From: Eubacterium sp.
GTDB lineage: Bacteria > Bacillota > Clostridia > Oscillospirales > Acutalibacteraceae
Direction of reading: 5' to 3'
Length of the DNA stretch: 64,000 nucleotides
NCBI GenBank assembly: GCA_029258375.1
Contig: JARHZA010000001.1
Span: forward strand, 372,001-436,000
This document shows, piece after piece, positions 1 through 64,000 of this stretch. A program made the position numbers and the translations under genes. The notes beneath the pieces were generated by a model. That model made no database searches and was not told where the DNA came from. It saw only the letters and a program-made list of their open reading frames with translations. How positions within the stretch are numbered: the first letter of the stretch is position 1; the number at the start of each line of letters is the position of its first letter.

Positions 1-1273
1 TATCAAGGTCTCCATAAATCATAAGTGCAAGTGTTCTTGGAATTGGTGTTGCACTCATAACAAGTGTGTGAACGTCATTGCCTTTCATTGCAAGATTTGC
101 ACGTTGATTAACACCAAAACGGTGCTGTTCGTCTGTAATTACAAGACCAAGATTTTTAAATTCAACATCATTTTGAATAAGTGCGTGAGTTCCTATTGCA
201 AGTTCTATTTCGCCGTTTATTAACTTTCTTTTTATTTCACGTTTCTCTTTTAGAGGTGTGCTGCCTGTAAGAAGTGCAATTTTTATTCCTGTTCCAATAA
301 GAATTTTTGAAAGTGTTTCAAAATGTTGTGTTGCAAGAATTTCTGTTGGTGCCATCATTGCACATTGAAACCCGTTTTTAATTGCAGTGTAAATAACACC
401 GCCTGCAACGGCAGTTTTACCGCTACCAACGTCGCCCTGAACAAGTCTGTTCATAGGATATTTTCCAAACATATCGTTAACACAGTCACTTATTGCACGC
501 TGTTGTGCACCGGTTGGTGTAAAAGGTAAAAGAGTGTAAAATTCGTTGGTATAATCTTTTGTAATTTTAAGTGCAGTTTCTTTTTTCTTTTTGCTTTTTA
601 ATTTTAAAAGCCCTAATTGAAGTGTTAAAAGTTCTTCAAAAACAAGCCTTTTCTTTGCTTTTTGAAGGCTTTCAAAATCGTTAGGGAAGTGAATTTGCCT
701 AATTGCATAATCAAGCGAAACAAGGTTGTATTTTTGTCTTAGTTCACTATCAAGTGTTTCATCAAAAGTTGGCAAAGAATCTAAAGCAGTTTTTATAACT
801 TTGCTTATTGCTTTTGAGTTTAGTTTTTCTGTTGCTCTATAAATTGGATGAATACCGTTGTTGTTCTCTGCTTTTTCAATTTTAGGCGAACTCATATTTG
901 CAGAAGTAAAGGTTTTTTCAAGTTTGCCAAAAAGTATATAATCTTCATACTCTTTAAGTGATTTTGCAAGGTATTTGTTATTAAAAATAGTAACGTGAAT
1001 AACAGTTTTTCCATCTGTAAAATTACACTTGTAAAGAGTTATGCCCTTTCTAATAAGGTGTTCTTTAACTGAAGTTATTAAGGTTGCCTTTATGCAAACA
1101 TTTTCTCCATCACTACACTGTTCAACAGTCATTTCTTTTGACCAGTCTTGGTAGTTCCTTGGGTAAAATGTTACAAGCCCCCGAACGTCGAAAATGCCGA
1201 GCTTATTAAAAAGCTCGGCTCTTTTTTCTCCAACACCTTTGATATACTTAATGTCACTGTTTAAGTTAATCAT
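1..1273 (-). CDS. recG: ATP-dependent DNA helicase RecG (partial, N-terminal part)
   Basis: RecG remodels stalled replication forks and branched DNA using ATP. The minus-strand frame opens with ATG at 1273 and runs off the window's left edge, giving about 424 N-terminal residues. It shows a helix-hairpin-helix-like start (IKGVGEKRAELF), the wedge/OB region, Walker A (VQGDVGSGKTAVA), the Walker B/DEAH-like box DEQHRFG and the motif SATPIPRTLA. The C-terminal helicase lobe lies outside. The start is 2 nt after the fakA stop, and a GGAG lies within the end of fakA, so the two are co-transcribed. The order asp23-fakA-recG is conserved in Firmicutes. Identity is certain; only the missing end limits the entry. 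Confidence 0.95.
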   Translation of the reverse strand, partial: MINLNSDIKYIKGVGEKRAELFNKLGIFDVRGLVTFYPRNYQDWSKEMTVEQCSDGENVCIKATLITSVKEHLIRKGITLYKCNFTDGKTVIHVTIFNNKYLAKSLKEYEDYILFGKLEKTFTSANMSSPKIEKAENNNGIHPIYRATEKLNSKAISKVIKTALDSLPTFDETLDSELRQKYNLVSLDYAIRQIHFPNDFESLQKAKKRLVFEELLTLQLGLLKLKSKKKKETALKITKDYTNEFYTLLPFTPTGAQQRAISDCVNDMFGKYPMNRLVQGDVGSGKTAVAGGVIYTAIKNGFQCAMMAPTEILATQHFETLSKILIGTGIKIALLTGSTPLKEKREIKRKLINGEIELAIGTHALIQNDVEFKNLGLVITDEQHRFGVNQRANLAMKGNDVHTLVMSATPIPRTLALMIYGDLD

Positions 1274-1275
1274 TT

Positions 1276-2934
1276 TTACTCCACAGAAATAATAAAGTAA
1301 TAAACAGGTTGTCCACCGTCAACAATACTAATTTCAATATCGTCGCCGTATTTTGCACGAAGTTTTTCTTCAACTTGAGTTGCCATTTCTTCGTCTGCTT
1401 CTTCACCATAAATAAGGGTGATTATACCATCTTGTTTTTTCTTAAGTAGTTTTTCTACTGATTTAAAGGTAATATCTGCAATATCAGGGCCAACAAATTT
1501 AATTTTACCGTTGCAGATACCCATTATGTCTCCCTGCTTAACAGGCTTGCCTTCAACTTCACTGTCTCTTGCGGCAAATGTAACTTGTGCTGTTGCAACA
1601 TTTTCAGCAGCATCCATCATATTCATCTGGTTTGCATCAATATCTTCTGTGTCATCAAACATAAGCATAGCAGAAATACCCTGAGGAATTGTTTTTGTTT
1701 GAAGAACACGAACTTCTCTTCCTTCAGCAAGAGGAATTGCTTGTTCAGCAGCCATAATAATGTTTTTGTTATTAGGTAAAACAAAAACTTTCTTTGCTGG
1801 AGTTGCCATAATAGCATTAAGAATGTCGTCTGTTGATGGGTTCATCGTTTGACCACCGCTAACAACAACGTCTGCACCAATGTCTTTAAATAGTTCTGAA
1901 AGACCTTCACCAGCACAAACTGCAACAAAACCATATTCGTTAACAGGTTCAGCTTTTGGCATAACTGGTTTTTCGCCTTCTTTAACGCCTTCATTTGCGT
2001 TTCTGTGTTGATAACGCATATTGTCTATCTTAATGTTAATAAGTTGACCGTATTTAAGTGCGTTTTGAATAACATTACCAGGTTCGTTTGAATGAACGTG
2101 AACCTTAATAATATCTGAATCGTCAACTACAACAACACAGTCGCCAATTGATTCAAGAAATGCACGAAGTTTAAGTGGGTCTTTTTCTTTTGCTGCGTTT
2201 GATTTTTCAATAAGGAACTCAGAACAATATCCAAATTCAATATCATCAGAAGCTTCTGCAACTGTGCTTTTTGATGGCATTGCAACAGGTGTTACAGAAC
2301 TACCAGCAACTGGTTGAATAATAACATCGTTTGCTAATACACTTTCAATACCTTCAAAAATAAGCACAAGACCTTGACCACCTGCGTCAACAACACCTGC
2401 TTTTTTAAGAACAGGAAGTTGTTCTGGTGTTTTTGCAAGTGCTTCTTTCGCAGCCATAAGTGCTGAAAATGCAACTTTAAATGGGTCTGCATTTGTGCTT
2501 GCAAGATCGTTTGCAGCTTCAGATGCTTTTCTAATTACTGTTAAAATTGTGCCTTCAGTTGGTTTCATAACTGCTTTATAAGCAGCATCAACACCTTCTG
2601 TAAAAGCGTGAGCTACTGCTGTTCCGTCAGCTTCGTCAAGACCTTTGAAACCTTTTGAAAAACCACGGAAAATAAGAGAGAGTATAACACCACTGTTACC
2701 TCTTGCACCTCTTAAAAGTGCAGAAGCACAACGAGTTGAAGCTTCGCCAATTGTGCAATCGTCTGGAAGTACTGCCATTTCTTTTGCGGCAGCACCGATT
2801 GTCATACTCATATTTGTTCCTGTATCGCCGTCTGGAACTGGGAAGATGTTAAGTGCATCTACTGCCTGACGACTGTTTGCTATGTTGTTTGCTGCGGAAA
2901 TTATTCCGTCTCTAAACATTTTTCCTGTAATCAT
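1276..2934 (-). CDS. fakA: DAK2-domain fatty acid kinase subunit FakA (YloV family)
   Basis: 552 residues, the usual length for the YloV/FakA family. The N-terminal DAK2 nucleotide-binding domain carries the signature NIFPVPDGDTGTNMS near residues 29-43, the family's Mg-ATP binding motif; the C-terminal half is the DegV-like region typical of FakA. In characterised Firmicutes FakA phosphorylates fatty acids presented by a FakB (DegV) carrier so that they can enter phospholipid synthesis; no fakB lies in this window. An AAGGAG precedes the ATG at 2934. It sits between asp23 and recG, spaced 19 nt and 2 nt, in a conserved operon. Function is inferred from family and synteny. Confidence 0.92.
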   Translation of the reverse strand: MITGKMFRDGIISAANNIANSRQAVDALNIFPVPDGDTGTNMSMTIGAAAKEMAVLPDDCTIGEASTRCASALLRGARGNSGVILSLIFRGFSKGFKGLDEADGTAVAHAFTEGVDAAYKAVMKPTEGTILTVIRKASEAANDLASTNADPFKVAFSALMAAKEALAKTPEQLPVLKKAGVVDAGGQGLVLIFEGIESVLANDVIIQPVAGSSVTPVAMPSKSTVAEASDDIEFGYCSEFLIEKSNAAKEKDPLKLRAFLESIGDCVVVVDDSDIIKVHVHSNEPGNVIQNALKYGQLINIKIDNMRYQHRNANEGVKEGEKPVMPKAEPVNEYGFVAVCAGEGLSELFKDIGADVVVSGGQTMNPSTDDILNAIMATPAKKVFVLPNNKNIIMAAEQAIPLAEGREVRVLQTKTIPQGISAMLMFDDTEDIDANQMNMMDAAENVATAQVTFAARDSEVEGKPVKQGDIMGICNGKIKFVGPDIADITFKSVEKLLKKKQDGIITLIYGEEADEEMATQVEEKLRAKYGDDIEISIVDGGQPVYYFIISVE

Positions 2935-2953
2935 TTTTTAAGAATAATCTCCT

Positions 2954-3310
2954 TTAGTTAATTGCATCTACGTAAATATTTACTGCTAATACTTTAAGAT
3001 CTGTAACAGATTCTACAGTATAGCGAACCTTGTTTGTAATACTGTCTGCTATTGCGCTAATATTAACACCATATGAAACAGAAATGTGAAGATCAATAAC
3101 AAGACCTTCTTCAAGGTGTTTAACAATAACGCCAGGGCAGGTGTTATCATAGTCAGCACAGTTTTTAATCATAGTTTTAATGCTTTCGATTGGGCTTGAA
3201 CTAACCATTCCTGTAACACCAAAACATGATTGGGCAACATTACCAACAAGCTTTTCAAAGTAATTATTTGTGATTTCAATGTATCCGTTAGGATTTTCAT
3301 ATTTAACCAT
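2954..3310 (-). CDS. Asp23/Gls24 family envelope stress protein (YloU)
   Basis: About 118 residues with the Asp23/Gls24 fold signature: ENPNGYIEITNNYFEKLVGN at the start, then an aspartate/valine-rich middle and a C-terminal YVDAIN. Such proteins are cytoplasmic and peripheral to the membrane, and are linked to cell-envelope homeostasis. The start chosen is the ATG at 3310, because GGAGG lies 6 nt upstream of it; a longer reading from 3328 would swallow this ribosome binding site. It is first in the asp23-fakA-recG operon. The site GGAG is the loop of a possible 6-bp hairpin (3313-3328), and a 23-bp perfect inverted repeat lies further upstream. Confidence 0.88.
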   Translation of the reverse strand: MVKYENPNGYIEITNNYFEKLVGNVAQSCFGVTGMVSSSPIESIKTMIKNCADYDNTCPGVIVKHLEEGLVIDLHISVSYGVNISAIADSITNKVRYTVESVTDLKVLAVNIYVDAIN

Positions 3311-3339
3311 AAATGAACCTCCGTTCATATATCATTTGT

Positions 3340-3362
3340 GTGTAATATTAAAAATATTACAC
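3340..3362 (-). promoter_or_regulatory. Palindromic operator-like site upstream of asp23-fakA-recG
   Basis: A perfect inverted repeat with 10-bp arms, GTGTAATATT and AATATTACAC, separated by AAA. On the minus strand it begins at a possible -10 (TATAGT, 3366-3361) and ends about 30 nt before the asp23 start. This is where a repressor would block transcription. It is not followed by a T-run, so it is not a terminator. The regulator is unknown. Confidence 0.55.
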
Positions 3363-3493
3363 TATAGCATTTTTTGTTGAATAATAAGCATTTCTTAAAA
3401 AAATGCGTGTTTTAACAACAATTTGTAATTTGTTTGTTGTTTAGTTATTATAATATATTTTATTTAATATATCAAGTAAATATTATTTCTTAA

Positions 3494-4990
3494 TTATGAC
3501 TGAAAATACCAGTCTTCAATGTTAAAAAAGCAATCGTAATATGTTCCCTGCATATCTCCATTCATAGCTTTAGTAAAACAAATCATACCTTTTCTGTAAA
3601 GGAGGGGAACATAAGGCATTTCTCCTGAGAAGTCAAGCAAAAATGTTCCAAGTTCAACATCACCGTTAAGGTAATTGTAATATGATTGCGCAGCTAAACT
3701 TGTTGCAACATCAATTCCATAATGAGTAGTACCATCTTTAGCTAAGAAAGAATTTAATGACATATCGTTAGAAATTTTTGTTTCGCCTAAATATAAATCA
3801 AATTTTTCCTTAGAAATCAAATCAAGGTATTCATCATAAGATTTTGCTATAACAAGTTTTACTTTAAAACCAACATCATCAAGTTGTTGTTTTATAAGTT
3901 TTGCACAAGTTAATCTGTCACTATTATCACCATTAACAAGAAGGTTTAGTGAAAGATATGAGATTCCACTTTGTGCAATTGCTTGTTTAGCAGCGTTTAT
4001 ATCTGCTTTCTTTTCAAATAAAGGGGTGTTTGAAAGTTCAAATTGAGGGTTGAACACTGTTGTAGCAGGCTGTGCAAAGTTGCCGTAAGAACTTTTTACA
4101 AGTGTTTCTCTGTCAACAGCAAGTGAAATTGCTTTTCTAATGTATGAGTTAGAAGTTATTGTGCCCTTGTTATTTATGCCAATATAAACAAGGTTGTTTA
4201 TGTTAACAAGCTTTTTATTACCACTCATTTTTTTAGAAGAACCTTTTCCTAAATCACGGTATGCAAAACTTATGTTTCCAATGTTTACAGCATTATCAAT
4301 AGAATCTGGAGAAGGAATGTTTTCTAAGTGAATTGTTGTTATGTGAGGAGAAAATCCGTCTTTTACCATAGCTTTAAGAACAGTTTCGTTGCTCTCTGTT
4401 GCATAGTAGTAACGTCCGCTACCAACTGGATAACCATTTTTGTCATTACTTGTGCTAATAATAGGAAAGTTCAACAAGTTGTGAGCATAGTTGTTTGGTT
4501 CATTCAGTTTAAAAATAACAACTGATGATGATTCAGCGTGGCAAGAAGAAATTCCCAACAAAGTGTTTCCCCAATAGGGAGACTTAGTAGCTTGTTTAAA
4601 AGAAGCTACAACATCGTCTGAATTTAGTTCTGAACCATCAGAAAAAGTTAAACCGCTTTTAATTGTTATTTTTAATGTTGTTTTGTCTGTGTATTCATAA
4701 CTTGATGCTATGTTAAGGTTAGCCTTGTAGTTATCGTCAATATCAAAAAGGCTGTCAAAAACAAGTTGCGAAAGTATTTGATTGTTTTGTGTTATTGCCT
4801 CAAAAGGATTAAGACTATCAGATTTTGTATAACTAAGTTTAAAAGTAGTATCATCGTTTGGAATAGATGTGTTCTTTTTTGCACTTGAAATAGCAGTTGT
4901 TGGTTCATCTTTTTTTGATGAAGAGCAAGATGTAAAAACTGTTGCTAATAGCAAAACTGCTAAAATTAAAGCAATATATTTTTTTGCCAT
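3494..4990 (-). CDS. Peptide/nickel-type ABC transporter substrate-binding lipoprotein (SBP family 5)
   Basis: 498 residues. The N-terminus is a lipoprotein signal (lysines, a hydrophobic run, lipobox VFTSC near residue 21), so the mature protein is anchored outside the membrane. The body follows the SBP_bac_5 pattern: SLNPFEAITQNNQILSQLVF, then LKITIKSGLTFSDGSEL and SDDVVASFKQA, with a C-terminal lobe ending in a recruited-substrate domain. ATG at 4990 follows AGGAG that overlaps the ymdB stop, so both are co-transcribed. No permease or ATPase genes are nearby, so it either serves a transporter encoded elsewhere or binds a signalling peptide. Family certain, ligand unknown. Confidence 0.85.
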   Translation of the reverse strand: MAKKYIALILAVLLLATVFTSCSSSKKDEPTTAISSAKKNTSIPNDDTTFKLSYTKSDSLNPFEAITQNNQILSQLVFDSLFDIDDNYKANLNIASSYEYTDKTTLKITIKSGLTFSDGSELNSDDVVASFKQATKSPYWGNTLLGISSCHAESSSVVIFKLNEPNNYAHNLLNFPIISTSNDKNGYPVGSGRYYYATESNETVLKAMVKDGFSPHITTIHLENIPSPDSIDNAVNIGNISFAYRDLGKGSSKKMSGNKKLVNINNLVYIGINNKGTITSNSYIRKAISLAVDRETLVKSSYGNFAQPATTVFNPQFELSNTPLFEKKADINAAKQAIAQSGISYLSLNLLVNGDNSDRLTCAKLIKQQLDDVGFKVKLVIAKSYDEYLDLISKEKFDLYLGETKISNDMSLNSFLAKDGTTHYGIDVATSLAAQSYYNYLNGDVELGTFLLDFSGEMPYVPLLYRKGMICFTKAMNGDMQGTYYDCFFNIEDWYFQS

Positions 4991-4992
4991 TT

Positions 4993-5763
4993 TTATCTCC
5001 TAAATATTTCGGTGTAAACGGTTTTGCCGTTGTTGTCAAGTTCAAAAAGGCAACCTTCAACAGTGCAAACGCCGTCATCATTTTTAAATCTAACAGGCAA
5101 CCCGGTACGCATTTTTTCAATAGCACATTCTGGTGAAACACCAAGAACAGATTGAAGTGGCCCAGTCATTCCAATATCTGTTATATAGCCAGTACCTTTT
5201 GGAAGAATTTGATTGTCTGAGGTTTGAACGTGTGTATGAGTGCCAAAAATAGCAGAAATTTTGCCATCAAGGTAAAATCCCATTGCTCTTTTTTCTGCCG
5301 TAGCTTCTGCGTGAAAATCAACTATAATGTTTTTCGCACCCTTTTCCTTTGCCTCGTCAATAAGATCATCAATTATATCAAAAGGGTTTCTAATTGCATC
5401 AAGAAATACAGAACCTTGCAAATTGATTACTGCAAGATTCGTGTAACCTTTGTCAACAATAACCATTCCGTGACCAGCAGCAGAAGGGTGGTAGTTTGCT
5501 GGGCGAATTATATATTCGTTTTCATCAAGATAATTGCAAATTTCAGGTCTTTTAAGGCTGTGATTTCCAAGAGTAATAACATCTGCACCACTGTCAAAAA
5601 TATGGTCTGCACTCTGTGGCAAAATACCATTGCCAACGGCAGAATTTTCGCCGTTAACTATAACAATGTCTGCATTAAATTCTTTTTTAAGTTTTGGAAG
5701 GGTTTGCCTTAAATAGTCGCACCCTTGCTTAGAAACTACATCACCAATAGTAATTATTCTCAA
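4993..5763 (-). CDS. ymdB: YmdB-family metallophosphoesterase (TIGR00282)
   Basis: 256 residues, full family length. Metal-binding motifs appear in order: GDVVSKQG at the N-terminus, NGENSAVGNG, TLGNH, DFHAEATAEKRAM and GTHTHVQT. Bacillus YmdB is a di-iron phosphodiesterase acting on 2',3'-cyclic nucleotides and influencing biofilm and sporulation decisions; the same chemistry is inferred here. The start is a TTG at 5763 with a weak GGTG-type ribosome binding site, and MRIITIGDVV matches the normal N-terminus of the family. It precedes the peptide-binding lipoprotein by 2 nt. Confidence 0.9.
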   Translation of the reverse strand: MRIITIGDVVSKQGCDYLRQTLPKLKKEFNADIVIVNGENSAVGNGILPQSADHIFDSGADVITLGNHSLKRPEICNYLDENEYIIRPANYHPSAAGHGMVIVDKGYTNLAVINLQGSVFLDAIRNPFDIIDDLIDEAKEKGAKNIIVDFHAEATAEKRAMGFYLDGKISAIFGTHTHVQTSDNQILPKGTGYITDIGMTGPLQSVLGVSPECAIEKMRTGLPVRFKNDDGVCTVEGCLFELDNNGKTVYTEIFRR

Positions 5764-5877
5764 TTTTACACCAATTTCTATATAATAAATTTCAGTTACA
5801 TTATATAATATGTGTTTAATAAAAACAACATATTAACAATTCTTTAAACAAATTTTTAAACGAAATTCAAATATTGC

Positions 5878-5905
5878 TTGACAAAAATATATATTAAGTT
5901 ATAAT
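5878..5905 (+). promoter_or_regulatory. Promoter of the tRNA-Gln gene
   Basis: TTGACA at 5878-5883 and TATAAT at 5900-5905 with a 16-bp spacer, 24 bp before the mature tRNA 5' end. A near-consensus sigma-A promoter suits a stable RNA gene. Confidence 0.85.
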
Positions 5906-5929
5906 AGTATTCGCACGAAATGTGTGTAT

Positions 5930-6003
5930 AGCGGTGTAGTGTAAGGGTAGCACACCAGACTCTGACTCTGTTTGTAAGGGTTCGAATCCTTTCACCGCTG
6001 CCA
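5930..6003 (+). tRNA. tRNA-Gln (anticodon CTG)
   Basis: The sequence folds into a full cloverleaf: acceptor AGCGGTG/CACCGCT, D arm GTGT/GCAC, anticodon arm with loop CTCTGAC, T arm AAGGG-TTCGAAT-CCTTT, discriminator G and an encoded CCA at 6001-6003. The anticodon CTG reads CAG. The outer pair of the anticodon stem is C-T, a mismatch seen directly. It stands alone between its own promoter and terminator. Confidence 0.93.
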
Positions 6004-6007
6004 AAAC

Positions 6008-6043
6008 AAAAAGAGTACCATTATGGTACTCTTTTTGTTTTTT
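6008..6043 (+). terminator. Intrinsic terminator of tRNA-Gln
   Basis: A 12-bp perfect stem (AAAAAGAGTACC with GGTACTCTTTTT, loop ATTAT) followed by GTTTTTT, 4 nt after the CCA end. Confidence 0.85.
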
Positions 6044-6072
6044 ATAGAAAAAAAGGATTCGAACACGAGTGT
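6017..6072 (+). repeat. Terminator-tail direct repeat, copy 1
   Basis: The stretch from the right part of the tRNA terminator through GGATTCGAACACGAGTGT recurs almost unchanged at 6185-6241. Between the copies lie short inverted repeats (CCAAAAATC/GATTTTTGG, CCTCC/GGAGG, TTTGC/GCAAA) and a third, diverged GGATTCGA element at 6121. GGATTCGAAC is the reverse complement of a tRNA T-arm, which hints at tRNA-derived debris on the minus strand. Confidence 0.7.
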
Positions 6073-6184
6073 CCAAAAATCGAGCAAAAGCGAAGATTTT
6101 TGGGAGAAACCTCCAGTGGAGGATTCGATACTGAGTGGAGTTTGCTATATAAAAAAGCAAAGCAACAAAAATGATAAAACAAAA

Positions 6185-6241
6185 CACCATTTTGGTACTC
6201 TTTTTGTTTTTTTATAGATAAAAGGATTCGAACACGAGTGT
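6185..6241 (+). repeat. Terminator-tail direct repeat, copy 2
   Basis: Second copy of the 6017-6072 repeat. It has lost most of the left arm of the terminator stem, so it is probably not a functional terminator. The tail GGATTCGAACACGAGTGT is identical in both copies. Confidence 0.7.
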
Positions 6242-6254
6242 AAATACAAAATAA

Positions 6255-6280
6255 AAAAGGAGCAGGGGACTGCTCCTTTT
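6255..6280. terminator. Terminator downstream of the YhcH gene
   Basis: Stem AAAAGGAGCA/TGCTCCTTTT with T-rich sequence on both strands. It ends the minus-strand YhcH gene 4 nt beyond its stop and can also stop read-through from the tRNA side. Confidence 0.8.
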
Positions 6281-6284
6281 GTTT

Positions 6285-6743
6285 TTATATGTGAAGTTTG
6301 AATACAATTTTTCTGTTAAAAGTGTCTTTGTCAGCAGAAAGGCCGGGTAGGTGGGCGTCTGTTGGCTCTAAAAATATAAACGTGCCTTTTGTAAGGGTGA
6401 AGTCAAGTTGTGCATAACCTTCATAAAAAGCAATGTCCTTGCCTTTGCTATATTCTTCTTTTACAAGGCTAACTTTGTCCAGTTTTGCCCAGCGAATTTT
6501 TTCAATTCCCTTAACTATGTACTGAACATCTATATAATCTTTGTGAGCCTCAAACATCATTTCTTCGTCTTGAGGTTTTGATTTGTAACTTTGAACATTT
6601 GCAAACACACGTTTGCCATCAATTTCATAAATTCCGTCTTCTAAATTATTTTTTTCAAAATCTTCTGCAAACTTAGCAACAAGTTTCATATCAGGATATT
6701 CTTCAAAATAATCTGATGCGTTTGCCATTTTATCAAAAATCAT
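6285..6743 (-). CDS. YhcH/YjgK/YiaL family protein
   Basis: 152 residues from the ATG at 6743, chosen because AGGTGA lies 5 nt upstream; GTG and ATG codons at 6752 and 6749 lie inside that site. Family hallmarks include DVQYIVKGIEKIRWA and a C-terminal FIFLEPTDAHLPGLS segment with the conserved histidine and metal-site residues of a cupin-like barrel. Members often sit beside genes for sialic acid, fucose or other sugars and are thought to help process sugar anomers or derivatives, but no activity is established. Here it lies downstream of the fucose operon but beyond that operon's terminator, so it has separate transcription. Confidence 0.85.
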   Translation of the reverse strand: MIFDKMANASDYFEEYPDMKLVAKFAEDFEKNNLEDGIYEIDGKRVFANVQSYKSKPQDEEMMFEAHKDYIDVQYIVKGIEKIRWAKLDKVSLVKEEYSKGKDIAFYEGYAQLDFTLTKGTFIFLEPTDAHLPGLSADKDTFNRKIVFKLHI

Positions 6744-6850
6744 TTTCATCACCTAAAGTTATTGTAACATAGATTTTTATTTAATTCAATTTTAAAAAAT
6801 ATATTTAAAAATGTGAATAATATTCACATATAAAACATAATTAACAAAAC

Positions 6851-6888
6851 AAAAGCACTTGAGGGCAAATGCCAACAAGTGCTTTTAT
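6851..6888 (-). terminator. Terminator of the fucose operon
   Basis: Stem AAAAGCACTTG/CAAGTGCTTTT (11 bp) followed on the minus strand by TTTTGTTTTGTT, just after the fucA stop at 6894. Confidence 0.85.
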
Positions 6889-6893
6889 GTAAA

Positions 6894-7577
6894 TTAGTCT
6901 TCTCTATAATGTTTGTATCCAGGGTGTTTGCCTGAAATGCCATAAAATTTACGGAGGTCAATGAGTTTTTGAATGTTTTCTTTAGAGATTTCCTTTTCAC
7001 CGCCTAAGAGGTGAGCAGTAAGACTAATTTTTGCAAAAAGTTCAAGTGTTTCCATACGGTAGTAGGCAGTTAAAGCATCTGCACCAACTGAAAGTGCACC
7101 GTGGTTTTCAAGTAGTAAAACATCGTGCTCTTGTAAATATGGAGCAATAGCCTCTGGAACTTCATAAGTTGAAGGAGTTCCGTATGGAGTAACTGGAATT
7201 GAACCGATAGCGGCAACAGTTTCAATCATTGTGTAGCGATCAAGAGGAATGTGAGCAACTGCATAACCTGTTGCTGTTGGTGGGTGAGCGTGTAAAACTG
7301 CCCCAACGTCTTCACGTTCTTTGTAGCAACGAAGGTGCATTTTAATCTCTGAAGATGGTCTATAACCCTCTTCTGCCTCAATAATATTGCCGTCTGCATC
7401 AATAATAACAAGTTTTTCAGGTGTAATAAAACTTTTGCTAATTCCTGTTGGAGTTGCTAAAAAGTTTCCGTCTGGTAAACGAACAGAAAGGTTGCCGTCG
7501 TTTGCTGCAACCCAGCCTAATTGCCACATTTTATGGCAAATATCACACATAATTTCACGTGTTTCCATATATTTCAT
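6894..7577 (-). CDS. fucA: L-fuculose-phosphate aldolase (class II aldolase/adducin family)
   Basis: 227 residues. It has the full zinc and catalytic set of class II aldolases: a glycine-rich phosphate site (ANDGNLSVRL, TPTGISKSF), catalytic Glu in PSSEIKMH, ligands in HAHPP and the third His in ENHGALS. It cleaves L-fuculose-1-phosphate into dihydroxyacetone phosphate and L-lactaldehyde; a rhamnulose-phosphate specificity cannot be excluded from sequence alone, but the neighbouring fucI argues for fucose. The ribosome binding site AAGGAAG precedes ATG 7577. It is last in fucI-kinase-fucA. Confidence 0.88.
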   Translation of the reverse strand: MKYMETREIMCDICHKMWQLGWVAANDGNLSVRLPDGNFLATPTGISKSFITPEKLVIIDADGNIIEAEEGYRPSSEIKMHLRCYKEREDVGAVLHAHPPTATGYAVAHIPLDRYTMIETVAAIGSIPVTPYGTPSTYEVPEAIAPYLQEHDVLLLENHGALSVGADALTAYYRMETLELFAKISLTAHLLGGEKEISKENIQKLIDLRKFYGISGKHPGYKHYRED

Positions 7578-7610
7578 AATGATTATTCTTCCTTTTAATA
7601 AATTAAATGG

Positions 7611-9089
7611 TTAGTTTAAGTTTGCTATTTTTAAAAATGTATTGTAAGCATTTTCAATTTCTTCGTTGGTTTGTGGTTCGAAAGTATTAACTTTTTCCGA
7701 TTTTCTAACAATTTCACGTGCTTCATCTAAATCTTTAATTTCATTTAAAGCAAGAAGTTGCAAAAGTACATTTCCGTAAACAGTTGCCTCAATAGGTCCT
7801 GCAACAACAGTTTTGTTGCAAATATCAGCAGTTCTTTGGCACAAGAATTTGTCCTGAACACCGCCACCAACTATATAAATTTTTTTGTAATCTTTTTTAG
7901 TGCAAAACTCTATTTGCGAAACCGCATAGCGATATTTCATTGCAAGGCTATCATAAATGCAACGCAATATTTCGCCTTTTGTTTGTGGCACATATTGATT
8001 TGTGCGTTCGCAGTAATGCTGAATACGTTTAGGAATGTTTCCAGCAGGAACAAAAACATCATCGTCTGGATCAATAAAGCATTGAAGTGGTTGTGCCTCT
8101 TTTGCAAGCATTTCCATTTCAGCAAAAGAAAGCTCTTCGCCCTCTTTTTTCCATTGACGGCGTGTTTCCTGAATAAGCCATAAACCAATAATGTTTTTTA
8201 AGAAAGATGCTTTATTGCCATAACCACCCTCGTTAGTTAGATTGCAGTTATAAGCATCTTTGTTTATTAAAGGTTCTTCAAGCTCGGTTCCAAGTAATGA
8301 CCAAGTTCCACAACTAAGGAATAAAAAGTCTTTTTCAGTTGCAGGCACACTTGCCATAGCACATTGCGTGTCGTGACCAGCAACAGCAATAACTTCTGCC
8401 GGTGCAATTCCAAGTTCTTCGCAAATAGATTCGCTTAAACAACTTGTTTTTGTTGCAGTTGGAACGATATTTGTAAAAAGTTTTTTAGGTATTCCAAAAG
8501 CATCTAAAACATCGTTTGACCAAGTGCGTTTTTTAGCGTCTAAAAGTTGAGTTGTTGATGCAGCGGAATATTCTGTTTCAATTTTATCTGTAAGAATATA
8601 ACGCAAAAGATCTGGCATCATAAGCAAATGTTCGGCACGTTCTAAAACTTCTGATCGTTCAAAAACAAGTGACAGAAGTTGAAAAACTGTGTTTATTTCC
8701 ATAAACTGATTACCAGTTATGTTGTAAAACTCTTTTTTTGGCATTTTTTCAAATGCTTTTTCAAGAATGCCATTTGTTCTGCTATCTCTGTAATGAACTG
8801 GGTTTTCAATAAGTTTGCCGTCTTTATCAATTAGGCCAAAATCAACACCCCAAGTATCAATACCAATACTGTCGATTTTTGCAATTTGTTTTGATTTTAC
8901 AAGTGCCTGCTTAATTTCAAAAACAAGCCTTAAAATATCCCAATACATAGTGCCGTTAATTATAACGGGATCATTAGAAAAACGATGAATTTCACGAAGT
9001 TCAATTTTTTCTCCGTCAAAAGAGCCGATTATTGCTCTACCACTTGATGCACCAAAATCAAAACTAAGTAAATTTTTTGTATTACTCAT
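7611..9089 (-). CDS. L-fuculokinase/rhamnulokinase (FGGY family, RhaB-like)
   Basis: 492 residues of the FGGY sugar kinase fold. The N-terminus FDFGASSGRAIIGSFDG is the phosphate-1 loop, GIDTWGVDFGLID and HYRDSRT are the RhaB-type substrate segment, AGHDTQCA and LSCGTWSLLG belong to the second ATP lobe, and VGGGVQDKFLCQ the adenosine loop. Sequence style is closer to rhamnulokinase than to proteobacterial FucK, but it lies 11 nt after fucI and before fucA, so L-fuculose is the likely substrate. Many Clostridia use RhaB-like kinases in this role. It phosphorylates the ketose at C1 with ATP in the cytoplasm. Confidence 0.85.
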   Translation of the reverse strand: MSNTKNLLSFDFGASSGRAIIGSFDGEKIELREIHRFSNDPVIINGTMYWDILRLVFEIKQALVKSKQIAKIDSIGIDTWGVDFGLIDKDGKLIENPVHYRDSRTNGILEKAFEKMPKKEFYNITGNQFMEINTVFQLLSLVFERSEVLERAEHLLMMPDLLRYILTDKIETEYSAASTTQLLDAKKRTWSNDVLDAFGIPKKLFTNIVPTATKTSCLSESICEELGIAPAEVIAVAGHDTQCAMASVPATEKDFLFLSCGTWSLLGTELEEPLINKDAYNCNLTNEGGYGNKASFLKNIIGLWLIQETRRQWKKEGEELSFAEMEMLAKEAQPLQCFIDPDDDVFVPAGNIPKRIQHYCERTNQYVPQTKGEILRCIYDSLAMKYRYAVSQIEFCTKKDYKKIYIVGGGVQDKFLCQRTADICNKTVVAGPIEATVYGNVLLQLLALNEIKDLDEAREIVRKSEKVNTFEPQTNEEIENAYNTFLKIANLN

Positions 9090-9100
9090 ACTTATTATCC

Positions 9101-10894
9101 TTATTTATACATAGGTCCAAAGTTTTGGCAGGCACGGAAATCTTGACTTTCTTTATCCATACCAAATGCGTTCCAAACTGCTGGACGGAAAATATCTTCT
9201 TCGTTAACGTTGTGCATACATACAGGAATACGAAGAATAGAGCAAAGTGTAATTAAATCTGCACCAATGTGGCCATAACTAATTGCACCGTGGTTAGCAC
9301 CCCAGTTGTTCATAACGTCGTAAGCAGACTTAAATGCACCCTCACCAGTTAATCTTGGAGCAAACCAAGTGCAAGGCCAAGTATAGTCTGTGCGTTTCCA
9401 AAGTTTGTCAGATACTTCATCAGGAAGGTTAACTGTGTAACCCTCAACAATTTGCATAACAGGTCCAAGACCTTTAACAATGTTAAGTCTACACATTGTA
9501 GCAGGCATTTCACTTCTTGTTAAGAAACGAGAAGAAAAACCACCACCACGGAAATATCCCATATCAGCAGCATTCCAAGATGTTGCATCAAGGCAAAGTT
9601 TTTGGTCTTCGTCTGTCATTTCCCAGAAAGGTTTAATAACGCCGTTGCCGTTATCGTCTTTAACTTCGCCACAAAAATCAAGTGCAGATGCACCAGAGTT
9701 TATTAAGTGAATAAAGCCTTTTGATTCTTTAGCAACGCCTTCAAGTTCATAACCAGTAGCCTTTTTAACGGCTTCAGGTGACCAGTATGTGCGAACATCA
9801 GAAAACATTTGAGCACGGTTTGTTAAAAGTTTTCCAAAAAGCATTGAAACACCGTTTAAAGTGTCATTTTCAGTTGCAAGAACATAGGTTTCACGAGCAC
9901 CGTTCCAGTCAAATGAAGAGTTGAGAAGAGCCTCTGGGAAGTCGCAGTTAGGGTAGAAGTCAGTCCACTGTCTTTGACCTTGGAAACCACCACAAATAGC
10001 ATTGTGACCAAGTCTTTCTTCTTCTTGACCTTCTTTAAGGTTAGGGTTGCCGTTATAAAGGTCTTTGATAATGCACATCATTTTTACAACAAATTCCCAA
10101 GCCTGTTCTTTTTCTTCGTCAGATTTTTTAAACCAGTCAGGGTTTTTATCAAAACCTTCTTTGCAGTTTTCTTTTGTCCATTTTAATGCTTTTTGGTATT
10201 CATTTTCATCATAAATACCCTCTGTCATTCTACGAATAACTTCAACTTCGTCAACAGATTCAACACGCATACCAAGGTATTCTTCAAAGAATTCAGGGTT
10301 TATAATAGAACCGGCAATTCCCATACAGATAGAGCCAATTTGTAGGTAAGATTTGCCACGCATAGTTGCAGCTGCAACTGCCGCACGACCAAAACGTAAA
10401 AGTTTTTCTTTTACATCATTAGGAATTTCTGTTGCGTCAGCGTCTTGAACGTCTTTGCCGTAAATTCCAAAGGCAGGTAGTCCTTTTTGTGCGTGTGATG
10501 CAAGAACAGATGCAAGGTATACTGCACCAGGGCGTTCTGTGCCATTAAATCCCCAAACACCTTTGATTGTGTTTTTATCCATATCCATTGTTTCAGAACC
10601 GTAGCACCAGCAAGGGGTTACAGTTAAAGTTATAGCTACTCCTTCTTTGCGAAATTTGTTTTCACATGCAGCGGCCTCAGGTGCTCTTCCTATTGTTGTG
10701 TCAGCAATAACAACTTTAACAGGTTCACCGTTTGTGTAGCAAAGATTTTCTTCAAAAAGTTTTGCAGCAGAACGAGCCATATTCATTGTTTGTTCTTCCA
10801 ATGATTCACGAACTTTTAAAGGTCCACGTCTGCCGTCAATAGTTGGGCGAATGCCTATTACAGGGTAATCTCCAATAAGGCGTGATTTAGCCAT
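9101..10894 (-). CDS. fucI: L-fucose isomerase
   Basis: 597 residues, standard FucI length. Recognisable segments are [20 protein letters not shown] at the start, [64 protein letters not shown] and a C-terminal [19 protein letters not shown] with the metal-binding histidines. It converts L-fucose to L-fuculose using Mn2+. The strong AAGGAGG before ATG 10894 marks it as the first gene of the operon, facing the divergent AraC regulator across 128 bp. Some FucI enzymes also take D-arabinose. Confidence 0.95.
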
Positions 10895-10952
10895 ATTTGT
10901 ATTCCTCCTTGTTATTTAAAACAATAATATTTTATTAACTTTTATTATACTG

Positions 10953-10982
10953 TTGATTTTATATAAAAACTTGTTGTATAAT
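10953..10982 (+). promoter_or_regulatory. Promoter of the AraC-type regulator
   Basis: TTGATT at 10953-10958 and TATAAT at 10977-10982, spacer 18 bp. On the other strand TATAAT (10949-10944) could serve fucI but lacks a good -35, which suits an activator-dependent promoter. Confidence 0.65.
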
Positions 10983-11022
10983 ATCAATAAAATATAACAA
11001 TATTCACTTTTTGGTGCTCATT

Positions 11023-11868
11023 ATGTATTATTCAGGTTATCATGAAAAAAAGAATAGAGGAACTTTTGACTTTCCTATTGAGTTTTATTATGTAGACTCA
11101 AAACATCCACGCTATCAAATGCCTTTTCACTGGCATATAGATTATGAATTTGTTAGGGTGTTGTCTGGTGAATTGTCATTATCTCTTGATGCGGACACAA
11201 TAAAACTCACTCAAGGGGATATAGTTCTTGTGCAAGATGGAGTATTACACGGGGGCAATCCAATAGATTGCGTTTATGAGTGTGTAGATTTTGATTTGGG
11301 AAGATTTTTAAATGATAGTCCGATGTACGCAAGAGAACTTGATGATTTACAAAATCATAGAATAGAACTAAATAAACTTTATACTGCCGATACTGAAGAG
11401 GCAAAAATAATTCATAAGTTGTTTGATAATATGGAAAACGCAGAAGTCGGTTATGAATTTATTGTTAGAGGACTTATCTATGAACTAATGGGAATGATTT
11501 TAAGAAATCATCAATATACAGTAGTAGGCGAACATTCTAAGCGTAATTTAAGAAGAGTAAGGCAACTTAAAAACGTGCTTGCACTTATAAGAGAAAAGTA
11601 TAATACTTCTCTGTCTTTGGAAGATTTAGCAAAGGCTTGCGATATGACACCAAAGTATTTTTGCAGATTCTTTTCTGAAATGACAGGAAAAACGCCAATT
11701 GACTATATAAATTATTATCGTATTGAATGTGCAGCAGAAAGGCTTATGTATTCACAAGATTCTGTAACAGAAGTTGCGTTTGGATGTGGTTTTAATGATT
11801 TAAGTTATTTTGTAAAAATATTTAAACGATACAAAGGAACAACTCCAACAAAATACAGAAAACAATAA
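11023..11868 (+). CDS. AraC family transcriptional regulator, probable fucose operon activator
   Basis: About 281 residues. The N-terminal half is a cupin sensor domain (MPFHWHIDYEFVRVLSGELS, then GDIVLVQDGVLHGG); the C-terminal 100 residues hold two helix-turn-helix units (SLEDLAKACDMTPKYFCRFF and SVTEVAFGCGFNDLSYFVKI) ending in GTTPTKYRK, the AraC signature. I chose ATG 11023; TTG 11011 and GTG 11014 are in frame but none has a clear ribosome binding site. It is divergent from fucI, the classical layout for a sugar-responsive activator, so L-fucose or fuculose-1-phosphate is the inferred effector. Confidence 0.88.
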   Translation: MYYSGYHEKKNRGTFDFPIEFYYVDSKHPRYQMPFHWHIDYEFVRVLSGELSLSLDADTIKLTQGDIVLVQDGVLHGGNPIDCVYECVDFDLGRFLNDSPMYARELDDLQNHRIELNKLYTADTEEAKIIHKLFDNMENAEVGYEFIVRGLIYELMGMILRNHQYTVVGEHSKRNLRRVRQLKNVLALIREKYNTSLSLEDLAKACDMTPKYFCRFFSEMTGKTPIDYINYYRIECAAERLMYSQDSVTEVAFGCGFNDLSYFVKIFKRYKGTTPTKYRKQ

Positions 11869-11891
11869 TTGTTTGAGAAATTGAAAAATAA

Positions 11892-11920
11892 AACCCCACT
11901 ATTTTATAGTGGGGTTAAGT
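11892..11920. terminator. Convergent terminator between the AraC regulator and the editing-domain gene
   Basis: Perfect 10-bp stem AACCCCACTA/TAGTGGGGTT with a TTTTA loop. It lies between convergent genes ending at 11868 (+) and 11924 (-). Confidence 0.75.
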
Positions 11921-11923
11921 ATT

Positions 11924-12472
11924 TTATTCATCTTCATATTTAGGCAGTTCAACGATTATTGGTGAGTGATGAACTGCTGGTAAAAATTTGTTTAAAATAT
12001 CATTAGTTTTAATTTTTAAACTTGACGTGTTAACGCAAGGATGGCAGCCGATAGTGTCGTTTTCAATAACTTCTTTATCAATTACAAGTTGAATATTGTT
12101 TTCAGTATCATTCATAAGTCCTAAAATAGACACAGAACCAGGTTTTATATTAAGGTATTGTTCCATATATTCTGAACCGGCAAAAGACAGTCTTGAGCAA
12201 TTTAATTGCTTTGTAATATCTTTTGTCTTAAATGGTTTGTTGCTTGGCATCATCAAAAGATAAAAATCTGTTTTTTGTCTGTTGCAAAGAAAAAGATTTT
12301 TACAAATATCTGTGCCGAGAACAGTATCAATTTTGCTACAAATTTCCATAGTATCTGCTTCTTCGTGATCTACTCGTTCAAATTGAATTTGAAGTTCGTC
12401 AAGTAAATCATAAACTTTTATTTCTTTTAGAAGTCTTTCATTATCATTTGGTCTGCCAATAAACAATTCCAT
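11924..12472 (-). CDS. YbaK/ProX-type prolyl-tRNA editing domain protein
   Basis: 182 residues matching the free-standing prolyl-tRNA synthetase associated domain (ProXp-ala type). Diagnostic parts are FERVDHEEADTMEIC, KNLFLCNRQKTDFYLL with the conserved lysine, SRLSFAGSEYMEQYLNIKPGSVS and GCHPCVNTSSLKI, the family's HP-x2-NT motif. Relatives hydrolyse Ala-tRNA(Pro) in trans, protecting translation from a ProRS error. It is followed 10 nt upstream (in transcription order, after) by the small membrane protein gene at 12483, so the two may share a transcript. Specificity (Ala or Cys) is not decided by sequence alone. Confidence 0.88.
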   Translation of the reverse strand: MELFIGRPNDNERLLKEIKVYDLLDELQIQFERVDHEEADTMEICSKIDTVLGTDICKNLFLCNRQKTDFYLLMMPSNKPFKTKDITKQLNCSRLSFAGSEYMEQYLNIKPGSVSILGLMNDTENNIQLVIDKEVIENDTIGCHPCVNTSSLKIKTNDILNKFLPAVHHSPIIVELPKYEDE

Positions 12473-12482
12473 ATTTATTCCT

Positions 12483-12935
12483 TTATTTATTATTATTTTT
12501 TAATTTTTTTGCTTCAATACATTCTTTAATGTAATTTACTATAAATAATATACCTGCAATAAATAGTGAAGTTCCAAGTCCAGAATAAAATACAGCAATG
12601 AAAACATCTGGGCAAAGATTTGATTTCCTTAAAACAATACCAAAAGTCATCATACAAGCCATAATTATAAAACCCTTTTTATCAAAGAATTTGTAAAAAT
12701 ACTGTTTGTCTGCCTCGTATTGTGTAATTCTTTCGGTGTGTTTTTTTACCATTTTGCCAAATACAAATATTTGAAACGCCAAGAAAATTGCAATGGAAAT
12801 TAGTAATCTCCACCATGTAAAATAGCTTTGATAAGTTGTGATTCCAATTTTTAAAATATTAAATCCTGCAAATCCCCAAACAATTCCGGCGATTAGTAGT
12901 AAGTTGTTTTTATGAGTTTTTAATTTTTCTTTCAT
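12483..12935 (-). CDS. Small membrane protein of unknown function (four predicted TM segments)
   Basis: 150 residues; I do not recognise a named family. Four hydrophobic stretches stand out: about residues 11-32, 40-62, 88-104 and 110-131, with a charged cytoplasmic loop after TM2 (KKHTERITQYEADKQ) and a lysine/asparagine-rich tail. The even number of TM segments and the positive ends suggest both termini are inside. It starts at ATG 12935 and its stop is 10 nt from the start of the editing-domain gene, so they likely form a two-gene operon. No functional link is evident. Confidence 0.75.
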   Translation of the reverse strand: MKEKLKTHKNNLLLIAGIVWGFAGFNILKIGITTYQSYFTWWRLLISIAIFLAFQIFVFGKMVKKHTERITQYEADKQYFYKFFDKKGFIIMACMMTFGIVLRKSNLCPDVFIAVFYSGLGTSLFIAGILFIVNYIKECIEAKKLKNNNK

Positions 12936-13015
12936 TTTTCATCTCCTATTCTAACGTGAATTTTTAAGGATATTATAAAAGGCAAAAGGTTGTTTGTCAA
13001 TAAATTATAATATGT

Positions 13016-13050
13016 AAAAAAGGTCAAACATAATTGTTTGACCTTTTTTT
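13016..13050. terminator. Terminator of the alpha-galactosidase gene
   Basis: A 15-bp perfect stem (AAAAAAGGTCAAACA with TGTTTGACCTTTTTT, loop TAAT) flanked by A and T runs, so it works on both strands; it ends the minus-strand gene at 13066. Confidence 0.85.
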
Positions 13051-13065
13051 ATATTTGTTATTAAG

Positions 13066-14805
13066 TTATTTAGAACTGATTCTGTAAACTTTGCAAGCGT
13101 GTTTTGAAAGTGTTGCAGAAATTGTTTTCGCTGCAAAACGTTCTGAACTCCAAAGTTCTTGCACTGAATATGTTGAATTAGCATTTTTAGCTCCAAGATT
13201 TAGATACTCGTCATTTGTAAGTTCGGCTATATCAAACGAAATACCTTTTGTTCTGCTTCCTTTGTTTAACATACAAAGAGCCACATCACCGTTTGCAAGA
13301 GGACGAGCAATAATATCAATTCCGTGAATCTTCTTAAATCTTTTAGCAGGTTTTCCAAGTGCGTCTTGGTCAATTGCAATTATGTCTTTATTAGTAACTA
13401 TTTTAAGAATAGGATCTTCTGTAAGTGCATTTCCTTCTGCATCAACAAATTTTCTAATATCATTGCCAAGAATAAGAGGAGCAGCCATCATACACCAAAG
13501 ACTAAAATGAGATTTGTTTTCGTCTTCAGTAAGTTTACCGTTACCAACTTCAAGCATATCCGGATCGTTCCAAGCACCAACACCTGCGTGTTTATAAAGT
13601 TTTATTGTGTTTTCATAAATCATTATAATGCTAAGCCAGTTTGGCAAAATATCTGGTGTTGTTCGCCACATATTTCCAGCTTTTGCACCCCAGTTCCAAG
13701 GATTAGCATTTCCCCACTCACAAATTGAGTATGTAATAGGCTTTTCTGCTCTGCCAAAGTTAGATGCGGCATCAGCAGTAGCTTTCTTTAATGCGTCACC
13801 CATTCTTTTATATTGAATATAAGAACTATCTGCTTTTGTTACAACAGGATTTTTAAGGGTTATTTCGTTTATACCGGCTTTCATAGGTATTTCAATTTGC
13901 ATTCTGCCAGTCGAACTAAATGCCTTTGATTTAGCAAAAAATACTTCGTGCAACTTACCATTTACAATAACTTGTAAATATTGATCTTTAAATGATTTAG
14001 ATTTGCAGTAAAGAAGAGTAAGAATGTATTTGCCATCTACATTTATTTCTGGGTAAAAACTTGCACTACCAGCGCCATGGTTTAAATGGCCAATTGCTTT
14101 TTTGCTTGGTATATCTTTCATTGGCACAATTGTTGCTTTGCCATGTAGTTTTGCATCTTCTGCATAAAGAGTTAGCTTTTCACTGTTGCCAGCAACGCTA
14201 AGTTCAATGCCTTCAATTGCAGGAGCATCACCACTAATAATGTTGTGGTGGCAAAAATCATATTTAAAGAATTCGCAACCCCAATTAGCTATTGTTTGCG
14301 CATCAAGTTCTTCATTACCTAAACTTGCTGGTAAATCTTCACAAGTTAGTGTGCCGTTAGAAGAATAAATACCAACTTTCATTCCCATTGAATTTATTTG
14401 ATTAACAAGGCTTGAAATACCAGAAGGGAATTTTCCAAAATCACTTTGAAGTCTGCCTTGTCTATCTCTCATTGAACTTTGCCAGCAGTCATCAAGGTTA
14501 ACATATTGATATCCGGCATTAAGAAGGCCAGATTTTTTCATTGCATCTGCAGTTTCTAAAATGAGCTCTTCACTAATATTATTACGAAAAGTGTTCCAAC
14601 TGCTCCAGCCCATAGGAGGAGTTTTAGCTGCACCGTTGTTATAGTCTTTTTCGTTTTCTATATCCATTGTGATTTTAGTTGGTATAGTTAACTTTTGTAA
14701 TGCACAAACAGGGCATTTGCCATATTTTTTGTAATCAAAAAACCACATAACAAATAAAACGATTGCAGCAACAATTAGTGCAATTAAAAAGTAAAGAAAA
14801 CCCAT
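13066..14805 (-). CDS. Membrane-anchored GH27 alpha-galactosidase with an inserted beta-rich module
   Basis: 579 residues. An N-terminal TM helix (about residues 3-23) and a CPVC pair precede the catalytic barrel, which opens with TPPMGWSSWNTF. The nucleophile is Asp183 (KYDFC) and the likely acid/base Asp385 (RTTPD); AWNDPDMLEVGN and PLILGNDI are further GH27 motifs. Residues about 195-335 interrupt the barrel with a carbohydrate-binding-like beta domain. It removes terminal alpha-galactose from oligosaccharides or glycans, probably at the membrane: the TM has no signal peptidase site, and the orientation is uncertain. ATG 14805 follows AGAGGT. It is third in a run behind the Nudix and COG2426 genes. 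Confidence 0.88.
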   Translation of the reverse strand: MGFLYFLIALIVAAIVLFVMWFFDYKKYGKCPVCALQKLTIPTKITMDIENEKDYNNGAAKTPPMGWSSWNTFRNNISEELILETADAMKKSGLLNAGYQYVNLDDCWQSSMRDRQGRLQSDFGKFPSGISSLVNQINSMGMKVGIYSSNGTLTCEDLPASLGNEELDAQTIANWGCEFFKYDFCHHNIISGDAPAIEGIELSVAGNSEKLTLYAEDAKLHGKATIVPMKDIPSKKAIGHLNHGAGSASFYPEINVDGKYILTLLYCKSKSFKDQYLQVIVNGKLHEVFFAKSKAFSSTGRMQIEIPMKAGINEITLKNPVVTKADSSYIQYKRMGDALKKATADAASNFGRAEKPITYSICEWGNANPWNWGAKAGNMWRTTPDILPNWLSIIMIYENTIKLYKHAGVGAWNDPDMLEVGNGKLTEDENKSHFSLWCMMAAPLILGNDIRKFVDAEGNALTEDPILKIVTNKDIIAIDQDALGKPAKRFKKIHGIDIIARPLANGDVALCMLNKGSRTKGISFDIAELTNDEYLNLGAKNANSTYSVQELWSSERFAAKTISATLSKHACKVYRISSK

Positions 14806-14836
14806 AAATTTATCAACCTCTTAACATATACAAAAT

Positions 14837-15340
14837 TTAGAACACGAATGCTCCAACAGATAGTGAAATTACAGTCATAATTAAACCTGCAATAAATACA
14901 CCAATAGAAATTACACCAAATGCCTTCTTTTTGTCAAGTTGAAGAAGTGAGGCAAGAAGTGCACCTGTCCAAGCGCCTGTGCCTGGAAGTGGAATTGCAA
15001 CGAAGAATAATAATCCCCAAATTCCATATTTATCAATTTTATCTCGTTTCTTTAATGTTTTATCTTCAAGCCAAAAGATTATTTTGTTAATTTTTGGCAC
15101 TTTTTTAAGAACTTCAAAAATCCAATTTATTAAAAGAAGAATAAATGGAATAGGGAAGATATTACCAATAAAGCTAATTATAAATCCAACAACAGGATTC
15201 ATTTGAAGTAAAACAATGGCGGTAAACATACCGAGTCTGCATTCAAGTATAGGCATTGCTGAAATTATGAAAACAACGAGCCAGTCTGGTATACCGTGAG
15301 CAGATAAAAATTGTTGCATTGATTGACATAGTTCTTGCAT
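14837..15340 (-). CDS. COG2426 small multidrug export-type membrane protein
   Basis: 167 residues with four to five hydrophobic segments. The family signature is present: an acidic MPILECRLGMFTAI in the first helix, a GNIFPIPFILL turn, and the AIPLPGTGAWTGAL motif followed by VISIGVFIAGLIM. Members are annotated as small multidrug export proteins (PF06695), but transport has not been convincingly shown. An AGGAG 8 nt before ATG 15340 overlaps the stop of the Nudix gene, so it is translated from the same message. Function uncertain. Confidence 0.85.
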   Translation of the reverse strand: MQELCQSMQQFLSAHGIPDWLVVFIISAMPILECRLGMFTAIVLLQMNPVVGFIISFIGNIFPIPFILLLINWIFEVLKKVPKINKIIFWLEDKTLKKRDKIDKYGIWGLLFFVAIPLPGTGAWTGALLASLLQLDKKKAFGVISIGVFIAGLIMTVISLSVGAFVF

Positions 15341-15350
15341 AAATAGTCTC

Positions 15351-16070
15351 CTAAATATAATTATTTTTATTTAAAAATTCATGTGCAGAGATTATAATGT
15401 TTTTGTCATTCTCAAATTTAAGTAGGCTTAGTGCTCTGTCATAAGTAAGCCAAATATAATCTTCTATTTCTTCTTGTTGAATACAGGTAGAAGTATCATT
15501 TGTTGTGCCAACAAAAATGGATACTCTTTTTTCAATTTTATTTTGAATTTTGTACTTAGAAATACTTTCGTAACCATCAATAATTTTTACATGGATTCCG
15601 GTTTCTTCAAGAACTTCTCTAATAGCGGTGTCTTTTTTAGTTTCGCCAGCTTCAACGTGACCTTTTGGAAAACCCCAATGAGAAGAGCGTTTATTTTTTA
15701 TAAGCAAATATCTAATTTCGCCTTTAATATCTCTAAAAACAACTGCACCGCAACTTGTTTCATAAAGACATTCAATTTTATAATTTGGAAAATCTTTTTC
15801 TAAATCAATATATTCTCGAATATCGTTTATTATAAAGCGTGTGCTTTTAGGTGCAACTATCCAAATAGTTTCACCCTTTTTTTTGTTAGTTAATAAAGCT
15901 ATAACTCTTCCATCAAAATTACGTACAGGATGATGTATTCCCATTATAAACGCTTTTTGGTTTTCTTTGTCATAAACCGTTCCATAATTTAGTGGATAAG
16001 TATAGCCCGTGCTTTCATCAGTAGAGCCAATGGGTTTAACAACCTTAACTCTTACATATTTTCCGAGCAT
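15351..16070 (-). CDS. Nudix hydrolase fused to a degenerate inorganic pyrophosphatase-like domain
   Basis: 239 residues from ATG 16070, chosen because GGTGG lies 7 nt upstream; an ATG at 16097 would place this site inside the gene. The C-terminal half is a complete Nudix box, G137-x5-E143-x7-R151-E152-x2-E155-E156-x-G158, with the preceding HWGFPKGHVE. The N-terminal 95 residues resemble the small clostridial family of soluble pyrophosphatase-like proteins (LGKYVRVKVVKPIGS, TYPLNYGTVY, IWIVAPKSTRF), but the acidic metal-binding segment normally around DGEEQDAY reads KENQKAF. The enzyme probably cleaves a nucleoside diphosphate derivative; the front domain may be a binding module. Confidence 0.82.
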   Translation of the reverse strand: MLGKYVRVKVVKPIGSTDESTGYTYPLNYGTVYDKENQKAFIMGIHHPVRNFDGRVIALLTNKKKGETIWIVAPKSTRFIINDIREYIDLEKDFPNYKIECLYETSCGAVVFRDIKGEIRYLLIKNKRSSHWGFPKGHVEAGETKKDTAIREVLEETGIHVKIIDGYESISKYKIQNKIEKRVSIFVGTTNDTSTCIQQEEIEDYIWLTYDRALSLLKFENDKNIIISAHEFLNKNNYI

Positions 16071-16295
16071 ATTTTCACCACCGAGTATAAAGTTCATATG
16101 AAGTTATTATACTAAAAATGAAATTAAGTTACAAGTATATTTTAACATAAGATAAAAAGTTACATTTAGTTAAAATTTACTTAATTGCCTGATTTATTCA
16201 ATAAAGAAAACGAATTTTTAAATAAAATTCAGAATAAAACTTAATACAACTAAATCAAATATAAATCAAATTTGTATGAATTTTATATAAAACTT

Positions 16296-16335
16296 AAGGG
16301 CACCCCTTACGGGATGCCCTTTTGTTTTTTTATAT
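16296..16335. terminator. Hairpin terminator between the giant secreted protein gene and the Nudix gene
   Basis: Stem AAGGGCACCCC/GGGATGCCCTT, loop TTAC, followed by TTTTGTTTTTTTA on the plus strand. On the minus strand the trailing T-run is weaker, but it is the only hairpin downstream of the gene ending at 16355. Confidence 0.65.
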
Positions 16336-16354
16336 TCAGTTTTACTTAATTAAA

Positions 16355-19300
16355 TTAAGCAAATGTCTGAAGAAGACCACAAAGATCTGAAAGTACTACG
16401 TCTGTTTCGCCCTGAAGCATTCCAAGTACCTGATTGATTACATCAGAGATTGAAGGATCAGCGCCACCGATCATACCAGTAACAAGATCAGAGATAATTG
16501 CGAAGTTACCCTTGTAGTTAACTGTGTTGATTAAGTAACGTAATACAGCAACAAGTGTTTCATTTCTTTCTGATTCAACAAAGATTCTTGAACCAAATGT
16601 TGCAGCTTGAGAAGCTTGGTCAGAAATGAGTGTTCCGTGTGATGCAAGTTGATACCAGTCAATTGGCATAAGTTCAATTGCAATCTTGTTGCTCTTAAGA
16701 ACGCCGTTTAATACACCAACAATGTTTTCAGCACCGATAACTGGTTTAAGTGAACCAGCAAGGTCATAAATGTTGAAGTGTACGCCCTTGATTCCAAGTT
16801 TAGCAACTTCTTTGTCAATATTAAGACCTGCAGCCTTGAGCACTTCGTTTACATTAACGATTGGTTCAAGAGTCTTAAGAATTGCATTGATTGGAGCTGT
16901 TAAGTTTTCAATTACTTGAAGAAGTCCATCATTTGCAAAGAAGAGAGCAAGGTTTGGAAGAATATCTGTAAGCATCTGGATAGGTGCGTTAAGAATGTCT
17001 TCTACCTTATCCATAAGAGGATTGAGTATGTCAAGAAGAATAGCATCGTATTGTTTTGACATATCTTCTCTGTATTGATATTGAGTCTTAATGTTGTAAA
17101 GACCGAATGCTTCCATAAATGGAACTACTGTTGATGTGTAACCATCTGTACCAGGGATGTATACAAGGTTGAATAAACCAAGAGCACCATCGTTAAGAAG
17201 TACGTCAAGCACACCGTACATTGGACGAAGAACAGCAGCGAGAGCATGTAAGAAGCTGTCTCTGTCTGATACGCCCCATGAAAGTTTAGCAGTGTTTACG
17301 TTGCTCCAAGAACCAGCTTTTGCAATTGTCTTAGCAACGCCATCATATGTTTTGCCGTATGTCTTATCTCTAAGAAGTTCAGCAAAGTGAGCTGTTGTGA
17401 AGTCAATATCTGACATAGCAAGAACATCAATAAGCTTTGTATTGTTGTTGATGTTTACTTTTTCGATTTGACCATAAAGACCAACAAGTTTGTTGATGAT
17501 ATCATCTTTATAAATGTTGCCTGTTACCATACCTGGAAGACCACCTGGTACGAATTGACCAAGAACACCTGTAAGGATTCCATCTACCATTGGAGCCATA
17601 ACATTTAAGAATTCCATATCAAGAGTTTCTGGATAATTGAATTCGTATTCTTTGAACTTGAAGTTTCTGTAATCAAAGAATCTGTTTTCTGGTTCTTGTA
17701 ATAAGAAGTAGAAGATAGCTCTAACGATGTCGTCTTTATGAGCAGTCTTGATTTGGTTAAATACGCAGTTAAGAACGTCTACAATTGTCTTGTTGTTCTT
17801 AACACCATCCATAGAAGAGATGATATTCTTAATAGCAGTTGAGTTGCTGATAAGTGTTTCTGAGATGTAACGAAGAACTGCAACAAGTGTTTCGCCTTGG
17901 TTTGCAATTATGCGAATTGTTGAGTAATCGCCATCTGAATTCTTAGCAGCGCTTGTAACTGTCTTTTGTTTACCGTGGCTTGCAAGAGTTGCCCAATCGA
18001 ATGATGGAAGAGTTATGTTCAAGTTGTTATTAGCAAGGATCTTGTTAATAAGTGGAAGAACAATATCTTGAATGTTGCAAGCTGTAAGGTTTTTAAGAGA
18101 AATGTTGAGTTCAACGTTTACACCAAGTTTTGAAGCTACGAATGAACCGAGATCAGCACCAAGTGCATCAGCGATGAGCTTATCAACATCGATGCCTTCT
18201 TTTTCAAGAGCAGGAATGATGCTCTTTGTGATTGGAGCAAGAAGGTTGTCAATAACTTGTGCAACACCATTGTTATCAATGAAGTATGCAATGTTTGGAA
18301 GTACTGCTGTTAATGTATCGAATGGAGCAGCAGCAAGTTTGTTTACAAATCCAAATAATGGATTGAGAATGTTTGTTAAAAGAGCATCTTTGTTCTTCTT
18401 ATAATCTTTAATATATTGATCATAAGTCTTAACGTCTTCGCACATGAATGCTTCAAGTACTGGAATAATAGCACTTTCGTAGCCGTTTGATCCGTTAAGT
18501 TTTAAACCACCAAGTGATTCAATTAAGCCCTTAATTACAACAGCAAGATCAACAGTGATTGTGTTTGGTTTAGCTGTTGTTGATTGTGTGTTAAGTAATG
18601 TAACAGTAAGAATACCATCTTTAACTACTACTGTGTACTTAAGACCACTTTCTGTTGTGCCTTCTTGTTTAATTTCTTTAGAAGCGATTTCTTCAATAAT
18701 AGGAACTATATCGAAGCTACCGTCTGCAAGAAGAACAGCAAGAACGTCGTTAACTGGACGGAAGATAGCAGCAACACCATTGATGAATGCCTGTTGAGCT
18801 TTAGATGAACCATCTTTGAAGCCCCAGTTGATTGATGTTACGTCTGCCCATTTAGAAGCACTGTTAAGTGTTTTAGCAGCATCTTTGTATGTTGGACCAA
18901 AAGAAGAATCTGTAAGGTAACCAGCTACAACTGCAGGAGTAAACATTGGAAGTGCTTGTTCAAGACCACCATAAACTGCTGTTGCAATTGATGTAAGAGT
19001 CTTGTTTGTGTAAAGAACTTCTGATAATACTTCAGAAAGGTTGTTTTGCTTGATCATACCAAATTGTTTAAGAAGTGGGAATACATTCTTAACAATGTTG
19101 TCAAGTTGATCGATTGCTTTATCAGCATCTGCTTGAGTAATACCTGTTGGGAAAGTAAATTTATCTTTTGCTTTTCCAATGTAGTGATCAAATGTCCAAT
19201 AAGCTTCTGTCTTGCTACCAGTAATAGTTAAGAATTTCTTAATTAGTTCGAATGTAGGAGCAATCTTGTCTGCTTCAATTGGAAGTGAAGCTAAAATACC

Positions 19301-22300
19301 GCTTTCTTTTGCAACTGCATAAATCATAAGAAGTAATTCTTCTGGTTTAGCGTTTGCAAATTTATCCCAAGGCATCTTAGCAGGAAGTTGAACATAGTCA
19401 GCAGCAACTTTATTGATAATTTCTACTGCAATGTTTCTCTTTGCACTGATAAGTGAAGGAGCCATATTAAGGGCTAAAACAAGAGTATTTAAGCTAAGTG
19501 GAAGGTTGAGAGGAGGAATTTGGATCTTACCAAATTCGATCTCACCAATGCTTGGAGCAACTTTTGATAGTATCTTAAGAAGTCCAGCAAGTTCAGTCTC
19601 AAGAGGCTTAAGTAAGTTCTTAATAATAGGTTTGATGTTCTTATCTTGAAGAACATTTGAAAGTCCTTTTACAACTGAAAGGAGAGTTGATGCAGGAGCC
19701 TTAGCAAGTGTGTTAAGAAGATCTGCACCTGATTTTGAAAGTACATTTAATAATTCTTCGCCGTTTGCAACTGTCTTTGGAAGTTCTTGAATTCCACAAG
19801 CAACATTGATTGAATTGAAGATAGGAGCAACTGCGTTTTCATAATAACCTGTTGCACAGAAAGCAACTGTAAGAACAGATGTTAATGCACCAAGTGAATC
19901 ATAAAGATTTGTAAAGAATGCATCTTTGTCGCCGTCGTTAAATTTGTATCCGATATTCTTATCTTTAACATCTTTCCATGAAAGGTTGCTGATAAGTTTA
20001 TCATTTGATTTAAGAGCATCTGAATGAACAGCTACTGCACCAGGAGATACAAGACCTTTAACTGCGCCAGTTACGATGCTGATGTCGCCCTTAATCATTG
20101 TTGAAAGTTGAGCATCAACAATTGTTTCGATAAGAACGTAAGTTTCTTTAATAAGTTTTGAAAGGTTTTCTTGTGAGTAAACTTTCTTAGCGTTAACTTT
20201 GCCGTCTTTGCTACCGTTTTGACCCTTACCGTCTGTGTTAGCTTCGTTGATTACGATGAGGTAATCTTGAACAAGACCCATAAGATCTTTTGTTGTAGCT
20301 TCACCAAGGTGGTTAGTAACAAATGTAACTACTGCAGAAAGGATTCCGTCAGCTTGTGTTACGTCAAAGCCGTCTACTTGTGTGTTATCAAGTACTTTTG
20401 CAAGAAGTTCATCAATCATTGTAAGAAGTTCTTTTGAAGCAGCTGTGTTTTCTGCTGTAAGAATTTCATCAAAGCTTGAAGGAACTTGAATGTTTACTTT
20501 TGCCTTATTTTGTTGCGCATAAGGAGCGATAGAAGCGTTTGCTGTTGCTTTGTTTGCTTCAGCAATGTTCATAATTGAACGAACAAGTGGAGAAATATTT
20601 GCGATGAGATAGAATACGCTATCTTCACTTAAACCAACATAAGTTGCATCGTCTGTTGAATAAGGGATAGTTCTTTCAGCAAATGTAAAGCTGAACTTGT
20701 TATCTCTTGTAAGACCGAATAATCCGTTAACTGTATCTGTAAGAACGCTAAGGTCTGTAAATCCACCAAATGCGTCGATTGCAGCAGTAATAAGAGGAAT
20801 ACTCTTTGTGATTTCGTTATCAGTAGAAACTACTTCGTTCATGAAATCAAGAGCGCCGTTTCCAAGAGTTGAAAGTAAGAATTCAACAACCCAACCAGAT
20901 GTGTTAGCAGGATTCTTAGTTTTATCAAGTGCATGAACTTTAAGAGCCCAAACAGTTGAGTTTTCAACTTGTGTAAACTTAGAACCAGAGATAAGGTTAC
21001 CTACTTGTACGTTTTTAGTATATTTAATACGGTTAGCATATGACCAATCAGAATCTACTGAATTTTCAGCCATAATCATTTGGCCAACTATATCAATAAT
21101 TGTAGGAAGAGCAATACTTATATTATTAAGGCCTCTGCCCATTGTTGTGTTTTCTAAACCGAAAATCAATTCCTTAGCAATTGTTGCTTCGTTTCTGTGA
21201 GCAGCAATACCAAGTTGTTCGTTGCCATCAAGATATGAATGAACTGCTTTATCAATAACAGGAACAAGATACTTGATTGATTCTTCAGCAACTTTTCTGT
21301 ATTCCTTAGGAAGTTGTTCTTTGATTAAATCAATGAACTTATAGTTAGGAAGGTATTTACCAAGAGCTTCGTCGATAGCTTTGATGTTGAAGATGTTAGG
21401 AATCTTCTTGTCTGCATCGTGGAAACCGTTTACTGGATCAGCCTTACCTTGAATGTAGTTAAGAACGTCAGGAACGATTCTGTTTAAGTCAAGTTCAAGT
21501 TTGCCGATACCATATTGAGCTAATTGATCTTTTGTAAGAACAAAACCTAATATAGTATTAAGGTTTAACTTAGAATCTGGACCAAATGCGTCACCGTTTT
21601 GGTTGAATATAAGTGGAAGAACTACTTCATCAATCAATACAGTAACTAATGGAGTGATGTTTGAAACTGTTGTGATAGGATCTTTTGCTACATTAATATA
21701 AAGGTTATTAAGCTCACTAAGAACTTGATCTAATTTAAGCTTTCTGCCATTTACATTTGTTCTTGTAAGGTGAGAGATAACACCGTTGATGAGTGGCTTA
21801 AGAATACCAGGAATTTGATCTGTGAAACCATTGATAGTATTGTTAAGTGATTCGTTAGCAATATTGATTAAGTATTGGTTATATTCAGCATCAAAAGTAT
21901 ATTTTGCATCATTGAAAGAGTAAGCAGCAAGATCTTTTGTGATAGCTTTTGCAATAGCAACATCTTTAACTACATTGATTATAACATCTTTATAGTTGTT
22001 TTTGATTGCTTTTGCATCAGTACCATAGAACTTAGATACACCGTCAGTGATGTTCTTCTTATACTTTAATTCCATTGCACCTGATCTTGAATTGATGAAT
22101 AATTTTGCATATTCATTACCAAGTTGATCACGTGACATATCTTTATATTTTTTGTTAGATTCTCTGAGCTTTTGTTCCCAGTTAGTGTAGTTGAATTCAC
22201 CCTTGATATTAAGTCTTGAGTAATCAGCGCCACCGTCGTTTGCGAATCTGTTGCTAATTGCAGCATTAAGAATTGTGCCGTAATCTTGGAAGTAAAGGAG

Positions 22301-23140
22301 TGCAGTTGCAAGATCTTCAATCTTAACATCAACACCAGCTACTTGAACCATATATTCAATAAATGGATAAACGGCTTCAAATTCTTTTGTGTTGATTTTG
22401 CCATTCTTAGATTCATAATCTTTGATAGCATTTTTGATTGTGTTGATATCGTTGTACTTATCCTTTGCAAGACCAATGTTTTTTGCGCAAGCATCAAGTG
22501 CGTTTAAAGCAGTTTGATAATCAAATTGATCTTTAACTTGTTTTGCAGCTCCGAGGAGTTCCTCAAGACCTTTAACTTTGTTTCCGCTCTTATCTGTATA
22601 GCCTTTTAAATATTTGAAACATAACTTTCCAAATTTATCGCCTTTTTGATCAGCGTATTTGCTACAGATTGAGTAAAGAGTCCAAAAACTGATTTTTGCG
22701 TCTTCTTTGTCAAGGTATGCGTAATATAGGTCATCTAAGTAGTTAGCACCCATTGAAGCCTTAGCATCGCTAAGAACTGTATACTTTGACACACCACCGA
22801 TAGCTGAAATAACTAATGGTGATAACTCAGCCATAAACTCATAAAATCTGTCTGATTTTATTGAGCCGTCTTTAAAGTCTGCGTTAGCTATGCGGTCAAT
22901 TGACAAGCCGAGTTTATCAAGATTTTCCTTTGGAACCATCTTGAGTATATCTGGAAGAAACTCGTCTACAAGTTGAGTGAGGGCTTCTACTGAGCCTTCT
23001 TTACTTGCATTTTTGTCACTGAATGCAGGATTGTCTTTTGGATTTATGTCTTGCGCAAAAGCAACAAATCCAACAGAGCACGCAGTCAATGCCATTACTA
23101 CAGCCAAGAAAAGGCTTAGTAATCGTTTGCTCGTTTTCAT
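16355..23140 (-). CDS. Giant secreted protein with tandem divergent helical repeats, function unknown
   Basis: 2,261 residues from ATG 23140; AAGGAG lies 8 nt upstream, so a longer reading to 23254 is unlikely. Residues 1-28 are a signal peptide (KRLLSLFLAVVMALTA, then VAFAQ), so the protein is exported. The rest is rich in Leu, Ile, Asn, Lys and Ala and predicted mostly helical. No catalytic motif, LPXTG, SLH or TM anchor is visible and the protein ends abruptly. The C-terminal half contains three divergent repeats of about 445 residues: TVLPNIAYFIDNNGVAQVI with DILPNLALFFANDGLLQVI, FDWATLASHG with IDWYQLASHG, and ETLVAVLRYIS with ETLVAVLRYLI, plus an older copy around 19200-19950. I recognise no described family. 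It is monocistronic. Confidence 0.85.
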   Translation of the reverse strand: MKTSKRLLSLFLAVVMALTACSVGFVAFAQDINPKDNPAFSDKNASKEGSVEALTQLVDEFLPDILKMVPKENLDKLGLSIDRIANADFKDGSIKSDRFYEFMAELSPLVISAIGGVSKYTVLSDAKASMGANYLDDLYYAYLDKEDAKISFWTLYSICSKYADQKGDKFGKLCFKYLKGYTDKSGNKVKGLEELLGAAKQVKDQFDYQTALNALDACAKNIGLAKDKYNDINTIKNAIKDYESKNGKINTKEFEAVYPFIEYMVQVAGVDVKIEDLATALLYFQDYGTILNAAISNRFANDGGADYSRLNIKGEFNYTNWEQKLRESNKKYKDMSRDQLGNEYAKLFINSRSGAMELKYKKNITDGVSKFYGTDAKAIKNNYKDVIINVVKDVAIAKAITKDLAAYSFNDAKYTFDAEYNQYLINIANESLNNTINGFTDQIPGILKPLINGVISHLTRTNVNGRKLKLDQVLSELNNLYINVAKDPITTVSNITPLVTVLIDEVVLPLIFNQNGDAFGPDSKLNLNTILGFVLTKDQLAQYGIGKLELDLNRIVPDVLNYIQGKADPVNGFHDADKKIPNIFNIKAIDEALGKYLPNYKFIDLIKEQLPKEYRKVAEESIKYLVPVIDKAVHSYLDGNEQLGIAAHRNEATIAKELIFGLENTTMGRGLNNISIALPTIIDIVGQMIMAENSVDSDWSYANRIKYTKNVQVGNLISGSKFTQVENSTVWALKVHALDKTKNPANTSGWVVEFLLSTLGNGALDFMNEVVSTDNEITKSIPLITAAIDAFGGFTDLSVLTDTVNGLFGLTRDNKFSFTFAERTIPYSTDDATYVGLSEDSVFYLIANISPLVRSIMNIAEANKATANASIAPYAQQNKAKVNIQVPSSFDEILTAENTAASKELLTMIDELLAKVLDNTQVDGFDVTQADGILSAVVTFVTNHLGEATTKDLMGLVQDYLIVINEANTDGKGQNGSKDGKVNAKKVYSQENLSKLIKETYVLIETIVDAQLSTMIKGDISIVTGAVKGLVSPGAVAVHSDALKSNDKLISNLSWKDVKDKNIGYKFNDGDKDAFFTNLYDSLGALTSVLTVAFCATGYYENAVAPIFNSINVACGIQELPKTVANGEELLNVLSKSGADLLNTLAKAPASTLLSVVKGLSNVLQDKNIKPIIKNLLKPLETELAGLLKILSKVAPSIGEIEFGKIQIPPLNLPLSLNTLVLALNMAPSLISAKRNIAVEIINKVAADYVQLPAKMPWDKFANAKPEELLLMIYAVAKESGILASLPIEADKIAPTFELIKKFLTITGSKTEAYWTFDHYIGKAKDKFTFPTGITQADADKAIDQLDNIVKNVFPLLKQFGMIKQNNLSEVLSEVLYTNKTLTSIATAVYGGLEQALPMFTPAVVAGYLTDSSFGPTYKDAAKTLNSASKWADVTSINWGFKDGSSKAQQAFINGVAAIFRPVNDVLAVLLADGSFDIVPIIEEIASKEIKQEGTTESGLKYTVVVKDGILTVTLLNTQSTTAKPNTITVDLAVVIKGLIESLGGLKLNGSNGYESAIIPVLEAFMCEDVKTYDQYIKDYKKNKDALLTNILNPLFGFVNKLAAAPFDTLTAVLPNIAYFIDNNGVAQVIDNLLAPITKSIIPALEKEGIDVDKLIADALGADLGSFVASKLGVNVELNISLKNLTACNIQDIVLPLINKILANNNLNITLPSFDWATLASHGKQKTVTSAAKNSDGDYSTIRIIANQGETLVAVLRYISETLISNSTAIKNIISSMDGVKNNKTIVDVLNCVFNQIKTAHKDDIVRAIFYFLLQEPENRFFDYRNFKFKEYEFNYPETLDMEFLNVMAPMVDGILTGVLGQFVPGGLPGMVTGNIYKDDIINKLVGLYGQIEKVNINNNTKLIDVLAMSDIDFTTAHFAELLRDKTYGKTYDGVAKTIAKAGSWSNVNTAKLSWGVSDRDSFLHALAAVLRPMYGVLDVLLNDGALGLFNLVYIPGTDGYTSTVVPFMEAFGLYNIKTQYQYREDMSKQYDAILLDILNPLMDKVEDILNAPIQMLTDILPNLALFFANDGLLQVIENLTAPINAILKTLEPIVNVNEVLKAAGLNIDKEVAKLGIKGVHFNIYDLAGSLKPVIGAENIVGVLNGVLKSNKIAIELMPIDWYQLASHGTLISDQASQAATFGSRIFVESERNETLVAVLRYLINTVNYKGNFAIISDLVTGMIGGADPSISDVINQVLGMLQGETDVVLSDLCGLLQTFA

Positions 23141-23163
23141 AATCATCTCTCCTTTTTTGCGAT

Positions 23164-23181
23164 TTGCGACATGTGTCGCAA
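23164..23181 (-). promoter_or_regulatory. Palindrome in the leader of the giant secreted protein gene
   Basis: TTGCGACA-TG-TGTCGCAA, 8-bp arms, GC-rich against an AT-rich background, ending about 23 nt upstream of the start codon and beside the AAGGAG site. It may be an RNA hairpin controlling translation or mRNA stability, or a protein-binding operator. Confidence 0.5.
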
Positions 23182-23283
23182 TACCACGTTTAATGCTTGA
23201 ACTGAACAGAATTATTAACAAGTTGTTAATAATTTTTGGGTGCAGTTCACCCATATATAAACGCGTACGAACAATACAATATA

Positions 23284-23312
23284 TTTATACCAAATATAAA
23301 GAAGCAAGTCAA
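23284..23312 (-). promoter_or_regulatory. Promoter of the giant secreted protein gene
   Basis: On the minus strand TTGACT (23312-23307) and TATAAA (23289-23284) are separated by 17 bp. Transcription would start near 23278, leaving a leader of about 138 nt. Confidence 0.75.
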
Positions 23313-24042
23313 TGCTTTTTTAACTTCGTTAATAATGTGTGAATAAAAAGCAATATGTGTTCATAATTTGTACATAAATAAAAATGGCAAAATTAGTTCT
23401 TTTTTTGTAGAAAAATTCAAATATTTGTATCTGCTTATATTTGTGAACACACAAATCAAATATGGTGTAGAAAAATTAAAATATGGCTATATTACTACAC
23501 TATATCGTTGTGTAAAACTGTATTGCTTTACGCTATAAAAAACGTTGAAAAGTGAAGATACTTTACAAAATGAATAGGCTAAAAAGTATAAAAAAGCACT
23601 CGCTTGAAAATCAAATGTTAATATTTTGTAAATTATTTTGTTAAAATATGTACAACGAATTAACGAAAATAATAGTAAAAATGACGAAAATTATAAAATT
23701 CATTTGTTTTGATTGGTAATATATAATCATATATCTTGTATTTTTTAGTATTTACAAAAAGGGCGTATTGTCAATTAAATCACAGCGTTTTCTTTGAAAA
23801 ATACTGTGATAAAACGTTTTAAACTGATGATTTTTTAATGTAAAAAATTTATACTAATTTAGGGATAAGTCTAATTTTTTTATAAGTTTGTTAGTTAAAA
23901 ATGATGCAAATTTGGTTGTTTTTAAATCCGAAATAATAAAACTTTGTGAAAATAAAATCGTAAATCACATATTTTTCATAATGTTCATAAAACATATTTA
24001 ACCAGTTAAAAACACGATTGTTCAAAATTTGTTATAAAGTAA
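23313..24042. other. Long AT-rich non-coding region between divergent genes
   Basis: About 730 bp without a supportable gene. It holds a 19-bp direct repeat, TGTAGAAAAATTCAAATAT at 23406 and a copy with one change at 23466, exactly 60 bp apart. Several A/T-only stretches resemble UP-elements. No tRNA, riboswitch or terminator was recognised; an undetected small RNA cannot be excluded. Confidence 0.5.
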
Positions 24043-24071
24043 TTGACCTAAAATAATTAAAATGGTATACT
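24043..24071 (+). promoter_or_regulatory. Promoter of the 24094 gene
   Basis: TTGACC (24043-24048) and TATACT (24066-24071) with a 17-bp spacer, starting transcription about 15 nt before the ATG. Confidence 0.75.
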
Positions 24072-24093
24072 CTTGCGGGAGTGATTAAGCGAT

Positions 24094-24702
24094 ATGGCTA
24101 ATAAAAAAAATAAAGTTAAAAATAATAATTCAAAAGTAAAAAGTAAAAATAAATCAAGTTGTGTTAAAGATTTTTTTGTTAACTATTTGGGTAGTTTTAT
24201 AGTTTTACTGTTGTTTATAGTTCTTACTATTGCTTGCGCTTTTGGTGCAAAGTATGTTGGCAGTGATGAATTTAAAAGTAAAACAGTTTTAAATTTCATA
24301 CCAGATACAATTGAAACAGATACAGTTGACGGTACAGAACTTACCTTTTACAAAGAAACTAACGAAGCATATGATGGCGAGGCTGTTCTATCTTTAGATG
24401 GTATTTTGAAAATGTATAATTTTTATTATCTTGATGAAGATGGCAACAAAGTTTATTTGCAAGATGGTTTGTATCAGTATGTTGATAATTCGGGCACAGA
24501 GCAGTTTATAATTGTTGGTGTTGTATTTACTATGACATCATTAGCTAAAATTGACACAATGAGAAGAGCCTTAGAAATTTCTTCAGCGGTAATTCCAGTT
24601 TTAGGTTTATTGATAGCAATAGTTATCGCTATTTTTAAATTTAAAAAAATACATAAAAAAGAAGAAATTTATGTGAAACAAAATAAAAAGAAAAATAGAT
24701 AA
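24094..24702 (+). CDS. Two-TM membrane protein of unknown function
   Basis: 202 residues. A strongly basic, asparagine- and lysine-rich N-terminus (residues 1-25) precedes a first TM helix (about 31-53). Residues 54-160 form a soluble, Asp/Glu-rich domain, and a second helix (about 163-182) ends in a lysine-rich tail. By the positive-inside rule both ends are cytoplasmic and the central domain is outside. The leader is very short, so the weak GGGAGTG ahead of ATG 24094 is the only ribosome binding site. I recognise no family. It diverges from the giant secreted protein across about 950 bp, which may be accidental. Confidence 0.7.
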   Translation: MANKKNKVKNNNSKVKSKNKSSCVKDFFVNYLGSFIVLLLFIVLTIACAFGAKYVGSDEFKSKTVLNFIPDTIETDTVDGTELTFYKETNEAYDGEAVLSLDGILKMYNFYYLDEDGNKVYLQDGLYQYVDNSGTEQFIIVGVVFTMTSLAKIDTMRRALEISSAVIPVLGLLIAIVIAIFKFKKIHKKEEIYVKQNKKKNR

Positions 24703-25158
24703 TAAAAAAGCAGTACAATAATTTGCATACGCCAGATAAGTAAGTAATTCAGAAAACACGAAATACGTATTCATCTAGTGCTGCCGAGCCGCTTTAAATA
24801 TAACCATCTATCAGGGGTAATCCTTCGGGATTGCCCCTGATTTTCAATAATGGGAAAAGAATAAAGTCTTTTGCCGTCAAATGGCTTTTGGGGAAGATTC
24901 CAACCCTTTTTGACAACTTGTAATCACACGCTTTCTAAAAAATAGTTAGCAAATTCAGCAGACTATGATATAATATCGAGAAAATAGGGTGTTAGACTTA
25001 TTAGAATTTTCCGAACACTCAGTGGAACTAAAAATTAAAAATTCTTTAATAAACACAGTAGTATAATCCTCATGTTATAATCATCGGAGAATATTATTTG
25101 GAGAAACATTATGCTGAACTAAAATCAGCGTGCAACAGCCAGCAGAGGTGGTGAAAAT
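24703..25158. other. Non-coding stretch with a terminator; foreign-looking composition
   Basis: No gene is supported here. The base composition is less AT-rich than the flanks from about 24770. A hairpin at 24811-24844 is the only clear element. A four-codon reading frame (ATG CTG AAC TAA at 25111) lies before the 25159 gene and may be a chance occurrence. The region may be residue of a mobile element, but no recombinase, terminal repeat or target duplication could be identified. Confidence 0.4.
24811..24844 (+). terminator. Intrinsic terminator downstream of the 24094 gene
   Basis: Stem TCAGGGGTAATCC/GGATTGCCCCTGA (13 bp with one wobble), loop TTCG, followed by TTTT. The TTCG tetraloop makes it very stable. 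Confidence 0.75.
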
Positions 25159-25494
25159 TTGAATCCGGCAATTTATTTCTTATTATTTCTCCCTATTATG
25201 ATCGTTCTGATTCAACAAAAGAAAAACAAAGACTGGATAGTACAATATTTGAAACTGAAACACAGAAAGGAAAACCACATTATGAGAGAAGCTGCAGAAA
25301 AGTTCATTGATAAAGAGTGCATGGTTTATTTACTCAGCGGAGAGGTTAAGGGAGTTATCCGAGAGGTAACGGACCATTCTTTATTGATAGAAACACCAAC
25401 AGATCGCCAGATTCTAAATCTGGATTTTGTGATTCGCATTCGGGAATACCCTAAAAACAAACATGGAAAGAAAAAATCTGTTGTTTGGGATTGA
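25159..25494 (+). CDS. Small membrane-anchored protein with a Sm-like beta domain, unknown function
   Basis: 111 residues. The TTG start is fixed by GAGGTGG 8 nt upstream. Residues 2-19 form a hydrophobic anchor; a lysine-rich linker follows; residues 50-100 look like a short beta-barrel (KECMVYLLSGEVKGVIREV, then LNLDFVIRIREYPKNKHGKK), a pattern shared by small clostridial proteins often annotated as hypothetical and resembling LSm/SH3-type folds. Codon use is less AT-biased than the neighbours, suggesting acquisition. No partner gene adjoins it. Confidence 0.7.
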   Translation: MNPAIYFLLFLPIMIVLIQQKKNKDWIVQYLKLKHRKENHIMREAAEKFIDKECMVYLLSGEVKGVIREVTDHSLLIETPTDRQILNLDFVIRIREYPKNKHGKKKSVVWD

Positions 25495-25803
25495 TCGAGT
25501 GTCACACCTATTCCAATATTTCTAACACTTATGGCAACCGAATCCATATTCATAAGGATAGTAAATATAAAAATAGAGATAGCTTTTCGGGTGAAAGTGT
25601 CTGCATCATCTTAGCGAGCATACTGTTTATACTCCCAAGAGTCGAAAAACTGTACAATCGTTAGAAGTGTTCTCCTAAAACCTCCGCTGAAATGCGTATA
25701 AAAACTTCCTTATGGGGCGTAGCCATTTAGTTGTGCTGCTTTTATTTTACTTATTTACTTTTATATTAGTTAGGTATATAATTATTTTAACAAATATATT
25801 TTA
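25495..25803. other. Gap of about 310 bp with no supported gene
   Basis: Open frames here are short and lack starts (for example one ending in PRVEKLYNR at about 25667 and one ending in SLWGVAI at 25730). They could be remnants of decayed genes, but this cannot be shown. From about 25735 the sequence returns to the AT-rich background. Confidence 0.35.
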
Positions 25804-25818
25804 AAAGGAGTGCTGTTT

Positions 25819-26010
25819 ATGAAAAAAATATCACGAATTATGGCAAGTGTAATGCTTGTTGCAGCAATTGCTTTTGTTGCCTACGCACTAAACCATCCAG
25901 ATATGAGTTTTCCTTGGAATAATACAGTTACATATATAATTTATGGTATATATGCATTTATAACGTTACTTCTTTTTATCGCTCCATTTAAAAATAGCAA
26001 TTCGAAATAA
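25819..26010 (+). CDS. Small two-TM membrane protein
   Basis: 63 residues starting at ATG 25819, with AAAGGAG 8 nt upstream (a GTG at 25810 overlaps that site and is rejected). Two hydrophobic segments, about residues 8-26 and 39-57, are joined by a short loop with proline and tryptophan; the C-terminus is SNSK. The family is not recognised. The strong ribosome binding site and the terminator 45 nt after the stop show a self-contained gene. Confidence 0.75.
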   Translation: MKKISRIMASVMLVAAIAFVAYALNHPDMSFPWNNTVTYIIYGIYAFITLLLFIAPFKNSNSK

Positions 26011-26055
26011 GTAATTTATACAAAGCAAAATATAAAATAGGAAAATAAAGTAATA

Positions 26056-26088
26056 AAAAAGACGCAACTTATGTTGCGTCTTTTTCTA
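26056..26088. terminator. Convergent terminator between the small membrane protein and the LCP gene
   Basis: Perfect 13-bp stem AAAAAGACGCAAC/GTTGCGTCTTTTT, loop TTAT, with A/T runs on both sides. Confidence 0.85.
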
Positions 26089-26117
26089 TTAACTACAAAA
26101 ATATAATCATTGTATTG

Positions 26118-27446
26118 TTACTTGTTTTTGTCAGTTTCTTTTAACTCGTCTTTTGTTTTGTTATAGATGAAATCTTTAAGTTCTTTTCTGTTTTCATCTA
26201 AATTTAAAGAAATAATATCTGCTCCGCCAATTCTTTTGTATTTCCAAGTTCCTTCAAATGGGCAAGTGGCTTGTACAAATCCGCCTGAAATGCAGGTAAG
26301 AGCAGAAAATCCAGCTTTTACAAGTTCATTTTTAGTAAGGTTTGTTTCTATGTATGGTGCAACATTTTTTGCAGTGTTATACATAGTTGAAGGGCTTGAT
26401 GCTAAAAGTCCTTTTAAAATTTGTTGCATAACTGTGCGTTGACGTTCAGTACGTTTCCAGTCGGTATCTATTTTTCTAATTCTGCAATAAGCAAGTGCCT
26501 GTTCGCCTGTAAGATTATGCTTGCCTTCTTCTAATGTAACTTTGCCATATCTGTGAGGATGACTTGTAACTTCTTTCGCCTCTTTAGCAGTTACATCAAC
26601 TTCTACGCCACCAATACTATCAACCATAACTTTAAACATTTCGAAGTCTGTAACAACGTAACCGTCAATTTTTATGCCATAGTTATATTCAATTGTATCA
26701 ACAACGCCTTGGTATCCACCATAAATGCAAGCAGAATTAAGTCTTTGCATTTTGTTTTTTATTGGAATATGTATCCAAGAGTCACGCATAAATGAAGTCA
26801 TCTTTATACATTTGTGTTTTTTATCTATTGATATAAGCATCATTGAGTCAGAACGACTATCTTCGCCTTGTTCGTTTGATCTTGCGTCAACACCTAAAAG
26901 CAGAATATTTGTAACAGGTTTTTCAGAATACAAGTCGTCTGCATTTACATAAACATTTTCTTTTTTGTTATCGTATGTTATTCTGCCGAGTACAGGTGAA
27001 ACAAGTGAAGCAATACCAATAACTGCAACAAGAATAAGGCAAAGAATAATTATAAAAGCTTTTAATAGATTATTGTTTCTCTTTTTGCTTTTTGCCTTTG
27101 CTCCACCACTATGACTGTGTTTTTTAGATTTGTTGTTGTGGTTGTGACTGTTATTTGATCTGTTTTTACTGTTATTATTATTTCTATTACTATTATTAGT
27201 GTAGTTTCTGTTTTGAGCACTATAATTATTTTGTTGATTTGCATTTTGATAAGTTTCTGTTGGATTAAAACCATTTTCATCATAAACAGCATCATCATTT
27301 CTTCTTGTGTGTCTGTTAAAATCCAAGTCTTGTCCATCAACATAACTGTCATATCCATCAGCATAATAATTTTCTTCTGGTGGCACAGTTCTGTTTAATT
27401 CATCTCGTTTGTTTTGTTGGTTTTCAAAATTTCTATCGTCTGGCAT
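26118..27446 (-). CDS. LytR-CpsA-Psr (LCP) family cell-wall glycopolymer transferase
   Basis: 442 residues. The cytoplasmic N-terminal 125 residues are highly asparagine- and tyrosine-rich and low in complexity (ENQQNKRDELN, then long Asn runs), followed by a TM helix near 127-150. The extracellular LCP domain shows NILLLGVDARSNEQGEDSRSDSMMLISID, MTSFMRDSWIHIP, KMQRLNSACIYGG and ALAYCRIRKIDTDWKRTERQR, including the Arg and Asp residues that bind the polyprenyl pyrophosphate. LCP enzymes attach teichoic acid or other anionic polymers to peptidoglycan. The GAGGTGAT before ATG 27446 fixes the start. The long low-complexity cytoplasmic tail is unusual for the family. Confidence 0.9.
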   Translation of the reverse strand: MPDDRNFENQQNKRDELNRTVPPEENYYADGYDSYVDGQDLDFNRHTRRNDDAVYDENGFNPTETYQNANQQNNYSAQNRNYTNNSNRNNNNSKNRSNNSHNHNNKSKKHSHSGGAKAKSKKRNNNLLKAFIIILCLILVAVIGIASLVSPVLGRITYDNKKENVYVNADDLYSEKPVTNILLLGVDARSNEQGEDSRSDSMMLISIDKKHKCIKMTSFMRDSWIHIPIKNKMQRLNSACIYGGYQGVVDTIEYNYGIKIDGYVVTDFEMFKVMVDSIGGVEVDVTAKEAKEVTSHPHRYGKVTLEEGKHNLTGEQALAYCRIRKIDTDWKRTERQRTVMQQILKGLLASSPSTMYNTAKNVAPYIETNLTKNELVKAGFSALTCISGGFVQATCPFEGTWKYKRIGGADIISLNLDENRKELKDFIYNKTKDELKETDKNK

Positions 27447-27611
27447 TTCATCACCTCATAATTTATATATTACTATATCAAATTTATATTTGCAACATAG
27501 TTGTATTTAGTTTACTTTATACGCAACAATTATTCATTTGTTTTGCTTACTTTGTTAATATTAGTATAACAAAATATTGACACGTGCAAATTTTTACATT
27601 AAAATATACCA

Positions 27612-27942
27612 AGCGAGTTGATTGGACAGTTGCGCATTTTTAATGTGAGGAAAGTCCGAGCAGCACAGAGCAGGGTAACGGCTAACGGCCGCCGAGGGTG
27701 ACCTTAGGGAAAGTGCAACAGAAATAAACCGCCACTTTATGTGGTAAGGATGGAAAGGCGAGGTAAGAGCTCACCGAGCGAGTGGAGACATTCGCTGCCA
27801 TGTAAACCCTATCCGCTGCAACACAGAATGGGAGGTTGTTTGCTCGACACATAATCCCGAAATGTGGCTTGAGCGTGTCAGCAATGGCACGTCGAGATAG
27901 ATAATTGTCCACGACAGAACTCGGCTTATAGATCAACTCGCT
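27612..27942 (+). ncRNA. rnpB: RNase P RNA (bacterial class A)
   Basis: The RNA component of ribonuclease P, which matures tRNA 5' ends. The universally conserved segments are present in order: GAGGAAAGTCCGAGC (27647), AGCAGGGTAACGGC, GGAAAGTGCAACAGAAA, GGTAAGAGCTCACCGAGCG, and ACAGAACTCGGCTTATAG (27914). The P1 helix pairs AGCGAGTTGAT (27612) with ATCAACTCGCT (27932), which sets both ends at 331 nt. The ring of short reading frames inside is not coding. Confidence 0.95.
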
Positions 27943-27966
27943 CTTTAAAATGAATAGTTATAGCGC

Positions 27967-28003
27967 AAAAGTGGCACAACTAAAGTTGTGTTGCTTTTTT
28001 TTA
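27967..28003 (+). terminator. Terminator of rnpB
   Basis: Stem AAAAGTGGCACAAC/GTTGTGTTGCTTTT with one wobble and one mismatch, loop TAAA, followed by TTTTTT. Confidence 0.8.
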
Positions 28004-28240
28004 TTCAAAAATTAAGTGTTAAACAATTCTATATATTTTGTTATAAATGTGTTTAAATTTTTATATTCTTAATAATTTTTGTATTATTGCACAAATCAAA
28101 TTTATCTTTTTGTGAAAGTACAACAAAGTCTTGATATGAAAAATTTTTTAGAGTAAAAAAATAAATGCTTTTTTTAGTGCATTTTAACAAAATCAAAAAT
28201 CATTATTATAAATACAAACAAATTTTCAGTCTCATTTTGT
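28004..28240. other. AT-rich non-coding spacer upstream of the duplicated aldolase gene
   Basis: With the promoter and leader it makes a gap of about 470 bp between rnpB and the next gene. Nothing beyond A/T tracts was recognised. Confidence 0.5.
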
Positions 28241-28268
28241 TTGACAAAGAATGGAAAAATGTTATACT
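28241..28268 (+). promoter_or_regulatory. Promoter of the 28417 aldolase-like gene
   Basis: TTGACA at 28241-28246 and TATACT at 28263-28268, spacer 16 bp. The leader would be about 140 nt long; no riboswitch fold was recognised in it. Confidence 0.7.
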
Positions 28269-28416
28269 AAAATGGTAAAACTATCTTTTAATTACTCATT
28301 TTTGTTGTAATACTAATATTAAAACAAAACGATATAATAAAATGTTTAATAATTAAAATTTTATCTATTTTATTATGAGTGATTTCGATACTAAAAGAAT
28401 GAAAGGATGAATTTAT

Positions 28417-29631
28417 ATGGCTTATGAAATAGAAGAGGCTAAACGATTAGTTATTGAGGCCGGAAAAAGACTTGTTAAAACTGGTCTTATAACAAGAACT
28501 TGGGGAAATATATCTGCAAGAATTTCAGATACACAGTTTATAATTACTCCATCTGGAAGAGCTTATGAAACTTTAACACCAGCAGAATTAGTTGTTGTTA
28601 ATATTGATGATTGTTCTTATGATTATTGTATTAAACCTTCGTCAGAAAGAGGCGTTCACGCTGTTGCATATAAACATCATCCAACAGTAGATTTTGTTAT
28701 TCATACACATCAAAAGGCAGCAACAATTGTTGGCATTACCGGTATGGAAATTAGAAATGTTTATAGTCAGTATAAAGATGTTTTAGGCGATAAAATACCT
28801 GTTGCTGATTACGCTATGTCTACAACAACAGCACTTCGTAAAAATGTTGAAATGTGTATTATGATGAATCCTGGTTCAAGGGCAATTATGCTTAAAAATC
28901 ACGGTGCACTTTGTATGGGAGATAGTTACGAACAGGCATTTGAACTTGCTGATACACTTGAAAAATGTTGTGAAAGAGTTATTAAAGACAATTATCTACG
29001 TCATTCTTGGGCAAAAGAATATTCTAAAGAAGATAAGAGAAACTATTATCTAAATAAAAAAGACGCTGGCAAAATGCCAGAAAGAATATTTGACCTTGGC
29101 TCATCTGTAAGAAATGATAATATTTTCACTCTCACAGTAGCAGGCAAAACAGTTGATGTTGACTTAGAAACAGGTCTCGGTATCAACGGTGCAGTTCCAC
29201 AGTGTGCAAAAATACACAAAGCAATTTATGATACTCAAAATTGCACTATGATTAAACAAGTTGTTAACCCAGATGTTATAGCATTTTCTTGCACTGGAGA
29301 AACAATGATTCCAATGATTGATGATTTTGCACAAATTGCCGGTGTAGATGTTAAATGTTGTCCTTGGATTGATGGAGATTATGATGCTTGTGCTAAAGAA
29401 ATAGGCAAATGTTCAGATGCAAGAAATGTTGTGTTTATTCAGGCAAATGGCGCTATGATTACAGGTGATAATGACAACGATTTAAAGGCACTTCAAAGCA
29501 TTGTTGAAAAGGCTTGCGAAGCAGAGCAAGATGTAACTATATTTAATCGTAATCAATATGTTCCAAGAACAGAAAGAATGATTATGAGAGCAGTATATTT
29601 GTCAAAATACTCAAAAAGAATCAATAAATAA
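28417..29631 (+). CDS. Class II aldolase/adducin protein with a second, degenerate aldolase domain
   Basis: 404 residues, twice the usual length. Residues 1-210 are a typical class II aldolase: TWGNISARI, ITPSGRAYETL, catalytic Glu77 (PSSERGVH), ligands His96 and His98 (VIHTHQK), and His162 (KNHGALCMGD). Residues about 235-395 repeat the fold: AKIHKAIYDTQN matches the helix after Glu77, VIAFSCTGE replaces VIHTHQKA, and QANGAMITGDNDNDLKAL mirrors KNHGALCMGDSYEQAFEL, with all three His lost. The first domain should act on a phosphorylated sugar or similar carbonyl; the second is probably structural or regulatory. ATG 28417 follows AAGGATG. Monocistronic; substrate unknown. Confidence 0.85.
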   Translation: MAYEIEEAKRLVIEAGKRLVKTGLITRTWGNISARISDTQFIITPSGRAYETLTPAELVVVNIDDCSYDYCIKPSSERGVHAVAYKHHPTVDFVIHTHQKAATIVGITGMEIRNVYSQYKDVLGDKIPVADYAMSTTTALRKNVEMCIMMNPGSRAIMLKNHGALCMGDSYEQAFELADTLEKCCERVIKDNYLRHSWAKEYSKEDKRNYYLNKKDAGKMPERIFDLGSSVRNDNIFTLTVAGKTVDVDLETGLGINGAVPQCAKIHKAIYDTQNCTMIKQVVNPDVIAFSCTGETMIPMIDDFAQIAGVDVKCCPWIDGDYDACAKEIGKCSDARNVVFIQANGAMITGDNDNDLKALQSIVEKACEAEQDVTIFNRNQYVPRTERMIMRAVYLSKYSKRINK

Positions 29632-29691
29632 TACAAACAAAAAATAAATAATATTTTGTGAAAAGTTAATAGTTTTTTAATATAAAATAAA

Positions 29692-29720
29692 TTGACTTTA
29701 ATACTAAAATATGGTATTAT
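29692..29720 (+). promoter_or_regulatory. Promoter of the riboswitch-controlled P-type ATPase gene
   Basis: TTGACT (29692-29697) and TATTAT (29715-29720), spacer 17 bp, about 10 nt before the riboswitch 5' end. Confidence 0.75.
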
Positions 29721-29730
29721 ACCTACAATT

Positions 29731-29831
29731 TATGAGGGAGTAATTCCGTACGGATAACATATATTGTACGGACTAAATCAACAAGCATGCCAATAATATG
29801 GCTGGTTTAGTTTTAAAGAATGAGACTCGTA
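29731..29831 (+). promoter_or_regulatory. Probable Mn2+ riboswitch (yybP-ykoY family)
   Basis: The leader has the family's GGGAGTA box (29736) and the AATCAACA segment (29776) within a long arm closed by ACTAAA/TTTAGT, with GCC-loop-GGC at the tip and a second arm CCGTACGG-CATATATTG-TACGG. P1 pairs TATGAG (29731-29736) with CTCGTA (29826-29831), and CTCGTA is also the 5' arm of the downstream terminator. Metal binding that stabilises P1 would break the terminator and switch expression on. This family is known to control Mn2+ exporters, including P-type ATPases. Confidence 0.75.
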
Positions 29832-29866
29832 TGTAGTAGAGATACTATATACGAGTTTTTGTTTTT
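29825..29866 (+). terminator. Riboswitch-controlled terminator
   Basis: Stem ACTCGTATGTAGTA/TACTATATACGAGT with one mismatch, followed by TTTTTGTTTTTATA, 19 nt before the ATPase start. Its 5' arm overlaps riboswitch P1, so the two structures are mutually exclusive. Confidence 0.8.
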
Positions 29867-29885
29867 ATATGAAAGGAGTAGTTAA

Positions 29886-32531
29886 ATGAAAGAATATTTA
29901 ACAAGCGTCGAAGAAGTTATCAAAAATTATAACTCCACTGATAACGGTCTTTCAGCTGACGAGGCAAAATTACGTCTCGAGAAAAACGGAAAAAACAAAC
30001 TTGAAGAAGGTAAGAAAGAAAGCCTTTTACATCGCTTTTTAATGCAACTTGCCGACCCTATGATAATTATTCTTATTGTAGCAGCAGCAGTTTCTGCTAT
30101 TACAGCAGCAGTTGGTCATACTGGCGAAGGTTATGCAGATGTTATCATTATTCTTTTTGTTGTAGTTATAAACGCAGTTCTTGGTGTATATCAAGAATCT
30201 AAGGCAGAAAAAGCAATTGAAGCGTTGCAAGAAATTGCGGCGGCAACTTCAAAAGTTCTTAGAAATGGCAAAATGGAAGTTATCCATTCTGAAGATCTTG
30301 TTGTTGGTGATGTTGTTATTCTTGAAGCAGGCGATAGTGTTCCTGCCGATTGCCGTATTATAGATTCTGCTTCAATGAAAATTGAAGAGGCTGCTCTTAC
30401 TGGTGAATCTGTTCCAGTAAATAAGATTGTTGGTGCTATCAACCCAGAAGGCTCAGACGATATTCCTCTTGGTGATAGAAAAAATATGTGCTATATGGGC
30501 TCTAACGTAGTTTACGGTAGAGGTAAAGCAGTTGTAGTTGCAACTGGTATGGATACTGAAATGGGTAAAATCGCAGATGCTCTTAACGATGCAAAAAATG
30601 GCGATACTCCACTTCAAAAGAAACTTAACCAACTTTCAAAAATTCTTTCATTTATCGTACTCGGTATCTGTGTATTCATCTTCGCACTTGATGTTATTCG
30701 TAGCGCAGTAGCAGGAAACGGAATCACATTTAGCGGTATTCTTGATACATTTATGGTAGCTGTTTCACTTGCGGTTGCAGCTATTCCAGAAGGTCTTGCA
30801 GCAGTTGTAACAATCGTTCTTTCAATGGGTGTTACAAAGATGAGTAAGAGAAACGCAGTTATTCGTCAGTTAACTGCAGTTGAAACTCTTGGTTGTACAC
30901 AAGTTATTTGTTCAGATAAAACAGGTACACTTACTCAAAACAAGATGACAGTTGTTGAGTTTAAAGGCGATGACGAAAAACTTATTGCTCAAGCAATGTC
31001 TCTTTGTACAGATGCAAAATTTGAAGATGGCATCGTAAAGGGTGAACCAACAGAAGCTGCTCTTGTTGAATGGGCAAACAAACTCAATATGCCTAAAACA
31101 GAACTTGAATTGGAATTCCCACGTGTTGCTGAAGCACCATTTGACTCAATGAGAAAGATGATGTCAACTGTTCATGCATCAGGTTCAAAAGGTTATATTC
31201 AATATACAAAGGGTGCGCCTGATGTTGTTTTAGACCACTGTACACACGCTTTTGTTGATGGCAAGAGAATTGAAATGACTGCCTCAGTAAGAGAAGAAAT
31301 ATTAAAGCAAAATAAGGAAATGGCAGACCAAGCACTTCGTGTTCTTTGTGTTGCTATGAGACCTTATAAAGAAAAACCACAAAGCTCAGAACCTTCATTC
31401 CTTGAAGAAGATCTTTGCTATGTTGGTCTTGCAGGTATGATTGACCCTGTTCGTCCAGAAGTTGTTGATGCAATTGCTGAATGTCGCACAGCAGGTATTC
31501 GTCCAATTATGATTACTGGTGACCATAAAGATACAGCAGTTGCTATTGCAAAACAACTTGGTATTATTGAAGATGCAAGCGGTGCTATTACAGGTGCAGA
31601 ACTCAATAAGTTAAGTGATGAAGAACTTGATCAACAAATTGAAAATTACAGTGTTTATGCTCGTGTTCAGCCAGAACATAAAGTTAGAATTGTTAAGGCT
31701 TGGCGTAAAAAGGGTATGGTTACAGCAATGACCGGCGACGGTGTTAACGATGCACCTTCAATTAAGAGTGCAGATATCGGTATCGGTATGGGTATTACAG
31801 GTACAGACGTTACAAAGAACGTTGCAGATATGGTTCTTGCCGATGATAACTTTGCAACAATCGTTTCAGCTGTAGAAGAAGGTAGAAGAATTTATGACAA
31901 CATTAGAAAGTCAATTCAATTCCTTCTTTCATCAAACCTTTCAGAAGTTCTTACAATCTTCGTTGCAACATTGTTTGGCTTCGTAATTCTTGAACCAGTT
32001 CATCTTCTTTGGATTAACCTTATTACAGACTGTTTCCCAGCACTTGCTCTTGGTATGGAAAAGGGCGAAGGCAACATTATGAAGAGAGCACCTCGTAACA
32101 GCAATGATGGTATCTTTGCAAACGGCATGGGCTTTGACGTTGCTTGGCAGGGTGTAATGGTAACAGTTGTAACTCTTGTTGCTTACCTTCTTGGTACAAA
32201 AATGGCAACAGGCACAGAAGAACTTATCCACCAAAACGGTATGACAATGGCATTCTTAGCTCTTTCAATGGCTGAAATCTTCCATTCATTCAATATGCGC
32301 TCAAGACGTGAATCTATCTTCACAATGAAGAACCATAACAAGTACCTTTGGGGTGCTATGGGCTTAAGCCTTCTTCTTTCAACTGCAGTTATTTACGTTC
32401 CATTCCTTGCAAACGCATTTGATTTTGCTCCAATCTCTGCTGCTGAATACTTCACAGCAATGGCTCTTGCAATCTCTGTAATTCCAGTTGTAGAATTAGT
32501 AAAACTTATTCAAAGAAAACTTAATAAATAA
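29886..32531 (+). CDS. P2-type cation ATPase (Ca2+/Mn2+ exporter)
   Basis: 881 residues, the size of bacterial SERCA-like pumps. It shows the N-terminal cation ATPase domain, the TGES actuator motif (LTGESVPV), TM4 PEGL (AIPEGLAAVVTI), the phosphorylation site SDKTGTLTQNKM (about residue 344), KGAPD in the nucleotide domain, TGDGVNDAPSIKSADIG hinge, and TM5/TM6 ion-site residues (LSSNLSEV, NLITDCFPALALGM). It exports a divalent cation from the cytoplasm at the cost of ATP. By sequence it is a Ca2+ pump type; the upstream Mn2+-type riboswitch suggests Mn2+ is a physiological substrate. ATG 29886 follows AAAGGAG. Confidence 0.92.
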   Translation: MKEYLTSVEEVIKNYNSTDNGLSADEAKLRLEKNGKNKLEEGKKESLLHRFLMQLADPMIIILIVAAAVSAITAAVGHTGEGYADVIIILFVVVINAVLGVYQESKAEKAIEALQEIAAATSKVLRNGKMEVIHSEDLVVGDVVILEAGDSVPADCRIIDSASMKIEEAALTGESVPVNKIVGAINPEGSDDIPLGDRKNMCYMGSNVVYGRGKAVVVATGMDTEMGKIADALNDAKNGDTPLQKKLNQLSKILSFIVLGICVFIFALDVIRSAVAGNGITFSGILDTFMVAVSLAVAAIPEGLAAVVTIVLSMGVTKMSKRNAVIRQLTAVETLGCTQVICSDKTGTLTQNKMTVVEFKGDDEKLIAQAMSLCTDAKFEDGIVKGEPTEAALVEWANKLNMPKTELELEFPRVAEAPFDSMRKMMSTVHASGSKGYIQYTKGAPDVVLDHCTHAFVDGKRIEMTASVREEILKQNKEMADQALRVLCVAMRPYKEKPQSSEPSFLEEDLCYVGLAGMIDPVRPEVVDAIAECRTAGIRPIMITGDHKDTAVAIAKQLGIIEDASGAITGAELNKLSDEELDQQIENYSVYARVQPEHKVRIVKAWRKKGMVTAMTGDGVNDAPSIKSADIGIGMGITGTDVTKNVADMVLADDNFATIVSAVEEGRRIYDNIRKSIQFLLSSNLSEVLTIFVATLFGFVILEPVHLLWINLITDCFPALALGMEKGEGNIMKRAPRNSNDGIFANGMGFDVAWQGVMVTVVTLVAYLLGTKMATGTEELIHQNGMTMAFLALSMAEIFHSFNMRSRRESIFTMKNHNKYLWGAMGLSLLLSTAVIYVPFLANAFDFAPISAAEYFTAMALAISVIPVVELVKLIQRKLNK

Positions 32532-32552
32532 GTTAATAAGTGAATAAATAAT

Positions 32553-32590
32553 AAAAGTCGGATGATTTTTTAATCATTCGACTTTTTTCT
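32553..32590 (+). terminator. Terminator of the P-type ATPase gene
   Basis: Stem AAAAGTCGGATGATT/AATCATTCGACTTTT with one wobble, then TTCTTTATA. Confidence 0.8.
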
Positions 32591-32635
32591 TTATATTTAA
32601 TTGTTTATATGATATTATTTAATATGGTGATTAGA

Positions 32636-33988
32636 TTGAATTTGAAAAAGAATGATAAAATTGAATTAACTATTGATTCTGTAACTTCAGAGGGAAGTGG
32701 CATAGGCAGATATAACGGTATGGCTGTTTTTGTTCGTGGCACAGTTCCAAACGATAGAATTATTGCACATATAATAAAAATATCAAAAAATTACGCAATA
32801 GGTATTGTTGACGAAATTTTAGAGCCTTCTAACTCAAGGATAGACTCAGATTGCCAAGCTTCAAGCAAATGTGGTGGCTGTTCTTTTAGAAATATGACTT
32901 ATGATGAAGAACTTAAATTTAAAAAGAGTAGAGTTCAAGATGCTGTTAATAGAATAGGTCATATTGATTTTGATGTGGAAAAAATTGTTGGTGCGGATGA
33001 AACTAATTGTTATCGAAATAAAGCACAGTATCCAGTTTTAATTGAAAACGGCGAATTTTTGGCAGGCTTTTATGCTTATAAGAGTCACAGAATTATCCCT
33101 TGTTTTTCTTGTAAACTTCAACCAGTTGAATTTGAAGAGGGTTTAAAGGCTTTTGAAAAATGGGTGTTAAAAAACAATATAACATCTTTTGATGAAAAAA
33201 CAGGCAACGGCTTGCTTCGTCACATATATTTTCGTAAAGCGTTTGCAACTGGCGAAGTGATGGCTTGTGCAGTTATAAATGGCAACGATATTCCAGATAA
33301 AGATTATCTTGTTAGTGAATTGCAAAGTGCTTTTGAAAATCTTAAAAGTGTTGTAATAAATATTAACTGCAAAAAAACAAATGTTATTTTGGGCGAAGAA
33401 ACAAGAACAATTTGGGGCAATGATAAAATTACAGATATTCTTCTTGGTAAAAAGTTTGTAATTTCTCCTCAAAGTTTTTATCAAGTTAATCACGATCAGT
33501 GCGAAAAGCTTTATGATATAGTTCGTCAGTTTGCAGATTTAAAAGGAAACGAAACAGTTGTAGATATGTATTGTGGCGCAGGTACAATAGGTATAACTCT
33601 TTCAGATTATTGCAAAGAACTTGTTGGTATAGAAGTTGTTCCATCTGCAATAGAAAACGCAAACGAAAATGCAAAATTAAATAACGTTAAAAATGCTAAA
33701 TTTATATGTGCAGATGCATTTGAAGGTGCAAAAGAAATTGAAAAACTAAACTTAAAACCGGATTTAGTAATTCTTGACCCACCAAGAAAAGGTTGCCAGC
33801 CAGAACTTTTCGATATAATCGAAAATATGGGTGCAAATAGAATTGTTTATGTTTCTTGCGATAGTGCTACACTCGCCCGTGACCTCGCAATCCTTAAAGA
33901 AAAAAACTATAACTTAAACCACCTCATCGCCGTCGACCTCTTCCCCCGCACACCACATGTTGAAAGCGTGGCATTGGTATCAAGATAG
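32636..33988 (+). CDS. rlmD: 23S rRNA (uracil-C5)-methyltransferase, RlmD/TrmA family
   Basis: About 450 residues. Domains in order: TRAM (ELTIDSVTSEGSGIGRYNG, VRGTVPNDR), a [4Fe-4S] cysteine cluster (CQASSKCGGCSF plus a later CFSC), and a SAM-dependent methyltransferase core with VVDMYCGAGTIG, VILDPPRKGC and the catalytic VYVSCDSATLARD. It methylates uridine C5 in 23S rRNA, and tRNA activity is possible in Firmicutes. I chose TTG 32636 because GGTGA lies 5 nt upstream; ATGs at 32609 and 32624 have no ribosome binding site. The last 100 bp use more C/G codons than the rest (CACCTCATCGCCGTCGACC), a local oddity. Confidence 0.85.
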   Translation: MNLKKNDKIELTIDSVTSEGSGIGRYNGMAVFVRGTVPNDRIIAHIIKISKNYAIGIVDEILEPSNSRIDSDCQASSKCGGCSFRNMTYDEELKFKKSRVQDAVNRIGHIDFDVEKIVGADETNCYRNKAQYPVLIENGEFLAGFYAYKSHRIIPCFSCKLQPVEFEEGLKAFEKWVLKNNITSFDEKTGNGLLRHIYFRKAFATGEVMACAVINGNDIPDKDYLVSELQSAFENLKSVVININCKKTNVILGEETRTIWGNDKITDILLGKKFVISPQSFYQVNHDQCEKLYDIVRQFADLKGNETVVDMYCGAGTIGITLSDYCKELVGIEVVPSAIENANENAKLNNVKNAKFICADAFEGAKEIEKLNLKPDLVILDPPRKGCQPELFDIIENMGANRIVYVSCDSATLARDLAILKEKNYNLNHLIAVDLFPRTPHVESVALVSR

Positions 33989-33996
33989 AAAATATT

Positions 33997-34029
33997 AAAC
34001 ACTAAAAATATTAAATATTTTTAGTGTTT
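33997..34029 (+). terminator. Hairpin downstream of the RlmD-type gene
   Basis: Perfect 14-bp stem AAACACTAAAAATA/TATTTTTAGTGTTT with a TTAAA loop, 8 nt after the stop. There is little T-tail, so termination may be modest. Confidence 0.6.
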
Positions 34030-34152
34030 ATGAATTTAAGTGCTTTAATATGGGAAATAAGTATACACTGGTAAATGTATTAAATTAAGTTCAAAAATTA
34101 AATTTTGATTAGCTATATTTGAATGTAATTAAACTTTTTAGGAGATGCGTAC

Positions 34153-35124
34153 ATGAACATTGAATGTTTTAAAAAACAAGTGATTGGTGGTATACAGGGG
34201 AGTGTTATTGGCGACGCTCTTGGTGTGCCTGCAGAGTTTATGTCACGTGATGAATTGCGTAATAATCCGATAAAAGGAATGAAATCAGGTGGTGCACACG
34301 ATCAGCCTATTGGTACATGGTCTGATGATACAAGTATGACTCTTTGTACAATAGATTCTTTAATAGAAAATGGTGTAGACTACGATGATCAAATGACACG
34401 ATTTGCAGACTGGTTGTGGAGCGCTATAAATACGGCAAATAATGAAGTGTTTGATGTTGGTGGAACAACTAAACAGTCAATATTCCGATTTGTTAAAGGT
34501 ACTCCTGCTTTGGAGTGTGGTGAATTGGCAGAATATACTTGTGGTAACGGATCTCTAATGCGTTTGTTTCCTACTGCAATGTATATAATAGGTCAATATG
34601 AAAATGATTCTATTGACGATCGTTCTGCTCAAATAATTCATAACACGTCAAAATGTACGCATCAACATCCTATTTGTCAAATGGCTTGTGGTATCTTTTT
34701 CAGCGTAATTGCGTCGCTCTCTAATAGTGTTGACCTACATAATGCTATAAAAAATGGCATTTCTTCCGGCTTGAAATATTACAAAGATAAGACAGAATTT
34801 TCAGATGTTTATGATACTTTTACTTTTTTGATGAATATTGAAAAGTGGAGTGAAGATGAAGTTAATAGTAGCGGATATGTAGTAGATACTCTTCAAGCAG
34901 CACTTTGGTGCCTTTATAATTCATTGAGTTACAAGGAATGTGTTTTGAAAGCTGTCAATTTGGGCGATGATACTGACACTACTGCAGCTGTTGCAGGCGC
35001 TATTGCTGGAATGTGGTTTGGCGAAGAGCAAATACCTGTTTGTTGGCAAGGAGTTACGGCAAAATATGGTGAAATTAGAGAATTAAGCAAACGTTTTTGC
35101 CGTGCTTGCTTAGAAAATAAATAA
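34153..35124 (+). CDS. ADP-ribosylglycohydrolase (DraG family)
   Basis: 323 residues with the DraG metal-site motifs: GSVIGDALGVPAEF at the start, GTWSDDTSMTL, a central GNGSLMRLFPTA and a C-terminal NLGDDTDTTAAVAGAIAG. These Asp residues bind two Mg2+ ions. Such enzymes remove ADP-ribose from proteins, nucleic acids or metabolites; no partner ADP-ribosyltransferase is in the window, so the target is unknown. AGGAG precedes ATG 34153. Several codons (CGA, CGC) are rarer in the neighbours. Confidence 0.9.
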   Translation: MNIECFKKQVIGGIQGSVIGDALGVPAEFMSRDELRNNPIKGMKSGGAHDQPIGTWSDDTSMTLCTIDSLIENGVDYDDQMTRFADWLWSAINTANNEVFDVGGTTKQSIFRFVKGTPALECGELAEYTCGNGSLMRLFPTAMYIIGQYENDSIDDRSAQIIHNTSKCTHQHPICQMACGIFFSVIASLSNSVDLHNAIKNGISSGLKYYKDKTEFSDVYDTFTFLMNIEKWSEDEVNSSGYVVDTLQAALWCLYNSLSYKECVLKAVNLGDDTDTTAAVAGAIAGMWFGEEQIPVCWQGVTAKYGEIRELSKRFCRACLENK

Positions 35125-35291
35125 TAATTTAAGTTTTGATTTAATCATTTTAATAGAATATTAAAAACTTTGTTCAAATGATTTTTATAACAAATGTAAA
35201 TTTAATTTTCTGCATAAATTTTGTGCAGTGAATAATAGAAATAATAATATGCAAATGAACTTTATAAAATATAATTTTGAATATAAATAAC

Positions 35292-35334
35292 AAAAACCAC
35301 ACCTAATTATTTTAGGTGAGGTGTGGTTTTTTTA
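35292..35334. terminator. Convergent terminator between the ADP-ribosylglycohydrolase and LacI genes
   Basis: Stem AAAAACCACACCT/AGGTGTGGTTTTT with an internal secondary stem, A/T runs on both sides. Confidence 0.8.
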
Positions 35335-35355
35335 TGTTTTTTTGTTAATACTATA

Positions 35356-36366
35356 TTAGTTGAGGTCTTTAACACTATCATTTATGATGAGTTTAGGTGT
35401 TAAGATTATTGTTTTGTTGTTAATAGCCTTATCATCTATTTGCTTAAACAAAATATCGCAAGAGTTTTCAGCAAGAAGGCTTGTGTTTTGTTCCATAGCA
35501 GTTATGCTTGTGCCAATCATATAGCGGTTTAATACGTTATCGTATGTAACAATTGATATATCATCTGGTATTAAAATATGATTATCATTAAAATATTTAC
35601 AAATACCAAGAGTCATCATACCATTACAAGAAAATATAGCAGTAACATCTGTATTTTTAAAGTATTCGCCTGCTTCATATCCAGATTCAAATTGGAAGTT
35701 TCCTTGAAAAATATAATCATCTTTTACTTCAAGAGAATTTTCTTCCATTGCGTTAAGATAGCCTTTTACACGGTGAGAACCATTTACACTGTAAGTAGGT
35801 GAAGTTAAGCATCCAATTTTTTTATGACCATTTTTAATAAGGTGGTTAACTATTCTTGAAGCACCAAGAACATTGTCAAAATAAACTTTGTTTGAATTTG
35901 CTTCTGGAATATATCTATCTATCATTACGTATGGAATTGGCAAGTTGTTGATTAAGTTAGAAATAGATTCATCATTTAAAGAATCATTACTTAACACTAA
36001 TAAAAGGCCATCAACACCACGAGAAACAAGCAAGTTGATTAAATTTTTATCGTTTTCAATTTTTTCATCACTATTTACTATAACTAATGAATAATTATTT
36101 TCTCTGCAAACGTATTCAATTTGTTTTACTAATGATGAAAAGAAAATATTTTCAATATCTGGAATAAGTAATCCAATAGTGCTTGTTTTTTGCTTAACTA
36201 AGTTACGAGCATTAAGGTTAACAACGTAGTTATATTTATTTGCCAAATAAAAAATTCTATCTTTAGTTTCTTGAGATACTCTGCATTTTTTATTATTTAA
36301 AACTAATGAAACAGTTGTTATAGAAACATTGGCTTCCTTAGCAATATCTTTAATTGTTACTTTCAT
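35356..36366 (-). CDS. LacI family transcriptional regulator
   Basis: 336 residues. The N-terminal helix-turn-helix is canonical (TIKDIAKEANVSITTVSLVLN, hinge LNARNLVKQ), followed by a periplasmic-binding-protein-like sensor domain (TIGLLIPDIENIFFSSL, VDGLLLV, IFSCNGMMTLGI). AAAAGGTGAT precedes ATG 36366. It diverges from the GNAT-rbsK-nucleoside hydrolase operon; the closest operator-like palindrome lies right after that operon's -10. Ribose or a nucleoside is the expected effector. It most likely represses the operon when the sugar is absent. Confidence 0.9.
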   Translation of the reverse strand: MKVTIKDIAKEANVSITTVSLVLNNKKCRVSQETKDRIFYLANKYNYVVNLNARNLVKQKTSTIGLLIPDIENIFFSSLVKQIEYVCRENNYSLVIVNSDEKIENDKNLINLLVSRGVDGLLLVLSNDSLNDESISNLINNLPIPYVMIDRYIPEANSNKVYFDNVLGASRIVNHLIKNGHKKIGCLTSPTYSVNGSHRVKGYLNAMEENSLEVKDDYIFQGNFQFESGYEAGEYFKNTDVTAIFSCNGMMTLGICKYFNDNHILIPDDISIVTYDNVLNRYMIGTSITAMEQNTSLLAENSCDILFKQIDDKAINNKTIILTPKLIINDSVKDLN

Positions 36367-36477
36367 TTAATCACCTTTTCTATTTTACCAAAAAAAAGAC
36401 GCTTTGTACACTGTTGTTTTTTATTTAGTGATTATTTTTGAACTGTTTAATTCTTTTTATAAATTTTTAACAAATTA

Positions 36478-36506
36478 TTGACAAAATGATGAATATATTT
36501 TATAAT
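36478..36506 (+). promoter_or_regulatory. Promoter of the nucleoside/ribose operon
   Basis: Consensus TTGACA (36478-36483) and TATAAT (36501-36506), spacer 17 bp. It lies inside a longer open frame beginning at 36486, which shows that the frame's first ATG is not used. Confidence 0.85.
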
Positions 36507-36515
36507 TCAGATAGT

Positions 36516-36531
36516 GATAAAACGATTTACC
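36516..36531 (+). promoter_or_regulatory. LacI-type operator candidate
   Basis: GATAAAACGATTTACC is an imperfect palindrome centred on CG, as in LacI/RbsR operators, directly downstream of the -10 at 36506. A bound repressor would block the transcription start. Confidence 0.5.
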
Positions 36532-36551
36532 AATTGAGAGGAAAATTATTA

Positions 36552-36983
36552 GTGAATATTAACATAAAAAAAGACGCTTTAACTCCAGAAATTTTTATAA
36601 ATTTAAGAGAAAAAGTGAATTTTAAGTATTATTCTTACGAAGATGTTAAAGTTGCTTTAGAAAATACATTATATAGTGTTATAATATATGATGAGGACAA
36701 ACCTGTTGGAATAGGTAGAGTAGTTGGTGATGATAGAATCGTTTTTTTCATTAAAGACATTGTTGTTGATCCTGATTATCAAAAAAAGAAAATCGGTCAA
36801 CTTATTATGAATAGTATATTTGAATATATATCAACAAAGGCTTGCGAGGGTGCATATATAGGTCTTATGTCAACAACTTGCTGTGTTGATTTTTATAAAA
36901 AATTTGGATTTATTGAAAGACCTAATAATGATTTTGGACCGGGAATGGTTAAGTTTTATAGTTCAAACGAGGTGGTTTTATGA
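36552..36983 (+). CDS. GNAT family N-acetyltransferase
   Basis: 143 residues from GTG 36552, with GAGAGG 10 nt upstream; the upstream ATG 36486 is in frame but overlaps the -35 region of the promoter. GNAT features: KPVGIGRVVGDD, the strand-loop IKDIVVDPDYQKKKIGQLIM (acetyl-CoA pyrophosphate loop) and a terminal KKFGFIERPNN. It transfers an acetyl group from acetyl-CoA to an unknown amine. It overlaps rbsK by 4 nt (ATGA), so it is part of the nucleoside operon, an unusual partner there. Confidence 0.82.
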   Translation: MNINIKKDALTPEIFINLREKVNFKYYSYEDVKVALENTLYSVIIYDEDKPVGIGRVVGDDRIVFFIKDIVVDPDYQKKKIGQLIMNSIFEYISTKACEGAYIGLMSTTCCVDFYKKFGFIERPNNDFGPGMVKFYSSNEVVL

Positions 36984-37900
36984 AAAAAATAATAGTTTTG
37001 GGCAGCTTGAATATGGATTTAACGATTCAAAGCGATTCTATTCCAGTTAAAGGAGAAACAATTCATGGTTATGACTTCTTTACTAATCCAGGTGGTAAAG
37101 GGGGCAACCAAGCAGTTGCTGCTGCTAAATTAGGCTCTAATACCGAAATGATTGCCTGTGTAGGCGATGATATGTTTGGCAAAGAAATGATTTCAAAATT
37201 AGATTCTTATGGCGTTAAAACATCTAACGTTATGGTTGCAGATGGTGTTGCAACCGGTGTAGCAGTTATTATTCGCTGTGAAAAAGATAACAGAATAATT
37301 CTTGGCAGTGGCGCAAACTACGAAATAAATTTTGAAGATGTTAAAACACGTTTTGATAAAATTGCTAATGAAGGCGATATCTTTTTAACTCAACTTGAAA
37401 ACCGCTATGAAGTAGTAGTTGAATCGCTTAAATATGCAAAAGAAAAGGGACTTTACACAGTTTTCAATCCTGCGCCAGCTCGTGTTCTTGATAAAGAAGT
37501 TTATAAATATCTTGATTTAATAGTTGTAAATCAAAGTGAATGTCAGCTTCTTACAGATATTTATCCAGAAAACGAAGAAAGTTGCAAAAAAGCACTTTTA
37601 GAATTTAAGAGTAGAGGCTGTAACGGCATAATTACACTTGGTAGCAAGGGAAGTATTACACTTATTGATGATGAAATTTTCTTTGTAGAACCAATTGATG
37701 TAGAAGTTGTTGACACAACTGCAGCGGGTGATTCTTATATTGGTGCGTTATGCAATTATCTTTCAGAAGATAGAAGTTTTGTTGATGCTATGAAATTTGC
37801 TTCAAAAGTTTCATCTATAACAGTTATGAAAAAAGGAGCACAAGTATCAATACCAAGTAAAGAGGACGTTATTAAATTTGATAAGGAGTATAAATTATGA
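36980..37900 (+). CDS. rbsK: Ribokinase (PfkB family)
   Basis: 306 residues. PfkB signatures are complete: the N-terminal LGSLNMDLTIQSDSIPVKGE, the substrate site NPGGKGGNQAVAAAKLG, and the C-terminal DTTAAGDSYIGALC with the catalytic Asp. It phosphorylates ribose at O5 with ATP; the K+ site is not obvious from sequence alone. Overlaps of 4 nt with both flanking genes show translational coupling. The nucleoside hydrolase that follows would supply ribose. Confidence 0.9.
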   Translation: MKKIIVLGSLNMDLTIQSDSIPVKGETIHGYDFFTNPGGKGGNQAVAAAKLGSNTEMIACVGDDMFGKEMISKLDSYGVKTSNVMVADGVATGVAVIIRCEKDNRIILGSGANYEINFEDVKTRFDKIANEGDIFLTQLENRYEVVVESLKYAKEKGLYTVFNPAPARVLDKEVYKYLDLIVVNQSECQLLTDIYPENEESCKKALLEFKSRGCNGIITLGSKGSITLIDDEIFFVEPIDVEVVDTTAAGDSYIGALCNYLSEDRSFVDAMKFASKVSSITVMKKGAQVSIPSKEDVIKFDKEYKL

Positions 37901-38817
37901 GTAAAAGACCAATTATTATTGACACAGATCCAGGAATTGATGACGCTTTAGCAATTGCCATTGCATTATTTTCCGAAGAATTAGATGTAAAGCTTATTAC
38001 AACAGTAGCAGGCAATGTTGGTATAGATTTGGTAACACATAATGCTTTACGCTTATTAAAATATTTTGAACGTGAAGACATTCCAGTTGCTAAAGGTGCA
38101 GGCTCTCCTTTAATTAGAGAATTTGAAGATGCAAGCAACGTTCACGGCAAAACTGGTATGGAAGGTTTTGATTTTGAAGAACCAACACAAACAGTAATTA
38201 AAGAAAATGCAGTTGATGCAATGAGAAACACTATTTTAAACAGTGATGAAAAAATTACATTAGTTCCTATTGGACCTTTAACAAATATTGCGTTACTTTT
38301 AAAAACTTATCCAGAAGTTAAAGAAAATATTGAAGAAATAGTTTTAATGGGTGGTAGTGCAAGCAGAGGTAATAAAGGCGTTATGTCTGAATTTAACATT
38401 GCTTCAGATCCAGAAGCAGCATATATGGTGTTCCATAGTGGTGTAAAACTTACAATGGTAGGTCTTGATGTTGGTTTAAATGCTTTAGTTCTTCCAGAAG
38501 ATAGCGAAGCAATTAAAGATATGAATAAAACTGGTAAAATGGCATATTGCTTATTCAAAAAATATCGTGGTGGCAGTTTTAATACAGGTTTAAAAATGTA
38601 TGATAGTTCTGCTATTGCATATTTATTAAGACCAGATATGTTTGAAGTGCAGGAAACATATATTGATGTTGAACTTGCAGGAAGTATGACTGCTGGATGC
38701 ACTTTAGTTGATTTAAGAGGTTATTTAGGTAAAGAAAATAACGCTACTGCTTGTTTAGGAATAGATGCAGATGCGTTTCGTAAATGGTTTGTAGAATCAA
38801 TAAAAAAATGTATATAA
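37897..38817 (+). CDS. Inosine-uridine preferring nucleoside hydrolase
   Basis: 306 residues of the IUNH family. The Ca2+-binding start IIDTDPGIDDALAI carries the four conserved Asp; VAGNVGIDLVTHNAL, VHGKTGMEG and IVLMGGSASRGN are further signatures. It cleaves the N-glycosidic bond of a ribonucleoside to release ribose and base in the cytoplasm. It begins inside the rbsK stop (4-nt overlap). Whether it prefers purine or pyrimidine nucleosides cannot be told from these motifs. Confidence 0.9.
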   Translation: MSKRPIIIDTDPGIDDALAIAIALFSEELDVKLITTVAGNVGIDLVTHNALRLLKYFEREDIPVAKGAGSPLIREFEDASNVHGKTGMEGFDFEEPTQTVIKENAVDAMRNTILNSDEKITLVPIGPLTNIALLLKTYPEVKENIEEIVLMGGSASRGNKGVMSEFNIASDPEAAYMVFHSGVKLTMVGLDVGLNALVLPEDSEAIKDMNKTGKMAYCLFKKYRGGSFNTGLKMYDSSAIAYLLRPDMFEVQETYIDVELAGSMTAGCTLVDLRGYLGKENNATACLGIDADAFRKWFVESIKKCI

Positions 38818-38922
38818 TAGTAAGGAGGATTAGTTTTTAAGTTTTAAATATTTTTAATATTGTATTAAATATGCTTGAAAGAAATAAAAAAGCATTATAA
38901 AAAATAAAAGAGGTGTATTTTA

Positions 38923-40320
38923 ATGAATGAAATCATTATGTATGGCGCCGCAATCGTATCTGTAGTTTTAGTTGTAACCATGTTAATTAAAAAAATGGAC
39001 ATTAAAATTACATTGTTCGGCGTTGGTATTATTTTAATGTACGTAGCCCTTGCAATGGGTAACGGCATTGCAATTAAAGACTTCCAAAGTACCGGTATGG
39101 TGCTGCTTGACCCACTAAAAGCAGTAATGGACGAGTTTAAATCCACTTTGCCAAAAGCAGGATTTATTATCCTTATGTTAGGTGGATATTCAGCTTATAT
39201 GACTTCAATTGGTGCTAATGAAGTAACTGTAAACACATTAACAAAGCCAATTAAAGGTATTAAGTCTGTTTACATTTTAGTTCCAGTTGTATTCTTAATT
39301 GGTAACTTATTATCATTAGTAATTCCAAGTGCTTCTAACTTGGCAATTATCTTATTAGCAACACTTTACCCTGTATTAAGAAAAGCAGGTATGTCAACAT
39401 TAACTTCTGCTGCTGTTATTGCAACAACTGCAACAGTTATGCCAACACCACTCGGTGGCGACAACGTTGCTATTGCAACAGAATTAGCAAAATATCCTGA
39501 ATTTGCAAACTTAACAGTAACAGATTATGTTGTTAAATATCATGCAATGATTTCTATTCCTGTTTTGATTCTTATGGCAGTTGTTCACTTCTTCTGGCAA
39601 AAGTATATGGATAAGAAAAATCCACTTGCAAACAGTGCAGATGTTGAATTACAAGATGTAAAAGAAATAGAAGGCGGTTGGTTATATAGAACAGTTTATA
39701 CATTATTACCAATCTTTCCAATCGTATTATTGATTGTTGTTTATTTTGCAAAAGTTCAATTAAGTGTTGAAGTTGCAACAATTATCTCATTCATAATTGC
39801 AATTATTTGCGAACTTATCAGAAAGAGAAATGGCTCTCAAGTATTAAAAGAAACAGAATCATTCTTCAAGGGAATGGGTAACTCAGTGCCAATCGTTGCA
39901 TTATTAGTTTCTGCTGGTGTATTCGTATTAGGCTTAAAGTCAATTGGTATGATTTCATCATTACAAAATATGATGCTTGGTATTCAAGGTTCAAATATGG
40001 GCTTTGTTCTTCCTCTTATCTTAGTTGCATTAACAATTTTAATTGTTATGTTAAGCGGTAGTGGTACAGCATTGTTCTATGCGTTAGTTCCATTAGTAGT
40101 TCCACTTGCAACAGCAGCAGCAATCAGCCCAATAGCTATTTCAATTCCTATGGGCCTTGTTGGTAACTTAATGAGAGCAGTATCTCCTGTATCAGCAGTT
40201 GTATGTATTGTAGCAGGCAGTGTTAAGGTTAACCCACTTGATATTGTTAAACGTACTTCAGTTCCAATGATTGCAGGTGTAGTTTGCACAGTAATAATGT
40301 CATTACTTATATTCTTATAA
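38923..40320 (+). CDS. DcuC-like anaerobic carrier, candidate nucleoside permease
   Basis: 465 residues with about 12 hydrophobic segments. The segment TTATVMPTPLGGDNVAIA and the symmetric SGSGTALFYALVPLVVP loop resemble the DcuC group of C4-dicarboxylate carriers. The gene follows the nucleoside hydrolase by 105 bp with a clear GAGGTG before its ATG, so it is probably part of the same operon. In that context a nucleoside or ribose permease role is more sensible than dicarboxylate exchange; that is inference. The space before it holds a stray AAGGAGGATTAG with no reading frame. Confidence 0.75.
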   Translation: MNEIIMYGAAIVSVVLVVTMLIKKMDIKITLFGVGIILMYVALAMGNGIAIKDFQSTGMVLLDPLKAVMDEFKSTLPKAGFIILMLGGYSAYMTSIGANEVTVNTLTKPIKGIKSVYILVPVVFLIGNLLSLVIPSASNLAIILLATLYPVLRKAGMSTLTSAAVIATTATVMPTPLGGDNVAIATELAKYPEFANLTVTDYVVKYHAMISIPVLILMAVVHFFWQKYMDKKNPLANSADVELQDVKEIEGGWLYRTVYTLLPIFPIVLLIVVYFAKVQLSVEVATIISFIIAIICELIRKRNGSQVLKETESFFKGMGNSVPIVALLVSAGVFVLGLKSIGMISSLQNMMLGIQGSNMGFVLPLILVALTILIVMLSGSGTALFYALVPLVVPLATAAAISPIAISIPMGLVGNLMRAVSPVSAVVCIVAGSVKVNPLDIVKRTSVPMIAGVVCTVIMSLLIFL

Positions 40321-40350
40321 TTTAGATATAAATTAGGCGTATTATTTTTA

Positions 40351-40394
40351 CTCCGAACAGGCGATGTAATGTTGCTTGTTCGGAGGTTTTTTAT
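40351..40394 (+). terminator. Terminator of the nucleoside operon
   Basis: Stem CTCCGAACAGGC/GCTTGTTCGGAG with one mismatch, followed by GTTTTTTATTTT. Confidence 0.8.
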
Positions 40395-40504
40395 TTTAAA
40401 AGTGACCTCTATTTTTATATATAAAACTGTGTATTTTTTTATGACAGATTATTTGTTAAAATAACAGTAAATTAAATTTATATATTATTATGAGGTGAAA
40501 ATAA

Positions 40505-41335
40505 ATGAAAAGAATAGTAACAATTCAAGATATATCTTGCTTTGGAAAATGCTCAATAACTGTTGCACTTCCAATAATCTCTGCAATGGGTGTTGAAACT
40601 GCTATTATGCCAACTGCAGTTTTATCAACACACACAATGTTTAAAAATTTTACTTGCAAAGATCTTGAAGATCAAATCGTTCCAGTAACAGACCACTGGA
40701 AAGAACAAAACATTAAATTTGATGGTATTTATACAGGTTATCTTGCATCTGCTGAACAAATTAAAACAGTTATGGGCGCAATTGATAAAATTAAAAGTGA
40801 AGATACATACGTTGTTGTTGACCCTGCAATGGCAGATAACGGCTCACTTTACCCAGCATTTGACAAAGATTTTCCAAAAGAAATGGCAAAACTTTGTGGC
40901 ATTGCAGATATTATATTGCCTAATATTACAGAGGCCTGTTTTTTAACAAACTCAGAATATAAAGAAGAGTACGATAAAAGTTATATTGATGAACTTATTA
41001 ACAAACTCTCTTTACTTGGCAGCAAAAAAATTGTTCTTAAAGGCGTTGTTTTAGATGAAAAGTTTGGCGTTTTATCTTATGATTGCCTAACTGGCGAAAG
41101 CAATTTCTATTCTCACGAAAGAATACCTGTTTCATATCACGGCACTGGCGATGTTTTTGCATCTACATTTGTTGGTTCAGTTATGAGAGGTAAAACTATT
41201 GAAGAAAGTGTAAAAATCGCATCAGATTACACAGTTGAATCAATTAAAATTACTTATAACAGAGTCGGCAAAGATAGTTATGGCGTTGATTTTGAAACTG
41301 CAATGCCTTATCTTATTGAAAAAATCAGTAAATAA
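40505..41335 (+). CDS. pdxY: Pyridoxal/pyridoxamine kinase-like protein
   Basis: 276 residues. It has the PdxY/PdxK layout: VTIQDISCFGKCSITVALPIIS at the start, VLSTHTMF, DGIYTGYLASAEQI, VVVDPAMADNG, PNITEACFLT and the GTGDVFAS loop with the catalytic Asp. It should phosphorylate pyridoxal or pyridoxamine with ATP in vitamin B6 salvage. GAGGTGAAA precedes ATG 40505. Short terminators on both sides show an independent unit. Confidence 0.85.
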   Translation: MKRIVTIQDISCFGKCSITVALPIISAMGVETAIMPTAVLSTHTMFKNFTCKDLEDQIVPVTDHWKEQNIKFDGIYTGYLASAEQIKTVMGAIDKIKSEDTYVVVDPAMADNGSLYPAFDKDFPKEMAKLCGIADIILPNITEACFLTNSEYKEEYDKSYIDELINKLSLLGSKKIVLKGVVLDEKFGVLSYDCLTGESNFYSHERIPVSYHGTGDVFASTFVGSVMRGKTIEESVKIASDYTVESIKITYNRVGKDSYGVDFETAMPYLIEKISK

Positions 41336-41356
41336 AACTGAATAAACACCATAATA

Positions 41357-41397
41357 TAAGAGCAAGCAAAATTATATTTGTTTGCTCTTAATTTTTT
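41357..41397 (+). terminator. Terminator of the pdxY-like gene
   Basis: Stem TAAGAGCAAGCAAA/TTTGTTTGCTCTTA with one wobble, followed by ATTTTTTATT. Confidence 0.8.
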
Positions 41398-41459
41398 ATT
41401 CATAAAAAAAGCATTGAAAAAGTAAAAATAAAAGGTCACAATAAAATCAGGGTGATTAT

Positions 41460-43031
41460 ATGAAAAAAATTTATTTTAATGGCGAATTTATAAGTCTTGA
41501 AAATAATGATTTTGATGCAATTTTAGTTGAAAACAACAAAATAAAAAAAGTTGGCACAAAAGAAGAAATTATGAGCCTAAAAGATGATAACACAGAAGTT
41601 GTTGACTTAAACGGCAAAACTATGATGCCTGCATTTATTGATCCTCATAGTCACTTTTTTAATGTTGCAAATAATTTGTTAAGCGTATCTCTTGAAGGCT
41701 GTGAAAGTTTCAAAGAGATTGAAGATAGACTTCTAAAATATAAAAATGAAAATAAAATTGCGCCTGGCAAATGGATAGTTGCAATAGGTTATGACGATAA
41801 TATTTTAGAAGAAAAAAGGCATATTAGAAAATATGAACTTGATAAAATACTTCCAGATAACCCAGTTATAATTCATCACAAATCAGGTCATAATGGTGTT
41901 TTTAACTCAAAAGGGCTTGAGTTAATTGGCGTTACAAATGATTCTGAGTGGGGTTATGGTGGTAAAATTGAAAAAATAAATAACGAAACTACGGGCTTTT
42001 TAGAAGAAAATGCTTTTATTGAAAATTGCAAAAAAGTTCCACTTCCAAAAATTGATGAACTGCTTGATGCGTGTGAAAAGGCACAGAAAAAATATGCGTC
42101 TTATGGTATTGCAACTCTTCAAGATGGTATGTTTGTAGATGAACTTGTTCCAATTTTTAAAAGACTTGTTGATGAAAATAGACTTTATTTAGACGTTGTT
42201 GCTTTTATGGATAAAAAGGCAGAAGAAGAGATTACAAGTGCTTTTAGTGAAAATATAAAGAAATATAAAAATCACTTTAAACTTGGTGGAATTAAAATAT
42301 TCCTTGATGGATCTCCTCAAGAAAAAACTGCGTGGATGAGAACTCCTTATCTTGGCGAAAAAGATTATTGTGGTTATGGCACAATGAAAGATGAAGAAGT
42401 TTTTGACGATGTTAAGTTTGCAGTTGAAAAAGGATATCAAATTTTAGCACATTGTAATGGTGATAGAGCAGCAGAACAATATATAGATGCTATTGCAAAA
42501 GTTGGCGACAACGCAAAAAGCATTAGACCTGTTTTAATACACGGTCAACTTCTTGGTGTAGACCAACTTAAAGAAGTTAAAAAGTTAGGAATTATTCCTT
42601 CATTTTTTGTTGCCCATGTTTATCATTGGGGCGATGTTCATATAGAGCATTTTGGGTTTGATAGAGCAAAAGAAATAAGCCCTGCTAACAGTGCTAAAAA
42701 AGATGGTGTTATATTTACTTTTCATCAAGACGCACCTGTTATTGAACCAGATATGTTTGAAACAATTTGGTGTGCCGTCAACAGAAAAACTATGGATGGC
42801 GTTGTACTTGGTGAAGACGAAAAAGTAACTGTTTTAGATGCAATAAAAGCAGTAACAATAAATGCTGCTTATCAGTATTTTGAAGAAAATGAAAAAGGCA
42901 GTATTAAAGAGGGTAAATTTGCAGATTTAATAATAGTAGATAAAAACCCACTTAAAGTTGATGTTGATGATATTAGAAACATAAAAGTGTTGGAAACAAT
43001 AAAAAACGGCAATACAGTTTACAAGGCATAG
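41460..43031 (+). CDS. YtcJ-type metal-dependent amidohydrolase
   Basis: 523 residues. The family's metal site is visible: PAFIDPHSHFF near the start, HHKSGHNGVFNS, KIFLDGSPQE, AHCNGDRAAEQ, LIHGQLL and FHQDAPV near the end; the C-terminal GSIKEGKFADLIIVDKNPL is typical. Such enzymes (COG1574) hydrolyse amide or related bonds of small molecules using two metal ions; the substrate is unknown. GGGTGAT precedes ATG 41460, and no operon partner follows. Confidence 0.85.
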   Translation: MKKIYFNGEFISLENNDFDAILVENNKIKKVGTKEEIMSLKDDNTEVVDLNGKTMMPAFIDPHSHFFNVANNLLSVSLEGCESFKEIEDRLLKYKNENKIAPGKWIVAIGYDDNILEEKRHIRKYELDKILPDNPVIIHHKSGHNGVFNSKGLELIGVTNDSEWGYGGKIEKINNETTGFLEENAFIENCKKVPLPKIDELLDACEKAQKKYASYGIATLQDGMFVDELVPIFKRLVDENRLYLDVVAFMDKKAEEEITSAFSENIKKYKNHFKLGGIKIFLDGSPQEKTAWMRTPYLGEKDYCGYGTMKDEEVFDDVKFAVEKGYQILAHCNGDRAAEQYIDAIAKVGDNAKSIRPVLIHGQLLGVDQLKEVKKLGIIPSFFVAHVYHWGDVHIEHFGFDRAKEISPANSAKKDGVIFTFHQDAPVIEPDMFETIWCAVNRKTMDGVVLGEDEKVTVLDAIKAVTINAAYQYFEENEKGSIKEGKFADLIIVDKNPLKVDVDDIRNIKVLETIKNGNTVYKA

Positions 43032-43046
43032 TTGCAAATAATAAAT

Positions 43047-43077
43047 AAAAGGCAGGTATAAACCTGCCTTTTTGTTT
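43047..43077. terminator. Convergent terminator between the amidohydrolase and the 43090 gene
   Basis: Perfect stem AAAAGGCAGGT/ACCTGCCTTTT, loop ATAA, followed by TTGTTTTAG. Confidence 0.85.
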
Positions 43078-43089
43078 TAGTTTTAAATT

Positions 43090-43725
43090 TTAATATTTAG
43101 AGCAAAAATATTCAATATATGTTACGTTATTTTTTTGTGTTACACCATATACAATGCTTTTGCAGCCGTCTGCTTCATAATCTACTGCACAAAGTCCATT
43201 GTCATCTTTTTTTAATTTATTTGTTACTTGGTATTTGTAATTGTATTGGTCAACTACTAAAAATTTGTTGAAATTTTCAAATGAGTCTTGACGTACTATT
43301 TCTAAATTTGGTGATGCACCGTGTTCAGAAAACTTTTTAAAATAATTATTCACAACCCATTCGATTTGTGCATCAGTTAAAGGACCTTTAGCTGGAAGTG
43401 TGCCTTTTGTAACAGAATTTGTTGTTTCTTTTTTATCATCATTTTTTGATTGTTTGTTATTAGAATTGCTGTTGTTTTTAGTTTCGCTTTTGTTTGAAGA
43501 AGTTGTTGATTTTTCGGCTTCTTTTGTTGTTTTATCAGTTTGTTTTGTTTCAGTTTCTTCGCTTTCTTTTTCTAAAAAAGAAGTTTCTTCTGTTGAAATT
43601 TCTGTATCTTTAGGGACGTTGTTGTCTTTTTTATTTATGGCAATTGTGCAAACAATGGCAATAATTATGACTAAAACGGCTATTGATGCAATAATGATGA
43701 TTTCTTTTTTATTAAGCTTTTTCAT
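43090..43725 (-). CDS. Membrane-anchored protein with a Ser/Thr/Lys-rich linker, unknown function
   Basis: 211 residues from ATG 43725, chosen because GGGAG lies 7 nt upstream; an ATG at 43806 has no such site. A single N-terminal TM (about residues 7-28) has a short basic cytoplasmic part, followed by a low-complexity linker of Glu, Thr, Lys, Ser and Asn (about 33-112) and a C-terminal folded domain of about 95 residues (GPLTDAQIEWVVNNYFKK, VDYEADGCKSIVYG, YIEYFCSKY) with a Cys pair that may form a disulphide. It is exported and tethered. No family recognised. Confidence 0.72.
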   Translation of the reverse strand: MKKLNKKEIIIIASIAVLVIIIAIVCTIAINKKDNNVPKDTEISTEETSFLEKESEETETKQTDKTTKEAEKSTTSSNKSETKNNSNSNNKQSKNDDKKETTNSVTKGTLPAKGPLTDAQIEWVVNNYFKKFSEHGASPNLEIVRQDSFENFNKFLVVDQYNYKYQVTNKLKKDDNGLCAVDYEADGCKSIVYGVTQKNNVTYIEYFCSKY

Positions 43726-43822
43726 ATTATTCTCCCAAATTTTCAAAACAAAATGTATAATCATTTTACTTTGATTCATTATATCACATAAAAACACGTT
43801 GTGCAATGTATAAATAAAAGAT

Positions 43823-43854
43823 AAAAGCCAGCAGTGTTTTCTGCTGGCTTTTAT
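43823..43854 (-). terminator. Terminator of the cysteine-rich small gene
   Basis: Stem AAAAGCCAGCAG/CTGCTGGCTTTT, loop TGTTTT, T-rich on the minus strand after the hairpin. Confidence 0.8.
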
Positions 43855-43889
43855 ACTATGAGAAGTATTTAATTAAAATATTTATTTAA

Positions 43890-44078
43890 CTAAAACAGAT
43901 ATTCTCCAGTTCCGTCACAAAAGGGACATTTCCCAGTTCCACCGCAAACGTGACAAGGTACGAATTTATCTTTATCTACTTTAAATAATAAGGGGCTTGG
44001 CTCTAATTTGTTTAGGTCTTTAACTCCACCGCAGTAATAGCATATACCAGTGCCATTACAAAATTTACATTTTGACAA
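43890..44078 (-). CDS. 62-residue zinc-binding protein with four CxxC motifs (DnaJ-zinc-finger-like)
   Basis: It starts with TTG 44078, preceded by GGGGAG at 6 nt. The protein is almost entirely two pairs of CxxC: Cys4-Cys7 (CKFCNGTG), Cys13-Cys16 (CYYCGG), Cys42-Cys45 (CHVCGGTG) and Cys51-Cys54 (CPFCDGTG). This CxxCxGxG repeat is the DnaJ zinc-finger consensus and would bind two zinc ions, but there is no J domain. It could be a redox chaperone accessory or a zinc scaffold. It lies downstream of agrC but in the same direction with a 156-bp gap, so a link to agr is not shown. Confidence 0.75.
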   Translation of the reverse strand: MSKCKFCNGTGICYYCGGVKDLNKLEPSPLLFKVDKDKFVPCHVCGGTGKCPFCDGTGEYLF

Positions 44079-44234
44079 TTTTATCTCCCCGATCTTGAAT
44101 AAGTTTTTGGCTCATTCTTTTTTTGACTTAGATAAAATAAAAGAAAATGTAAAATAATTCAATAAAAAATGCAAAAACGCACAGTATAATTGCAAAAGTG
44201 CAACAACGTTTTTTGGGTAAAATGTTTTATCTTT

Positions 44235-45521
44235 TTATTCTTTAAAAACTACCGTTGTGGTAAATTCTTTTTCATTTGAATCGTAACTCCACTCGTAATT
44301 GCCGTTATATTTATTTACGATGTTTTTAATGCTTTTTATACCATAACCGTGAAGCATTTTATCTTTTTTAGAAGTTAATAAACTGTTGTTTTGTATTATA
44401 GGTTTGTTGTCACAAGAGTTTGTGCAGGTTAAAACATCAAAACCCTGAATTTTATTTATTGAAAGTTCAATTCTTTTTTCTTGTGATGATATTGCAGACT
44501 CGTAAGCATTACTAAGTATATTGTTTAAAAAAGACGATAGGTCCATTTCATTCATAAAATTAAGATTTGCCGTTTTAATAATTGTGCTTAATTCAATATT
44601 ATTTATTTTGCATAGATCAGAATATTTATCTAAAATTAAGTCAAGTATTTTGTTATTTGTATTGCATTTTGGCGTGCATTTAACCAAATCATTATTTATT
44701 TTATAAACATATTCATCAACAAAAGGGTTGTTCGCTAATGCTTTAATTGTTGCCAAGTGATTTTTAGTATCGTGAACAAATATGTGCATCTCTTCATTTT
44801 TGAGTTCTAAAAGTTTGTAATATGTTTTGTCTGATTCAATTTTATTAAATTCGTGTTTTAGCCAAAATAATTCATCATCTTTTTTTATATTATCACCATA
44901 TAAAAAATATGTAACAATTATAGCAACTAATGATATAAAGCTGAATATAGATATCATTTCTTTTAGTTGAAAAGAAATTGCATATTCTTCAGATATTTTT
45001 CTAAAAAGTAATAGCGAAAAAACACAACAAAATGGATAAATAAAAAGATATAGTGGAACTTTGCTTTTTGGTTTGTTTTCAGGAAGAAGTTTTGTTAAAA
45101 ATTTGCATACTATTGTATAAAGAATTTTACTTATTGCAAGATTTAAAATATATATTTCAAAATCTGTTCTATAAGAATTTGTTTTTACATTAAGAATACA
45201 AGAAATTAAATAAACCGATATAAATTCTGTAATAGTCATAGTTGCAGTTAATATTAACGAATGAAAAAGCACTTTTTTGAAATTTGTTTCAAAACAAATT
45301 AAACAGTATATTATGTTTGCAAGAGTAAAAGACAAAACATTTATTGTAAAGTTATTGAAAAAGTAAATATTAACGCTACTAAGTAATAGGTAAATAGAAA
45401 AGCCATATAATAACACAATGCTTCTTTTGAACTTCTTGTTTAAAAAATCTGAAAAATATAAAAAAGCGATAAGCATTTCTATTTCATAAGTAGCAATGTT
45501 TATCAAGTTAATATAAAACAT
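44235..45521 (-). CDS. agrC: Agr-type sensor histidine kinase (GHKL family)
   Basis: 428 residues. The first 210 residues hold about six TM segments for peptide sensing. The kinase part has the H box HDTKNHLATIK with phosphoacceptor His250, the N box NNILSNAYESAI and the G box GYGIKSIKN near the end, the AgrC/HPK10 arrangement. It should autophosphorylate when an extracellular cyclic peptide binds and pass the phosphate to AgrA. It follows agrA by 2 nt with GGAGAG before its ATG, so the two are co-translated. Confidence 0.9.
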   Translation of the reverse strand: MFYINLINIATYEIEMLIAFLYFSDFLNKKFKRSIVLLYGFSIYLLLSSVNIYFFNNFTINVLSFTLANIIYCLICFETNFKKVLFHSLILTATMTITEFISVYLISCILNVKTNSYRTDFEIYILNLAISKILYTIVCKFLTKLLPENKPKSKVPLYLFIYPFCCVFSLLLFRKISEEYAISFQLKEMISIFSFISLVAIIVTYFLYGDNIKKDDELFWLKHEFNKIESDKTYYKLLELKNEEMHIFVHDTKNHLATIKALANNPFVDEYVYKINNDLVKCTPKCNTNNKILDLILDKYSDLCKINNIELSTIIKTANLNFMNEMDLSSFLNNILSNAYESAISSQEKRIELSINKIQGFDVLTCTNSCDNKPIIQNNSLLTSKKDKMLHGYGIKSIKNIVNKYNGNYEWSYDSNEKEFTTTVVFKE

Positions 45522-45523
45522 AG

Positions 45524-46228
45524 TTATCTCTCCGTAAAATATTTTAAAAAGTAATTTCTAAATTCAGCACGTTTTCTGTACGCAACAGGTGTTTCATATT
45601 TATTATTTAACTCAACAATATCACGTTGATATTTAGTTATAAATTTCATATTTATAATGTAGCTTGTGTGAACTTGGTAAAAGAAAGATGCAGTTAGTTT
45701 TTCTTTCCAATATTTTATATTATGGCTTGATATATAAATGTCTTTATCAGTAACTATTTTTGTGCTTCTATCAACGATTTCTATGTAAATAATATTGTTA
45801 GCAGGTATTTTAACAATGCTATTATCTTTCTTTAAATAAACATCTATAATTGAATGGTCTATAAGAGAAATAGCTTTTTCAAGTCCGCTGTAAAGTCTTT
45901 TTGTGTTAATAGGTTTAGTAAGAAATCTTAAAACATTTAAGTCCATAGCATCATCAAGATATTTTTCATAAGCAGTTATGATAAAAATAATTACGTGCTT
46001 GTTTTTATCTTTAAGTATTTTTGCTATTTCCGTTCCTTTTACATTGCCAATTTCAATATCTAAAAATGCAATATCATAGCTGTTTTCTTTACAGTGCTCT
46101 TTCGCCTCTAAACCAGAAGAAAAAGTATCAATTTTTTCATCAAAACCATGTTTATTCATAAAATTTGACACTTTTTCTTTTATTTCATATATATTCTTTT
46201 CTTCGTCATCACAAATTAAAATATTCAT
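45524..46228 (-). CDS. agrA: LytTR response regulator (AgrA-like)
   Basis: 234 residues from ATG 46228, with AGGAG 7 nt upstream; a reading from 46243 would bury the site. The N-terminal receiver has acidic ICDDEEKN, phosphoacceptor Asp57 (IAFLDIE), Thr in FIITAYEK and Lys in FLTKPIN. The C-terminal LytTR DNA-binding domain reads YIEIVDRSTKIV, FFYQVHTSYIINMKFI. Phosphorylated AgrA is expected to activate the divergent agrD-agrB promoter, where phased direct repeats are found. Confidence 0.9.
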   Translation of the reverse strand: MNILICDDEEKNIYEIKEKVSNFMNKHGFDEKIDTFSSGLEAKEHCKENSYDIAFLDIEIGNVKGTEIAKILKDKNKHVIIFIITAYEKYLDDAMDLNVLRFLTKPINTKRLYSGLEKAISLIDHSIIDVYLKKDNSIVKIPANNIIYIEIVDRSTKIVTDKDIYISSHNIKYWKEKLTASFFYQVHTSYIINMKFITKYQRDIVELNNKYETPVAYRKRAEFRNYFLKYFTER

Positions 46229-46316
46229 TCTTTCTCCTAACATTTAATGCTTTTTAAACAATACAAAGTGAATTTTTAATTTTCAAATTTAGTAATACAA
46301 CAATATTTAACATAAT

Positions 46317-46350
46317 GTGTGCATTTTTGGTGCATTAGTGTGCGATTTTG
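46317..46350 (+). promoter_or_regulatory. Phased direct repeats, probable AgrA (LytTR) binding site
   Basis: GTGTGCATTTT (46317) and GTGTGCGATTTT (46338) lie 21 bp apart, with a third GTGCATT at 46330 between them. The 21-bp period is two helical turns and matches the spacing of AgrA/LytTR half-sites. The repeats end about 10 bp upstream of the -35 of the agrD promoter, the position of a class I/II activator. Confidence 0.65.
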
Positions 46351-46359
46351 AAAATCATA

Positions 46360-46388
46360 TTGTAAAATTTCGCAGATAAATCTATTAT
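46360..46388 (+). promoter_or_regulatory. Promoter of agrD-agrB
   Basis: TTGTAA (46360-46365) and TATTAT (46383-46388), spacer 17 bp. A weak -35 fits a promoter that needs AgrA bound at the repeats just upstream. Confidence 0.65.
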
Positions 46389-46419
46389 ATAACAAAACTT
46401 AGTACGAGGAGGTAAAAAT

Positions 46420-46581
46420 ATGTCGAAAGCATCTAAATTCATTTCTTCAAAAGTTCTAAAAGGTATGGCAAACGCAGCAGAATCTTCATTAACAAGAGAA
46501 GCAAATTCAACTTCTTGTGGAATGATTTATCAGCCAAAAGCACCTGCATCACTTAAGAAATTTAGTAAGATTGAAAAATGA
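46420..46581 (+). CDS. agrD: AgrD-type cyclic thiolactone autoinducer precursor (53 aa)
   Basis: 53 residues starting at ATG 46420, with GAGGAGG 7 nt upstream. The precursor has the three AgrD parts: an amphipathic N-terminal leader (MSKASKFISSKVLKGMANAA), a core NSTSCGMIY with Cys33 followed by four residues, and the acidic/lysine tail starting QPKAPASLKKF, the pattern of clostridial AgrD. AgrB should cut after Tyr37 and close a thiolactone between Cys33 and the Tyr37 carboxyl, giving a five-residue ring. The stop overlaps agrB by 4 nt. The ring residues are inferred; the exact N-terminal trimming is unknown. Confidence 0.88.
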   Translation: MSKASKFISSKVLKGMANAAESSLTREANSTSCGMIYQPKAPASLKKFSKIEK

Positions 46582-47162
46582 TAAGTGCATTATCAAAAAA
46601 AATTACGAATACACTAATTGATAAAAATAGTATATGTAAAGAAGACAGAGAACTATATGAATATGGCTTTTTTATGTTATTATCTAATTTATATTTTACG
46701 GTTATAACTTGTTTGTTAGGAATCGTTTTTGGTGTGTTTTTTGAAAGTTTAGTTTTCTTTGTATCATTTATGTTAATAAGAAAATATGCTGGTGGATATC
46801 ACGCTAAAACAGAAACAAGATGTCAAATATTTTCAACTGCTTCAATTTTTTTGTCAGTTATATTTATTAGATATATTGATTTTGAAAAAATATCATTATT
46901 TTTGTTTATATTAACTGTAATAGCATCTATTTTGATTTTTGCTTTTTCACCACTTGATACACCAGAAAAACCACTTGATATAAAAGAAAAAAGTTATTTT
47001 AAAAAAATATCATATATAATTCTAACTGTTTTAGATATATTTTTTGTAGTTGCTTATTTTTTAAACTGGAATGAGATTTCTGTTTCTGTTGCAACTGCAA
47101 TTTTATTTGAAAGTGTTTTAATAACTCTTGGTAAGATTTCAAGAATTAAACGTAATAATTAA
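46578..47162 (+). CDS. agrB: AgrB peptide-processing membrane protease
   Basis: 194 residues with about five TM helices. Catalytic His75 and Cys82 sit in RKYAGGYHAKTETRC, the AgrB signature, matching the His/Cys pair of characterised homologues. It removes the AgrD C-terminal tail and makes the thiolactone ring. Its ATG is inside the agrD stop (ATGA), so the two are tightly coupled. A terminator follows at 47166. With agrC-agrA divergent, the locus is a complete agr quorum-sensing circuit. Confidence 0.92.
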   Translation: MISALSKKITNTLIDKNSICKEDRELYEYGFFMLLSNLYFTVITCLLGIVFGVFFESLVFFVSFMLIRKYAGGYHAKTETRCQIFSTASIFLSVIFIRYIDFEKISLFLFILTVIASILIFAFSPLDTPEKPLDIKEKSYFKKISYIILTVLDIFFVVAYFLNWNEISVSVATAILFESVLITLGKISRIKRNN

Positions 47163-47165
47163 AAG

Positions 47166-47206
47166 AACAGTCGAGTTGTTTTATTCCCACAACTCGACTG
47201 TTTTTC
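47166..47206 (+). terminator. Terminator of agrD-agrB
   Basis: Perfect 14-bp stem AACAGTCGAGTTGT/ACAACTCGACTGTT followed by TTTCTTTTTT. Confidence 0.85.
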
Positions 47207-47340
47207 TTTTTTGTATTATTATAAACTATTATTTATATAATAAAATATTTAAAATTATGCTGAATTTGTAAGCTCTTTGTGATATAATTATTGGAATAAA
47301 TTATTTGAATATAAAAATAGATTCAGCGGAGGAAACCTTA

Positions 47341-49158
47341 TTGGCTGTAAATAAAAATAATATAAGAAACTTTTCAATAATAGCACATATTGACCACGGC
47401 AAATCTACTCTTGCAGATAGACTTCTTGAGCAAACAGAATCTGTTCAAAAACGTGAAATGCAAGAACAGATTTTAGATGATATGGATTTAGAGCGTGAAA
47501 GAGGAATTACAATTAAAGCTCACGCAGTTAAACTTGACTATATTGCTAATGATGGCGAAAAATATGTGTTTAATTTAATAGATACTCCAGGGCACGTAGA
47601 CTTTAACTACGAGGTGTCACGTTCTCTTGCGGCTTGTGAAGGTGCTATTTTAATTATAGATGCATCACAAGGTGTAGAGGCTCAAACACTTGCAAACACT
47701 TATCTTGCACTTGACCACGATTTAGATATTTTGCCAGTAATCAATAAAATTGATTTGCCAGCAGCAGATCCAGAACGTGTAGCTCACGAAGTTGAAGATG
47801 TTGTTGGTATTCCTTGCTTAGATGCACCTCGTGTTTCTGCAAAAACAGGTGAAAATATTAAAGATGTACTTGAATATATTGTTCACGAAATTAAACCACC
47901 AGTTGGCGATGACAGTAAACCTTTAAGAGCACTTATATTTGACTCCGTTTATGATTCATATCGTGGTGTAATTGTATATGTTCGTATTATGGAAGGCAAA
48001 ATCAAAGCTGGCGACACAATGCGAATGATGGCAACTGGTGCAGAATTTACTGTTGTTGAAGTTGGTTATATGCGTGCAACTTCAATGGAAAAAGCAGATG
48101 AACTTACTTCAGGTGAGGTAGGTTATATAACTGCGTCAATTAAAACTGTTCACGATGCAAACGTTGGTGATACTGTAACAACTGCAGAAAATCCTGCTTT
48201 AGAACCACTTGCCGGTTATAGAAAAGTTAATCCAATGGTATTCTGTGGTGTTTATCCTGCTGATGGTGCAGATTATGAGGCTCTTCGTGAAGCACTCGAA
48301 AAATTACAACTTAATGATGCATCACTTTCATACGAACCTGAAACTTCAGGTGCTCTTGGATTTGGATTTAGATGTGGTTTTCTTGGACTTCTTCATCTTG
48401 AAATCATACAAGAACGTCTTGAGCGTGAATATAACCTTGATTTGGTTACAACAGTTCCAAGCGTTGTTTACAAAATTCATTTAACAGATGGAACTATGAT
48501 TGAAATTGATAACCCAACAAATTATCCTGATCCTGCCTATATAGATTATTGTGAAGAACCATTCTGCGATGCTCATATTTATGCACCAAGCGAATTTGTT
48601 GGTGCAGTTATGGATATGTGCCAAGAAAGACGTGGAATTTTTAAAACAATGAATTATATTACACCAGATCGTGTAGATATAAACTATGAACTTCCACTTA
48701 ACGAAATTATTTATGACTTCTTTGATGTTCTTAAATCACGTACTCGTGGCTATGCTTCATTTGACTATGAGGTTTCAGAATATAGACAAAGCAAACTTGT
48801 TAAGGTTGACGTTCTATTGAATGGCGATATTATAGATGCTCTTTCATTTATTATCCATTCGGAAAAAGCATATCCAAGAGCAAGAAAAATTGCAGAAAAA
48901 CTTAAAGAACATATTCCACGTCAACTTTTTGAAATTCCTATTCAAGTTGCAATCGGTGGAAAAGTTATTGCCCGTGAAACTGTAAAAGCACTTCGCAAAG
49001 ACGTTCTTGCAAAGTGTTACGGTGGTGACGTTACTCGTAAAAAGAAACTTCTTGAAAAGCAAAAAGAAGGTAAAAAACGTATGCGCCAGTTTGGTTCAGT
49101 AGAAGTTCCACAAGAGGCGTTTATGGCTATTTTAAAATTATCATCAGACGACCAGTAA
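47341..49158 (+). CDS. lepA: Elongation factor 4 (LepA GTPase)
   Basis: 605 residues from TTG 47341, chosen because GGAGG lies 8 nt upstream; an in-frame TTG at 47305 has none. Motifs: [13 protein letters not shown] (G1), GITIKAHAV (G2), DTPGHVDF (G3), [13 protein letters not shown] (G4), and the LepA-specific C-terminus ending in [19 protein letters not shown] and QEAFMAIL. LepA back-translocates stalled ribosomes and helps assembly. It begins a cluster lepA-trmN6-rsmI-radical SAM with gaps or overlaps of 5, -4 and -4 nt. Confidence 0.95.
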
Positions 49159-49163
49159 GAATT

Positions 49164-49895
49164 ATGTACAATTACGAAAGATTATCAGATAAAATTTATA
49201 TTGCAACAAGCGAAAATCACACTTTTGGCACAGATGCAATTTTGCTATCAAATTTTGCAAAACCAAAATCAAAAGACCGTGCAATAGATATGGGAACAGG
49301 TTGTGGAATTATTCCAATGCTTTGGCTAAGAGAAAAAGCTCCAACAACAGTTCATTGCCTTGATATTCAGGAAAATGCTTTTGAACAAATTAAAGAAAGT
49401 ATAAAGCACAATGAACTCGAAGAAAGGCTTGTTCCTCATCTTTGTGATTTAAGACAAATAGATAAAGAGTTTGGCGCAGGCTCATTCACTCTTGTTACTA
49501 TGAACCCACCATATAAACCACTTAATACTGGTTTTGAATCTTTATCAGAAAGTGCAAAAATCGCCCGTCACGAAGTTTGTTGTAATATTGAAGACGCAGT
49601 TAAAGCAGCGTCATATTTATTAACTTTTGGTGGCAGATTTTGTATGTGCCACCGCCCTGAAAGGCTTGTTGATGCCATCTCTTTAATGAGAAAATATAAA
49701 CTTGAGCCTAAAAGGCTTAGATTTGTAGTTAACAAAGCAGGCGAAGAACCGTTTTTGTTTTTAATTGAAGGCAAGAAAAATGCAAAACCGTTTTTGCGTG
49801 TTGAACCTGTGCTTGAAATAAGAACTGAAAACGGAGATTTTACAGAAGAAATGATAAAAATTTACGGCTCTTATGCCGATGGGTATACTAAATGA
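49164..49895 (+). CDS. tRNA1(Val) adenine-N6-methyltransferase-like (TrmN6/YfiC family)
   Basis: 243 residues of a SAM-dependent methyltransferase: an N-terminal FGTDAILLSNFAK, the glycine-rich IDMGTGCGIIPML, and the N6-adenine signature MNPPYKP. The family modifies A37 of tRNA(Val) in E. coli; in Firmicutes the target is only inferred. It follows lepA by 5 nt and overlaps rsmI by 4 nt, a clustering seen in many Clostridia. Confidence 0.85.
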   Translation: MYNYERLSDKIYIATSENHTFGTDAILLSNFAKPKSKDRAIDMGTGCGIIPMLWLREKAPTTVHCLDIQENAFEQIKESIKHNELEERLVPHLCDLRQIDKEFGAGSFTLVTMNPPYKPLNTGFESLSESAKIARHEVCCNIEDAVKAASYLLTFGGRFCMCHRPERLVDAISLMRKYKLEPKRLRFVVNKAGEEPFLFLIEGKKNAKPFLRVEPVLEIRTENGDFTEEMIKIYGSYADGYTK

Positions 49896-50710
49896 ACGGA
49901 AAATTATATGTAGTTGGCACTCCAATAGGCAATTTATCTGACTTTTCGCCTCGTGCCATTCAAACCTTGCAAGATGTTGATTTTATTGCAGCAGAAGATA
50001 CAAGGGTAACTATGAAAATACTTAATCATTTTGAAATAAAAAAAGAAATGGTAAGTTATTATGAACACAATAAACGACAACGTGGCGAAGTTATTTGCGA
50101 AAGAATACAAAACGGCGAAAACTGTGCAATCGTAACAGATGCCGGTATGCCTGCAATTTCTGATCCTGGCGAAGATTTAGTAAAACTTTGCCACGAACTT
50201 GGAATACAAGTTGTGTCTGTTCCAGGACCAACTGCGTTTGCAACTGCACTTGCAATTTCTGGTATGGAAACAGGCAGATTTACTTTTGAAGGCTTTTTAA
50301 GTGTTTCTAAAAAATCAAGATTTGAACATCTTGAAGAAATTAAAGATGAAAAAAGAACTATAATTTTTTACGAAGCTCCTCATAAAGTTGCAAACACAAT
50401 TAAAGATTTATATGCAACTCTTGGAGATAGAAAAATTGCTATTGTTCGTGAAATTACTAAAATTCACGAAGAGGTTATAAACACAACTCTTAAAGAAGCA
50501 AATGAAATATATACAAACGGTTCTCTTAAAGGGGAACTTGTGTTAATTATTGAAGGCAAAAAAGAAGAAGCAACCGAAATCACACTTGAAGACGCTGTTA
50601 ACGATGCAAAAGCACTTGTTGAAAAGGGACTAAGTATGAACCAAGCGGCAAAAGAAATTGCATCTAAAACTCCATTTAAAAAAGGAGATATTTATAAGGC
50701 ACTATTATGA
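49892..50710 (+). CDS. rsmI: 16S rRNA (cytidine(1402)-2'-O)-methyltransferase RsmI
   Basis: 272 residues with the RsmI markers: LYVVGTPIGNLSDFSPRAI, AAEDTRVTMKIL, YYEHNKRQRGE, AIVTDAGMPAISDPGEDLV and VVSVPGPTAFATAL, typical of the SPOUT-unrelated tetrapyrrole-methylase fold. It methylates the ribose of C1402 in the decoding centre. It overlaps both neighbours by 4 nt, so expression is coupled. Confidence 0.93.
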   Translation: MNGKLYVVGTPIGNLSDFSPRAIQTLQDVDFIAAEDTRVTMKILNHFEIKKEMVSYYEHNKRQRGEVICERIQNGENCAIVTDAGMPAISDPGEDLVKLCHELGIQVVSVPGPTAFATALAISGMETGRFTFEGFLSVSKKSRFEHLEEIKDEKRTIIFYEAPHKVANTIKDLYATLGDRKIAIVREITKIHEEVINTTLKEANEIYTNGSLKGELVLIIEGKKEEATEITLEDAVNDAKALVEKGLSMNQAAKEIASKTPFKKGDIYKALL

Positions 50711-51576
50711 TTTGTAATATTTGTCCAAGAAAATGTAATGTAGACAGAAACGAAACAGTAGGCTTTTGTAAATCTCCAAATGAGTTTAAAGTTGCTCGTG
50801 CAGCACTTCATTTTTGGGAAGAACCTTGTTTAAGTGGTAAAAACGGCAGTGGTGCAGTGTTTTTTAGTGGTTGCAATTTAAAGTGCGTTTTTTGCCAAAA
50901 TTATGAAATAAGTAGGGACAACAAAGGTGTTGTTATAAGCGAACAAAAGTTGATAGAAATTTTTGAAAATCTTATTTCTAACGGTGCAGAAAATATAAAC
51001 CTTGTTAATCCAACACATTATGCTCCAATGATAGCTGAAGTTTTAAAAAAATGGAAAAGTCCTGTTCCAGTTCTTTATAATTCAAGTGGTTACGAAAGTG
51101 TTGAAACTTTAAAACTTCTTGATGGTTTAATAGATATATATTTACCTGATTTTAAGTATATAAGAGATGATAAGGCACTTAGATATAGCAAAGCAAAAGA
51201 TTATCCAAAAGTTGCAATGTCTGCTATTGCTGAAATGAAAAGGCAAGTGGGCGCTGATGTGTTTGACGGCGAAATGATGAAAAAAGGAATGATAATTCGT
51301 CATTTAATATTGCCTCAAAACACAAATTCATCTTTAGAAATAATTGATTATATTGCAGAAAATTTACCTAATACATACATTAGTCTAATGGCGCAATATA
51401 CTCCGTGCACAGATTTATCTCAATATAGCGAAATAAATAGAACTATTACAAAGCGTGAATACGAAAAGGTAGTTAACTATGCACTCGATAAGGGACTAAC
51501 AAAAGTTTTTATACAAGAAATGAATTCTGCATCAAAAGATTTTATCCCATCTTTTGATTTTAGTGGTGTTCTATAA
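50707..51576 (+). CDS. Radical SAM protein (PflX/PflA-type, COG1313)
   Basis: 289 residues. The radical SAM cluster is CNLKCVFC in GCNLKCVFCQNYEIS, with extra N-terminal cysteines ICNICPRKCN that likely bind an auxiliary metal or cluster. The barrel segments INLVNPTHYAPMI and YLPDFKYI follow. COG1313 proteins are annotated as pyruvate formate-lyase activase-like, but their target is unproven. It overlaps rsmI by 4 nt; no glycyl-radical enzyme is nearby, so the partner is unknown. Confidence 0.85.
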   Translation: MICNICPRKCNVDRNETVGFCKSPNEFKVARAALHFWEEPCLSGKNGSGAVFFSGCNLKCVFCQNYEISRDNKGVVISEQKLIEIFENLISNGAENINLVNPTHYAPMIAEVLKKWKSPVPVLYNSSGYESVETLKLLDGLIDIYLPDFKYIRDDKALRYSKAKDYPKVAMSAIAEMKRQVGADVFDGEMMKKGMIIRHLILPQNTNSSLEIIDYIAENLPNTYISLMAQYTPCTDLSQYSEINRTITKREYEKVVNYALDKGLTKVFIQEMNSASKDFIPSFDFSGVL

Positions 51577-51873
51577 ATTTTGTTGAAATATTTTGTTAAA
51601 AATAGCAAATAAAATTTCTTTTATTCGCTTGTTTTCTATCTATTTTGATGATAAAATTTAAGTTGTAATATTTTTAATAAAGAAATTTTTGATTTATTCA
51701 GCTTTTTTTATTTTGCTTAAATTATTTGCTTTTTTTACTAAATCTGTTTTTATGTAAAGCAAACTAATTCGAGATTTAACTTACGAAATAAATACAAAGG
51801 TGTTTAATTTTGTTTTGGGGCAAATTTATTTGGCAATTAAAAATATCGGTAAATCTAAAAACTATGTTGTTCT
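51577..51873. other. AT-rich gap upstream of the alpha/beta hydrolase
   Basis: About 300 bp with no supported gene. A hairpin AGCAAATAAAA/TTTTATTCGCT with one mismatch at 51604-51628 may terminate the rsmI cluster. No clear promoter was found beyond A/T-rich tracts. Confidence 0.4.
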
Positions 51874-51891
51874 TTGAAAGGGGTATTTTTA

Positions 51892-52824
51892 ATGAAAATA
51901 AAGGAATATAGTTTTAAATCTGCAACAGGTGTTTGTGATATTAGATTAAGAAAGTTTACACCTGATAATGATGAAGTAAAAGCAGTTATCGTTATGCATC
52001 ACGGAATGGCTGAACATTCTGATAGATATCTTGGATTTTTTGAAGATATGACTTCTCGTGGCTATGTAATGTTTATGCATGATATGGCAAACCACGGTAA
52101 GTCAAACCAAAATAAAGAAGAAACTGGATATTTTGGTGATAATGATGGTCATAAGGCTCTTATCACAGATTTTAAAACAGTTTTTGATATTGCGAAAAAA
52201 GAATATCCAAACAGCAAAATTATAATCGCTGGTCACTCAATGGGTTCTTTTATTGCTCGTTGCTTTACTGCAAAATTTGCTAACGCAGGTTTTGATGGTG
52301 CAATTTATATTGGTACTGGTGGCCCTAACCCAGCAGCAGGCGTTGGCGATTTCATTTCAACAACACTTGCAAAATCAAAGGGCACAAAACATAAATCAAA
52401 GATGATTGATAAACTTTCATTTGGTTCATTCAACAAAAAGTTTGAAAACAGAACTAACTTTGACTGGCTTACAAAAGATAACGATATTGTAGACGAATAT
52501 ATTGCTGATGATATGTGTGGATTTTTATTTACCGTTACTGGTATGAACGATCTTATTCAGCTTATATCTCGTGCAAATAGCAAAGAATGGTACGAAAATC
52601 TTAGCAAAGATTTACCAATTCTTGTTACAAGTGGTGATATGGACCCAGTTGGCGATTACGGAAAAGGTCTTAACAAAATTTATAAGAACTTACTTTCAAC
52701 TGGTCATGTAAAATCAACTCTTAAATTATATCCAAATGATCGTCACGAAATTCTTAACGAACTTGATAAAGAAACTGTTTATGATGACATTGATCAATGG
52801 ATTACAGAAAATGTTTTAAAGTAA
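51892..52824 (+). CDS. Alpha/beta hydrolase, monoacylglycerol lipase/lysophospholipase type
   Basis: 310 residues from ATG 51892, with GAAAGGGG 9 nt upstream; TTG 51874 would include that site. The oxyanion region HHGMAEHSDRY, nucleophile elbow GHSMGSF (serine), acidic GDMDPVGDYG and the C-terminal NDRHEILNE (histidine) make the triad complete. Such enzymes hydrolyse monoglycerides or lysophospholipids. No signal peptide, so it acts in the cytoplasm. It runs 16 nt ahead of the EamA gene, possibly one transcript. Confidence 0.87.
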   Translation: MKIKEYSFKSATGVCDIRLRKFTPDNDEVKAVIVMHHGMAEHSDRYLGFFEDMTSRGYVMFMHDMANHGKSNQNKEETGYFGDNDGHKALITDFKTVFDIAKKEYPNSKIIIAGHSMGSFIARCFTAKFANAGFDGAIYIGTGGPNPAAGVGDFISTTLAKSKGTKHKSKMIDKLSFGSFNKKFENRTNFDWLTKDNDIVDEYIADDMCGFLFTVTGMNDLIQLISRANSKEWYENLSKDLPILVTSGDMDPVGDYGKGLNKIYKNLLSTGHVKSTLKLYPNDRHEILNELDKETVYDDIDQWITENVLK

Positions 52825-52840
52825 AGGCAAAATTCATTAA

Positions 52841-53800
52841 ATGACAAAATCAAAACTAACTAAACCGTATTTTTTAATTCCTCTTGCACTTTTATGTTGC
52901 TTTTTGTGGGGATCTGCATTCCCAGCAGTAAAAGCAGGGTATAGTATTTTTGGCATAGCTGCCGAAGATTCTTTTTCTCAAATAGTTTTTGCAGGTATGC
53001 GTTTTACACTTGCTGGGCTATTAGTTGTGCTTGTAGGCTCACTGTCACAAAAAACTTTTTTAAAACCAAAAAATAAAAAGAGCATACATCATTGCTTGGT
53101 TCTTTCACTTGTTCAAACCGTTTTGCAATATACTATGTTTTATATTGGGCTTGCCCACACAAGTGGTGTAAAATCAAGTGTTCTTGTATCATTAAATGTG
53201 TTTTTAGCTCTAATAATTTCTACACTTATATTTAAGTTTGAAAAATTAAATTCACAAAAAATTATTGGTTCTATTTTAGGCTTTGCCGGTGTTGTAATAA
53301 TAAATTTAGGCTCTGGTGGTTTTGGCACAGGTTTTACACTAAAAGGCGAGGGAGCGATAATTTTATCTTCCCTTGCCTATGCTTTTTCAAGCGTTTTAAT
53401 TAAAAAATATTCAGAAGATGAAAACCCAGTAACACTTTCAGGTTATCAGTTTTTCATCGGCGGAATAGTTATGATGATATTTGGCTATATTGCAGGTGGC
53501 AGAATAGATAGAGTGACTGGCATAAATGTTGTTTTAATTCTTTTATATCTTGCTTTAATTTCTGCAGTTGCTTATACCGTTTGGGGTATATTGTTAAAAT
53601 ATAACCCAGTTTCAAAGGTGTCTGTAATAGGCTTTATGAATCCTGTTTTTGGTGTTCTTTTATCTGCACTTTTCCTTGGTGAAACAAAAGAGGCGTTTAA
53701 TGTTAGAAGTCTTGTTGCGCTTGTTCTTGTTTGTGTTGGAATTTATATTGTTAATGCAAATTTTGAAAGAAAAAATAAGGATAAAATAGTTAATGAGTAA
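52841..53800 (+). CDS. EamA/DMT family permease, copy 1
   Basis: 319 residues, ten TM helices in two five-helix halves of the drug/metabolite transporter type (LIPLALLCCFLWGSAFPAVK at the start; a repeat LSSLAYAFSSVLIKKYS in the middle). Proline-rich entry (FLWGSAFP) is a family hallmark. The substrate is unknown; many such permeases export amino acids or amphiphiles. It overlaps the second copy by 8 nt. Confidence 0.87.
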   Translation: MTKSKLTKPYFLIPLALLCCFLWGSAFPAVKAGYSIFGIAAEDSFSQIVFAGMRFTLAGLLVVLVGSLSQKTFLKPKNKKSIHHCLVLSLVQTVLQYTMFYIGLAHTSGVKSSVLVSLNVFLALIISTLIFKFEKLNSQKIIGSILGFAGVVIINLGSGGFGTGFTLKGEGAIILSSLAYAFSSVLIKKYSEDENPVTLSGYQFFIGGIVMMIFGYIAGGRIDRVTGINVVLILLYLALISAVAYTVWGILLKYNPVSKVSVIGFMNPVFGVLLSALFLGETKEAFNVRSLVALVLVCVGIYIVNANFERKNKDKIVNE

Positions 53801-54740
53801 ATCAAAATTAACAAATTCTTATATTGTAATACCAATTGCAGTTCTGTGTTGCTTTTTATGGGGGTCAGCATTCCCGTTGGTAAAAGTAGGGTATAAAATG
53901 TTTAACATTGCCCCTAACGATTATTTTTCACAAATTGTTTTTGGTGGTATGCGCTTTGTTATTTCTGGATTTTTAGTTATACTTGCAGGTTCTGTGGCTC
54001 AAAAAAGTTTTTTAAAGCCTAAAAACAAAGTAACTGTTAGATATTGTCTTATACTTGCATTTATACAGACAGCCATTCAACATGCGTTATTTTATGTAGG
54101 TATTGCTCATGTAAGTGGCGTAAAATCAAGCGTGCTTGTTTCGCTAAATGTTTTTTGCGTGTTATTAGTTTCAACACTAATATTTAGATTAGAAAAGTTA
54201 AATTCTCAAAAAATAATAGGCACAATTTTAGGCTTTTTAGGTGTAGTGTTAATTAACTTTGGTCCAGGTGGATTTGGACAAGGTTTTACACTTGAGGGCG
54301 AAGGAGTAATTCTTTTGTCAGATATTGCCTATGCATTTTCAAACGTTCTTATTAAAAAATATTCTAAAGAAGAAAACACAGTAACACTTTCTGGTTATCA
54401 GTTTTTTGCAGGCGGAATAATAATGATTCTTTTTGGATTTTTAGCAGGGGGAAGAGTAATAAACACAAGTGGTTTTGGTGGTATTTTTATACTTGTGTAT
54501 CTTGGCTTTGTTTCAGCAGTTTCCTATACAGTTTGGGGAATATTGCTTAAACATAACCCTGTTTCAAAAGTTTCTGTTATTGGCTTTATGATTCCGGTAT
54601 TTGGTGTTCTTTTGTCAGCACTTATTCTTGGCGAAACAAAAGAGGCATTTAATATTAAAAGCCTTATATCACTAATTTTAGTATCTATTGGTATTTACAT
54701 AGTTAATGCAAATTTTAAAAGAAAAAATAAAGTGGCTTAA
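53793..54740 (+). CDS. EamA/DMT family permease, copy 2
   Basis: 315 residues. It is about two thirds identical to copy 1 over its entire length (for example CCFLWGSAFP, SGVKSSVLVSLNVF, GEGVILLSDIAYAFSNVLIK, SKVSVIGFM), so the pair arose by tandem duplication. Its start lies inside the end of copy 1, so translation is coupled. The stop codon (54738-54740) is part of the terminator stem. The two copies could form a heterodimer, as some DMT pairs do; this is not shown. Confidence 0.87.
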   Translation: MSKSKLTNSYIVIPIAVLCCFLWGSAFPLVKVGYKMFNIAPNDYFSQIVFGGMRFVISGFLVILAGSVAQKSFLKPKNKVTVRYCLILAFIQTAIQHALFYVGIAHVSGVKSSVLVSLNVFCVLLVSTLIFRLEKLNSQKIIGTILGFLGVVLINFGPGGFGQGFTLEGEGVILLSDIAYAFSNVLIKKYSKEENTVTLSGYQFFAGGIIMILFGFLAGGRVINTSGFGGIFILVYLGFVSAVSYTVWGILLKHNPVSKVSVIGFMIPVFGVLLSALILGETKEAFNIKSLISLILVSIGIYIVNANFKRKNKVA

Positions 54741-54767
54741 ACTTTTGTTTAAGCCACTTTTGTTTTT
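54729..54767. terminator. Convergent terminator containing the EamA copy 2 stop codon
   Basis: Stem AAAGTGGCTTAAAC/GTTTAAGCCACTTT (14 bp), loop TTTT, followed by TGTTTTTT. The TAA stop of the upstream gene lies in the 5' arm. It also ends the convergent MATE gene. Confidence 0.85.
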
Positions 54768-56101
54768 TGATTCTTTTTAAAACAATTATTGTATATAAGA
54801 TAAGCAATTACTGCAGTAATAATTTCTGTTAACCAAAATGAATTCCAAACACCCTCTGCACCAAATAATTTACTAAACACAAATGCAAGTGGAATAATCA
54901 AAATAGTAAATCTTAGTAAAGATATTATTAGAGACGGAACACCCATTCCAAGCCCCTCTAAAGCACCACAAGATGCTATTGAAATAGCAGATGGAATAAA
55001 TCCAATACAAATTATCATAAGTGCCTTAGTGCCAACAGCGATTGTTTCGCTGTCTGTTGAAAAAAGTGAAACTAATTTATTAGGTGCAAACACACAAAGA
55101 AGAGTGCCGATTGTCATTATTATTACAGTTAAAAGAAGTGTTGTTCTGTAAATCTTTTTAACTCTTTTAAATTCTCCAGCACCATAATTGTAACCAACTA
55201 ATGGTCTAATACCTTGAATAATTCCGTTTGCAGGCAAGTATACAAACGTTTGAAGTTTGTAGTATATTCCAAGCACATTAACATAAATTTGTGAATATGC
55301 AGCAAGGATTGCATTAAGAGTTGAAACTAAAAGGGAAGGCAGCGCCATATTAAGCGTTGCAGGTATACCAATAGAATAAAGGTTCTGTATTATGCCTTTT
55401 TTTGATAGTTTTAAATACTTAGGCGAAATTTTAATGTTAATAGGTTTAACAAAATAAATAACTATGTATAAAATAAATACAATCGATTGACCTATTCCAG
55501 TTGCAAGTGCAGCACCTTCTATTCCCATAGGTTTTAAGCCACATAGTCCAAAAATAAAAATAGGGTCTAAAATAATGTTTGTAATACAGCCGGCAACTAA
55601 AATCATCATACTTGTTTTCATTCTTCCAACTGCTTGAAATATTTTTTCAAATCCTATGCCCAAATTTACAGGTATTGCAAACATAAATGCAATATTAGAA
55701 TATTTTATACCAAGTTTTATAACCTCACTGTTTTCGGTAAAAAGTCCTAAAAACCAAGGCATAATTAGAATAGAAATAATAGTTAAAATGAAACCGTGAA
55801 TAATACTTAAAAGAACACCAAAAGTTGTTGCAGTATTAGCATCTTTTGTTTTTTCTTGTCCAAGTAATATTGCGACACTTGCACTTATTCCAACTCCAAA
55901 ACCAACGGCAATAGATGTTATTAGGTTTTGAATAGGAAAAACAAGTGATAGCGATGTCATTGCGTTTTCGCTTATTTTTGCTACAAAAAAAGTGTCTACA
56001 ATGTTGTAAAGAGAGTTCACAAGCATAGATATAACGTTTGGAATAGACATTGTTAAAACAAGTTTCCAAATATTTTGCTTTTTCATAAATGTTTGCTCCA
56101 T
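54749..56101 (-). CDS. MATE family efflux transporter
   Basis: 450 residues, twelve TM helices. Family markers: SIPNVISMLVNSLYNIVDTFFV, GFGVGISASVAILLGQ and, in the second half, LPANGIIQGIRPLVGYNYGA. It expels cationic or amphiphilic compounds in exchange for Na+ or H+. ATG 56101 is used because GAGGAGG lies 6 nt upstream; a TTG at 56116 covers that site. The leader (56102-56297) contains a terminator and a competing stem, so expression is probably controlled by attenuation. Confidence 0.88.
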   Translation of the reverse strand: MEQTFMKKQNIWKLVLTMSIPNVISMLVNSLYNIVDTFFVAKISENAMTSLSLVFPIQNLITSIAVGFGVGISASVAILLGQEKTKDANTATTFGVLLSIIHGFILTIISILIMPWFLGLFTENSEVIKLGIKYSNIAFMFAIPVNLGIGFEKIFQAVGRMKTSMMILVAGCITNIILDPIFIFGLCGLKPMGIEGAALATGIGQSIVFILYIVIYFVKPINIKISPKYLKLSKKGIIQNLYSIGIPATLNMALPSLLVSTLNAILAAYSQIYVNVLGIYYKLQTFVYLPANGIIQGIRPLVGYNYGAGEFKRVKKIYRTTLLLTVIIMTIGTLLCVFAPNKLVSLFSTDSETIAVGTKALMIICIGFIPSAISIASCGALEGLGMGVPSLIISLLRFTILIIPLAFVFSKLFGAEGVWNSFWLTEIITAVIAYLIYNNCFKKNQKTKVA

Positions 56102-56130
56102 TAAATTCCTCCTCAATATAAATTAACATA

Positions 56131-56168
56131 AAAAAACCACACAACTTTCTATTTAGAAAATTGTGTGG
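56131..56168 (-). terminator. Leader terminator upstream of the MATE gene
   Basis: On the minus strand CCACACAA-T-TTTCT pairs with AGAAA-G-TTGTGTGG around a loop of four (one internal mismatch), followed by TTTTTTTATG. It lies 30-67 nt before the MATE start, so it would stop transcription before the gene. Confidence 0.8.
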
Positions 56169-56196
56169 CGAAAATATGATATAAAATCTGAAAAAA

Positions 56197-56214
56197 TCCA
56201 CACCCGTAAGGGTT
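56197..56214 (-). promoter_or_regulatory. Putative antiterminator partner in the MATE leader
   Basis: The minus-strand leader has CCCTTACGGGTGTGGA. GTGTGG (56203-56198) can pair with CCACAC in the 5' arm of the downstream terminator, and CCC-TTAC-GGG can form a small hairpin that blocks this. The switch would be triggered by ribosome stalling or a ligand; which one is unknown. The leader frame beginning at 56270 may encode a short peptide. Confidence 0.45.
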
Positions 56215-56297
56215 TTATTATTAACTTCAATACGATTTGTTAGACTAACACAAAAAAGAATAAAAGTCAATAAATTTAATAAATTAAGTTATTGAAT

Positions 56298-56975
56298 TTA
56301 TTTTAACTGAATTACATTTTGGAAAACAGCAGTCATTTTTTTGCTAATATCAAGATCTGTGTGAAGAGATCCAAAATACCAGTGATAGTAGTCTGCGTCT
56401 TTTGTAAGTTCTTGTAAATATGTGTTAAGAGGAGAAAGGTAAACAGTTTGATTTGTGTGAAGTCTAAGAAAGTCTTTAGCAATTGCTGGTGCTTCGTAAG
56501 ATAAAATATAGTTTACTGTGTAGTTTGCATCAGCAAAATTATCGCTTGCATTTTTTAAATCTTCTTCACTTGGCATTTCTTCTTTCCACCAAGAAACACC
56601 CTCAACTCTCATATAGCGGTCTTCACTTTCGCCACCACCCATAACAAAAAAGGTTTTATCTTCAATAGTGAAAATTTCACCACGCATAAGATGATAAATG
56701 TTTTTTGCTATTTTATGGGTGTTTCCACCTTTCCATCTATATGGTGTGTACGAATTAAGAATATCAAAATTCTCGTGTGCACCGTCAAGAAAACAGATTG
56801 TAAATTTCTTGCTTTTTAATAATTCAAGATTTTTACGTTCTTTTGGATCATTAGGATCCCATAAGAACCCAAAATCGCCACATATAATAAGAGTATCTTT
56901 TTCGCCAAGTTTTTTAATCTTTGGATTTTTTAAAAAAGATATATCACCGTGTGTGTCGCCAGTTATATAAACCAT
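56298..56975 (-). CDS. Calcineurin-like metallophosphoesterase
   Basis: 225 residues from ATG 56975, with AGGTGA 5 nt upstream. Motifs: VYITGDTHGDISF, ICGDFGFLWDP, LDGAHENFD and GGGESEDRYM. These supply the two-metal site of the fold. The substrate is unknown; such enzymes include protein phosphatases and nucleotide phosphoesterases. It is separate from the MATE gene by the leader. Confidence 0.82.
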   Translation of the reverse strand: MVYITGDTHGDISFLKNPKIKKLGEKDTLIICGDFGFLWDPNDPKERKNLELLKSKKFTICFLDGAHENFDILNSYTPYRWKGGNTHKIAKNIYHLMRGEIFTIEDKTFFVMGGGESEDRYMRVEGVSWWKEEMPSEEDLKNASDNFADANYTVNYILSYEAPAIAKDFLRLHTNQTVYLSPLNTYLQELTKDADYYHWYFGSLHTDLDISKKMTAVFQNVIQLK

Positions 56976-57073
56976 AATATTCACCTAAAATTCATAAATT
57001 TATACTTTTAAATAAGTTATAAAAATGTTAAACTGTTAATATAATATATTTTATTCTAAAAGGTGTCAAGTAT

Positions 57074-58435
57074 ATGAAAAAGATGATTTCTTTGCTTTTG
57101 TCAATAATTATGACTTTAGCAATTTTTTTAAGCACTTTTAGTGCACAAGCAGCAGTTTTTCAACCTGATGTTGAATTGTATTCAAAGGCATATATGCTTA
57201 TAAATCTTGATGATAATTCATTTCCAGTTGTTGCTCAAAAAAATGTAGATGAAAAATTATATCCAGCATCACTTACTAAAATAGTTACTGCAATGGTAAC
57301 ATTAAATAACGTTAGTGATTTATCCACAACAACAACTGTAACTCAAGGGGCAATAGATGTTTTGCGTGGTTCTGGTGCTCAAATTGCACAACTTAAAGTT
57401 GGCGATTCTGTAACTATCGAACAACTTTTATATTTAACACTTGTTCATTCAGCTTGTGATGCAACAGAGGTTCTTGCAGAATATATTGGTGGAACAAGAG
57501 AAAAGTTCGTTGAAATGATGAACGACTATGTTGATTCACTTGGTTGTGAAAACACACACTTTACAAATCCAGATGGACTTCACGATGCTGACCACTATAC
57601 AACCGTTTCAGATATGGCAAAAATTTCATTAGATGCTGTTAAAAATGAAACATTTATGAAGATTTCCACAACTGTTGAATATAAATATGGAAAAACTAAT
57701 TTTTTCCATACAAACTTAATGCTTCGTCCTAATTATGTTTCATATTACTATAAATATGCAGAAGGTATAAAAACAGGCTCAACAAGTGAAGCAGGTTATT
57801 GCGTAGTTACAAAGGCAAGTAAAGATGGATACAATTATCTTGCAATAGTTATGGGTGCTCCAGTTATAGATTATAACAAGGACGGATATAAAGAAAAATG
57901 TTCATTTATCGATGCTGCATCTCTTTTTAGATGGGCATTTAATAGTTTAAAATATTCAACACTTCTTGAATCAAATGAAGTAGTTGATGAAGTTTCAGTT
58001 AAAAGTGGTAAAGATTCAGATGTTGTTCAGCTTGTTGCAAAAGGAGATGTAACAACGATTGTGCCATCAAGTCTTGATAAATCAACAATTATTATTGAAA
58101 CAATAGACAAGCCTGAATACGTTTCGGCGCCTATTAAAAAAGGCGATTTTGTTTGCAAGGCAAATATTAAGTATGCAGACCAAATCGTTGCAACTGTTGA
58201 TTTAGTAGCCGCAAACGATGTTGAATTATCAACATTCCTTAAAATTGTTAATGCTATTAAATCATTTTTCTCACTTCTTGTTGTAAAAATCATACTTGCT
58301 GTTGCTTTGATTTTAGGTGCTGTTTATGTTGCACTTCTTATAAACAATGTTAATAAAAAGAAAAAGCAAAAACAAGAAGAACTCGATGGTGAAAATGGTA
58401 GAGATAATGATGATTTACCACCAAGAAGACGATAA
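57074..58435 (+). CDS. Serine-type D-Ala-D-Ala carboxypeptidase (PBP5/DacF-like, peptidase S11)
   Basis: 453 residues. An N-terminal signal peptide (about 1-27) and a C-terminal TM anchor (about 402-426) with a charged tail place it on the outer face of the membrane. S11 motifs: Ser66-x-x-Lys69 (YPASLTK), KTG (Lys233-Thr234-Gly235 in GIKTGSTSEAGYC). The second motif, normally Ser-x-Asn, reads Ser126-Ala-Cys128 (HSACDA). The PBP5 C-terminal domain follows. It trims the terminal D-Ala of peptidoglycan stem peptides. AAAGGTG precedes ATG 57074. Confidence 0.88.
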   Translation: MKKMISLLLSIIMTLAIFLSTFSAQAAVFQPDVELYSKAYMLINLDDNSFPVVAQKNVDEKLYPASLTKIVTAMVTLNNVSDLSTTTTVTQGAIDVLRGSGAQIAQLKVGDSVTIEQLLYLTLVHSACDATEVLAEYIGGTREKFVEMMNDYVDSLGCENTHFTNPDGLHDADHYTTVSDMAKISLDAVKNETFMKISTTVEYKYGKTNFFHTNLMLRPNYVSYYYKYAEGIKTGSTSEAGYCVVTKASKDGYNYLAIVMGAPVIDYNKDGYKEKCSFIDAASLFRWAFNSLKYSTLLESNEVVDEVSVKSGKDSDVVQLVAKGDVTTIVPSSLDKSTIIIETIDKPEYVSAPIKKGDFVCKANIKYADQIVATVDLVAANDVELSTFLKIVNAIKSFFSLLVVKIILAVALILGAVYVALLINNVNKKKKQKQEELDGENGRDNDDLPPRRR

Positions 58436-58460
58436 ATTATAAATTTAATAAAAAAATAAA

Positions 58461-58490
58461 AACCTATGCCTCTTGCATAGGTTTTTTTAT
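58461..58490. terminator. Terminator between the carboxypeptidase and XRE genes
   Basis: Stem AACCTATGC/GCATAGGTT, loop CTCTT, followed by TTTTTAT; flanking A-runs allow both directions. Confidence 0.8.
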
Positions 58491-58497
58491 ATGTATA

Positions 58498-58752
58498 CTA
58501 AATAATATCTTTAAAGTTGCTTAGCAGATCATCTGCACTTATATTTAAACAAAAACAAAAGCACGCAAGTTCATAGTCTGTTACTTGACGTTGATTTTTT
58601 TCAATTTTGCTAATCATTTGTTGGTCAATGTTAATGTTCATTGTTTGCATTTTTGCTGCTAAATCAGTTTGTGATAAAGCTTTGCTTTTTCTTATTTCAC
58701 ATAATTTTTTGCCAATAATATTTTTATTTCCACCAAATGTTATTTGTTTCAT
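58498..58752 (-). CDS. XRE family HTH regulator (84 aa)
   Basis: 84 residues from ATG 58752, with AGGTGAT upstream. The Cro/CI-type helix-turn-helix is complete: LCEIRKSKALSQTDLAAKM for helices 1-3 with MISKIEKNQR. No further domain. An inverted TGTAACGTA/TACGTTACA pair and a further TAACGTA sit upstream over its promoter, so it probably represses itself. Regulated targets are not evident. Confidence 0.85.
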   Translation of the reverse strand: MKQITFGGNKNIIGKKLCEIRKSKALSQTDLAAKMQTMNINIDQQMISKIEKNQRQVTDYELACFCFCLNISADDLLSNFKDII

Positions 58753-58773
58753 AATTATCACCTAATACTTTAA

Positions 58774-58828
58774 TGTAACGTATTGACGATATCATATAAA
58801 ATGAATATAATTACGTTACAATAACGTA
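58774..58828 (-). promoter_or_regulatory. TAACGTA operator half-sites upstream of the XRE gene
   Basis: TGTAACGTA (58774-58782) and TACGTTACA (58812-58820) form an inverted pair, and TAACGTA follows at 58822. They cover the likely minus-strand promoter (TTGTAA near 58821). This is the arrangement expected of an autoregulated XRE repressor. Confidence 0.5.
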
Positions 58829-58933
58829 TAATGCTATTTGATATTGAACTTATTTAATGAATTTTGTTTTTAAGAATAATAATTTTCTTTAGGGTAAAAA
58901 TAGTTTTGTTAGTTTTAATAAATTATACAGTGG

Positions 58934-58962
58934 TTGACTGAATGCCGAAAATTGTGTATAAT
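58934..58962 (+). promoter_or_regulatory. Promoter of the 58992 XRE gene
   Basis: TTGACT (58934-58939) and TATAAT (58957-58962), spacer 17 bp. The inverted repeat CGAAAATT/AATTGTCG (58946-58953 and 58960-58967) straddles the -10, a likely operator. A TTG start at 58962 overlaps the -10 and is therefore not used. Confidence 0.75.
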
Positions 58963-58991
58963 TGTCGAAGAAAGTCGAAAGAAGTAGAAAA

Positions 58992-59375
58992 ATGGCAAAA
59001 CAAATTAGAGAAAAATCACAACTTGCTATAAAATTAAAAAATCTTAGAAAAGATAAAGGTGTAACTTCCGAGGAAGTAGCAAGTGCAATAGGTGTTAAAA
59101 GTTCAACTTACAGAAGATACGAGATAGATACCAACCCTAAAAAAGAAACTTATCTATCGCTTGCTAAATACTTTGGAGTTACTGTAGATTATCTTATGGG
59201 TGTAAATAGTGATGTTTTAAAACTTGAAAGTGAATCGACTTATAACCAGAATGAAGATGAATTAGGAAAGTTATCAGAAATTGAAGTTATGTTTATAAAA
59301 AAACTACGAAGCATTAGTGGTGAAGATTTACTTGATGTTTCTGAATATTTGCATAATAAAAAGAATATTAAATAA
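58992..59375 (+). CDS. XRE family HTH regulator (127 aa)
   Basis: 127 residues from ATG 58992. The HTH is LKNLRKDKGVTSEEVASAIGVKSSTYRRYE; the linker (SLAKYFGVTVDYLMGVN) is typical of the SinR/Xre group, and the C-terminal 40 residues (ESTYNQNEDELG, then EVMFIKKLRSISGEDLLDVSEYL) may form a coiled interaction helix. A weak GAAAGAAG is the only ribosome binding site. Its own promoter overlaps a palindrome, so autoregulation is likely. Confidence 0.83.
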   Translation: MAKQIREKSQLAIKLKNLRKDKGVTSEEVASAIGVKSSTYRRYEIDTNPKKETYLSLAKYFGVTVDYLMGVNSDVLKLESESTYNQNEDELGKLSEIEVMFIKKLRSISGEDLLDVSEYLHNKKNIK

Positions 59376-59381
59376 AAAATT

Positions 59382-59415
59382 AAAGCAGATGTTGTAATTA
59401 CATCTGCTTTTTTGT
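59382..59415. terminator. Convergent terminator between the XRE and tatD genes
   Basis: Stem AAAGCAGATGT/ACATCTGCTTT, loop TGTAATT, followed by TTTTTGTTATTT. Confidence 0.85.
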
Positions 59416-60185
59416 TATTTATTTAATTTGTAAAGACACTTTGCATTTTCATTTGTAATATTTAAAACTTCTTGTGCGTCTAAACCTATTGTTTCGCCAA
59501 TTTTTTCTGCAATAAAAGGAATGTATGAAGAATCATTTCTTTTGCCTCTATGTGGCTCTGGTGCAAGATATGGGCAATCTGTTTCAAGAACTAATCTATC
59601 AATTGGAATTTCTTTTACAACTTCAAGACTTTTTCTTGCGTTTTTAAAAGTTGCTACACCATTTAAGCCTATATACATTCCAAGTTTAATAATTTCTTTT
59701 GCCATTTCTTTTGAACCAGAAAAACAGTGAACAACTCCGCTTGGTTTAGTTGATTTTAAAATATCAAGCGTGTCGCCGTGTGCATCCCTATCGTGAACAA
59801 TAACAGGCAAATCAAGTTTTTTTGCAAGTTCAATTTGCTTTATAAAGTATTCTTTTTGAAAATCCTTGCTGCTGCTCATCCAGTAGTAGTCAAGACCGAT
59901 TTCGCCTATTGCAACGCACTTTTCATTTTTTGCAAATTCTTCAATCTTATCAATATCAGAATTTGATACACCATCTAAGTTTTCTGGGTGAAAACCGGCA
60001 GCATAGTACATAAATTCATATTTATCTGCAAGTTCTTTATTAAATTTTGTAGATTCTAAATCACAACCACAACTAACAACAAAAGATACGCCCTGACCTT
60101 GAAGACCATTTAAAAGAGCATCTCGGTCAGGGTTAAATTTTTCGTCATCATAATGGCTGTGAGTATCAAAAATATTATTATACAT
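59415..60185 (-). CDS. tatD: TatD family metal-dependent DNase
   Basis: 256 residues from ATG 60185; the GTG at 60194 overlaps the AAAGG ribosome binding site. Metal site: FDTHSHYDDEKF, AIGEIGLDYYW, PVIVHDRDAHGDTLD, VVHCFSGSKEM, VLETDCPYLAPEPHRGKRN. TatD is a 3'-5' exonuclease with Mg2+ involved in DNA repair and RNA turnover. It starts 20 nt after metG, and the tatD-metG order is common in Firmicutes. Confidence 0.92.
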   Translation of the reverse strand: MYNNIFDTHSHYDDEKFNPDRDALLNGLQGQGVSFVVSCGCDLESTKFNKELADKYEFMYYAAGFHPENLDGVSNSDIDKIEEFAKNEKCVAIGEIGLDYYWMSSSKDFQKEYFIKQIELAKKLDLPVIVHDRDAHGDTLDILKSTKPSGVVHCFSGSKEMAKEIIKLGMYIGLNGVATFKNARKSLEVVKEIPIDRLVLETDCPYLAPEPHRGKRNDSSYIPFIAEKIGETIGLDAQEVLNITNENAKCLYKLNK

Positions 60186-60205
60186 TTGACTCACGCCTTT
60201 TTTTA

Positions 60206-62140
60206 TTATCTTAACATTGTGCCAGCATCAAGTCCATCAACAAAAAGAACTTTAACATCGCCGTCTGCTGTGTCGCCCGCAAGAATCATTCCGTAACTCA
60301 TTTCACCACAAAGTTTAGCAGGTTTAAGGTTTGCAACAATGATAACTGATTTGCCAATTAAATCTTCTGGCTTGTACCAAGGAGCAATGCCAGAAACAAT
60401 TTGTCTTGGAGTTGATGAACCGTCATTAACTTGAAGTTTAAGAAGTTTTTTAGCCTTTTTAATTGGTTCACATTCAATTATTTTTGCAACTCTTAATTCA
60501 ACTTTTTCAAAATCTTCAAACTTGATTTCAGCAAGTCCTTCAATTTCTACTTTTTCTTCTTCAACAGAAGCCTTTTGCTTTTCAGCAATTTCACTAAGCA
60601 TTTTTTCAGCATCAATTCTTTGGAAAAGAGGTTCTGCCTTATTTACTTTTGTGCCAGCTTTAAATCCACCAAATGAAGAAAGTGAATCATAATTTTTAAC
60701 ATCACAGTTGATTTGTGCAAAGATTTTTTCTGAAGTTGAAGGCATAAATGGAGAAAGAAGAACAGCAATAAATCTAATAGATTCAATAAGGTTATAAAGA
60801 ACTGTGTTAAGACGTTCTCTGTCTTCCTCATTTTTAGCAAGAGCCCAAGGCATAGTTTCATCAATATATTTGTTTGAACGTTTTGCAAGGTTAAGAACAC
60901 ATTCAATAGCATCTGCAACACGATATGTTTCAAAGCATTTTTCAACTTTTTTAACAGTATCAAGTGCAAATTGTGCAAGTTCGTCATCAACATCTGCTTT
61001 TGCAGTTGGAGCAGATATAACGCCGTCAAAATATTTGTTAGCCATAGCAACAGTTCTGTTAACAAGGTTACCAAAAGTGTTTGCAAGGTCACTGTTGAAA
61101 CGTTCAATAATTGTTTCGTATGTGATAGAACCGTCGTTTGCATAAGGCATTTCTGAAAGAAGATAATATCTTACTGCGTCTACGCCAAGAAGAGAAACGA
61201 GGTCATCAGCGTAAATAACGTTACCACGAGATTTGCTCATTTTATCCTCGCCGAATAAGAGCCAAGGGTGGCCAAATACTTGTTTTGGTAATGGTTCACC
61301 AAGTGCCATAAGCATAATTGGCCAGTAAATTGTGTGGAATCTTACAATATCTTTACCGATGATATGAACATCAGCAGGCCAATATTTTTTATATTGTTCT
61401 GAAGGATTTTCTGTGTCATATCCAAGAGCGGTAATGTAGTTAGAAAGTGCGTCTACCCAAACATAAACAACGTGCTTTTCATCAAATGAAACAGGAACGC
61501 CCCATTTAAAAGATGTACGAGAAACGCATAAATCTTGAAGACCTGGTTTTATGAAGTTGTTAAGCATTTCTTTTTTACGTGCTTCAGGGTAAATGAAGTC
61601 ATCGTGTGTTTCAATATAATCTTCAAGTTGCTTTTGATATTTTGAAAGTTTTAAGAAATAAGCTTCTTCTTTTGCAGGTTTTACTTCACGGCCACAGTCT
61701 GGGCACTTGCCATCTACAAGTTGACTTTCTGTCCAGAAAGATTCACAAGGTGTGCAGTACATACCCTCATATTCGCCCTTGTAAATATCGCCTTGGTCGT
61801 ATAACTTTTTAAATATTTTTTGAACTGTTTTTTCGTGGTAATCGTCAGTTGTTCTAATGAAATGATCGTAACTTGTGTTAAGTAAATCACAAATTTCACG
61901 AATTTCGCCACTAACTTTATCTACATACTCTTTTGGAGTGCAATTAGCATTTTCAGCGTATTCTTCAATTTTTTGACCGTGTTCATCAGTTCCGGTAAGG
62001 AAGAAAACATCATAGCCTTGCATTCGCTTGTAACGAGCAATTGCGTCTGTTAAAACAATTTCGTAACTGTTTCCAATATGAGGTTTTCTTGATGTGTAGG
62101 CAATGGCGGTTGTTATATAAAACTTTTCTTTTTCTGCCAT
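60206..62140 (-). CDS. metG: Methionyl-tRNA synthetase
   Basis: 644 residues, a full-length bacterial enzyme. Class I signature PHIGN (the HIGH motif) near residue 21, zinc cysteines CTPCESFWTE and CPDCGREV, KMSKSRGNV with the catalytic lysine, the anticodon-binding domain, and a C-terminal EMAP-type tRNA-binding domain (VELRVAKIIECEP, KLLKLQVNDGS, GRQIVSGIAPWY-like SRPRQIVSG). It charges tRNA(Met) with methionine using ATP. Leader 62141-62264 shows no T-box. Confidence 0.96.
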   Translation of the reverse strand: MAEKEKFYITTAIAYTSRKPHIGNSYEIVLTDAIARYKRMQGYDVFFLTGTDEHGQKIEEYAENANCTPKEYVDKVSGEIREICDLLNTSYDHFIRTTDDYHEKTVQKIFKKLYDQGDIYKGEYEGMYCTPCESFWTESQLVDGKCPDCGREVKPAKEEAYFLKLSKYQKQLEDYIETHDDFIYPEARKKEMLNNFIKPGLQDLCVSRTSFKWGVPVSFDEKHVVYVWVDALSNYITALGYDTENPSEQYKKYWPADVHIIGKDIVRFHTIYWPIMLMALGEPLPKQVFGHPWLLFGEDKMSKSRGNVIYADDLVSLLGVDAVRYYLLSEMPYANDGSITYETIIERFNSDLANTFGNLVNRTVAMANKYFDGVISAPTAKADVDDELAQFALDTVKKVEKCFETYRVADAIECVLNLAKRSNKYIDETMPWALAKNEEDRERLNTVLYNLIESIRFIAVLLSPFMPSTSEKIFAQINCDVKNYDSLSSFGGFKAGTKVNKAEPLFQRIDAEKMLSEIAEKQKASVEEEKVEIEGLAEIKFEDFEKVELRVAKIIECEPIKKAKKLLKLQVNDGSSTPRQIVSGIAPWYKPEDLIGKSVIIVANLKPAKLCGEMSYGMILAGDTADGDVKVLFVDGLDAGTMLR

Positions 62141-62264
62141 TTTTATTCCTCCCTTATATATTTTAATATCTTAATGTATTTATATATAGTTTAATTTTAT
62201 ATCATAATACAATAGTTATCCGTTAAAGACCATCTTTACTATTATAAACTAATTCATATTACTG

Positions 62265-62729
62265 TCAATCTGTTTTGCTTTTTTTACAGGTTATTATTTT
62301 TTGTATTATAAAATAAATTGCAATGAAAATTATTGCGCCTATTATTGCACCAAAAGTGTCTATTGCCCAATCTTGCACTTTGCAAGAACGTCCCTCAACA
62401 AAAAGTTGATGAAATTCATCAGTAATTGCATATAGCGATGAAAATAATATTGCAAGAAAAGGTTTAATTTTATTAGTTTGTTCAAAAAGTGCAATGTTAA
62501 ATAAAAAAGATAATCCAGCAAATTCAAGGCAGTGCGCCAATTTTCTAACTATAAAATCGGTAATTGCATTGTTGCCAAAAATCTTTTGAAAAAGAATAAC
62601 AAAGTAACCACTTTGATTTGAAGACTCAGTTGAAGTTCTTGAAGAAAAATAAAATATTGTTCCCATACAAATTGCAACAAGTGCCCAACAAAAAATTTTT
62701 TTAGTTGTATTTTTATTTGCGTTTTGCAT
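62265..62729 (-). CDS. VanZ family membrane protein
   Basis: 154 residues with four TM helices. The VanZ signature is visible: VRKLAHCLEFAGLSFLF and DEFHQLFVEGRSCKVQDWAID-like segment, where E, D and R are conserved. Function of most members is unknown; VanZ itself gives low-level teicoplanin resistance. Its start overlaps the end of the peptide-binding protein gene by 17 nt, so it is the second gene of that unit. Confidence 0.83.
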   Translation of the reverse strand: MQNANKNTTKKIFCWALVAICMGTIFYFSSRTSTESSNQSGYFVILFQKIFGNNAITDFIVRKLAHCLEFAGLSFLFNIALFEQTNKIKPFLAILFSSLYAITDEFHQLFVEGRSCKVQDWAIDTFGAIIGAIIFIAIYFIIQKIITCKKSKTD

Positions 62730-64000
62730 TTATAAATGAAACCCTTCCTGTTCCTGGGTGAAATTGAACACCAGATACTCCTTTTGCAGTTGCATAGTAG
62801 TTTGACTCATAAAATAGGGGAACATAGCAAAATGAATCAATTAGTTCTTTTTCACATTTTTGACAAGCAGAAACAAGTTTGTCTGTGCTTTCTGATTGTG
62901 CACGATATAATGCTCTGTCAAAAGATGTTGTATCAAAAGAAGATAAATTTACTGCAGAGAATGATTCTAAAAATGAAATAGGGCTTGAGGTTGTAGCTTC
63001 AAAAGGATATAAAGCAATATCGTAATTTCCTGAATATACTGCTGATTTTAACTTACTTTCAGGCATTGTTTCAATTTTTAAGGAAAATGATGCTTTCTTT
63101 TCGTCAATGCTTGAAATTGCACAAATGCTTTTTTGAACTCCTTGTAAAAGTTCTTTTGCAATGTCTTTCATATTTTCCGGAACAAGAACTGTTAATTCAG
63201 CAGAATATTTTGAAGAACCCTTTGCAGCAGTTTTCCACAGTGAAATTGCTTTTTCTTGGTCAAGGCTATATGTTACGTCAGAAGATTGTTCAGTAAACGG
63301 CTTGTCATTTACTGTGCAGGTTGGCGGAACAATTCCTTTTGCCTCTGTAAGATAGTTATAATCTTTGTAATCAATTTCTGATAATGCAAGTGAAAATGCA
63401 CGGCGTGCGTTTGGATAAGATAAAATGCCACTGTTTGAATTTAAAACAAATGCCCAAGTAATGTTGCTGTAAGGAATTAAGTTTATTCCTTTTTTCTTGC
63501 TTGCAGATGAACTTTCATAACCTCTGAGGTATGCAGCATCGTAATATCCACTTATTAAATCTGATGCAAGTGAAGTATCGCCATCAACAATTTTAAGTGT
63601 TATATCACTAACGGCTGTTTGGTTAGGACCAGTATATTTATTCTTATCTCCACGTCTTTTTAATATATAAGAGTTTTCAAGAACATTTGTAACAATAAAT
63701 TGACCGTTAAAAAGTGTGTATTTTAAATCAAGACCATAACGTCCTTTTGTACTATCAAAAAATTCTTTGTTACAAGGCATTGCAACGGCAGTTGAAAGTG
63801 TTTGTAAAAATCCTTCATCAGGGGATGAAAGGTTAATTTGTAATGTGTAATCATCAATGGCAGAAACACCAAGAGCAGAAACATCTTTAAAACCACCGTG
63901 AATTTGAGGCGCATTAACAATGCCAGAAACAGTTGAGTAAAGTGGACTATTTGTGTTTTTATCAACTGCTCTTTGAAGAGCAAAAACAAAGTCGTGCGCA
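62713..64000 (-). CDS. ABC transporter substrate-binding protein, SBP family 5 (partial, N-terminus missing)
   Basis: At least 428 residues; the frame is open to the right edge, so the start and any signal peptide lie outside. AHDFVFALQRAVDKNTNSP at the edge, LQINLSSPDEGFLQTLS, and the later DYYNYLTEAKGIVPP-like domain II are typical of dipeptide/oligopeptide-binding proteins. It shares the family with the lipoprotein at 3494-4990 but with little identity, so it is a paralogue of distinct specificity. No permease or ATPase is seen. Confidence 0.85.
   Translation of the reverse strand, partial: AHDFVFALQRAVDKNTNSPLYSTVSGIVNAPQIHGGFKDVSALGVSAIDDYTLQINLSSPDEGFLQTLSTAVAMPCNKEFFDSTKGRYGLDLKYTLFNGQFIVTNVLENSYILKRRGDKNKYTGPNQTAVSDITLKIVDGDTSLASDLISGYYDAAYLRGYESSSASKKKGINLIPYSNITWAFVLNSNSGILSYPNARRAFSLALSEIDYKDYNYLTEAKGIVPPTCTVNDKPFTEQSSDVTYSLDQEKAISLWKTAAKGSSKYSAELTVLVPENMKDIAKELLQGVQKSICAISSIDEKKASFSLKIETMPESKLKSAVYSGNYDIALYPFEATTSSPISFLESFSAVNLSSFDTTSFDRALYRAQSESTDKLVSACQKCEKELIDSFCYVPLFYESNYYATAKGVSGVQFHPGTGRVSFINAKRK

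What the first reader, a model, noticed from the sequence alone, without database searches (positions are those of the whole stretch)
46420..46581. A 53-residue agrD completes an agr quorum-sensing locus
The short gene falls below usual ORF cut-offs, yet it has a strong ribosome binding site, overlaps agrB by ATGA, and has the three parts of an AgrD precursor. The predicted pheromone is a five-residue thiolactone ring, Cys33-Gly-Met-Ile-Tyr37. The ring sequence appears specific to this lineage and, to my knowledge, is not a described autoinducer.
Basis: partly seen in the sequence, partly recalled or inferred. Interest (0 to 1): 0.75.

Follow-up and report, generated by a model that had tools for sequence, protein, structure and literature searches.

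The report
Agr peptide gene with shifted cysteine
This is a genuine small gene for a cyclic-peptide signal that gut bacteria probably use to sense one another, and the residue that closes its ring sits one place away from the usual position, so the signal may have an unusually small ring.

Summary
The gene at 46420-46581 is a real agrD (TIGR04223, 40.1 bits, cut-off 19), overlapping an intact agrB by ATGA, with a divergent AgrA/AgrC pair upstream. The genome has one match each for AgrD, AgrB and LytTR.

The predicted ring CGMIY is doubtful. I aligned 230 distinct AgrD cores on the tail motif. In published systems the residue at position 0 follows the cut. 226 of 230 cores have C, S or T at -5, the five-residue-ring position. 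Here Ser32 is at -5, Cys33 at -4, and Tyr37 on position 0. The window belongs to an AgrB subclade of 28 loci in which -4 is always Cys (22) or Ser (6) and -5 is Thr, Ser or Gly.

Three products fit: a tetrapeptide thiolactone [CGMI] if the cut is unchanged (preferred, about 0.45); [CGMIY] if the cut also moved (about 0.35); a Ser32 lactone [SCGMI] (about 0.12). MS with fragmentation decides.

The parts
46420..46581 (+). agrD, 53 aa AIP precursor; Ser32 46513-46515, Cys33 46516-46518, Ile36 46525-46527, Tyr37 46528-46530, tail QPKAP from 46531
   Evidence: TIGR04223 40.1 bits, cut-off 19; ORF and sequence
46578..47162 (+). agrB, membrane peptidase/cyclase, 194 aa, His75 and Cys82
   Evidence: PF04647 1.4e-43; pair conserved in 132 of 133 rows each
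45524..46243 (-). agrA-like response regulator, receiver plus LytTR, divergent from agrD; the only LytTR match in the genome
   Evidence: PF00072 9.1e-18, PF04397 1.3e-16
44235..45521 (-). agrC-like sensor kinase: five hydrophobic segment candidates, H box VHDTKNHL (His250), GHKL domain
   Evidence: PF14501 1.9e-19; motifs and segments
46407..46412 (+). AGGAGG ribosome binding site of agrD
   Evidence: sequence
46317..46346 (+). candidate LytTR (AgrA) operator: 9-bp direct repeats GTGTGCATT / GTGTGCGAT, 12-bp spacer
   Evidence: 15 of 2000 shuffles as good by an ad hoc score; the only exact GTGTGC-N15-GTGTGC in the genome; not seen in relatives by eye
47163..47205 (+). probable intrinsic terminator of agrDB (17-bp stem, then T-rich run)

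Best explanation
An agr quorum-sensing locus. AgrB cleaves AgrD at the family-typical place before Tyr37-Gln38-Pro39 and transfers the Ile36 acyl group to the Cys33 thiol. Because Cys33 lies one residue nearer the cut than in canonical AgrD, the product is a four-residue (13-membered) thiolactone, Cys-Gly-Met-Ile, with an N-terminal tail of unknown length. A second protease, possibly the genome's single Rce1/CPBP-like protein, removes the leader. The exported peptide is sensed by the divergent AgrC, and AgrA feeds back on the intergenic promoter. Shown: genes, motifs, gene order, the position of Cys33 in the register and the restriction of that position to C/S in the subclade. Inferred: the cut site, ring size, leader protease, receptor pairing and feedback.
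For: Gene identity and order. In the 28-locus AgrB subclade the -4 residue is Cys 22 / Ser 6 and nothing else, the C/S interchange expected of a ring nucleophile; -5 is T22 S5 G1, so in L080 the nucleophile cannot be the -5 residue. Entropy along the core: -3, -2, -1 = 2.95, 2.85, 2.65 bits, then position 0 = 1.10, like the post-cut position of the Cys-at-minus-5 class (1.56) and unlike its ring positions (2.86-3.54). The subclade's position-0 residues fit the canonical post-cut profile better than the last-ring-residue profile (-60 against -107 bits). L012 and L019 share -4 to -1 = CMIY and differ H/Y at position 0. Cys at -6 also occurs with the tail kept: L209, L251, L257; six-residue-ring AIPs are on record for C. 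acetobutylicum (PMC10301443, PMC4916163 passages), a precedent for ring size other than five. In C. thermocellum the LC-MS/MS-confirmed lactone is S25-F29, with Y30 and a conserved P35 named after it (PMC5322536 passages), which fits position 0 and the last P at +5.
Against: No four-residue AIP is in the part of the review table that I saw (PMC12312760 passages), and a 13-membered thiolactone should be more strained (recalled chemistry). Position 0 in the subclade gains F/W (6 of 28 against 0 of 59 canonical cores) and loses H/N/G (1 of 28 against 27 of 59), as if it had become a hydrophobic ring residue. Aligned on the nucleophile, ring residues -3 to -1 fit the canonical profile better by 33 bits in total, 17 of 28 rows. 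The Tyr of the tail motif could be kept by descent whichever bond is cut. The sequences are related and the groups differ in size, so these tests are not independent or exact. The C. acetobutylicum AgrD register could not be read here (none found).
Confidence: 0.45

Rival explanations
1. One reading: thiolactone Cys33-Gly-Met-Ile-Tyr37, five residues (16-membered). Nucleophile and AgrB cut both moved by one, so AgrB cuts Tyr37-Gln38.
For: Five-residue rings dominate known AIPs (table passages in PMC12312760). Position 0 is almost purely aromatic hydrophobic in the subclade, Y21 F5 W1 H1, which suits a last ring residue. Nucleophile-anchored ring profile better by 33 bits.
Against: Tyr37 falls on the post-cut position of the family, and the alignment from the leader-side ANST to QPKxP is gapless against the core ANSTCPWIIHQPKVP of L195. 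The fifth ring residue would be nearly fixed while the other three vary freely.
Confidence: 0.35
2. Lactone closed by Ser32 at the canonical -5 position: Ser-Cys-Gly-Met-Ile, usual cut, Cys33 only a passenger in the ring.
For: 226 of 230 cores have C, S or T at -5. Predicted Ser lactones are common in the genus-to-order set (49 of 151 cores have Ser at -5 without Cys at -4). L160 has a Cys at -4 beside Ser -5 while its close AgrB neighbour L168 (0.14 changes per column) has no Cys, so such a Cys can be incidental.
Against: In the window's subclade -4 is only C or S in 28 of 28, and -5 is mostly Thr and once Gly. A passenger residue should not be so restricted.
Confidence: 0.12
3. The locus is intact in sequence but silent or decaying, with no AIP made.
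For: No expression data; 18 of 80 genomes of the genus have a TIGR04223 hit (16 of the 51 that are at least 90% complete and at most 5% contaminated), so the system seems dispensable.
Against: All four genes are open, catalytic residues kept, and the start, overlap, terminator and divergent layout are intact.
Confidence: 0.05

Closest known systems
AgrD family cyclic lactone autoinducer peptide (TIGR04223) with AgrB (PF04647)
   Same: Precursor length, core followed by a P-x-x-P tail, partner AgrB with His/Cys pair
   Different: Ring Cys at -4 instead of -5 relative to the tail; agrD precedes agrB and agrCA is divergent
Clostridioides difficile agr1 AgrD (ANST[CPWII]) and C. thermocellum AgrD lactone
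   Same: Same leader-side ANST motif (C. difficile) and an aromatic or His residue just after the ring
   Different: Their nucleophile (Cys or Ser) is at -5, giving five-residue rings
Clostridium acetobutylicum AgrD (six-residue ring CVLVTL)
   Same: Ring size may depart from five
   Different: Larger ring, opposite direction; register not checked here
Staphylococcus aureus agrBDCA
   Same: AgrB, AgrD, AgrC, AgrA parts; D33/E34 just after the cut correspond to Tyr37/Gln38
   Different: One operon BDCA with RNAIII; Cys28 at -5; no divergent agrDB

Membership tests
AgrD (TIGR04223) | Profile score above curated cut-off | tested here: met
   40.1 bits against 19
AgrD (TIGR04223) | Conserved P-x-x-P tail after [QE] | tested here: met
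   QPKAP at residues 38-42; 244 of 250 fetched hits could be anchored on this motif with the first P relaxed
AgrD (TIGR04223) | Cys or Ser nucleophile five residues before the post-cut position | tested here: inconclusive
   Ser32 sits there; Cys33 is one place later
AgrD (TIGR04223) | Amphipathic N-terminal leader | tested here: inconclusive
   Moment 0.35; 796 of 5000 shuffles as high
AgrD (TIGR04223) | Cyclic product made by AgrB | not testable with these tools
   Needs MS
agr quorum-sensing locus | Adjacent AgrB with catalytic His and Cys | tested here: met
   PF04647 1.4e-43; His75, Cys82
agr quorum-sensing locus | AgrC-like membrane kinase and LytTR AgrA | tested here: met
   27 of 28 subclade loci have an AgrA-like ORF divergent from agrD, and the other (L118) an AgrC-like ORF
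agr quorum-sensing locus | Density-dependent autoinduction | not testable with these tools
   Only a candidate operator was found

The most novel reading that the evidence does not exclude
A subclade of gut clostridial agr systems makes four-residue (13-membered) thiolactone or lactone signals by keeping the AgrB cut and moving the nucleophile one residue toward it, so that agr ring size is set by where the Cys/Ser lies (6, 5 or 4).
Probability: 0.45. Interest if true: 0.65.

Novelty: new variant of a known kind. Interest (0 to 1): 0.45.

Why it matters
AgrB makes the cut and closes the ring, and known rings are mostly five residues. A natural subclade with the nucleophile shifted by one lets that rule be tested directly. 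It also warns against predicting AIPs by counting five residues from the Cys, which would put wrong masses on a search list if the cut has not moved.

Tried and rejected
Considered and rejected: chance ORF (profile score, partner gene, relatives). Treating every Cys at -4 as the ring Cys: L160/L168 shows it can be incidental, so I relied on the AgrB subclade instead. Regulon search by LytTR repeats: only the agr site matched exactly; the two one-mismatch hits are no more than the two of the reversed control pattern; the repeat was not seen in relatives (by eye), so I do not lean on it. C. acetobutylicum register: pattern searches in two families found nothing (0 of 11 genomes; 0 of 14). Structure prediction was not used, since complexes cannot be folded here. 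A PDB search with AgrB gave one weak hit, to TMH4C4, E 0.047. The leader moment test did not reach significance.

Rows dropped or not taken: one apparent repeat copy (G428, same score) not fetched, one apparent repeat copy (G563, same score) and one match with an internal stop (G610) not fetched. Of the class matches I used 88 that were not fetched before, taken from the top of a list that was itself cut short, and skipped an apparent repeat (G1157) and one other (G887:C429) among the ranks covered. Unanchored: 3 of 162 and 3 of 88. The anchor allowed a relaxed first P in both sets, and also D for [QE]. L028 and L159 were removed before class counts as spurious or misanchored. AgrB tree: 128 rows of the 134 loci with an AgrB, after dropping short, misplaced and identical rows; the bootstrap had not settled; support of the 28-row clade is 80/86, of the nested 26-row clade 98/84.

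Full report
What is there. The ORF at 46420-46581 (+) encodes 53 residues, starts with ATG behind AGGAGG (46407-46412), and shares ATGA with the next gene. NCBIfam TIGR04223 (quorum_AgrD) hits it at 2.8e-10, 40.1 bits over a cut-off of 19, with 37 residues on 37 profile positions. The next ORF is AgrB (PF04647, 1.4e-43), carrying His75 and Cys82, each kept in 132 of 133 AgrB rows, the window's being counted twice. Upstream and divergent lie a receiver-LytTR protein and a GHKL kinase with an H box VHDTKNHL. The genome holds one match each, at E up to 0.001, for AgrD, AgrB, LytTR and the Rce1/CPBP family. A 17-bp stem followed by a T-rich run ends agrDB.

Where it is. The window lies in a 1.7-Mb, 98% complete genome. 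Four loci match contigs of genomes in the same genus, by equal contig lengths; their public titles read uncultured Clostridia or Eubacterium sp., with sample names that suggest rabbit and goat in two cases. TIGR04223 hits occur in 18 of 80 genomes of the genus, 61 of 395 of the family sample, 58 of 395 of the order sample and 123 of 393 of the class sample. These samples overlap.

Register of the ring. I read 162 hits from the genus, family and order searches (159 anchored) and 88 from the class search (85 anchored), anchored on x-[QE]-P-x-x-P with the first P relaxed (and D allowed for [QE]). Two were removed as spurious or misanchored, leaving 230 distinct cores. Position 0 is the residue before [QE]: Y in 153 of 230, H in 50, F in 10. 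Two published systems place it just after the cut. The C. thermocellum AIP, confirmed by targeted LC-MS/MS, is a lactone of S25-F29, and the text names Y30 and a conserved P35 after it, which fits position 0 and the last P at +5 (PMC5322536, passages). In S. aureus, C28 and M32 bound the ring and D33 and E34 are essential for cleavage (PMC10196373, passages). At -5, 226 of 230 cores have C (111), S (83) or T (32). The window has Ser32 at -5 and Cys33 at -4. Cys at -4 without Cys at -5 occurs in 33 of 151 cores of the genus-to-order set and 0 of 79 of the class set.

A dedicated subclade. I found AgrB in 134 of 159 loci and built a tree of 128 (bootstrap not settled). The window's AgrB sits in a group of 28 (support 80/86; nested group of 26, 98/84) that has no Cys-at-minus-5 AgrD. 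All 28 lie in genomes that the tool places in the window's own family. In these 28, -4 is C22 S6, -5 is T22 S5 G1, -8 is N27, and Q, P and the last P of the motif are fixed. Restriction of -4 to C or S, with C or S in near relatives (L012/L027), is what a ring nucleophile shows. It also argues against Ser32, though not conclusively: L160 and L168 have close AgrBs and only one has the -4 Cys, so such a Cys can be incidental in other clades. In 27 of 28 loci an AgrA-like ORF is divergent upstream of agrD; the other, L118, has an AgrC-like ORF there.

Which cut. For the family cut (Ile36-Tyr37): Tyr37 is at the post-cut column; entropy falls from 2.65 bits at -1 to 1.10 at 0, as at the canonical cut, whereas canonical ring positions have 2.86-3.54; position 0 fits the canonical post-cut profile by 46 bits over the last-ring profile. 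The leader side is gapless against the ANSTCPWIIHQPKVP core of L195, whose ring matches the C. difficile entry in PMC12312760. Cys also occurs at -6 with the tail kept in L209, L251 and L257, and six-residue rings are described for C. acetobutylicum (PMC10301443, PMC4916163, passages). For a moved cut (Tyr37-Gln38): F or W at position 0 in 6 of 28 against 0 of 59 canonical cores, H, N or G in 1 of 28 against 27 of 59, and the three ring residues fit the nucleophile-anchored canonical profile better by 33 bits, 17 of 28 rows. Related sequences make the p-values too small. I prefer the tetrapeptide thiolactone at 0.45, with CGMIY at 0.35 and the Ser32 lactone at 0.12.

Regulation. The agrA-agrD gap holds GTGTGCATT-N12-GTGTGCGAT at 46317-46346, the spacing of a LytTR operator (recalled). 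15 of 2000 dinucleotide shuffles do as well by a score of my own, and it is the only exact GTGTGC-N15-GTGTGC in the genome. A weak promoter-like pair follows at 46360-46388, no more than chance would give in that scan (7 found in the region, 8.9 expected). Autoregulation is inferred.

Novelty. CGMIY, YQPKAP and SCGMIY appear in 0 papers of the held open-access library. No four-residue AIP turned up: one search searched AgrD, AgrB, tetrapeptide, four-residue, thiolactone and macrocycle (at least four of them), and none of the 15 papers listed of 18 contained tetrapeptide or four-residue. Most subscription papers are not held, so this is not proof. I read no paper in full, only passages. I call it a new variant of a known kind.

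Noticed in passing
L011, L027, L029, L106, L111, L113, L118, L099, L101, L105: AgrDs of the same family with an NST-like or NGT-like leader in which the -4 Cys is replaced by Ser or, in L029, L106 and L113, Thr: candidate lactone signals. Not all of their AgrBs fall in the window's subclade.
   Followed up: partly
L232, L245, L140, L108: AgrD cores with Thr at the canonical -5 position and neither Cys nor Ser at -4 (TFFTS, TNGIG, TLFDC, TGFFM): candidate threonine lactones; I recall no described Thr-closed AIP.
   Followed up: no
L209, L251, L257: AgrD with Cys at -6 and the usual tail: predicted six-residue rings outside the window's order. The unanchored L264 and L269 look alike.
   Followed up: no
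window 43890-44078 (-): 62-aa protein with four CxxC pairs, DnaJ-zinc-finger-like repeats; Pfam DUF7895 9.5e-05 and DnaJ_CXXCXGXG 0.064, both below cut-off.
   Followed up: partly
window 27614-27944 (+): RNase P RNA class A (Rfam RF00010, 278 bits).
   Followed up: no
G076 (L004, L023, L027, L029, L030): One genome of the genus carries five AgrD hits, one with Cys at -5 and four of the NST-[TS]-[CST] kind: a natural multi-signal genome.
   Followed up: partly
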